A DNA stretch of 32,741 nucleotides, from positions 1 to 32,741 of the forward strand of contig JAEIOE010000025.1 in the NCBI GenBank assembly GCA_016342455.1, written 5' to 3'. This document shows, piece after piece, positions 1-32,741 of the stretch; positions within the stretch are counted from its first letter, which is position 1, and each line of letters begins with the position of its first letter. Source of the DNA: Mycoplasmatota bacterium. Lineage in GTDB: Bacteria > Bacillota_I > Bacilli_A > Izemoplasmatales > Hujiaoplasmataceae. The notes under the pieces are model-generated. The model searched no databases and was not told the origin of the DNA. It saw only the letters and a list, made by a program, of their open reading frames with translations. A program made the translations under genes and the position numbers.

Positions 1-69
1 ACAGAAGTTAAGCACTTCAGCGCCGAATGTAGTACCTCCGGGTGCGAGACTAGGACATTGCCAGGCTAT
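1..69 (+). rRNA. rrf: 5S ribosomal RNA, 3' part
   Basis: The first bases read as the 3' half of 5S rRNA: the AGCGCCGA segment, the GGGTGCGAGA loop, the TAGG turn and the closing GCCAGGC are all present and in order. The 5' part lies outside the window, so this is the last gene of an rRNA operon. A terminator follows about 20 bases later. Confidence 0.93.
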
Positions 70-90
70 ACTTTCTCTATAATAAACTAT

Positions 91-117
91 TCCAGATTGA
101 ATTATCTGGATTTTTTT
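91..117 (+). terminator. Terminator of the rRNA operon
   Basis: A 7 bp perfect stem (TCCAGAT with ATCTGGA, 6-base loop) is followed by seven T. It sits just downstream of the 5S gene and is a typical intrinsic terminator. Confidence 0.85.
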
Positions 118-375
118 GCGCAATTTTTTATGAATTTCACAAAAATTATATATTTTTTGATATAATAACCACAATTACATAATTGTAGATTATATAAGTG
201 CACATTTTTGTTAGCTGGGAGATAAATTTCTGGTTTCTTTTTTTTATAATAAACATAAGGAGAATAACTATAAAAAGTCAATAGATAAATGATGACACAA
301 CAAAAAGCCTTCAAAAGAAGGAAAGTAAAGAGTATGAATAAGTTCTCGCTAGATGAACTTATGAAATATTAAGAT
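118..375. other. Non-coding stretch between 5S and the transposase
   Basis: This AT-rich stretch holds no gene I can support. It has an orphan extended -10 (TGATATAAT, 158-166) without a convincing -35. An AAGGAG-like site near 256-262 has no start codon at a workable distance. The downstream end of the IS110 element probably lies here, near the AAGGAAAGTA copy at 318-327. Confidence 0.5.
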
Positions 376-1542
376 CTAGCTAACTAGATTATCATTAAAA
401 GAAGTATTCGTTTTGAGCAAGTGAAATATTACTCTAAGAAGTTTACGACTAACACAAGTGAGCACTAAAGTTCTGTGTTTACCTTGAGACTTTTTAAGAA
501 AGAAATAATCATAAAAGAGCTTAGATTTCATGATGATAGAAACAGAAGCTTTAAAAAGAGCAGTTCTAAGGTAAACACTACCACGTTTAGAAATTCTACC
601 CAATTTGAGGTTCGTACCGGATTGATAGACAGAATTATCTAGACCAGCATAAGCGATAAGAGAACGGTAATTAGAAAAACGATTAACGTCACCAATCTCA
701 GAAATAATCGCGGCGCAAGATAGATAACTAATACCAGGGATAGTAAGAACGGAAGAGGGATTAGAAGATAATACGGCAATAATGATGTCTTCAATAGATT
801 TTTTCTCAGCCGATAAAGCATTAATTCTCTTGATAAGAAAGTGAATTAAAGACCAATAGAAATCTTGATCAATTCCAACAGAATGAGAAGCGGCGTGTTT
901 TAGCTTAATAAACTTAGAATACTTGAATCTACCCATGGAAAGTTTCCTTAAAGAATCATAACGAGATGAAGACATATTTGAAATAGACTTCAAAGAATTA
1001 GCTTTTTCAAGAATACTAAAGGGAGTTTTTCCATAAATGGAAGAAAAGAACTGAAAGAACTCAGGAAAGGCTTGATCTAGCATATTTACTAATTCTATTT
1101 TAGATTTAGAAATATATTTTTGAAGACGATAAACATGTCTAGATAATGACTTAAGATAAGAAATGTGATAATATAATGGTATATTGGCTTTCGAATCAAC
1201 AGTCATTAAAAATCTGGCGATAACTCCAGCATCAATTTTATCAGTTTTAGTTTTTCTAGAAGATAAGCTAAGAGAAAATTTCTTAACTCTTCTAGGGTCT
1301 AATTGAAAGAACTTATAATCATTATTGATTAAGAACTGAGCAAGATTAGCGGAGTAATGACCTGTAGATTCGAAACCAATTTTTATTTGGTTAGAATCTA
1401 ATGAATCAATAATAGATTTAAGTTTAGTAAAACCAATAGTGGAGTTATCAATATCAAAGCAATCTTTGATTACTTCACCTGAGTTACTGGCGATAAGGCA
1501 GGTGTGTTTGAATTTGGATACATCAATACCAATGTAGTACAT
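376..1542 (-). CDS. IS110-family transposase (DEDD recombinase)
   Basis: A 388-residue transposase that looks intact. The N-terminal RuvC-like DEDD domain shows GIDVSK (D7), FESTGH (E58) and KTDKIDA (D101, D104). The C-terminal Transposase_20 domain shows IPGIS (about 268-272) and the YQSG motif with the presumed catalytic serine S308. All key residues are present, so the enzyme may be active. The start is supported by AGGAGG (minus strand, 1551-1556) eight bases upstream. In this family the recombinase is guided by a structured bridge RNA made from the element's own non-coding end; a candidate lies directly upstream (1568-1738). The stop is TAG, inside a small hairpin (374-389). It is an established family call, with no sign of frameshift. 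Confidence 0.95.
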   Translation of the reverse strand: MYYIGIDVSKFKHTCLIASNSGEVIKDCFDIDNSTIGFTKLKSIIDSLDSNQIKIGFESTGHYSANLAQFLINNDYKFFQLDPRRVKKFSLSLSSRKTKTDKIDAGVIARFLMTVDSKANIPLYYHISYLKSLSRHVYRLQKYISKSKIELVNMLDQAFPEFFQFFSSIYGKTPFSILEKANSLKSISNMSSSRYDSLRKLSMGRFKYSKFIKLKHAASHSVGIDQDFYWSLIHFLIKRINALSAEKKSIEDIIIAVLSSNPSSVLTIPGISYLSCAAIISEIGDVNRFSNYRSLIAYAGLDNSVYQSGTNLKLGRISKRGSVYLRTALFKASVSIIMKSKLFYDYFFLKKSQGKHRTLVLTCVSRKLLRVIFHLLKTNTSFNDNLVS

Positions 1543-1567
1543 AATGTATACCTCCTATTAAATTTAA

Positions 1568-1738
1568 GGTGCTGGTAAAACACAAGACCTAATCCTTACA
1601 CTCTTGTATAGGACGTCATATGTTATAACACATGCGTCAAATAACTTATTGGTAATTAAGATTAGGGCTGTGATAATTTTCTCCTTAGATAGTCGTATAG
1701 TAATACGCAATACAAAAATGAAAAATATTCACAGCACC
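1568..1738 (-). ncRNA. Candidate IS110 bridge RNA
   Basis: The region directly upstream of the transposase start holds nested complementary segments in its direction of transcription. A 7 bp outer inverted repeat lies at 1568-1574 and 1732-1738 (GGTGCTG/CAGCACC). An imperfect pair lies at about 1588-1598 and 1660-1669 (CCTAATC-CTTA type). Inside is a long hairpin, 1612-1623 with 1628-1638, with one bulge; its single A/C mismatch on the plus strand becomes a G-U pair on the minus strand. A 5 bp hairpin with a 4-base loop lies at 1694-1707. Position and strand fit the published IS110 bridge RNAs. The targeting loops were not assigned. Confidence 0.6.
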
Positions 1739-1843
1739 CAATGTAATTATATCAAGTTTTATTGTTTATCTTACCAATTCTAAAGAAAGGAAAGTATACT
1801 CAATACAATAAAACTATCTATATTTAGAGTATACAAGAAAAAT

Positions 1844-2302
1844 ATGAAAAAAATATTATTTGTATTATTACTTTTAACAACGTCATTTGTATTTAGTGCT
1901 TGTGAACCTATAACAACTCAAGGATCATTGAACACTAATTTAACTCAATCGACGACTACAGTTGTAACTACGAACGCTGTTATACCTGTTACTTTTATAG
2001 AAATTATTGCAGATATGCAAGAGGTATGCCAATCGGCAGTTGTTACGTTGACTGTAAATGTTATTCCAACAAATGCAACAAATCAAAACTATACTGTTAC
2101 AATACCAACAAATGTGATGATAGATTTTGTAGCTGGAACTGGATATAGTCAAGTTGAAGTGATAGGTAATCCACCAGGAGGACAATCAATAGATTCTATT
2201 TTTATTACAGTAACAAGCGACTATGATCCCAATATTAATAATACGGTACAAATTTTCGTTTACGATGACACGTTTTCGCCACCACAATGTGAATTAAATT
2301 AA
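1844..2302 (+). CDS. Thr-rich lipoprotein, Ig-like fold suspected (A)
   Basis: A 152-residue protein with a lipoprotein signal peptide: MKK, a hydrophobic core, and lipobox FSAC with Cys20. After Cys20 comes a Thr/Ser-rich linker (about 21-47), then a beta-strand-rich domain of about 100 residues. Its pattern of alternating hydrophobics, 'VIPTNAT', and repeated V/I-T-V resembles bacterial Ig-like (Big_2) domains, but weakly. The mature start ACEPITTQGS resembles ACDPTSTQIS in the next gene, so the two are probably paralogues. The RBS is poor. A hairpin (GTATACTC/GAGTATAC, 1794-1801 and 1827-1834) lies in the leader, which begins at the IS110 junction. Likely surface-anchored; function unknown. 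Confidence 0.8.
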   Translation: MKKILFVLLLLTTSFVFSACEPITTQGSLNTNLTQSTTTVVTTNAVIPVTFIEIIADMQEVCQSAVVTLTVNVIPTNATNQNYTVTIPTNVMIDFVAGTGYSQVEVIGNPPGGQSIDSIFITVTSDYDPNINNTVQIFVYDDTFSPPQCELN

Positions 2303-2581
2303 GGATATAATTGTTCTACAGTCACGAAACCTACAACAGACAATATTAACCTTTAAAATATTCAGTCATCAAAGGAATGTATTGTATTTTATCTAAAATA
2401 TAATACAATAATATAAACTAGTGTAAATATGGAGACAAATATGTTTAAGTGTGTTATTCTTGTATAAAATAAATATATTATTGAGTAACTCTTAATTGTA
2501 TTAAGTAGGTATTTGCTTACATAATTAGTTTCATATGGATTCAATTAAGTTTTTATTAAACTGAATATATGGAGGAAAAGC
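2303..2581. other. Intergenic region between the two lipoproteins
   Basis: Very AT-rich. It contains an inverted repeat ATTGTATT/AATACAAT (2381-2388 and 2402-2409), enclosing a competing ATTTTA-TC-TAAAAT hairpin, without a T-run. No clear promoter and no gene were seen. Confidence 0.4.
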
Positions 2582-3064
2582 ATGAAGAAATTTCTGGCAA
2601 CATTAATAGTATCGATCTTATCAACAGTATTTGTGGCATGTGATCCTACATCTACACAAATATCTATAACCACAACGACAACTGCAATTGCAACTACTAC
2701 TCAAACTACAACAGAAACTACAACCTTAACTACTCAAACAATACCTACAACATTATTGACTACTTTACCAACAGTAATCGATTTTGGTATTTCTTCAAGT
2801 GGTGGAGATATTCAAATTGGTCAGTTTATAGTTGTTACTTGTTACGTTTATCCACCAGAAGCAATACAAACATTTTCAATAGTGATTGATGATACGTCAA
2901 TTGCCAATATTGCTGTTTCGAACTCCAATATACCTGGTTTAATGTATATAATTGAAGGTCTAAGTGTAGGAACTACTACATTAACAGCCTACAGTGATGA
3001 TGGAATAAACAGCGATACATTAATCATTATAGTATCAGCCGATTCAGTAGGCGGAGCTTCCTAG
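2582..3064 (+). CDS. Thr-rich lipoprotein with Big_2-like domain (B)
   Basis: A 160-residue protein. The signal peptide ends in lipobox FVAC with Cys20. It is followed by a long Thr-rich linker (about 26-61), an extended spacer that is probably surface exposed. Residues about 65-155 form a Big_2-like domain with the usual landmarks: 'V(Y)PPEA', 'DDTSIANI' and 'GLSVGTTTLTAYSDDG' near the end. A good SD (GGAGG, 2571-2575) precedes the ATG. Its mature N-terminus resembles lipoprotein A, which suggests tandem duplication. Probably a cell-surface adhesion or structural protein; no enzymatic motif was seen. The exact role is unknown. Confidence 0.85.
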   Translation: MKKFLATLIVSILSTVFVACDPTSTQISITTTTTAIATTTQTTTETTTLTTQTIPTTLLTTLPTVIDFGISSSGGDIQIGQFIVVTCYVYPPEAIQTFSIVIDDTSIANIAVSNSNIPGLMYIIEGLSVGTTTLTAYSDDGINSDTLIIIVSADSVGGAS

Positions 3065-3071
3065 AAAAACA

Positions 3072-3099
3072 TTGCAATATTCTTAAAATGTATTATAAT
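3072..3099 (+). promoter_or_regulatory. Sigma-A promoter for pgmB-like gene
   Basis: TTGCAA (3072-3077), a 16-base spacer, then TATAAT (3094-3099), about 30 bases before the start codon. Confidence 0.75.
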
Positions 3100-3130
3100 A
3101 GGTTGAAAAGTTAAATTTGGGAGTGAAAAT

Positions 3131-3760
3131 ATGATAAAAGGTGTTATCTTTGATCTTGATGGAGTTATAGTATCTACAGATCAATTACATTATAAATCTT
3201 GGAAGAGAATGGCGGATAAAGAACACATCTATTTTGATGACACAATTAACCATCGTTTAAGAGGTATATCTAGAATGGCATCATTAGATATTATTTTAGA
3301 GATAGCTCAAAAAAAATATACAGACCAAGAAAAGTTAGAATTAGCTAAATACAAAAACGATTACTATGTAACTCTTTTAGAGGAATTAAGCGAAAAAGAT
3401 ATTTTGCCTGGTGTCATGAATATTTTGGAAATACTAAAAAGAATGAATATTAAGATAGCTATTGGATCTTCAAGCAGAAACGCAAAAAAAATATTAAAAA
3501 ATATTGGCTTATTTGATACTTTTGAAGCAATCAGTGATGGAACGAATATATCAAAAAGCAAACCTGATCCAGAAGTGTTTTTAAAGGCTGCTAAAATGTT
3601 GAATATTTCACCAAGCGAGTCGGCAGTGGTCGAAGATGCTTTAAGTGGAATTGAAGCTGCAAAAAATGCTGGTATGACAGCCTTTGCCACTGGAGATGCA
3701 AAGTCATCACCAATTAAAGATTATGACTTTGAAGATTTACTAGAAATTTGCAAAAAATAA
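3131..3760 (+). CDS. pgmB: Beta-phosphoglucomutase-like HAD phosphatase
   Basis: A 209-residue HAD-superfamily protein. Motif I is FDLDGV with nucleophile D8 and acid/base D10. The cap region carries HRLRGISRMASL, the beta-phosphoglucomutase signature that separates it from plain phosphatases. Motif II is the GSSS stretch, motif III the Lys in KSKPDP, and motif IV VVEDALSGIEAA. Beta-PGM interconverts beta-glucose 1-phosphate and glucose 6-phosphate in maltose or trehalose breakdown. No sugar phosphorylase or transporter is nearby, so the substrate is not confirmed by context and another sugar-phosphate phosphatase is possible. SD GGGAG lies at 3119-3123. It has its own promoter and terminator, so it is a single-gene unit. 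Confidence 0.85.
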   Translation: MIKGVIFDLDGVIVSTDQLHYKSWKRMADKEHIYFDDTINHRLRGISRMASLDIILEIAQKKYTDQEKLELAKYKNDYYVTLLEELSEKDILPGVMNILEILKRMNIKIAIGSSSRNAKKILKNIGLFDTFEAISDGTNISKSKPDPEVFLKAAKMLNISPSESAVVEDALSGIEAAKNAGMTAFATGDAKSSPIKDYDFEDLLEICKK

Positions 3761-3776
3761 TATAAAATACACAGAA

Positions 3777-3806
3777 AAACAGTCAAAAAATTGACTGTTT
3801 TATTTA
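3777..3806 (+). terminator. Terminator after pgmB
   Basis: A perfect 10 bp stem (AAACAGTCAA/TTGACTGTTT) with a 4-base loop, followed by a T-rich tail. Confidence 0.88.
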
Positions 3807-3901
3807 TTTGAATTATGTAAACATTTACATAAAAATATCACTAGATTTTAATACTAATATTATGTATAATAACTAAGGTTTTTGTGAACAAGAAAAAAAA
3901 C

Positions 3902-3930
3902 TTGACACACCTAGATATGTAGTGTATAAT
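3902..3930 (+). promoter_or_regulatory. Consensus promoter of the str operon
   Basis: Exact consensus TTGACA (3902-3907), a 17-base spacer and TATAAT (3925-3930). This is as strong as a sigma-A promoter can look and fits ribosomal-protein genes. The expected start is near 3937. Confidence 0.93.
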
Positions 3931-3936
3931 TATAAC

Positions 3937-4035
3937 GCTTTGAAGATATATAAAGGATAGGTTGCCCAGCAGCCTTATAAAAATGAAACAAACGCGCCTC
4001 CCGGGTGTGTGGGTAAGAGAGGAGGAAAATTCAAA
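3937..4035 (+). promoter_or_regulatory. Structured leader of rpsL, possible SD-masking switch
   Basis: About 100 bases lie between the promoter and the rpsL start. A small hairpin is at 3960-3964 with 3970-3974. A second, ACGCGCC (3992-3998) with GGTGTGT (4004-4010) around a TCCCG loop, has two G-U pairs. Alternatively CCTCC (3997-4001) is exactly complementary to the rpsL SD GGAGG (4021-4025). The two folds exclude each other, which suggests translational control. The regulator is unknown; this is inference from sequence. Confidence 0.5.
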
Positions 4036-4449
4036 ATGCCTACTATTAATCAATTAATCAAAAAAGGTCGTCACGACAAAGTGAAAAAATCTAAATCTCC
4101 ACAGTTAAATATTGGGTTTAATAGCAAGAAGAAAGTTTACACAGAAGTAAGTAGCCCTCAAAAACGTGGTGTATGTGTTAGAGTAGCAACTATGACACCT
4201 AAGAAACCTAACTCAGCATTAAGAAAATATGCTCGTGTTCGTTTATCAAATGGTGGTGAAGTAAATGCCTATATTCCTGGTATTGGACACTCATTACAAG
4301 AACATAGTGTTGTATTAATTCGTGGTGGTCGTGTTAAAGACTTACCAGGTGTACGTTACCATATCATAAGAGGTACACTAGATACAACAGCTGTAGACGG
4401 TAGATTACAAAGCCGTTCAAAATATGGAGCAAAGAGACCTAAAAAATAA
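4036..4449 (+). CDS. rpsL: 30S ribosomal protein S12
   Basis: 137 residues, full length for a Bacillota-type S12. The diagnostic [11 protein letters not shown] loop near the decoding centre and the PGVRYH segment are both present; changes in these loops give streptomycin resistance in other species. The lysine of TPKKP is the usual sensitive form. I start at ATG 4036, ten bases after GGAGG, rather than at the in-frame GTG 4009, which would put the SD inside the gene. First gene of rpsL-rpsG-fusA, under the consensus promoter at 3902. Confidence 0.98.
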
Positions 4450-4500
4450 TTTAATTATATATAAAAATATATAACTAGAACTCGAAAGGAGGAATCACTT

Positions 4501-4971
4501 ATGCCTCGTAAAGGAAATATTGTAAAGAGAGATGTTTTAGCAGATCCAATATACAATTCAAAATTAGTAACAAAATTAATTAACAATATTATGCAAGATG
4601 GAAAGAAAAGTACAGCTCAGCATATATTATATGGAGCTTTCAACCGTATTAATGAAATTACTGGAAGAGAGCCGTTAGAAGTTTTTAATGATGCATTAAA
4701 TAATATCATGCCTGTTCTTGAAGTTAGAAGCCGCCGTATCGGTGGTCAAAACTACCAAGTACCAAGTGAAGTAAGATCAGATAGAAGAGTTACTTTAGGA
4801 CTGAGATGGTTAGTGCAATATTCTCGTTCAAGAAATGAAAGAACAATGGACGAAAGACTAGCAAAAGAAATTGTTGATGCTTCAAATAATTTAGGATCAT
4901 CAATCAAGAAAAAAGAAGATATGCATAGAATGGCTGAAGCGAATAAAGCTTTTGCACATTATAGATTTTAA
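4501..4971 (+). CDS. rpsG: 30S ribosomal protein S7
   Basis: 156 residues, the normal bacterial length. Family landmarks are MPRKG at the start, the [16 protein letters not shown] segment and R-rich '[17 protein letters not shown]', followed by the usual C-terminal [11 protein letters not shown]7 nucleates assembly of the 30S head by binding the 3' domain of 16S rRNA and lines the mRNA exit and E site. A strong SD (AAAGGAGG) lies eight bases upstream. It sits about 50 bases after rpsL and 25 before fusA, with no terminator between, so all three are one transcript. Confidence 0.98.
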
Positions 4972-4996
4972 TTAAGGAAGAGAAAGGAAACAAGTT

Positions 4997-7066
4997 ATGG
5001 CACGTGAATATAGTTTAGATAAAACACGTAATATTGGTATCATGGCGCACATTGATGCTGGTAAAACCACGACTACCGAAAGGATCTTGTATCATACAGG
5101 AAAAATACATAAAATTGGAGAAACTCATGATGGAGCTTCTCAAATGGACTGGATGGAACAAGAACAAGAGCGTGGTATCACAATTACTGCCGCAGCAACT
5201 ACTGCTTTCTGGAAAAATTATAGAGTAAATATTATCGATACTCCAGGACATGTTGACTTCACTGTTGAAGTATCAAGATCATTACGCGTGCTAGATGGTG
5301 CTGTAACGGTTTTAGATGCTCAAGCGGGAGTAGAGCCCCAAACTGAAACAGTTTGGAGACAGGCAAATGAATATAAAGTTCCAAGAATTGTTTTTGCAAA
5401 TAAAATGGATAAGATTGGTGCTGATTTCGCATTTTCAGTGAAATCAATTCACGACCGTTTAGGTGAAAAATCAGAAGCAATCCAATGGCCAATAGGCGCA
5501 GAAGATCAATTTTCAGGGATTATAGACTTAGTTACAATGAAGGCTTACCATTTTGATGGTCAACCTGAAGAAGAACCAGTCGAAATAGCAATACCAGCAG
5601 ATTTAGTTGATGAAGCAAATGCTAGAAGAGAAACATTAATTGATGCAGTAGCTGATTATGATGATGAATTAATGAATACTTATTTAGATGGTGAAGCAAT
5701 TTCGGTTGAAATGCTTAAAAGAGCAATTAGAGCTGCTACACTTTCAGTTGAATTTTTCCCAGTTGTATGTGGGACAGCATTCAAAAATAAGGGAGTTAAA
5801 ATGATTCTTGATGCAGTTATTGATTATCTACCTTCTCCTATGGAAGTTCAACAAATCAAAGGTTATAATAGTAATGACGAACAAATCAAAGTCGGATATT
5901 CTGATGAAGAAGATTTTGTTGCCTTAGCTTTTAAAGTAATGACTGACCCATTCGTGGGTAGAGTGACATTCTTCAGAGTTTACTCTGGTGTTGCAAAAAA
6001 AGGTTCTTACATTTATAATGCAACTAAAGGTAAAAAAGAAAGACTTGGTAGAATTTTACAAATGCATGCAAACTCTAGAACTGAAATAGACGAAGTTTAT
6101 TCAGGTGGGATTGCAGCTGCAATAGGGTTAAAAGATACAATTACTGGTGATACATTATGTTCAGTTGGTAAACACATTGTATTAGAAACAATGAAATTTC
6201 CTGAACCAGTTATTTCTGTAGCAATTGAACCTAAAACTAAAAAAGATCAACAAAAAATGGGAGTTGCTCTACAAAAACTTTCAGAAGAAGATCCTACATT
6301 TAGAACATATACAGATAAAGAAACGGGACAAACTATCATTTCTGGTATGGGTGAGTTACACCTTGAAATTATTGTTGATAGAATGAAACGTGAATTTAGT
6401 GTAGAAGCAACAGTTGGTAATCCTCAAGTATCATATCGTGAAACAATAACTACTGAAGCAAATTGTGAAGGTAAATTTGTTAGACAATCAGGTGGTCGTG
6501 GACAATTCGGACATGTTTGGGTTAAATACGAACCAAATCCTGGTAAAGGATATGAATTTATTGATAAGGTTGTTGGTGGATCAGTACCAAGAGAATACGT
6601 TAACGTAATCAACAAAGGTATTGAAGAATCATTAGCTGGAGGAATTATTGCTGGATATCCTGTATTAGATATCAAGGCTACATTATATGATGGATCATAC
6701 CATGAAGTCGATTCAAGTGAAATGGCATTCAAAATAGCTGCTTCATTAAGTTTAAGACAAGCTAAAGAAAAATGTAAACCAGCATTATTAGAACCAATTA
6801 TGATTGTTGACGTTGTAACTCCAGATGATTACATCGGTAACGTAATTGGGGACTTAACAGCAAGAAGAGGTAGAATAGAATCTCAAGAGATGCAAGGAAA
6901 CGCGCAAAAAGTATCTGCAAAAGTACCATTATCAGAAATGTTTGGATACGCAACAAGCCTTCGTTCAAACTCGCAAGGTAGAGCAACGCATACAATGCAG
7001 TTCTCAAATTATGAATCTTGTCCAAAATCAATTTCTGAAGAAATCATTTTAAAACGCAATAGTTAA
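4997..7066 (+). CDS. fusA: Elongation factor G
   Basis: 689 residues, full length. GTPase motifs are in order: G1 AHIDAGKTT (about 17-25), the G2 region around [12 protein letters not shown]3 DTPGHVDF (about 83-90) and G4 NKMD (about 137-140). The C-terminal domains IV and V include the [11 protein letters not shown]-type segment (here [10 protein letters not shown]) and '[13 protein letters not shown]'. It drives translocation of tRNA and mRNA after peptide bond formation, and recycling with RRF. Third gene of the str operon; the SD is an AG-rich stretch (GAAAGGAAA) before ATG. Confidence 0.98.
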
Positions 7067-7107
7067 TTGATAAGATTTTAACTATAACGAATCTAAGAAT
7101 AAAATTA

Positions 7108-7136
7108 TTGCAAAATATACGATATTTTTATATAAT
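7108..7136 (+). promoter_or_regulatory. Separate promoter for tuf
   Basis: TTGCAA (7108-7113), a 17-base spacer and TATAAT (7131-7136). A short hairpin (AATGCT/AGCATT, 7150-7166) follows in the leader. There is no T-run, so it is not a terminator and read-through from fusA stays possible. A second promoter fits the need for more EF-Tu than EF-G. Confidence 0.8.
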
Positions 7137-7203
7137 AATATCGACAAAGAATGCTAAAAAAGCATTAAAATAAAAAAATAAATTATAAAGGAGAAATACA
7201 AAA

Positions 7204-8391
7204 ATGGCTAAAGCTAAATTTGAACGTACTAAACCACATGTTAATATCGGTACAATCGGTCATGTTGACCATGGAAAAACTACATTAACAGCGGCTATCA
7301 CTAAAGTTTTATCAAAAGGAAATCCAAATGTTAAAGTTGCTGATTTCGCTTCAATTGACTCTGCTCCAGAAGAAAAAGCAAGAGGAATTACTATTAATAC
7401 AGCTCATATCGAGTATGAAACAGAAACACGTCACTATGCACATGTTGACTGTCCAGGTCATGCTGACTACGTTAAGAACATGATTACAGGTGCTGCACAA
7501 ATGGATGGAGCTATCTTAGTTGTATCTGCAGCTGATGGTGCTATGCCTCAAACTAGAGAACATATCTTATTGTCTCGTCAAGTTGGAGTTCCATACCTTG
7601 TTGTTTTCCTAAATAAAGTTGATATGGTTGATGACCCTGAATTAGTTGAATTAGTAGATATGGAAATTCGTGAATTATTAGACGAATACCAATTCCCAGG
7701 AGATGACACACCAGTTATCGTTGGATCTGCTTTAAAAGCTCTTGAAGGTGAACCAGAATATGAAGCTAAAATTCTTGAACTAATGGCTGCAGTTGATGCA
7801 TACATTCCACTACCAGAAAGACCAACAGACAAACCTTTCTTAATGCCAATTGAAGACGTGTTTACTATTACAGGTCGTGGTACAGTTGTTACAGGTAGAG
7901 TTGACCGTGGAACAATTAAAGTTGGAGAACAAGTTGAAATTATTGGTATTAGAGATACTAAAACAACTGTATGTACAGGTGTTGAAATGTTCCGTAAATT
8001 GTTAGACTTCGCTCAAGCTGGAGACAACGTAGGGTTATTACTTCGTGGTATCTCAAGAGATGATGTACAACGTGGACAAGTTGTTGCTAAACCAAAATCA
8101 GTAACACCACATACAAAATTTACTGCTCAAGTATACGTACTATCACATGAAGAAGGCGGACGTCATACTCCATTCTTCTCAAACTATAGACCTCAATTCT
8201 ATTTCCGTACTACTGACATTACTGGTGTAATTCAGTTAGGTAAAGGTGTAGAAATGGTTATGCCTGGTGATAACACTGAAATGATCGTAGAATTAATCCA
8301 TCCAATCGCATTGGAACAAGGAACTAAATTCTCAATCCGTGAAGGTGGACATACTGTAGGTGCTGGTTCAGTAGTTACAATTATAGAATAA
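7204..8391 (+). CDS. tuf: Elongation factor Tu
   Basis: 395 residues, full length. G1 is GHVDHGKTT (about 18-26), the switch I threonine lies in [10 protein letters not shown]3 is DCPGHADY and G4 NKVD. Domains II and III follow, with '[13 protein letters not shown]' and the C-terminal '[11 protein letters not shown]'. It delivers aminoacyl-tRNA to the ribosome. SD AAGGAGA precedes the ATG. It is transcribed from its own promoter and probably also from the str promoter, and ends at a clear terminator. Confidence 0.98.
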
Positions 8392-8410
8392 TTATTTAAT
8401 ATAAAAATAT

Positions 8411-8444
8411 ACCTTGTTTGAGTCAAATCAATCAAGGTTTTTTT
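8411..8444 (+). terminator. Terminator after tuf
   Basis: Stem ACCTTG/CAAGGT (8411-8416 and 8433-8438), with an inner TTGA/TCAA pair, followed by a seven-T run. Confidence 0.87.
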
Positions 8445-8477
8445 ATGTCATAAAATAGGTGAGAATATATGAACTTA

Positions 8478-8486
8478 TGTTATAAT
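8478..8486 (+). promoter_or_regulatory. Extended -10 promoter for tatD
   Basis: TG-T-TATAAT (8478-8486) with no good -35, about 90 bases upstream of the gene. Confidence 0.6.
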
Positions 8487-8572
8487 ATTTTGTAGGAATA
8501 ATTCAAATACTATAAAAGTTAGATGATTATTAAAAATGTAATTAATTACTAATTATATTGGATAGGAGTATT

Positions 8573-9349
8573 ATGTTATTTGATTCTCATGCGCACATAA
8601 ACGACCCTGATTTAATTGATAGAGTTGAAGAAATAATTTCTAGCGCAAAAAAAAATAAAGTCAGCAAAATTACTTGTGTAGGTTATGATTATAAATCTAG
8701 TATGTTAGCGATTGATCTTGCTAATCAATATGATGAAGTATATGCCGCGATAGGAATTCATCCCTCTGAGGCAAGATCTTTCAACCTTGATTTAAGCTGG
8801 ATTGAAGAAAATATGGATAATTCTAAAATCGTAGCTATTGGTGAAATAGGTTTAGACTATTACTGGGATAAAAACTATAAAGAAGAACAAAAAGAACTAT
8901 TTATCAATCAAATAAAACTTGCAAACAAGTTAAAGAAACCAATTATCATTCATATGAGAGACGCTACAAAAGATACCTATGATATTTTAAAAGAGTACAA
9001 AGAACTTAGCACCCTAGGCGTGATGCATTGTTACTCATCTTCAAAAGAAGCGATGCAACAATTTATTGATTTAAATATGTATATTTCTTTAGCGGGGCCA
9101 GTAACCTTTAAAAATGCGCTTGTTCCAAAAGAAGTGGCTAAAGAAATAAGTTTAGACCATCTATTAGTTGAGACAGATTGTCCTTATTTATCTCCAGCAC
9201 CTTATAGAGGAAGAACAAACGAACCAAGAAATGTTTTATATGTTGCGAAAGAAATAGCTAATTTAAAGGGAGTAACCTTAGAAGAAGTTATGAAGAAAAC
9301 ATATGAAAATACTTGTAAATTATATAATATTGAAATGAAAGAGGAATAA
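8573..9349 (+). CDS. tatD: TatD-family metal-dependent hydrolase (DNase)
   Basis: 258 residues from ATG 8573, chosen over an in-frame TTG at 8558 because an AGGAG site (8564-8568) lies between them. The TIM-barrel metal ligands of the TatD family are all visible: H6 and H8 (SHAHI), E91 (GEIGLDYY), H127 (IIHMRDA), H152 (MHCYSS) and D202 (ETDCPY). TatD proteins are 3'-5' exonucleases acting on single-stranded or damaged DNA; some act in D-aminoacyl or RNA quality control. It heads a three-gene unit with ychF (two bases between them) and the CinA-like amidase. The family call is firm, the cellular substrate is not. Confidence 0.93.
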   Translation: MLFDSHAHINDPDLIDRVEEIISSAKKNKVSKITCVGYDYKSSMLAIDLANQYDEVYAAIGIHPSEARSFNLDLSWIEENMDNSKIVAIGEIGLDYYWDKNYKEEQKELFINQIKLANKLKKPIIIHMRDATKDTYDILKEYKELSTLGVMHCYSSSKEAMQQFIDLNMYISLAGPVTFKNALVPKEVAKEISLDHLLVETDCPYLSPAPYRGRTNEPRNVLYVAKEIANLKGVTLEEVMKKTYENTCKLYNIEMKEE

Positions 9350-9351
9350 AA

Positions 9352-10455
9352 ATGGGATTAATAGCCGGAATTGTTGGGCTTCCTAATGTAGGAAAATCAA
9401 CTCTATTTAATGCAATAACTAATGCTAATGTATTAGCTGCGAATTATCCGTTCGCAACAATTGAACCAAATATAGGGGTTGTAGAAGTTCCTGATCCACG
9501 AGTTGATGTTCTAACAGAGATGTATCACCCTAAAAAAACAATTTATACTACTTTTGAGTTTAGAGATATTGCTGGACTTGTTAAAGGAGCATCAAAAGGA
9601 GAAGGATTGGGAAATCAATTCTTATCTCATATTAGAACCTGTGACGCAATTGTTCAAGTAGTAAGATGCTTTGATGACCCTAATGTGATTCATGTTGATG
9701 GTTCAATAGATCCTCTAAGAGATATTGAGACAATTTTAATTGAATTAATATTTGCGGACATGGAAGTTATTGAAAAGAGAATACCAAAAATAAGAAAAAG
9801 AGCTGAATTAAAATTAGATGCTGAGGCTGTATTAGAGTATAAAACACTTTTAAAGATGAATGAAACTTTAAAAGCTGAAAAACCTATTAGATCTTTGGAT
9901 TTAACGTTAGAAGAAACAAAATTAATTAAGAATTTTTCTTTTTTAACTGCTAAACCAATGGTTTATGTTTGTAATGTAGCAGACGACGAATTAATGGATT
10001 ATTCAAATAACAAATATGTGAATAAAATTCAAAAAATAGCAAACAGTGAAAATTCTAAGACAGTTGTAATTTCAGCTAAGATTGAACAAGAATTAGGAGA
10101 ATTAGATTTAGAAGATAAAGAAATGTTCATGGAGGATTTAGGTATCACTCGTTCTGGTTTAGACGAACTGGTTGGAGTAAGTTACGAATTGCTAGGATTA
10201 AAAACATTCTTTACAGTTGGTACAGATGAAGTTAGAGCGTGGACGTTTAAAGACGGCATGAAAGCTCCTGAGTGTGCTGGGGTAATTCATACCGATTTTC
10301 AAAAAGGATTCATTAGAGCGGAAACAATGAGCTATGAAGCATTGATTCAAGCTGGTTCGGAGAGTAAAGCGAAAGAACTTGGAAAATTTAGATTAGAAGG
10401 AAAAGAATACATTGCTAAAGATGGAGATATATTTAATTTTAGATTTAATGTATAG
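9352..10455 (+). CDS. ychF: Ribosome-binding ATPase YchF (Obg-like)
   Basis: 367 residues, the usual length. G1 is GLPNVGKST (9-17), the switch II region is DIAGLVKGASKGEGLGNQFL, and the altered G4 motif (NVAD in place of NKxD) fits the family's preference for ATP. A coiled-coil hairpin of charged residues (about 130-200) is followed by the C-terminal TGS domain (about 280-365, 'FFTVGTDEVRAWT', 'IHTDFQKGFIRAE', 'YIAKDGDI'). YchF binds ribosomes and is tied to stress responses and selective translation. It is translated right after tatD and followed nine bases later by the CinA-like gene. Confidence 0.97.
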   Translation: MGLIAGIVGLPNVGKSTLFNAITNANVLAANYPFATIEPNIGVVEVPDPRVDVLTEMYHPKKTIYTTFEFRDIAGLVKGASKGEGLGNQFLSHIRTCDAIVQVVRCFDDPNVIHVDGSIDPLRDIETILIELIFADMEVIEKRIPKIRKRAELKLDAEAVLEYKTLLKMNETLKAEKPIRSLDLTLEETKLIKNFSFLTAKPMVYVCNVADDELMDYSNNKYVNKIQKIANSENSKTVVISAKIEQELGELDLEDKEMFMEDLGITRSGLDELVGVSYELLGLKTFFTVGTDEVRAWTFKDGMKAPECAGVIHTDFQKGFIRAETMSYEALIQAGSESKAKELGKFRLEGKEYIAKDGDIFNFRFNV

Positions 10456-10463
10456 GTGGTAAT

Positions 10464-10931
10464 ATGAGAAATAATTATGAACTTGTTGAATTATTAAAAT
10501 TAAGACAGTTAAAAATAGCTACTGCAGAATCTATTACTGGCGGCAAATTAATTAGCACTTTAATAGAAGTTCCAGGTGCTTCAAAAATAACAGAACAAAA
10601 CTATATTGTATATTCTAACTTAGCGAAAATAAACGTATTAAATGTTAGTAAAGAAACAATAGTTGGGTTTGGTGTTGTATCAAAAGAAGTTGCTTTAGAT
10701 ATGGCTCGTAATCTTCAAAGGATGACTAAGGCTAATATCTCTGTGTCAACAACAGGAGAAGCAGGACCAACAACAAGTTCAGAACATACCAAAATTGGTA
10801 CAGTTTGTATCGCTATTATAATTAACTCTAAAGAATTTCTGTTTGAAAAGCATTTTCAAGGAGATAGAGTTGAAATCATTAATAAGACAGTAACTTTCAT
10901 AATTAATGAGTTATATAATCTGATTAATTAA
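10464..10931 (+). CDS. CinA C-terminal domain amidase (NMN deamidase type)
   Basis: 155 residues, matching only the C-terminal domain of CinA (the PncC or YgaD type). It shows 'TAESITGGKL' with the presumed catalytic serine near residue 22, 'VPGASKI', 'VVSKEVALDMA' and 'TTGEAGPT'. These enzymes remove the amide of nicotinamide mononucleotide in NAD salvage. The N-terminal MoCF-like domain of full CinA is absent; stand-alone forms are common, so this is not a truncation. SD AGGTGG overlaps the ychF stop. Last gene before a terminator. Confidence 0.88.
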   Translation: MRNNYELVELLKLRQLKIATAESITGGKLISTLIEVPGASKITEQNYIVYSNLAKINVLNVSKETIVGFGVVSKEVALDMARNLQRMTKANISVSTTGEAGPTTSSEHTKIGTVCIAIIINSKEFLFEKHFQGDRVEIINKTVTFIINELYNLIN

Positions 10932-10936
10932 AAATA

Positions 10937-10965
10937 AACTTTCGTTTTTTATACGAAGGTTTTTC
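10937..10965 (+). terminator. Terminator after the CinA-like gene
   Basis: A 9 bp stem AACTTTCGT/ACGAAGGTT with one G-U pair, followed by a T-rich tail. Confidence 0.83.
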
Positions 10966-10996
10966 TTTTGTAAAGCGTTTTCATTCCAAATGAGCA

Positions 10997-11025
10997 TTGT
11001 AAGATTTGCAAAAGTAATATATAAT
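10997..11025 (+). promoter_or_regulatory. Promoter of the riboswitch-controlled permease
   Basis: TTGTAA (10997-11002), a 17-base spacer and TATAAT (11020-11025), about 20 bases before the aptamer. Confidence 0.72.
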
Positions 11026-11045
11026 TTAAAATTGAAGTTAATAAA

Positions 11046-11195
11046 GGTCGTATATATTCGATAATATGGTTCGAACGTTTCTACCTTATCACCATAAATG
11101 ATAAGACTACGGCTACTCATACAAAATTACAACTATAAATTGTTGCCTATTTTTTTGTTATGTCTAGCCTTGGAGTTTATCTAGGGCTCTTTTTT
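11046..11195 (+). promoter_or_regulatory. Purine (guanine-type) riboswitch with terminator
   Basis: The conserved core is present: L2 AATATGG, J2/3 GTTTCTACC, P3 TTATCA/TGATAA around L3 CCATAAA, and J3/1 GACTAC. P1 pairs GGTCGT (11046-11051) with ACGGCT (11109-11114). The ligand-selecting base after GA is C (11107), which indicates guanine or hypoxanthine rather than adenine. The expression platform is a terminator (stem 11166-11173 with 11181-11188, then six T). Its 5' arm TAGCC can instead pair with GGCTA in the 3' side of P1, as in known OFF switches. L3 has A where G is most usual. It controls the purine permease downstream. Confidence 0.95.
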
Positions 11196-11236
11196 ATGGC
11201 TTTTATTGACAAAAAAAATATGGAGGATGTATTTTA

Positions 11237-12673
11237 ATGAAAAAATTTGCTTCAAGTATCAATTCCTTCTTCAAAATTGAAGAAAGAGGATCAACTATTA
11301 CTAAAGAAGTTCTTGGTGGTTTAACAATCTTCTTGGCAATGGTGTATGTTCTACCTGTAAACGCTGGAATGTTATCAGCAACTGGTATGAATTTCGGCGC
11401 TGTATTTGCTGCAACAGCAATTGCTGCAGCCGTGGCTAGTTTGATGATGGGGTTATTTGCTAACTACCCAATTGGACTTGCATCAGGTATGGGTGTCAAT
11501 GCATTTTTCACTTATACAGTTGTTTTTGGTTTAGGATTCTCTTGGCAAGAAGCATTAGCTGCTGTACTTGTATCTGGAGTTTTATTCTTAATTATCTCTT
11601 TAACTGGACTAAGAAAAAGAGTAATTAACGCTATTCCTAAGAATCTAAAAATTGCTGTTGGTGCAGGTATTGGTTTCTTTATCGCATTCATTGGATTTAA
11701 AAATGGTGGTATCATTGTTTTTGATCCTGATGGTACATATGTAACATTAGGTGTATTAAGCAACCCAACGGTTTTATTAGCACTTTTTGGTATCATTCTT
11801 GTTTTGGTATTGCATTCACTTAAATTAAAAATAAGTAAATTTGCAATTATCATCGCTATCATGACAACAGGTTTATTAGGCGTTCTGTTAGGTTTGATTT
11901 TCCCTGATTTGGCTGTTCATATGCCATCCTTCGCATCTGACAATACAGGATTGTTATCTTCTCTAGGGTTAACATTTGGACAAGCTTTTAAAGCACTTCC
12001 AAGCTTATTAGCTAACCCAGTTTCATATGCGGTTATATTTACATTCTTATTTATTGACTTCTTTGATACAACAGGTACATTGGTTGCGGTTGGTCATGAT
12101 GCAGGGTTATTAAATAAAGATGGCGAATTAATTAATGGAGAAAAAGCTTTAGTTGCTGATGCAACAGGAACTATTGTCGGGGCTATATTAGGTACATCAA
12201 CAGTAACATCATATGTTGAATCTACAACAGGGATTAAACAAGGAGCAAGAACTGGATTATCAGCTGTAGTAGTTGGTGTTTTATTCTTAGTTGCATTATT
12301 ATTCTACCCATTGTTCTCATTTGTTGGTTCAATTCCTGTTTCTTTCGGAACAACATTCCTAGGAACTTTCTATAATGTATCTATATTTGTTTCACCAGCA
12401 ACATCACTTGCATTAGTTTATGTAGGTACGTTGATGGTTGGACAACTAAGAGAAATAGACTGGAAAGATGATGTAGCTGTTACAACTACTTTCATAGTCA
12501 TTATAATTATGATGTTAGCTTTCTCAATTGCAGAAGGTATCGCATTTGGATTCATAATCTATGTAATCTTAATGCTTGCTTCTAAGCGACATAAGGAAGT
12601 AGACCCAGTTATGTATGTACTCGCTGGTTTATTTGTTATCTATTATATTTTGAAATTCACTGTACTTATGTAA
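11237..12673 (+). CDS. pbuG: NCS2-family purine permease (guanine/hypoxanthine)
   Basis: 478 residues, strongly hydrophobic, with about 12-14 membrane segments. The N-terminal 'ERGSTITKEVLGGLTIFLAMVY' region and 'NYPIGLASGMGVNAFF' (about 79-94) are typical of the AzgA/PbuG branch of NCS2 (nucleobase:proton symporters). 'FIDFFDTTGTLVAV' and 'TSTVTSYVESTTGI' later match the substrate-binding region. The upstream guanine-type riboswitch independently supports guanine or hypoxanthine import. SD GGAGG (11222-11226) lies ten bases before ATG. Ends before a GC-rich terminator. Confidence 0.93.
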   Translation: MKKFASSINSFFKIEERGSTITKEVLGGLTIFLAMVYVLPVNAGMLSATGMNFGAVFAATAIAAAVASLMMGLFANYPIGLASGMGVNAFFTYTVVFGLGFSWQEALAAVLVSGVLFLIISLTGLRKRVINAIPKNLKIAVGAGIGFFIAFIGFKNGGIIVFDPDGTYVTLGVLSNPTVLLALFGIILVLVLHSLKLKISKFAIIIAIMTTGLLGVLLGLIFPDLAVHMPSFASDNTGLLSSLGLTFGQAFKALPSLLANPVSYAVIFTFLFIDFFDTTGTLVAVGHDAGLLNKDGELINGEKALVADATGTIVGAILGTSTVTSYVESTTGIKQGARTGLSAVVVGVLFLVALLFYPLFSFVGSIPVSFGTTFLGTFYNVSIFVSPATSLALVYVGTLMVGQLREIDWKDDVAVTTTFIVIIIMMLAFSIAEGIAFGFIIYVILMLASKRHKEVDPVMYVLAGLFVIYYILKFTVLM

Positions 12674-12677
12674 TTTG

Positions 12678-12706
12678 AAAGGGAGGACTTAGTCCCCCCT
12701 TTTTTT
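12678..12706 (+). terminator. Terminator between the two permeases
   Basis: An 11 bp stem (AAAGGGAGGAC/GTCCCCCCTTT) with one A/C mismatch and a TTA loop, running into a T tract. It separates the purine permease from the uracil permease, though leaky read-through could feed the latter, which has no clear promoter of its own. Confidence 0.83.
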
Positions 12707-12733
12707 GAAAAAATTTAGGAGGAGAGATAAAAT

Positions 12734-14068
12734 ATGAATGAAAAAATGATTTTAGGGATTCATGAAAAACCAAAAAAAGGCAAATGGATTGCCTTAAGTT
12801 TTCAACATGTATTTGCAATGTTTGGAGCTACAATTTTAGTTCCAATGTTAACTGGTTTACCAATTTCAGTTGCTTTATTTGCTTCTGGTTGTGGAACACT
12901 TATTTATATTCTTTGTACTAATGCTAAAGTACCGGTATATTTAGGTAGTTCATTTGCTTATATAACTGTTGTTGCTGCTGTATCGGGTTATTCTGAAACG
13001 GGAGTAGGGCATTATGCAAGTGCACTTACGGGGCTATTTGTAGTAGGGATAGTGTATGTTATTATCTCGCTTATCATTCGATTTATAGGTAAAGAGTGGA
13101 TACATAAAGTATTACCGCCAATTATCATCGGACCGATGATTATGATTATTGGGCTGGGTTTATCGGGAGTAGCGGTAAGTAACGCCGGTTTGAGTTCAGG
13201 AAGCCCAGACGCATGGAAAGATATATTAACAGCTGTAGTATCATTTTCTATAGTAGTGTTAGTAGCACTTAAAGGAAAAGGATTTTTAAAAATAATACCA
13301 TTCTTAATTGGAATTGTTGGCGGATATTTATTCGCTGCGATTATAGGGAATATTGACTTTTCTGATTTTGTAGCGGTAATTCAAAACCCAACGCAATGGT
13401 TTAAAATACCTGAATTTATGATCTTGGGATGGAAAGAAGGTAGCGCTAATTTTTTAGGAACTAATATTACTTTCTATCAAATAAATTTAACTGCAGTGTT
13501 AACGATTGCACCGTTAGCATTTGTTACAGCTGCTGAACACATTGGCGATCACGCTGTATTAAGCAAAATTGTAGGAAAAGATTTCTTGAAAGATCCAGGA
13601 TTAGATAAAACATTATTAGGTGATGGTTTAGCAACTGCATTTTCAGCGTTAATAGGTGGTCCAGCTAATACAACCTATGGAGAAAATACATCTGTTGTTG
13701 GTATGACTAAGATTGCATCAGTATGGGTGATTGGCGGAGCTGCAGTCATAGCAATTCTTCTTTCATTCATTAATGTTTTCACTACATTAGTATCAACAAT
13801 ACCAGCTTCTGTTATGGGTGGAATTTCAATAATACTATATGGTTTTATCGCTTCAAACGGATTAAGAGTATTGAGTGAAAGTAAAGTTAATATGGCTAAT
13901 TTAAGAAACTTAATAATTGTAGCTACTATGCTTGTGCTTGGCTTAGGAGGATCATTATTAGCAATAGGGAATTTCCAAATATATGGAATGTCTCTTGCCG
14001 CTATAGTGGGTATCATTCTAAACTTTATTCTGCCAAAAGAAAAAAAATCAGATAAAAAAGAAATATAA
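12734..14068 (+). CDS. uraA: Uracil permease (NCS2, UraA/PyrP type)
   Basis: 444 residues, about 14 membrane segments. 'QHVFAMFGATILVP' (about 24-37) and 'VPVYLGSSFAYI' are UraA hallmarks. The two glutamates that bind uracil in E. coli UraA appear as E268 (AEHIGDH) and E317 (YGENT), with the same 49-residue spacing. The uptake is uracil:proton symport. SD AGGAGGAG lies about ten bases before ATG. It sits behind the purine permease terminator with no riboswitch or PyrR-type leader seen in the short 60-base gap, so control may be by read-through. Ends near a hairpin at 14089-14117. Confidence 0.94.
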   Translation: MNEKMILGIHEKPKKGKWIALSFQHVFAMFGATILVPMLTGLPISVALFASGCGTLIYILCTNAKVPVYLGSSFAYITVVAAVSGYSETGVGHYASALTGLFVVGIVYVIISLIIRFIGKEWIHKVLPPIIIGPMIMIIGLGLSGVAVSNAGLSSGSPDAWKDILTAVVSFSIVVLVALKGKGFLKIIPFLIGIVGGYLFAAIIGNIDFSDFVAVIQNPTQWFKIPEFMILGWKEGSANFLGTNITFYQINLTAVLTIAPLAFVTAAEHIGDHAVLSKIVGKDFLKDPGLDKTLLGDGLATAFSALIGGPANTTYGENTSVVGMTKIASVWVIGGAAVIAILLSFINVFTTLVSTIPASVMGGISIILYGFIASNGLRVLSESKVNMANLRNLIIVATMLVLGLGGSLLAIGNFQIYGMSLAAIVGIILNFILPKEKKSDKKEI

Positions 14069-14088
14069 ATGATTGAAAGTTACTCTTT

Positions 14089-14117
14089 AAAAGTATAGAA
14101 TATATATATACTTTTTT
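14089..14117 (+). terminator. Terminator-like hairpin after uraA
   Basis: A 9 bp AT-rich perfect stem (AAAAGTATA/TATACTTTT) followed by T. The T-run touches the SD of the next gene, so it could also modulate that gene's translation. No separate promoter for the next gene was found. Confidence 0.6.
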
Positions 14118-14130
14118 GGAGGTGCATTTT

Positions 14131-15015
14131 ATGGACTACAATAAATTAACAAAAAAACAATCAGGAATTGTATTTCTGATTGTTTATGTATTCTCAATGG
14201 TAATAGCTTTATTAGTTGTTAGTTTTGGGAAAAATAATAACTTGAATCCAATTGCAACTATGTTAATCGCTGACATAATTATGACTTTTATAGTTTTTTT
14301 AGTGGGGAGTGTATTAAAAAACGCTTCACTTTACGATCCATATTGGAGTGTAATTCCTCCATTTATTTTATTCGTATGGATAGTGTTTTATTTTAAAACT
14401 ATTAATTTCGCAACAATACTTTTACTAGTTTCAATTTTATTTTGGGCAACAAGACTTACTGTTAACTGGTGGAAAAACTGGAAAGGTTTTGAATTTCAGG
14501 ATTGGCGTTATGATTCTCTCAAAGAAAGAAACGAACGAATATACCCTATAACGAATCTTTTTGGAATACATTTAATACCTACACTTGTTGTTTATATTCA
14601 AATGATTAATGTGTATCGAACTCTAGAAATAGCTAGTGTTAATTTAATCTTCATTATTGGATTCATCATTGCTATAATAGCGCCAGTTTTACAGTATGTT
14701 TCTGATAAGCAAATGGATGTTTTTAGATTAGAAAACAAAGGTAATAATAGAACTATAAATGTAGGAATATGGCGATTTTCACGACATCCAAACTATTTTG
14801 GTGAAATTCTCTTTTGGCTAGGCTTATACATTATGTATTTTTCTAATATTATGAGAATAGACATTAATATAATATATCCAATTTTCATGATTTTACTATT
14901 CTTATGTATCAGTATTCCTATGATGGAAAACAAACTTAAGAACAGACCGGGTTATATAGAATATCAAAGTGAAGTTTCAGTCTTAATTCCACTTCCTAGA
15001 AAGCCTCAAAAATAG
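14131..15015 (+). CDS. DUF1295 integral membrane protein (ICMT/steroid-reductase fold)
   Basis: 294 residues from ATG 14131, chosen because GGAGG (14118-14122) lies eight bases before it; an in-frame TTG at 14116 lies upstream of that SD. About seven hydrophobic segments. The C-terminal signature 'GIWRFSRHPNYFGEI' (R218, H219, P220, N221) and 'ENKLKNRPGYIEYQ' place it in the DUF1295 family, related to isoprenylcysteine methyltransferases and steroid 5-alpha reductases. Members bind a nucleotide cofactor (SAM or NADPH) through this motif, but the substrate of bacterial DUF1295 proteins is mostly unknown. The mid-protein 'NWWKNWKGFEFQDWRY' is also a family feature. No functional link to its neighbours is evident. 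Confidence 0.88.
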   Translation: MDYNKLTKKQSGIVFLIVYVFSMVIALLVVSFGKNNNLNPIATMLIADIIMTFIVFLVGSVLKNASLYDPYWSVIPPFILFVWIVFYFKTINFATILLLVSILFWATRLTVNWWKNWKGFEFQDWRYDSLKERNERIYPITNLFGIHLIPTLVVYIQMINVYRTLEIASVNLIFIIGFIIAIIAPVLQYVSDKQMDVFRLENKGNNRTINVGIWRFSRHPNYFGEILFWLGLYIMYFSNIMRIDINIIYPIFMILLFLCISIPMMENKLKNRPGYIEYQSEVSVLIPLPRKPQK

Positions 15016-15037
15016 GTTAAAACTACTTAAAGTTGTA

Positions 15038-15066
15038 TTGACATATTGGATTATATGATATATAAT
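15038..15066 (+). promoter_or_regulatory. Consensus promoter of lipoprotein C
   Basis: Exact TTGACA (15038-15043), a 17-base spacer and TATAAT (15061-15066), as strong as the str promoter. This suggests an abundant protein. Confidence 0.92.
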
Positions 15067-15122
15067 CTTCTAGAGAGAGTTATGTATTTTAATATAACTT
15101 GTTATGCAAAGAGGAGCGTTTG

Positions 15123-15659
15123 ATGAAAAATTTTAAAAAAATCTTGGCTGCATTACTTCTAGTATTAGCAATCGGTGGATTAACTGCTTGTAGCCAAATG
15201 AACAAAGTAACAACTTATTTTGAAGATCAAGGGTATGTTCGTTACAAATATAATAATATTGGAGATTCTTTACTGTTTTCAATACATGATGATTTAGTAG
15301 TAGAAGAAGCCTTAAGACTTCATGAAGACACTAATAATGAAGAAACAACAACAGTAGTTACAGATGCTGATTCTACAGTTACTACAACTGCAGCAGCTAG
15401 TAACTCCGATATATATTATGGATTTATTTCTTATGCATTTTCAAATGATGATTATGCAGTAGTTATTATGGAGTTTGAATCAGAAGATTTTCTAGCTGAA
15501 CGATTAGCAGATAGCACTGTTTTGCAAACTGCATTTGAAGGATTAGACCCAGCCGATTATGTTAACGGAAACTGTTTGTTAATTGTTTTAGATGAATACG
15601 TTGATAACTATGATGAATTTGTTCAAATATTCCAAGGTTTATTAGAACCTATCGAATAA
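15123..15659 (+). CDS. Lipoprotein of unknown function (C)
   Basis: 178 residues from ATG 15123, set by GAGGAG (15111-15116). The signal peptide is MKNFKK plus a hydrophobic core, ending in lipobox LTAC with Cys23. The mature protein is acidic and rich in Asp/Glu, with a Thr/Ala-rich stretch in the middle (about 75-92) and no cofactor or enzyme motif that I recognise. It is not clearly related to lipoproteins A and B. The consensus promoter and a strong terminator make it a single-gene unit, probably highly expressed at the cell surface. Confidence 0.85.
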   Translation: MKNFKKILAALLLVLAIGGLTACSQMNKVTTYFEDQGYVRYKYNNIGDSLLFSIHDDLVVEEALRLHEDTNNEETTTVVTDADSTVTTTAAASNSDIYYGFISYAFSNDDYAVVIMEFESEDFLAERLADSTVLQTAFEGLDPADYVNGNCLLIVLDEYVDNYDEFVQIFQGLLEPIE

Positions 15660-15687
15660 CAGAAAACATAAAAGATAATTAAATAAT

Positions 15688-15726
15688 AGCGTTTGTCAAT
15701 GTTTTTATATGGACAAACGCTTTTTA
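15688..15726 (+). terminator. Terminator of lipoprotein C
   Basis: A perfect 10 bp stem AGCGTTTGTC/GACAAACGCT (15688-15697, 15712-15721), then a T-run. Its 3' arm overlaps the -35 of the next promoter. Confidence 0.9.
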
Positions 15727-15738
15727 TTATGTTATAAT
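15710..15738 (+). promoter_or_regulatory. Promoter of the rpsF operon
   Basis: TGGACA (15710-15715), a 17-base spacer and TATAAT (15733-15738), preceded by the TG of an extended -10. The -35 lies within the 3' arm of the upstream terminator. Confidence 0.8.
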
Positions 15739-15744
15739 TACCGA

Positions 15745-15800
15745 CGTGATTTAATCACCTTGCTACGCAAGTAGCCAATAGACCAGAAGGAGGATAATTT
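15745..15800 (+). promoter_or_regulatory. Structured rpsF leader, possible S6:S18 target
   Basis: Two adjacent perfect hairpins precede the SD: GTGAT/ATCAC (15746-15758) and GCTAC/GTAGC closed by a GCAA (GNRA) tetraloop (15762-15775). Many bacterial rpsF leaders bind the S6:S18 complex for autoregulation. The CCGA at 15741-15744 would fall just upstream of the predicted transcript start, so the match to that motif is not established. Confidence 0.45.
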
Positions 15801-16091
15801 ATGAAAAGATATGAAATCATGTATATCATTCGTCCGAACCTTGAAGATGGCGTTAGAAACGCTCAAATTGAAGAATTAAATGGAATTTTAAATAATTTCG
15901 ATTCTCAAAATCTTAAAGTAAGCGAATGGGGCATAAAAGATTTAGCATATGAAATTGATGACTGCAAAAAAGGTTATTATGTTCTTTTAGACGTAACAAC
16001 TAATGTTGAAGCAATTAATGAACTAGACAGAGTAATGAAAATTAGAGAAAACATTATTCGTCATATCGTTATCGCAAGAGACGAACAATAG
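15801..16091 (+). CDS. rpsF: 30S ribosomal protein S6
   Basis: 96 residues, full length. It opens with YEIMYIIRPNLE and has 'VSEWGIKDLAYEIDDCKKGYYVLLDV' typical of S6, and ends with 'IIRHIVIARDEQ'. S6 pairs with S18 on the 30S platform. A strong SD (AGAAGGAGG) precedes the ATG. First of rpsF-ssb-rpsR, a conserved order; ssb follows after nine bases. Confidence 0.97.
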   Translation: MKRYEIMYIIRPNLEDGVRNAQIEELNGILNNFDSQNLKVSEWGIKDLAYEIDDCKKGYYVLLDVTTNVEAINELDRVMKIRENIIRHIVIARDEQ

Positions 16092-16100
16092 GAGGAAAAT

Positions 16101-16535
16101 ATGTTTAATAAAGTTGTATTAATCGGGAGATTAACAAAAGATCCTGAACTAAGATACACAAGTACAAACAACCTTCCAGTTTGCTCATTTACATTAGCTG
16201 TTAATCGCCCTTATTCAGTTCAAGGTACCGAAAGAAATGCTGACTTCATCAGTTGTACTGCATGGAGAAAACAAGCTGAAAACATTCATAAATATGTATC
16301 AAAAGGAAGTATGGTTGCCGTTGAAGGTAAAATACAAACTAGAGACTACATGGATGAAAAAAACAATGTTAGAAGATATGTTACAGAAGTAGTATGTGAT
16401 TCAGTTGTATTTCTTGATTCAAAGAATAGTAATAATAGCGATTATAATGCTCCAAATGAAAATAGCAACAAAGATGAGGAAGATGAATTACCAAAAGGTA
16501 ATTTCAATAACGTAGAAGACGATCTACCATTTTAA
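16101..16535 (+). CDS. ssb: Single-stranded DNA-binding protein
   Basis: 144 residues. An N-terminal OB fold (about 1-105) starts MFNKVVLIGRLTKDPELRYT and includes the 'FISCTAWRKQAENIHKYVSKGSMVAVEGKIQTR' core, split here only for length. A flexible, Asn/Ser/Asp-rich linker leads to the acidic C-terminal tip EDDLPF, the docking site for replication and repair partners. Binds single-stranded DNA as a tetramer. Co-transcribed with rpsF and rpsR; SD AGGAGG overlaps the rpsF stop. Confidence 0.97.
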   Translation: MFNKVVLIGRLTKDPELRYTSTNNLPVCSFTLAVNRPYSVQGTERNADFISCTAWRKQAENIHKYVSKGSMVAVEGKIQTRDYMDEKNNVRRYVTEVVCDSVVFLDSKNSNNSDYNAPNENSNKDEEDELPKGNFNNVEDDLPF

Positions 16536-16550
16536 TTAAGGAGGATTATA

Positions 16551-16790
16551 ATGCCAAGACCAGGATTTAAAGGTGGAAATAGAAAAAGCCGTAAAAGATG
16601 TTATTTCACAGAAAATAAAATCAAATATATAGATTTCAAAGAATATGAAATGTTAAGAAGATTTATTTCAGATCGTGGAAAAATCTTACCAAGAAGAGTT
16701 ACTGGAACGAAAGCTTACTTTCAAAAGCATTTAGCTGTTGCAATTAAACGTGCACGTTTCATGGCTTTATTACCATACGTAAAAGAATAA
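16551..16790 (+). CDS. rpsR: 30S ribosomal protein S18
   Basis: 79 residues, full length. It shows '[26 protein letters not shown]', then '[12 protein letters not shown]' and '[19 protein letters not shown]', all standard for S18. It forms the S6:S18 pair on the platform. SD AAGGAGG lies seven bases before ATG. Last gene of the rpsF operon, followed by a terminator. Confidence 0.97.
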
Positions 16791-16796
16791 AAACTT

Positions 16797-16820
16797 AAAG
16801 GCTTGTATTAAGCCTTTTTT
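16797..16820 (+). terminator. Terminator of the rpsF operon
   Basis: Stem AAAGGCTT/AAGCCTTT with a 5-base loop and a T-run. Confidence 0.88.
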
Positions 16821-16862
16821 ATTTGAATTATTATTATTTTTTTAAATCCAAGATTTAAAAGA

Positions 16863-16888
16863 GAGTAGCCATAAATACATGGTTACTC
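16863..16888 (+). repeat. Hairpin before the gdpP promoter
   Basis: An 8 bp inverted repeat GAGTAGCC/GGTTACTC with one G-U pair and a 10-base loop, without a T-run. Directly upstream of the -35. It could be a protein-binding site or a weak second terminator; the role is not known. Confidence 0.45.
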
Positions 16889-16890
16889 GT

Positions 16891-16918
16891 TTGAAAAACT
16901 GTGATTTTGTGATATAAT
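16891..16918 (+). promoter_or_regulatory. Promoter of gdpP-rplI-dnaB
   Basis: TTGAAA (16891-16896), a 16-base spacer and TATAAT (16913-16918) with an extended TG. Confidence 0.8.
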
Positions 16919-16949
16919 TATTCTAATCAATTTATATGAGAGGCAAACT

Positions 16950-19394
16950 ATGAATAAACAACTTAGAACCCAAGTAATCATTGTATCTGTGGTATATATG
17001 GTATTGATTGCTTATGGGATTTTATTTATTAAGCCGAATTTAGGAAATCAGTACTTTGTATTTTATGTAGTCCTAATTTTGGTTATTCTGTTCGCGCTAG
17101 TAATTCAATATCTTGTATCAAAGAGTAAACGTTCTAGAATCACAGACTTAGAGAATAGAATAAAAGAATTGAATTCAATGAACAAATATAAAGTTAATAG
17201 TGAAGATATCGCTCTCAATTATTTACCTGTTGGGATTATTCTTTATGATGAAGTTTTCAGTATAAATTATGCGAATTCACAGGCGAAGGATTATTTTTCT
17301 AATGTTTTAGTGGGAAGAAGTCTAGAATTCATAAGTAAGGATCTTTCAGAAAATATCTCTAGAAGAATCGGAAAATTTATTTTAGATGTTTATGATAAAA
17401 AATTTGATATTATTCATTATCCAAAAAACCGCACAATTTACTTATTCGAAGTAACAGATCGCGAATTAATGAAAGAAAAATATCAAAACAATATTGATGC
17501 GATTGGTGTATTGAAATTAGATAATTTTTATGATGCTACTCAAGATTTAGATTTTCAAGATAAAGCAAATATTCAAGGGCTTCTATTAGGCGCTATTGAT
17601 AGTTGGTGTTCAAAACAAAACATCTATTTTAATAACTTGAGACCTGAGAAAACAATTATTTTCTTAAATAAACACCAACTAGATCAATTAATCAAAGAAA
17701 AGTTTCAAATTATGAATACAATTTCTGATATATCTCAAAACAATGATTTAAGAATTACATTATCAATTGGTGTTGCTTGTTTTGAAGGGAACGCAAAAGA
17801 ATTAGGTGAGGCTTCAGAAGAAGCTTTGAATTTAGCGGAAGAACGTGGTGGAGACCAAACGGTTGTAAACTTAAAAAATCAACCGCTTAAGTTCTATGGT
17901 GGAAAAACGAATACTGCAGAAAAACGCAGTAAAATCACTGCTAAAGTAAACTCAAAAGCGCTTGAAGATTTTATAGAAGGGGCTAAAAATGTATTTATTA
18001 TGCCTCATATAGCGACGGATTTAGATGCTTTAGGTTCAGCTATTGGTGTTTTGGAAATGGCTTTAGCAAAAAATAAAAAATCAAGAATAGTTCTAGATTT
18101 TAATAATATGGATCAAACTTGTCATAAAGTAATAGAAATGTTGAATCAAGAATATATTAAGTTATTAGAGTACATAATTGAACCAGATGACGCATTATCT
18201 GAATCATCAGATGATTCATTGTTGATAATTGTCGATCACCATTCAACTGTACAAACTATTGAACCGAGATTAATCGATAGAACAAAACATATAATTGTAA
18301 TTGATCATCACAGAAGAATTGATAATGTGTTATCAGACGTGTTAATAAACTATGTTGAACCGTATGCATCAAGCTCTGTCGAATTAGTAACTGAAATGAT
18401 AGATTTATACGAAGTGAAAGTAACAATAGACCCATTTGAAGCTACTATTATGCTTGCTGGTATGTTAATTGATACCAATAATTTCTCTTACAGAACTGGG
18501 GCGAGAACCTTTGAAGCAGCTGCTAGATTAAAACGTTTTGGAGCGGATCCATTTAAAGCTAGACTGATGTTAAGAGAATCTCTAGATGATATTAGAACAA
18601 AAACAAATCTTATAAATCAAGCAAGAATTGTATCTAATCATTTTGCCATTGCACAGTTGCCAGAATCAGACTTATCAGACCGTGTTCAATTGGCAAAAAC
18701 AGCAGATGAATTATTAGAAATTGATAACATAATCGGAGCATTTGCAATAGGAAATATTGGCAATGGAGAGATTGGATTATCAGCGAGATCTATTGATAAA
18801 TTTAATGTGTCTATTATTATGGAACGATTTGGCGGAGGTGGTCACCTTAACAATGCGGCTGCACAAGTTAGAAATACTTCAATTATTGAGGTCGCAGAAA
18901 AAATCGAAGCGATAATCAATGAGACCTATAGGGAGGAATTACAAATGAAACTTATATTGATAAAAGATGTTAGAGGAAAAGGAAAAAAAGGTGATATAAT
19001 TGATGTAGCAACGGGCTACGGAAATTATTTACTAACTTCTAAACATGGAGTTGCTGCGAATACAGCAAATATAAAGGCACTAGAATCAGAAAAAGAAAAA
19101 CTTTCTATTGAAGCAAATAAAGAATTAGAAAAAGCTAAAAAATTAAAAGCCCAAATAGAAGAAAGTCCAATTATTCTATCTGTTAAGACTGGTGAATCAG
19201 GGAAATTATTTGGTTCAATAAATACAAAACAAATAGCAGAAGAACTTAAAAAGTCCTATTCTCTAAATGTAGATAAACGAAAAATAGAATTAAGTGATAA
19301 TATTCATTCATTAGGTAATTATGAAGTGAAAATTAAACTTCACAAAGATGTAACAGCAACAATAAACTTACAAGTGTTAGAAGAAGAAAAATAA
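16950..19394 (+). CDS. gdpP-rplI: GdpP c-di-AMP phosphodiesterase fused to ribosomal protein L9
   Basis: 814 residues, one open frame. The GdpP part has two membrane segments (about 8-28 and 33-56), a PAS-like domain (about 85-170) and a degenerate GGDEF domain with GGDQ at 300-303. The DHH phosphodiesterase has H353, D357 and D359 in PHIATDLDALG, VDHH at 428-431 and IDHH at 451-454. The DHHA1 end has GGGGHLNNAA at 628. GdpP hydrolyses cyclic di-AMP at the membrane. Residues 666-814 are a complete 149-residue L9 starting MKLILIKDVRGKGKKG, a length normal for stand-alone L9. No stop separates them. At the joint is a strong SD and ATG (18931-18947), so free L9 can also be made. SD for the whole gene is GAGAGGCAA. 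In many Bacillota gdpP, rplI and dnaB are separate adjacent genes in this order. A sequencing error removing a stop is possible but would have to keep both frames intact. Confidence 0.93.
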   Translation: MNKQLRTQVIIVSVVYMVLIAYGILFIKPNLGNQYFVFYVVLILVILFALVIQYLVSKSKRSRITDLENRIKELNSMNKYKVNSEDIALNYLPVGIILYDEVFSINYANSQAKDYFSNVLVGRSLEFISKDLSENISRRIGKFILDVYDKKFDIIHYPKNRTIYLFEVTDRELMKEKYQNNIDAIGVLKLDNFYDATQDLDFQDKANIQGLLLGAIDSWCSKQNIYFNNLRPEKTIIFLNKHQLDQLIKEKFQIMNTISDISQNNDLRITLSIGVACFEGNAKELGEASEEALNLAEERGGDQTVVNLKNQPLKFYGGKTNTAEKRSKITAKVNSKALEDFIEGAKNVFIMPHIATDLDALGSAIGVLEMALAKNKKSRIVLDFNNMDQTCHKVIEMLNQEYIKLLEYIIEPDDALSESSDDSLLIIVDHHSTVQTIEPRLIDRTKHIIVIDHHRRIDNVLSDVLINYVEPYASSSVELVTEMIDLYEVKVTIDPFEATIMLAGMLIDTNNFSYRTGARTFEAAARLKRFGADPFKARLMLRESLDDIRTKTNLINQARIVSNHFAIAQLPESDLSDRVQLAKTADELLEIDNIIGAFAIGNIGNGEIGLSARSIDKFNVSIIMERFGGGGHLNNAAAQVRNTSIIEVAEKIEAIINETYREELQMKLILIKDVRGKGKKGDIIDVATGYGNYLLTSKHGVAANTANIKALESEKEKLSIEANKELEKAKKLKAQIEESPIILSVKTGESGKLFGSINTKQIAEELKKSYSLNVDKRKIELSDNIHSLGNYEVKIKLHKDVTATINLQVLEEEK
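18931..18947 (+). promoter_or_regulatory. rplI: Internal SD and start codon for free L9
   Basis: GGGAGG (18931-18936) lies eight bases before ATG 18945, which is in frame with the fusion (codon 666) and begins a canonical L9. This is as good as any SD in the window. It predicts a 149-residue L9 made by internal initiation, ending at 19394. Confidence 0.82.
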
Positions 19395-19409
19395 TCGGAG
19401 GGTTTTCAT

Positions 19410-20732
19410 ATGGAACAACAAGTACCTGCTAATATAGAAGCTGAACAAGCTGTCTTGGGGACAATATTTTTCGAAAATTATATGATGAAAACTATTGCGG
19501 ATAAGTTAATAGAGTCGGATTTTTACTATCCTGCTCATAAAGTTATCTTTAAAGCCATGAAAGAACTCTACGCACAGGGAGTATCTATCGATTATTTAAC
19601 TGTTTTTAGTCATTTAGAAAGTATAAATCAATTAGCGAAAGTAGGGGGATTAGAATATATCACTCAACTCGCTAATGAAGTGCCTTCAACAGCGAACTTT
19701 CTTGACTATATTAATATAGTAAAAGATAAGGCTATCTTAAGAAAATTACAAGATACTTGTAATGGAATTTTAGAAGAATCAAAATTAGTGGATAATACAG
19801 TACAATTTATTGATGACGTTGAAAAGAAAATCCTTTTAGTTACAAAGGAAAGAAGGTCATCAGACTTTGTGGAAATTTCTAAAGTTGCTCATCAAACAAT
19901 GGAAAGTATCGCTTTAAATGCACAAAACAGAGCTGATATTACAGGTTTAGATACAAAATTTCACATGTTAAATAAATTAACACTGGGGTTACAACCTTCA
20001 GATTTAATCATAATTGCGGCTAGACCGTCTGTTGGTAAAACAGCTTTTGCTTTAAATTTAGCACTGAATGTTGGAAACCTTAAAAGGAAGCCACACATTG
20101 CCTTTTTCTCACTGGAAATGGGTAACGAACAATTAGTTATGCGTTTATTATCTTGCCAAGGGCAAGTAGATAATACATCACTAAGAAAAGGGGATCTTAA
20201 CCCTCAAGATTGGGAAAGACTTCAACACGCCGCTAAAGCCTTAGAATCTACAAATATTTATTTTGATGATTCAGGTACTGTTAGAGTAACTGAGCTTAGA
20301 TCAAAATGTAGAAAACTTAGACAAGAAGATAAACTTGATTTAATTATTATTGACTACCTTCAATTACTAAGTGGATCTGGAGACTATAAAGGAAACAGAG
20401 TTCAAGAAGTATCTGAAATTAGTCGTATTTTAAAGGAAATGGCCCGAGAGTTAAAAGTTCCTGTAGTAGCTTTATCACAGCTATCTAGAAACTTGGAACG
20501 TCGTGAAAACAAACGTCCAATTATGGCTGACTTAAGAGAGTCTGGATCAATTGAACAGGATGCGGATATTATTATCTTCCTATACAATCCAGCGGAACAA
20601 GATCAAGATGAATCGAATAGAAATCACGTTAACTTTGATATAGCAAAAAACCGTTCGGGAGTAATCTCAAACTTCTCATTATTATTTAATAAAAATATGT
20701 CAAAATTTAACAATGTAAAAATTCAAAGATAA
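19410..20732 (+). CDS. dnaB: Replicative DNA helicase DnaB
   Basis: 440 residues, full length. The N-terminal domain begins with the typical 'PANIEAEQAVLGTIF'. The RecA-like C-terminal domain has Walker A ARPSVGKTAF (K210), Walker B LIIIDYLQL, and the 'SQLSRNLERRENKRP', 'DLRESGSIEQDAD' segments around the DNA-binding loops and arginine finger. It unwinds DNA ahead of the replisome. SD GGAGGG precedes ATG. It follows gdpP-rplI by 15 bases on the same transcript. This is the standard place for it in Bacillota. Confidence 0.97.
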   Translation: MEQQVPANIEAEQAVLGTIFFENYMMKTIADKLIESDFYYPAHKVIFKAMKELYAQGVSIDYLTVFSHLESINQLAKVGGLEYITQLANEVPSTANFLDYINIVKDKAILRKLQDTCNGILEESKLVDNTVQFIDDVEKKILLVTKERRSSDFVEISKVAHQTMESIALNAQNRADITGLDTKFHMLNKLTLGLQPSDLIIIAARPSVGKTAFALNLALNVGNLKRKPHIAFFSLEMGNEQLVMRLLSCQGQVDNTSLRKGDLNPQDWERLQHAAKALESTNIYFDDSGTVRVTELRSKCRKLRQEDKLDLIIIDYLQLLSGSGDYKGNRVQEVSEISRILKEMARELKVPVVALSQLSRNLERRENKRPIMADLRESGSIEQDADIIIFLYNPAEQDQDESNRNHVNFDIAKNRSGVISNFSLLFNKNMSKFNNVKIQR

Positions 20733-20742
20733 GAAGAAAAAA

Positions 20743-20763
20743 TAAGGACATTCAATGTCCTTA
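20743..20763 (+). terminator. Hairpin between dnaB and prfA
   Basis: An 8 bp perfect stem TAAGGACA/TGTCCTTA with a 5-base loop, followed by AATTT rather than a proper T-run. At most a weak terminator; prfA, with no promoter seen, probably depends on read-through. Confidence 0.5.
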
Positions 20764-20780
20764 ATTTATGGGGTATGAAT

Positions 20781-21845
20781 ATGATAACAGACAGATTAGA
20801 ACAAATCGAAATGAGATATAAAGAAATCACTAAATTAATGTCAGATCCAGAAATAGCTACTGATGTTAAAAGAGTCACTGAATTAGCTAAAGAATTCTCT
20901 GGACTAGAAAAAATAGTGACGAAATATAAAGAATATAAAGATCTAATAGCTCAAACAACCGATTTAAAGATAATGGGAAAAGATAATGACCAAGAAATTC
21001 GCGAATTAGCTGAGATGGAATTAATTGATGTAACTGAGAAAATTCCAACAATAGAAAGCGAATTAGAATTATTGCTAATACCAAAAGATCCTAACGATGA
21101 AAAGAATGTTATTGTTGAAATCAGAGGAGCTGCCGGTGGTGATGAAGCTAATATTTTTGCAGGGGATTTATATAGAATGTATAATAAATTTGCAGAATCA
21201 AAAGGTTGGGAAATTGAACTTTTATACATAGAGCCCAAAGACTCTGGTGGATTTAGTCAAATCGAATTTATGGTTAAAGGTGATTCAGTTTACGCACAAT
21301 TGAAGTACGAATCTGGTGTACATCGCGTTCAAAGAGTTCCTCAAACAGAATCTAGTGGTAGAATACATACTTCAACGGCTACTGTACTGGTTATTCCTGA
21401 AGCTGAAGAAATTGATTTCACTCTAAATATGGAAGAAGTACGTGTAGATACATATAACTCATCAGGACCTGGTGGACAATCAGTAAATACTACAAAATCC
21501 GCAGTAAGAGTAACACATATTCCTACAAATACTGTAGCTCAATGTCAAGATGGTAAAAGCCAACATAAGAACAAAGCTTCGGCTCTAAAGATTTTAAGAG
21601 CTAGATTATATGATAAAATTCTTCAAGAAAAACTTGAAAAAGAAGGTGCTGAAAGAAAATCTAAGGTTGGAGCGGGGGATCGTTCTGAAAAAATTAGGAC
21701 TTATAATTACCCGCAAAATAGAGTTACCGACCATAGAATTAATTTTACTATTCAGCAGTTAGATAAGATTATCGATGGGGGATTAGATCCAATAGTTGAA
21801 AACTTGATAGCTGAAGAACAAAAAAGAAAGTTAGAAGCAGAATAA
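20781..21845 (+). CDS. prfA: Peptide chain release factor 1
   Basis: 354 residues from ATG 20781; the in-frame ATG at 20775 lies only one base from the GGGG site, while 20781 is spaced seven. The stop-codon recognition motif PxT is PQT (187-189), as in RF1, and the catalytic GGQ is at 231-233 in GPGGQSVNTT. RF1 reads UAA and UAG. The next gene, prmC, methylates the glutamine of GGQ and overlaps this stop by one base (TAATG), so the two are translationally coupled. Confidence 0.97.
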   Translation: MITDRLEQIEMRYKEITKLMSDPEIATDVKRVTELAKEFSGLEKIVTKYKEYKDLIAQTTDLKIMGKDNDQEIRELAEMELIDVTEKIPTIESELELLLIPKDPNDEKNVIVEIRGAAGGDEANIFAGDLYRMYNKFAESKGWEIELLYIEPKDSGGFSQIEFMVKGDSVYAQLKYESGVHRVQRVPQTESSGRIHTSTATVLVIPEAEEIDFTLNMEEVRVDTYNSSGPGGQSVNTTKSAVRVTHIPTNTVAQCQDGKSQHKNKASALKILRARLYDKILQEKLEKEGAERKSKVGAGDRSEKIRTYNYPQNRVTDHRINFTIQQLDKIIDGGLDPIVENLIAEEQKRKLEAE

Positions 21846-22696
21846 TGCCAAGCTATAAACAAGCTTTAGAAAAAGCAAATAAATTAACAAGAAAAAACAA
21901 TAAAGAAACAAGTGCAACCAAGTTATTGATGTTGCACTTTTCTGGTCTTGAACCAACTGAATTATACTTACAATACGAAAAGGAAATGCCTGAAGATAAG
22001 TATATTACGTATTTTGAAGCTTTAGATAAATACTTAATAAACAATATCCCCGTTCAACAAATAATAGGCTTTGTTTATTTCTATGGTTATAAATTTATGG
22101 TAGATGATCATGTATTGATTCCGCGATTCGAAACCGAAGAATTAGTTGCTAATGTTTTAATGTTGTATGATGAGTATTTTGATGGTCAATCTATAGATTT
22201 AGTAGACATAGGAACAGGCTCTGGATGTTTAGCTATTTCTCTAAAAAAGGAAGAAGCGACTAATTTTTCAGTAACAGCAACAGATATCAGTTTAGAAGCT
22301 ATTGAAGTAGCTAAGAAGAATGCTGCCATTAATGAAGTAGCTGTGGATTTTCTAGTTGGAGATATGTTAAAACCAGTAATGGATAAAAAATTTGATATCT
22401 TGGTCTCCAATCCTCCATATATACCACAAGATGAACAAGTGGATGACATAATATATGATAATGAGCCTCACATAGCTTTATTTGGTGGCGTAGACGGTTT
22501 AAAATTTTATCGAGAGATATTAGCTGATGCAAAGCATATATTAAAGGAAAAGGGAATGATAGCGTTTGAGCATGGTTATGATAAAGCCGAACAATTAAGA
22601 GCGATTGCTAAGGAAAACTTTCCTCTCGCAAAAATATTTACTTTAAAAGATATGCAAAAGCTTGATAGAATGACTTTTGTAGTAAACGGATTCTAA
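21845..22696 (+). CDS. prmC: Release factor glutamine N5-methyltransferase
   Basis: 283 residues. An N-terminal helical domain that docks on the release factor is followed by a Rossmann-fold methyltransferase. The SAM-binding motif is 'DIGTGSGCLAISL' (about 120-132), and NPPY at 189-192 holds the target glutamine. It modifies the GGQ glutamine of RF1 and RF2, which speeds termination. Start codon overlaps the prfA stop. There is no SD other than the prfA 3' end, so coupling is likely. Confidence 0.96.
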   Translation: MPSYKQALEKANKLTRKNNKETSATKLLMLHFSGLEPTELYLQYEKEMPEDKYITYFEALDKYLINNIPVQQIIGFVYFYGYKFMVDDHVLIPRFETEELVANVLMLYDEYFDGQSIDLVDIGTGSGCLAISLKKEEATNFSVTATDISLEAIEVAKKNAAINEVAVDFLVGDMLKPVMDKKFDILVSNPPYIPQDEQVDDIIYDNEPHIALFGGVDGLKFYREILADAKHILKEKGMIAFEHGYDKAEQLRAIAKENFPLAKIFTLKDMQKLDRMTFVVNGF

Positions 22697-22700
22697 ATAA

Positions 22701-22811
22701 AAAGTTTATGAAAATGGGAAGGTTATACAAATTAAGAATCTGATTGGTCATAGTAACGAACTGTATAAGATAAATATGGAAAACGTTGAATGGGCGATTT
22801 TAGAAAAGTAA
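22701..22811 (+). pseudogene. Short open frame, possible gene remnant
   Basis: After prmC there is a 36-codon stretch, open but with no ATG at its head, reading like coding sequence (for example GKVIQIKNLIGHSNELYKIN then MENVEWAILEK and TAA). The first ATG is codon 26. No SD. It may be the 3' end of a decayed gene. The family is not recognised, and chance remains possible. Confidence 0.3.
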
Positions 22812-22842
22812 AAAAAATACAAATTGAAGCATAAATAAAAAC

Positions 22843-22870
22843 ATCACAAATAGCTTGTGATTTTTTTTTA
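22843..22870 (+). terminator. Terminator after prfA-prmC
   Basis: A perfect 7 bp stem ATCACAA/TTGTGAT followed by a run of about nine T. Confidence 0.88.
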
Positions 22871-22928
22871 ATAATAATAATATATATATTATTAGGAAAG
22901 AAACAAAATATTTTTCAAATAAAAACTG

Positions 22929-22961
22929 TTGACATTTACTGAAAATGACTTATATTATAAT
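22929..22961 (+). promoter_or_regulatory. Promoter of topA
   Basis: TTGACA (22929-22934). The -10 lies in the AT-rich TATATTATAAT (22951-22961). The perfect TATAAT there is 21 bases away, too far, so TATATT (16) or TATTAT (18) is more likely used. Confidence 0.65.
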
Positions 22962-22979
22962 AGTGAAATGAGGGATACT

Positions 22980-25049
22980 ATGTCAAAAAAATTAGTGATT
23001 GTAGAATCGCCAGCTAAATCAAAAACTATTGGACAATATCTTGGAGATGATTATATTGTTGAATCATCAGTAGGACATATTAGAGATTTAGCCGTAGTAG
23101 GACCAGGAGGTTTGGGTGTTGATGTCGAAAATGATTTCAAGCCTACCTATGTAGTTCTAGATGATAAGAAAAAAGTAATACATAAATTAAATAAAGCATT
23201 AAAAGATGTAGATGAAGTTTATCTTGCTACTGACCCCGATAGGGAGGGAGAAGCAATATCTTGGCATCTAGCGGAAACACTAAATATAAAAGATCAAAAA
23301 GTTTATCGTGTTATATTTAATGAAATAACAAGGAAAGCAATTAGCCAAGCTTTTGAAGTTCCTGGTGAGATTGATAGAGATTTAGTTAATTCTCAAGAAA
23401 CAAGAAGAGTTCTTGATAGAATTATCGGATTCAAATTATCAAAATTATTACAATCAAAGATCAAATCAAAATCAGCAGGTAGAGTTCAATCTGCAGCTTT
23501 AAAGATTATCGTGGATAAAGAAAAAGAAATCGCAGCCTTTATTATTGAAGAATACTATGAAGTTTATGCTGAGTTTGAAGGAGTAGTCGCTAAACTAAAT
23601 AAGTTAAGCGGAAAAGAACCAACAATTTCCACAAAGGAAGAATCTCAAAAGTTATTAGATTCATTAAACACTGAATTTGTCGTTGATAGTATTGAAACAA
23701 AACCAACCACAATAAATCCAAAAGCAGCTTTTATTACTTCTACGTTACAACAAATGGCTTCGAACAAATATAGTTTTTCACCAACAAGAACGATGAAAAT
23801 AGCACAATCGTTATATGAAGGTATTGATATCGGTAATGAAACAGTAGGGTTAATTACTTATATGAGAACCGATTCAATTAGATTATCAGATACATTTATT
23901 GATGAAGCAAAAGCTTTTATCACAGGTAAATACGGTAAGAACTATTATGGTAACCAAAGAAAATCTGCGAATAAACAAAATGTTCAAGATGCCCATGAAG
24001 CGATTCGTCCAACGAGTGTTTTAAGAACGCCGGAATCAGTAAAGAAATATTTATCAGCACCGGAGTATAAAATTTATCAATTAATTTATGTTCGTGCTGT
24101 AGCTTCGCTTATGAAAGCGAAAAAAACTCAAACAACAGCAATGCTTTTACAAAATAATGAAGCGACGTTTAGAGTGGCTTCTACGAAACAACTTTTTGAT
24201 GGATACTTAAAATTATATAAAGTCTTAGAAAAAGAAAATGATGTTGATGAATTGGATTTATCAATTTATAAAGTAGGAGATGTTTTGACTTCTACCAAAA
24301 TATATGATAAACAATTATTTACAACACCACCAGCAAGATTTACAGAAGCTAGATTAATTAAAGAAATGGAAGACCAAGGTATTGGTAGACCATCAACTTA
24401 TGCTCAAACAATTCAAACAATTAAAAATCGTAAATATGCAGAAATTAAAGAAAAGAAATTCTATCCTTCAGAACAAGGAACGCTAACAATAGAAAAACTA
24501 AATCAATATTTTAGTGAGTTTATCAGTTCTTCATATTCAAAAGATATGGAAACACTTCTAGATGAAGTAGCTGCAGGTAGAGTAGAAAGACTTTCAATCT
24601 TAAATGACTTCTACCAATACTTTATGCCTTTAGTTGATACTGCAAATAGCAAGATGGAAAAAGTAAAACCTAAAGAAACGGGTGAAGAATGTCCTAAATG
24701 TGGATCACCTATGGTTTTCCGAGTAGGAAAATATGGTGAATTCAAAGCTTGTTCAAATTTTCCTAAGTGTAAACACATTAAACAAAATGAAAATAAGGAT
24801 AAACCAGAAGTGCTGAATACAAATGTTATATGCCCTACTTGTAATAAGGGAACACTTGTATTAAGAACGGCGAAAAAAGGAAAGAACAAAGGCAAGGAAT
24901 TTTTAGCTTGTTCAAATTTTCCGAAATGCAAATATATCTCTCCGTTAAAAGTGGAAAAAGAAAGATGTACTAATTGCGATAATGTGATGGTTACTAATGA
25001 AGAAGGAATCACTTATTGCATAGATGAAAATTGTGGTTCAAAAAAATAG
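22980..25049 (+). CDS. topA: DNA topoisomerase I
   Basis: 689 residues from ATG 22980, set by GAGGG (22970-22974); the longer frame from 22929 starts inside the promoter. The TOPRIM domain has VIVESPAKSKTI and 'ATDPDREGEAISW'. The catalytic tyrosine is Y294 in LITYMRTDS. The C-terminus has three four-cysteine zinc ribbons: CPKCGSPM with CSNFPKC, CPTCNKG with CSNFPKC, and CTNCDN with CIDENC. It relaxes negative supercoils. Unlike in many Bacillota, no dprA or trmFO lies next to it. Stop TAG. Confidence 0.97.
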   Translation: MSKKLVIVESPAKSKTIGQYLGDDYIVESSVGHIRDLAVVGPGGLGVDVENDFKPTYVVLDDKKKVIHKLNKALKDVDEVYLATDPDREGEAISWHLAETLNIKDQKVYRVIFNEITRKAISQAFEVPGEIDRDLVNSQETRRVLDRIIGFKLSKLLQSKIKSKSAGRVQSAALKIIVDKEKEIAAFIIEEYYEVYAEFEGVVAKLNKLSGKEPTISTKEESQKLLDSLNTEFVVDSIETKPTTINPKAAFITSTLQQMASNKYSFSPTRTMKIAQSLYEGIDIGNETVGLITYMRTDSIRLSDTFIDEAKAFITGKYGKNYYGNQRKSANKQNVQDAHEAIRPTSVLRTPESVKKYLSAPEYKIYQLIYVRAVASLMKAKKTQTTAMLLQNNEATFRVASTKQLFDGYLKLYKVLEKENDVDELDLSIYKVGDVLTSTKIYDKQLFTTPPARFTEARLIKEMEDQGIGRPSTYAQTIQTIKNRKYAEIKEKKFYPSEQGTLTIEKLNQYFSEFISSSYSKDMETLLDEVAAGRVERLSILNDFYQYFMPLVDTANSKMEKVKPKETGEECPKCGSPMVFRVGKYGEFKACSNFPKCKHIKQNENKDKPEVLNTNVICPTCNKGTLVLRTAKKGKNKGKEFLACSNFPKCKYISPLKVEKERCTNCDNVMVTNEEGITYCIDENCGSKK

Positions 25050-25067
25050 TAAATACAGAAACATCAA

Positions 25068-25096
25068 TTGACACATACTGGGGAATATGTTAATAT
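25068..25096 (+). promoter_or_regulatory. Promoter of the small RNA before ftsY
   Basis: TTGACA (25068-25073), a 17-base spacer, then an extended TG-T-TAATAT (25088-25096). The -35 is consensus, the -10 4 of 6. Confidence 0.65.
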
Positions 25097-25102
25097 TAAA
25101 GC

Positions 25103-25190
25103 GCAACATTATGTTGCATTTCCCTGAAAGTGTTAATATAACACTTACCCTTCCTGAATTCGCTTCTTTATATAGGAGCGAATTTTTTTA
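25103..25190 (+). ncRNA. Orphan small RNA or attenuated leader
   Basis: An unassigned segment of about 85 bases folds as hairpin, linker, hairpin, linker, terminator. Hairpin 1 is GCAACAT/ATGTTGC (about 25103-25117). Hairpin 2 is AAGTGTT/AACACTT with an AATAT loop (about 25128-25146). The terminator is AATTCGCTTC/GGAGCGAATT with T following (about 25157-25189). The linkers TTTCCCTG and ACCCTTCCTG are both unpaired and pyrimidine-rich. It ends before an ftsY promoter, so it may be a separate small RNA. It lacks the SRP RNA core and any known riboswitch core. No long ORF is present. Confidence 0.6.
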
Positions 25191-25205
25191 AGGGAAGAAA
25201 AAATA

Positions 25206-25214
25206 TGATATAAT
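25206..25214 (+). promoter_or_regulatory. Extended -10 promoter for ftsY
   Basis: TG-A-TATAAT (25206-25214), no clear -35, 25 bases before the ftsY start. Confidence 0.6.
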
Positions 25215-25239
25215 ACATTTAGAATTTGGTGGTGATTGT

Positions 25240-26211
25240 ATGGGTTTATTCCAAAACTTGTTTCAAAGTAAAGAGAAAAAACTAAAAGCTGAAAAGTTTA
25301 AAATAGGAATGATGAAGACTAGAAAGGGGCCTTTGTCGTCTTTGAAAGATGTTCTAACGAATTCTAAAAAGATTGATGATGACTTGTTTTTAAAACTAGA
25401 AGAGATATTTATTATGGCTGATATCGGAGTAGATACAGTTGTTGAATTTATAGAAAATTTAAGAGAAGCGGTGAAACGCGAAAAGATAGAAAAACCGATT
25501 CAACTTGAAAATAAAATAGTGGATAAGATGTTTGAATTATACCTTAAGGATGAGATTATCAATACAAACATTAGATACAATCACGATGGGCTAACAGTTA
25601 TTCTTTTTGTAGGAGTTAATGGAACTGGGAAAACAACTTCGATAGGAAAACTAGCTTACAAAATTAAAGCAGAAGGCAAATCAGTTATGCTAGCGGCCGG
25701 AGATACTTTTAGAGCTGGAGCAATTAATCAGTTAAAAGTTTTTGGTGAGAGAGTGGATGTTCCTGTTGTCGCTAAAGAAGCTGGATCAGACCCATCAAGC
25801 GTAATTTTTGATGCGATAAGAAAAGCAAAAGAAGAGCATACAGATGTTTTACTTATAGATACAGCTGGAAGATTACAAAACAAAGTTAACTTAATGAATG
25901 AGTTAAATAAAATAAATAGAATCATTAAAAGAGAAATAAATGCTGAAGTATATGAAACGTATTTAGTTATTGATGCTACTACAGGACAAAATGGCCTATC
26001 ACAAGCTAAGATTTTTTCTGAAGTTACTGATATAACAGGAATAATACTAACAAAACTTGATGGTACCGCTAAAGGTGGTATTGTGTTAGCGATTAGAAAT
26101 AAATTAGGAATCCCAATTTCATTCGTCGGAATGGGAGAAAAAATAACAGACCTGGAGTATTTTGATATAGAAGATTATATTTATGGGTTATTCGCAGATT
26201 TTTTTGAGTAG
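25240..26211 (+). CDS. ftsY: Signal recognition particle receptor FtsY
   Basis: 323 residues, consisting of the N and G domains with only a short basic N-terminus in place of the acidic A domain of E. coli FtsY. The G domain has the P-loop GVNGTGKTT (125-133), 'DTFRAGAINQL', 'DTAGRL' and 'TKLDGTAKGG'. It receives the SRP-ribosome complex at the membrane and, together with Ffh, hydrolyses GTP. SD is GGTGG. First of ftsY-ylxM-ffh; ylxM starts eight bases after its TAG. Confidence 0.97.
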   Translation: MGLFQNLFQSKEKKLKAEKFKIGMMKTRKGPLSSLKDVLTNSKKIDDDLFLKLEEIFIMADIGVDTVVEFIENLREAVKREKIEKPIQLENKIVDKMFELYLKDEIINTNIRYNHDGLTVILFVGVNGTGKTTSIGKLAYKIKAEGKSVMLAAGDTFRAGAINQLKVFGERVDVPVVAKEAGSDPSSVIFDAIRKAKEEHTDVLLIDTAGRLQNKVNLMNELNKINRIIKREINAEVYETYLVIDATTGQNGLSQAKIFSEVTDITGIILTKLDGTAKGGIVLAIRNKLGIPISFVGMGEKITDLEYFDIEDYIYGLFADFFE

Positions 26212-26219
26212 GTGATAAA

Positions 26220-26531
26220 ATGGATTTAATAGAAAAATTAAGATTAAATAAACTTTATGATATTTACGGTGAATTATTAACTGAAAAACAAAAAACTTAT
26301 TACGAGTATTATTATTTGAAAGATTATTCTCTGTCTGAAATATCAGAAATTTTAAAGGTTAGTAGAAATGCTGTTCATATGCAATTAAAGAATGTGATTA
26401 GTCATTTAGAAAATTATGAAAGCAAACTTTTAATTCTAGATAAGAAAGAGCGCTTAAGAAAAGTAGTTAATAAAATCAATAAACAAGAACTATCTTTAGA
26501 AGAAATAGTTGAAGAAATAGAAAAGGTGTAG
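26220..26531 (+). CDS. ylxM: YlxM/p13 SRP-associated HTH protein
   Basis: 103 residues, matching the UPF0122 family in size and pattern. It begins with 'LRLNKLYDIYGELLTEKQKTYYEYYYLKDYS', here quoted in part, and has a sigma-region-4-like helix-turn-helix, 'SEISEILKVSRNAVHMQLKN'. YlxM stimulates SRP GTPase assembly in streptococci and is nearly always next to ffh. Sits between ftsY and ffh with gaps of 8 and 3 bases, so all three are one translated unit. Confidence 0.92.
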   Translation: MDLIEKLRLNKLYDIYGELLTEKQKTYYEYYYLKDYSLSEISEILKVSRNAVHMQLKNVISHLENYESKLLILDKKERLRKVVNKINKQELSLEEIVEEIEKV

Positions 26532-26534
26532 AAT

Positions 26535-27965
26535 ATGGCTTTTGAAAATCTAACAAGCCGCTTTCAAATGGCTTTAAGAAGAGTATCGGGAAAAGCAAAA
26601 TTAAATATTAGTGACATTGATGAAATGATGAGAGAAGTAAGACTTTCTTTATTGGAAGCCGATGTTAACTATAAAGTGGTAAAAGAGTTTACTGAGGAAG
26701 TAAAACAACAAGCGTATGGAGAAAAAATTCTAAAAGGATTAAATCCAGGACAACAAGTTGTTAAAATTGTTAATGATGAATTAACAAAACTAATGGGTGA
26801 AAAAACGGTAGAATTAAATATAAAAGCTGAAGGTATGACTGTAATGCTTATGGTTGGTCTTCAAGGTGCCGGGAAAACTACTAGTGCAGGAAAACTTGCT
26901 AACTATGTAAGAAAAACCAATAATAAGAAACCATTATTAGTTGCTGCCGATATTTATCGTCCTGCAGCGATAGAACAGTTACAAACAGTTGGACAACAAT
27001 TAGACATAGCCGTTTTTGAAATGGGTAAAACAAAACCAGAAAAAATCGTTAAAGAAGCTTTGGCTTATGCCAAAAAAGAAGGATTCGATTTAATAATTAT
27101 AGATACAGCTGGTCGCTTGCACGTTGACCAAGCTATGATGGAAGAAATCAAAAATATCGAAGAAATAGCAAAACCAGATGAAGTATTACTAACAGTAGAT
27201 GCAATGACAGGTCAAGATGCAGTTAACGTAGCTAAGAGTTTCCATGAAGCATTAACACTTACTGGATGTATTCTTACAAAGCTTGACGGTGACACACGTG
27301 GTGGAGCTGCGCTTTCAATTAGAAAGATAACCGATGTTCCAATTAAATTCTCAGGTACTGGTGAAAAACTTACAGATATCGAAGTGTTCCATCCAGAAAG
27401 AATGGCGTCAAGAATTCTTGGTATGGGTGATGTAATGTCTTTAGTTGAAAAAGCAACAGCTGAAATCGACGAAGATGAAGCAATGAACATGATGGAAAAA
27501 ATGATGTCAGGCAAGTTTAACTATGACGATCTTTTAAAACAAATGAAAATGATTAAGAGAATGGGAAAATTTTCTGGGTTATTAAAAATGTTGCCTGGAA
27601 TGTCTAGTATGGCCAATATGGACAAAGTAGATGACAAGCAACTTAACTTCATTGAAGCAATTATTGGTTCAATGACAAAAGACGAAAGAAAAAAACCAGA
27701 ACTAATCGAAAGAAGTAGTTCTAGGAGAAATCGTATATCAAGAGGGTCAGGTAGATCTACAACAGAAGTAAACAGATTAATAACTACTCTTGAAAAACAA
27801 AAGAAAATGATGAAAAGATTCCAAGGAATTAATCCTGAAACAATGCAAAATGCTCAAAATCAAAGTCCCACAGCTATGCCGGGTATGATGCCAGGTCTTG
27901 GTGGAACCAATCCATTTCAAGCTAAAGAATCAAGAGCGATGAGAAGAAATAAAAAGAAAAAATAA
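26535..27965 (+). CDS. ffh: Signal recognition particle protein Ffh
   Basis: 476 residues, full length. N domain (1-about 85), G domain with P-loop GLQGAGKTT (108-116), 'DIYRPAAIEQL', 'DTAGRLHVD' and 'TKLDGDTRGG', then the M domain (about 300-476) with Met-rich segments and 'SSSRRNRISRGSGRS', which binds SRP RNA. It recognises signal sequences as they leave the ribosome. Ends at a bidirectional terminator. The SRP RNA itself was not found in the window. Confidence 0.97.
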   Translation: MAFENLTSRFQMALRRVSGKAKLNISDIDEMMREVRLSLLEADVNYKVVKEFTEEVKQQAYGEKILKGLNPGQQVVKIVNDELTKLMGEKTVELNIKAEGMTVMLMVGLQGAGKTTSAGKLANYVRKTNNKKPLLVAADIYRPAAIEQLQTVGQQLDIAVFEMGKTKPEKIVKEALAYAKKEGFDLIIIDTAGRLHVDQAMMEEIKNIEEIAKPDEVLLTVDAMTGQDAVNVAKSFHEALTLTGCILTKLDGDTRGGAALSIRKITDVPIKFSGTGEKLTDIEVFHPERMASRILGMGDVMSLVEKATAEIDEDEAMNMMEKMMSGKFNYDDLLKQMKMIKRMGKFSGLLKMLPGMSSMANMDKVDDKQLNFIEAIIGSMTKDERKKPELIERSSSRRNRISRGSGRSTTEVNRLITTLEKQKKMMKRFQGINPETMQNAQNQSPTAMPGMMPGLGGTNPFQAKESRAMRRNKKKK

Positions 27966-27971
27966 AAAGAA

Positions 27972-27997
27972 AAAAGGCGGATTTTTTACCGCCTTTT
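27972..27997. terminator. Bidirectional terminator between ffh and a convergent HAD gene
   Basis: Stem AAAAGGCGG/CCGCCTTTT with an 8-base loop, with T-runs on both strands, between two convergent genes. Confidence 0.87.
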
Positions 27998-28003
27998 CAA
28001 TTA

Positions 28004-28825
28004 TTATTTATTTGTTAAGAAACTTGATAAGAATCTATATACTGCATTTTCAGCACTGGTGTAATCTAGAATGATATCAGCTACGTCAAGCAATTCTAGA
28101 TGTGCATTTTTTACACAAACACCAATCTCTGCATATTCAATCATTTCAATATCGTTATGCCCATCACCAATTGCGATTACTTGACTTTTATCAAATCCAA
28201 GATATTTAGCTACATGTTCTAAAGCCAATCCTTTATTGGATTCAGGAGTATAGATTTCTATGATAGAATCAAATTCACCACTAAGGTTCCATATTCTACA
28301 GCAAACTGTGCCATTGTATTTGTGATCAATGAATTTCTTCATGATTTCACCATGACCTTGTTTACCAATAATAATAAAACCGTTAGGGTTTTGAACAAGT
28401 GTATCTTTTAAATCTCCTACAATTAAATCGGTCGCTCCGTTAGCATGTAGTAATGGTTCGATAGCTTTTTCTTCCTTGTATAAATATATCGTATCGTATA
28501 CTTCAGAAAAAGCATTACGTATATGTAATTTATTATTTTCAAAAATATCAATGATGATTTCTTTATCAATGGTATAATTTACTTCTTTAAATGATTTGTC
28601 TCGAGGATGTGTAATTAAACCACCATTATAATTAATAATTGGTGTATTTAAGTTGAAATGCTCATATACAAATTTAGAACTTCTATAAGGTCTTCCAGTT
28701 GCAATAACGATTTTATGACCCATATCCTGTACTCTTTTCATGAATTCACATAGTGTTTCTGATAGTGAATCAAAATCATAAAGGATAGTTCCATCTAAAT
28801 CTAAAGCAATTAAGTATTTATTCAT
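28004..28825 (-). CDS. Cof-type HAD-IIB phosphatase
   Basis: 273 residues on the minus strand, the only chromosomal (non-mobile) gene on that strand. Motif I is LDLDGT (D9, D11), then 'IATGRPYRS' (motif II) and the motif IV 'GDGHNDIEMIEYA' near the end; an alpha/beta cap of type C2 lies between. Proteins of the Cof family dephosphorylate sugar phosphates, flavin or pyridoxal phosphates. The substrate cannot be read from the sequence. SD GGTG (28831-28834). Divergent from the next gene. Confidence 0.9.
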   Translation of the reverse strand: MNKYLIALDLDGTILYDFDSLSETLCEFMKRVQDMGHKIVIATGRPYRSSKFVYEHFNLNTPIINYNGGLITHPRDKSFKEVNYTIDKEIIIDIFENNKLHIRNAFSEVYDTIYLYKEEKAIEPLLHANGATDLIVGDLKDTLVQNPNGFIIIGKQGHGEIMKKFIDHKYNGTVCCRIWNLSGEFDSIIEIYTPESNKGLALEHVAKYLGFDKSQVIAIGDGHNDIEMIEYAEIGVCVKNAHLELLDVADIILDYTSAENAVYRFLSSFLTNK

Positions 28826-28882
28826 ATTATCACCTGTAATATTATCTCATAGCTTTTCAATTTATGCAAATCATTTATTAGA

Positions 28883-28911
28883 TTGAATTAAGAGGTAAAT
28901 TAAGTTATAAT
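28883..28911 (+). promoter_or_regulatory. Promoter of the membrane protein-ftsK-lepB unit
   Basis: TTGAAT (28883-28888), a 17-base spacer and TATAAT (28906-28911). Confidence 0.77.
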
Positions 28912-28933
28912 TTATATATTAGTGGAGGAATTT

Positions 28934-29716
28934 ATGTTACAAACTATAGAACTAAAATACCAGTTTATTCTTCTAGCAAGTGACTGGTCTCAAATTTGGC
29001 ACGATACAAGATATTTTATACTAGGTTTCATCACAGGTATTATTCTTCTAATACTTTCTTTAGTATTTATTTTTTCTAGAAAAGAAAGAATTAAAACAAA
29101 ACGTAGATTAAGTAAAACGATAGCTATAGATGATCATGAGCTACTCAAAATGATCGAGGATAAACAAAACACTTTAGTAAAAACAGTAAAACTAACTGAT
29201 AATGGGTATTTTAAAGTCGCTCTAGATTTAAGTTTAGAATTATCGGAAGAGATATCTAGATACTATTTTCCTAATTCCAAGTATCCTTTGTATGAGTTAT
29301 CTATTCAAGAAATTCTTGATTTGAGCACATATATTACAAAAAGATTTGATACGTTAATAAACGGTACCATAGTTAAAAAATTCAAAAATTATAGAGTGGC
29401 TACTGTAATGGATTTATTAAACACAAGAAAAAGAATTAATGATTCAAAATTAATGCAAGTGACAAGAAAATTAAAACTCCAACAAGTATACACTGTTGGT
29501 AGGGCAGCTATTAATTATGCTAATCCAATTTATTGGTTTAGAAAATTAGCGATAAAACCAGCCACAGTTTTAGTTACGAAAGAAATTTGTAAAAGAATAA
29601 TTCAAATTTTTGGTGAAGAAACTAATAAAATATACAGTAAAGCAATATTTAAACAAGAAGATGAACAAAAGATTTTGAAAGAAATAGACGCTATTATTGG
29701 TGAGGAGGAAGAATAA
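28934..29716 (+). CDS. Single-pass membrane protein, unknown family
   Basis: 260 residues from ATG 28934, five bases after GGAGG (28924-28928), not the in-frame GTG at 28922. One membrane segment at about residues 19-40 is followed by a basic stretch (RKERIKTKRR), so the remaining 210 residues are probably cytoplasmic. These are helical, highly charged, with a conserved-looking 'VGRAAINYANPIYWFRKL' in the later part and an acidic C-terminus. I do not recognise the family. It overlaps the ftsK start by one base (TAATG), with GAGGAGG for ftsK inside its own 3' end, so it is coupled to FtsK. Perhaps it anchors FtsK at the membrane or septum (inference). Confidence 0.72.
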   Translation: MLQTIELKYQFILLASDWSQIWHDTRYFILGFITGIILLILSLVFIFSRKERIKTKRRLSKTIAIDDHELLKMIEDKQNTLVKTVKLTDNGYFKVALDLSLELSEEISRYYFPNSKYPLYELSIQEILDLSTYITKRFDTLINGTIVKKFKNYRVATVMDLLNTRKRINDSKLMQVTRKLKLQQVYTVGRAAINYANPIYWFRKLAIKPATVLVTKEICKRIIQIFGEETNKIYSKAIFKQEDEQKILKEIDAIIGEEEE

Positions 29717-31857
29717 TGTTATTCAAACGAAAAAAGAAACCAGAAAGAATGGTTCCTGGTTTTGAAAGAACTGAAGATAACAGAGAATTCTTTATACCAC
29801 AAATCAGAAAAATTGAAGATAAAAAAACTACGAGAAATAAGTTTGTTTCTCCCATTTTTGGTAATAGCGTAAAAGATGATGTGAATATTCCTCAAGATAG
29901 AAAAAATTCAGGTGACATTGATAAAAAGTATGACGCCTTTAGAAGCAAGAAGAAATTAACCAAAGAAGAGGCGAAAAGAAGATATGGTCATCAATACTAT
30001 GAATTCATGTGTGTTGATAGTTCGGCTATGAAAAAAGTTCATAGCAAAGAAGGGCTAACAAATGAAGATCTTCTAAAAAGAGATACACCAATAGAACTGC
30101 CGAATCCTGAAAACATTATAGATAATCACGCAGTAGCTGTATCGGTTGACGATTTCTTTAAATCAGCTGAAACAAGTTTAGAAGAATCAAAACAAGAAGT
30201 GATAGAAGAGGACGTGCTTAAAGATATTATTCCTGAAGGGGAAGAAGTATTAAATGACTATGTAGAAGAAGAAAAAGAAGATGATGAAATCATTTATCAA
30301 GAGCCTGAAGAAGAAATATTAGAAGGGGAAGAAATTGCTTTCTCTGACGATTTTGAATATACGGAATACAAAGCACCCGAAACACCTATAAAAGCGAGGC
30401 CTGTGGAAGCTGCTACGGAAAAACAGAATTTATCTGCATATAAGTTACCTCCAGTTTCAATCTTCATGAAAGTCAAAGTTAAAATGGAAGAAGAACCTGT
30501 TTGGATAAAAGAAAACATTGATGTTATAAATCAAACAATGTTATCTTTTGGCATTGAAGGAGAAGTAAGTAATTATACAAAAGGACCTACGGTTACTAGA
30601 TATGAAGTATCCTTAGGCAGTGGGGTTCCAACTAAGAAAATAACGTCTATCTCAGATAATATTCAAATGAGTTTATCTGCTTTATCTCTTAGAATAGAGG
30701 CTCCAATTCCTGGTAAAAATACAATTGGGATTGAAGTTCCAAATAAAGTAAGGGAATCTGTTTTCTTTGGAGATGTTATAGATAATGATTATTTCTTAAA
30801 TTCAGAAGACCCATTATTATTAGCAATAGGTTTAGATATTGATGCGAAACCAGTTTATACATCGATAGAATCAATGCCACACGGTTTAGTTGCAGGTTCT
30901 ACTCAATCAGGTAAATCAGTTTGTATTGCTTCTATTATTGCTTCACTGATCTCTAAAAACAAACCGGACGAAGTTAAACTAATGATGATTGACCCTAAAA
31001 AAGTTGATTTACAACAATTTGCCGATATTCCTCATTTGATTACACCAATTATTGATGACACTAAAATTGCGGTAGAATCTCTAAAATATATGGTGAATGA
31101 AATGGAATCAAGATACGATACACTTAAAAAGTTTAAAGCAATTAATGTTAAAGATTACTATAGTCGTAGAAGAATAGATCCGAATTTTGTTAAGATGCCA
31201 AGAATTGTTGTTATTGTTGAAGAAGCATCTGACTTATTATTAAGTGGTGGTTCTGAAGTGGAAGAACAAATCTTAAAACTTACGCAAAAATCAAGAGCTG
31301 TTGGGATTCACTTATTGTTAGCGACCCAAAGACCTTCTGCGGATATCTTAAAAGGTTCTATTAAAGCAAATATACCAACTAGGTTTGCATTTAGAGTTCC
31401 ATCATCAATTGACTCAAGTGTTGTTTTAGATATGACTGGTGCTGAAAAACTGTTAGGAAAAGGAGATATGTTATTATCTGAAAATGGTATGGCAAGACGT
31501 CTTCAAGGAGCTTACTTATCTCCACAAGAGATAGAAGCATTAACTGATTTTATTAAGGTGCAAGCAAAACCTGAATACATGTTTAGTCATGAAAGCTTGA
31601 TTGTACTGGCTAAAACCGGTGAAAGTATTGAAAGTATTGATGAATTATTTAAAGAAGTAGCTATCTACGTGGTAGAAGAAAAGAAATGTTCTTTAAATAA
31701 AATTACTCAAGAATTCGGAATCGGATTTAATCGAGCGACACAAATAGTAAATACATTAGAAAACTTTGGAATTGTATCAGAGAATGTGGGTACAAAACCC
31801 AGAAGTGTATTAGTTGAATTTGAAGATCTAGCAAAAATTTTTGAAAGTATAGAATAA
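29716..31857 (+). CDS. ftsK: FtsK/SpoIIIE-family DNA translocase, soluble form
   Basis: 713 residues. No membrane segment in the N-terminal part, which is basic (1-12) then long and acidic (about 155-215). The alpha domain (about 255-350) and the RecA-like beta domain follow. Walker A is GSTQSGKS (394-401), and the ATPase strand reads IVVIVEEASDLLL, with Glu502 where nearly all relatives have Asp. 'ATQRPS' (about 536-541), 'KANIPTRFAFRV' and 'GAEKLLGKGDML' are conserved. The C-terminal gamma winged helix (about 655-705, RATQIVNTLENFGIV) reads DNA orientation motifs. It pumps DNA through the division septum. The soluble form resembles SftA of Bacillus more than FtsK or SpoIIIE. Coupled to the gene before and to lepB (1 base after). 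Confidence 0.93.
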   Translation: MLFKRKKKPERMVPGFERTEDNREFFIPQIRKIEDKKTTRNKFVSPIFGNSVKDDVNIPQDRKNSGDIDKKYDAFRSKKKLTKEEAKRRYGHQYYEFMCVDSSAMKKVHSKEGLTNEDLLKRDTPIELPNPENIIDNHAVAVSVDDFFKSAETSLEESKQEVIEEDVLKDIIPEGEEVLNDYVEEEKEDDEIIYQEPEEEILEGEEIAFSDDFEYTEYKAPETPIKARPVEAATEKQNLSAYKLPPVSIFMKVKVKMEEEPVWIKENIDVINQTMLSFGIEGEVSNYTKGPTVTRYEVSLGSGVPTKKITSISDNIQMSLSALSLRIEAPIPGKNTIGIEVPNKVRESVFFGDVIDNDYFLNSEDPLLLAIGLDIDAKPVYTSIESMPHGLVAGSTQSGKSVCIASIIASLISKNKPDEVKLMMIDPKKVDLQQFADIPHLITPIIDDTKIAVESLKYMVNEMESRYDTLKKFKAINVKDYYSRRRIDPNFVKMPRIVVIVEEASDLLLSGGSEVEEQILKLTQKSRAVGIHLLLATQRPSADILKGSIKANIPTRFAFRVPSSIDSSVVLDMTGAEKLLGKGDMLLSENGMARRLQGAYLSPQEIEALTDFIKVQAKPEYMFSHESLIVLAKTGESIESIDELFKEVAIYVVEEKKCSLNKITQEFGIGFNRATQIVNTLENFGIVSENVGTKPRSVLVEFEDLAKIFESIE

Positions 31858-31858
31858 C

Positions 31859-32671
31859 ATGGAGAAAGAAAACGTAGCTCAAGAAGCAAATTTAATTTTA
31901 TTGGAAAATGAAAAGCTGATGAAGAAATCATTTAGAATGATCATCAGTTTTTTCTCTTTATTTATAACTTGTGCAGTTTTATTTATTGTTTTGCAACAAA
32001 ACAAGTTCTTTATCTTTAATCTCAATAGAACTTTCAATAATGTACCTAGTCCATTTGTCGCAGAAATGTTCTCATTGATCTTTATCATTATTATCATTAT
32101 AGGATTCTTCCTATATGTTGTATTTGCATATCAATTCATTCAAAGAAAGAATTTGAGTGAATCTGAGCAAATCGTTAGTTTAGATAAATTTGAAAAGTTG
32201 TATAGTGCTGTAGATATTTTTTCTATTGTACCAATATTCTTATTAATAGTTATGGTAATTAATGGCTTTTTCTTTTCTTTTGCGCAAGTGGAAGGTGTTT
32301 CTATGCAACCGACATTTTGTGATAATGATGCAGTAATAATAAAATATGTTGAAGAATACCAACATGACGATATCGTTATTCTAGAGCAAAACGATTTGTA
32401 CTTAATTAAAAGATTAGTTGCTGTTCCTGGAGATAAATTAGTTGTGAACGCTTCAGGAGTTTACGTGAATGATATATTGATAGAAGATAATATGGGTAAT
32501 TTTTATATAGCATATCAAGAGCTAATCATACCCGATGGTTATTATTTTGTATTAGGAGATAACCGAGACAATTCTGAAGATTCAAGAATGTTTGGTTTGA
32601 AGGCTAAAGAAAATATGTTAGGAAAAGTGATTTATAAGATATCAACGAATACTTGTCCTATTGAATGGTAG
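31859..32671 (+). CDS. lepB: Signal peptidase I with extra membrane segments
   Basis: 270 residues. Three membrane segments (about 26-46, 70-92 and 119-140) come before the catalytic domain; most Bacillota enzymes have one. Catalytic Ser148 is in EGVSMQPTF and the general base Lys184 in LIKRLVAVPGD, followed by 'GDNRDNSEDSRMFG'. It cuts signal peptides on the outer face of the membrane. The SD is weak, and it starts one base after the ftsK stop, so it depends on coupling. The C-terminus ends at TAG immediately before a likely insertion-sequence end, and the normal tail could be slightly changed. Confidence 0.93.
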   Translation: MEKENVAQEANLILLENEKLMKKSFRMIISFFSLFITCAVLFIVLQQNKFFIFNLNRTFNNVPSPFVAEMFSLIFIIIIIIGFFLYVVFAYQFIQRKNLSESEQIVSLDKFEKLYSAVDIFSIVPIFLLIVMVINGFFFSFAQVEGVSMQPTFCDNDAVIIKYVEEYQHDDIVILEQNDLYLIKRLVAVPGDKLVVNASGVYVNDILIEDNMGNFYIAYQELIIPDGYYFVLGDNRDNSEDSRMFGLKAKENMLGKVIYKISTNTCPIEW

Positions 32672-32741
32672 TGTCAAAAGTTTAATGGAAGAATGAATTA
32701 AGCGATATATTCTTGAGGTTTAAAAAGACTAGTTGAATATG
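32672..32741 (-). mobile_element. End of a likely insertion sequence (partial)
   Basis: Directly after the lepB stop, TGTCAAAAGTTTAATGG looks like a terminal repeat beginning TGT. On the minus strand, a frame open to the window edge reads YSTSLFKPQEYIA and stops (TAA at 32698-32700), resembling the C-terminus of DDE integrase-type transposases (pattern L-x-K-P-x-E-Y). Probably the 3' end of an IS3-like element continuing past the window. Only 70 bases are visible, so the family is uncertain. Confidence 0.5.

Follow-up and report, generated by a model that had tools for sequence, protein, structure and literature searches.

The window analysed here (the whole 32,741-nucleotide stretch of DNA) contains a single reading frame that runs from a membrane c-di-AMP phosphodiesterase, GdpP, into ribosomal protein L9. 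The locus raises the question of which proteins are made from such a frame, and whether ribosomes that depend on it for L9 must carry the enzyme with them. A preliminary description had proposed that, if the fusion protein is made, the hydrolase would be fixed to the ribosome and ribosomes would be tethered to the membrane through L9, coupling second-messenger breakdown to translation.

The fused gene and its surroundings

The main features of the locus outside the L9 start signal are as follows.

16797..16817, + strand: intrinsic terminator-like hairpin, 3' of rpsR and 5' of the fused gene (9-pair stem, then a T run)
16891..16918, + strand: promoter-like TTGAAA-16-TATAAT with TG before the -10 (11/12 matches)
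16950..19394, + strand: fused gdpP-rplI reading frame, 814 aa (ORF, domain and structure matches)
16953..17120, + strand: two N-terminal hydrophobic (membrane) helices of GdpP (sequence; AlphaFold2 helices 2–26 and 34–88)
17202..17453, + strand: PAS_GdpP domain (Pfam, residues 85–168)
17511..17882, + strand: degenerate GGDEF_GdpP domain (Pfam, residues 188–311)
17988..18464, + strand: DHH domain (Pfam, residues 347–505)
18678..18917, + strand: DHHA1 domain with GGGGH motif (Pfam, residues 577–656)
18945..19394, + strand: ribosomal protein L9, complete, 149 aa (Pfam, NCBIfam and PDB comparison)

No stop codon separates the GdpP and L9 parts, and all six Pfam domains of the protein exceed the Pfam cut-offs. 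The GdpP part contains the N-terminal membrane helices and the PAS_GdpP, GGDEF_GdpP, DHH and DHHA1 domains in that order, and structures 9n0l and 5xsi match residues 89–654 and 325–659. Alignment with these structures places every expected motif (HxxxDxD, VD, IDHH, DT and GGGGH); the DHH motif residues are H353, D357 and D359 of HxxxDxD, D429 and D452-H453-H454, with D508 just past the domain. A diadenylate cyclase domain (DAC) is encoded in the same genome, consistent with c-di-AMP production, and we infer that the window GdpP hydrolyses c-di-AMP.

The L9 part begins at M666 and includes both the N domain (residues 666–711) and the C domain (727–810). It matches the L9 structure 1div over residues 666–812, starting from L9 residue 1, and scores 130.6 bits against TIGR00158 (cut-off 58.6). 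The GYxN motif reads GYGN in the window, and fused copies in general retain an average of 26.6 of 28 conserved L9 residues. No other L9 gene was found in the window's genome (a 108-contig assembly). Since the fused copy is its sole L9 gene, the window L9 is expected to assemble into the 50S subunit. The complete membrane GdpP and complete L9 reported in the preliminary description are thus both present in one open frame, with the small correction that the L9 Met codon is at 18945–18947.

An AlphaFold2 model (mean pLDDT 87, pTM 0.42) has the secondary structure expected for GdpP and L9, with about three residues joining the last DHHA1 helix (645–662) to the first L9 strand (666–670). The relative placement of the domains in this model is unreliable because the pTM is low.

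According to the ORF translations, rpsF-ssb-rpsR lie before the fused gene, and dnaB and prfA after it. The hairpin downstream of rpsR is one of five terminator-like sites in the region, where 0.9 were expected. The promoter-like site that follows is a putative source of a separate gdpP-rplI(-dnaB) transcript; such sites are not enriched (15 found, 16 expected), and the call is based on position and score. An internal promoter-like site at 18793–18820 was no better than chance and was discarded.

Distribution of the fusion and selection on the linker

A scan of genome contigs with an alignment of diverse fusions gave matches, the window protein alone having matched nothing. In the window's order, L9 lies inside a long frame in all 83 L9-bearing genomes, counting four that are cut by contig ends. 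Every sampled genome of families f7 (9) and f18 (15) also has the fusion, as do at least 153 genomes of f12, f16, f22, f23 and f24, every one among the matches listed. The total is about 258 genomes among the matches listed, from the window's order and seven further families. These include the phytoplasmas (genus g139 in f12), in which the gene is fused in Ca. Phytoplasma mali (NC_011047) as elsewhere in the genus. No split gdpP/rplI pair was found within the fused families, again among the matches listed, and no stop lies between the domains in the window or in any of these relatives.

Several apparent exceptions were examined and set aside. Contig ends account for the frames that seemed short or split in G035, G047, G064, G068, G324 and G360. 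G048 has a second L9 (222 aa) on a 3.5 kb contig with no adjacent gdpP, probably a contaminant. The 397-aa frame of G208 (family f9) is a chance extension through GC-rich sequence, and its gdpP ends separately, ahead of L9; G261, of the same family, also shows a 397-aa frame. One phytoplasma genome (94% complete, 7% contamination) carries two equally scoring full fused copies, at G353:C1:328029 and G353:C1:454421.

Outside these groups the genes are split: this holds for the remaining families sampled within the class and for every non-Mollicutes Bacillota genome that was scored. The split genes often overlap by 4 bases, and in many Bacillota loci (many of L134–L190) the overlap is of the ATGA type, which suggests a translational coupling that predates any fusion. 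At three loci (L082, L083 and L138) the overlap between the split gdpP and L9 is instead 23 bases long, with the two in different frames, and a GGAGG Shine-Dalgarno (SD) sequence lies at the junction.

Given that the window's genome is fragmented into 108 contigs, a sequencing or binning error might have joined two genes. Identical architecture is present in the single-contig genomes G021, G026, G032, G168, G227 and G354, and a local frame or assembly artefact is excluded because the same open frame recurs in the related genomes. We assign this explanation a negligible probability.

In a tree of GdpP sequences the fused genes fall on one side of a branch, requiring one change between fused and split states; a Candidatus Izimaplasma MAG, the one named relative to do so, groups inside the window's order, which probably puts that order close to Izemoplasmatales. 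Support for the branch between fused and split genes is low (17), and for this reason a single origin is put no higher than likely.

The linker offers a measure of whether the open frame matters. Across a tree of 131 fused genes, parsimony counts at least 413 amino-acid changes in the ten codons before L9 and no stop. Linker codons were aligned by counting back from the L9 start, and indels that separate families therefore inflate the number of changes somewhat. If stops were tolerated like amino-acid changes, about 40 would be expected in the ten codons and about 7 at the two spacer codons alone, and each linker position has accepted 8–15 different residues. The choice of fused genes for this comparison does not explain the missing stops because, among the matches listed, no split gene was found in the fused families. 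On this comparison of sequences, the fused frame is held open by selection. The fusion protein, whose existence the preliminary description had left conditional, is accordingly predicted to be made, very probably, since its frame is both conserved and selected.

These results bear on a neutral account, in which the stop was lost by accident, the fused L9 domain is a passive tail on GdpP, and only that enzyme and free L9 matter. GdpP without fused L9 does exist in related lineages where the genes are split, and an internal start (described below) can supply L9. The account has to accommodate the lack of any split among the roughly 258 genomes listed as matches and the zero stops where about 40 were expected. 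A third observation, from genomes with a duplicated L9, also counts against it and is given in the last section; with all three considered, we regard it as unlikely.

The internal L9 start signal

Two further features lie at the junction of the GdpP and L9 parts.

18930..18937, + strand: internal Shine-Dalgarno sequence AGGGAGGA (−10.8 kcal/mol), which in frame encodes linker YREEL
18945..18947, + strand: internal ATG, predicted start codon of free L9 (sequence and SD energy)

This conserved SD and L9 start codon inside the fused frame is the point that the preliminary description missed. SD energy was computed as hybridisation with the anti-SD; the 16S 3' end that would carry the anti-SD was not found in this MAG, and the neighbouring genes rpsF, ssb and dnaB have strong SDs. 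The window's L9 site is the strongest among 36 in-frame start codons, and the start of gdpP itself scores −5.8. Before the L9 ATG, at the spacing expected of an SD, nearly every fused gene has GGAGG, GGAGA or something very similar. Over 129 single-copy fused genes the mean energy before the L9 start is −9.5 kcal/mol, as against −1.5 for 2085 other in-frame ATGs, only 11 of which reach the strength of their own gene's L9 site. L9 begins with ATG in 123 genes, GTG in 5 and TTG in 1, a count that is supportive but not independent because the start was placed by seeking these three codons.

The signal is stronger than the encoded peptide would require. Synonymous re-encodings of the same linker peptides, drawn from each gene's own codon usage, average −5.9, and 117 of the 129 genes have a real site stronger than this re-encoded one. 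The paired p-value of 9e-21 is inflated by relatedness, and the safer statement is that the family means beat their re-encodings in all eight families. All 24 genes of the window's family have GAG as the codon at −12, whereas elsewhere in these genes GAG accounts for only 168 of 984 Glu codons (83% are GAA). The SD also occupies two codon phases: phase 1 in f1, f3 and f7 (KEE, QEE, EEE), and phase 2 in most of f12, f16 and f22 and all of f18 and f2 (GGD, EGG, KGD). Its presence in two phases with unrelated peptides indicates that the nucleotide signal has been kept and the peptide has not.

The same comparison addresses the possibility that free L9 is cut from the fusion by proteolysis, which would likewise yield two products from a single frame. 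What is conserved is the SD at the nucleotide level, while the linker peptide differs completely by family (KEE, QEEKP, GGD, EEEN), and there is therefore no conserved cleavage site; proteolysis as the source of free L9 is highly improbable.

Phytoplasmas are the main departure from this pattern. The SD before L9 is at −4.5 or stronger in 12 of 16, and between −1.0 and −2.8 in the other four, including P. mali. Fused genes with almost no internal SD were seen at the phytoplasma loci L258, L263, L264 and L267, and one non-phytoplasma genome (G272) also has a weak site (−3.1). Phytoplasma lineages without a clear SD may start L9 independently of an SD, or may rely on the fusion.

Were the fusion the only product, all ribosomal L9 would be covalently attached to membrane GdpP. 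The continuous frame in the roughly 258 listed matches, the stop-free linker and the phytoplasmas lacking a clear SD are all compatible with this arrangement. It would require one GdpP per ribosome, and it leaves unexplained why an internal SD and an ATG, GTG or TTG codon are conserved, in differing codon phases, in all the other families, and why the two genomes with a separate free L9 have no internal SD in the fused copy. We consider it very unlikely that only the fusion is made. Because a strong SD and start codon precede L9, abundant free L9 is predicted, and universal tethering of ribosomes to the membrane is correspondingly unlikely; with such a signal in nearly all non-phytoplasma relatives, that part of the preliminary description is unsupported. 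The breakdown of c-di-AMP may still be coupled to ribosomes.

The explanation that we favour, and hold to be probable, is that the gene has two translation starts and yields two proteins from one frame. Initiation at 16950 would produce a membrane-anchored GdpP–L9, a c-di-AMP phosphodiesterase with a C-terminal L9 domain. Initiation at the ATG served by the internal SD (18930–18947) would produce normal free L9 destined for the 50S subunit, and probably more of it than of the fusion. We infer that both proteins are made and that the free form supplies ribosomes. The fusion probably arose by loss of the stop that separated gdpP from its neighbour rplI, with the L9 start signal kept, and the fused product would later have become needed, as suggested by the selection that holds its frame open.

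Possible roles of the fused L9 domain and relation to known systems

Two genomes of one genus (G156 and G278, family f22) separate the two products. Each has a second, free L9 located 67–70 bases after the fusion, with an SD of −8.0. In the fused copies the internal SD is only −0.4, the GYxN motif is gone and 17 of 28 conserved L9 residues remain, compared with 24 of 28 in the free copies. The tandem free L9 and degenerate fused L9 were noted at positions 3118 of L071 and 3112 of L192, in gene orientation. Between the two genomes the fused L9-like domain is under purifying selection, with dN/dS of 0.115 (NG86) or 0.071 (YN00), as are GdpP (0.153) and free L9 (0.133), values that come from this single genome pair. 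It looks as if the two roles parted once L9 had been duplicated. A fused domain that is degenerate yet constrained beside a free L9 suggests that the ribosome uses the free product and that the fused domain has a role of its own, contrary to the earlier picture of the fused domain as ribosomal L9. It is also the third observation against the neutral account, since the fused L9 is still constrained where the free L9 makes it dispensable for ribosomes.

The fused L9 domain probably serves GdpP, in its stability, dimer arrangement or RNA/ribosome sensing; a structural role and sensing of ribosome or RNA state are the leading options. We also put forward, tentatively and as a less probable extension, that L9 is a permanent regulatory domain of GdpP that reports ribosome or RNA state and so couples c-di-AMP breakdown to translation, with the nested start still supplying the ribosome and the roles split by duplication in one lineage.

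If correct, the two-start interpretation would mean that, throughout a branch of bacteria comprising wall-less forms and their relatives, one gene encodes both a core ribosomal protein and a second-messenger enzyme, and that a start nested in the same frame apportions output to ribosome and membrane. It would provide a concrete link between c-di-AMP and translation that could bear on the adjacency of gdpP and rplI across Bacillota, and gene callers that annotate one long protein would be overlooking free L9.

The fusion architecture is not new, having been named by NCBIfam as ‘putative bifunctional signaling protein/50S ribosomal protein L9’ (NF011110/PRK14538), with the same domain order as the window protein. 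The match covers model positions 54–836 of 838 and window residues 35–813 (E 1.5e-191); its 638.7 bits fall below the curated cut-off of 707, so that the window protein shares the architecture without reaching the score for membership. The model is silent on an internal start, whereas one is predicted in the window gene, and no paper on the GdpP–L9 fusion or NF011110 was found in the literature searched. The GdpP (YybT) of Bacillota has the same domains and motif residues as the window protein, and its gene lies directly 5' of rplI; the two genes are reported to belong to one operon in B. thuringiensis (PMC4568413) and to be co-transcribed in S. pyogenes (PMC3711813). In Bacillota they are separate, often with a 4-base overlap, while the window frame is continuous.

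The closest parallels to the proposed expression of the gene are found elsewhere. Two-polypeptide phage endolysins (PMC9430671; CTP1L, PMC4777826) are reported to have an in-frame internal start that gives a shorter C-terminal protein, and Cas11b is reported as a C-terminal product made by in-frame internal initiation (PMC11899642). The endolysin and Cas11b genes share with the window gene an in-frame internal start and a common stop codon for both products, internal translation in the window being predicted. The window gene differs from these systems in that its short product would be a core ribosomal protein and its long product a membrane signalling enzyme.
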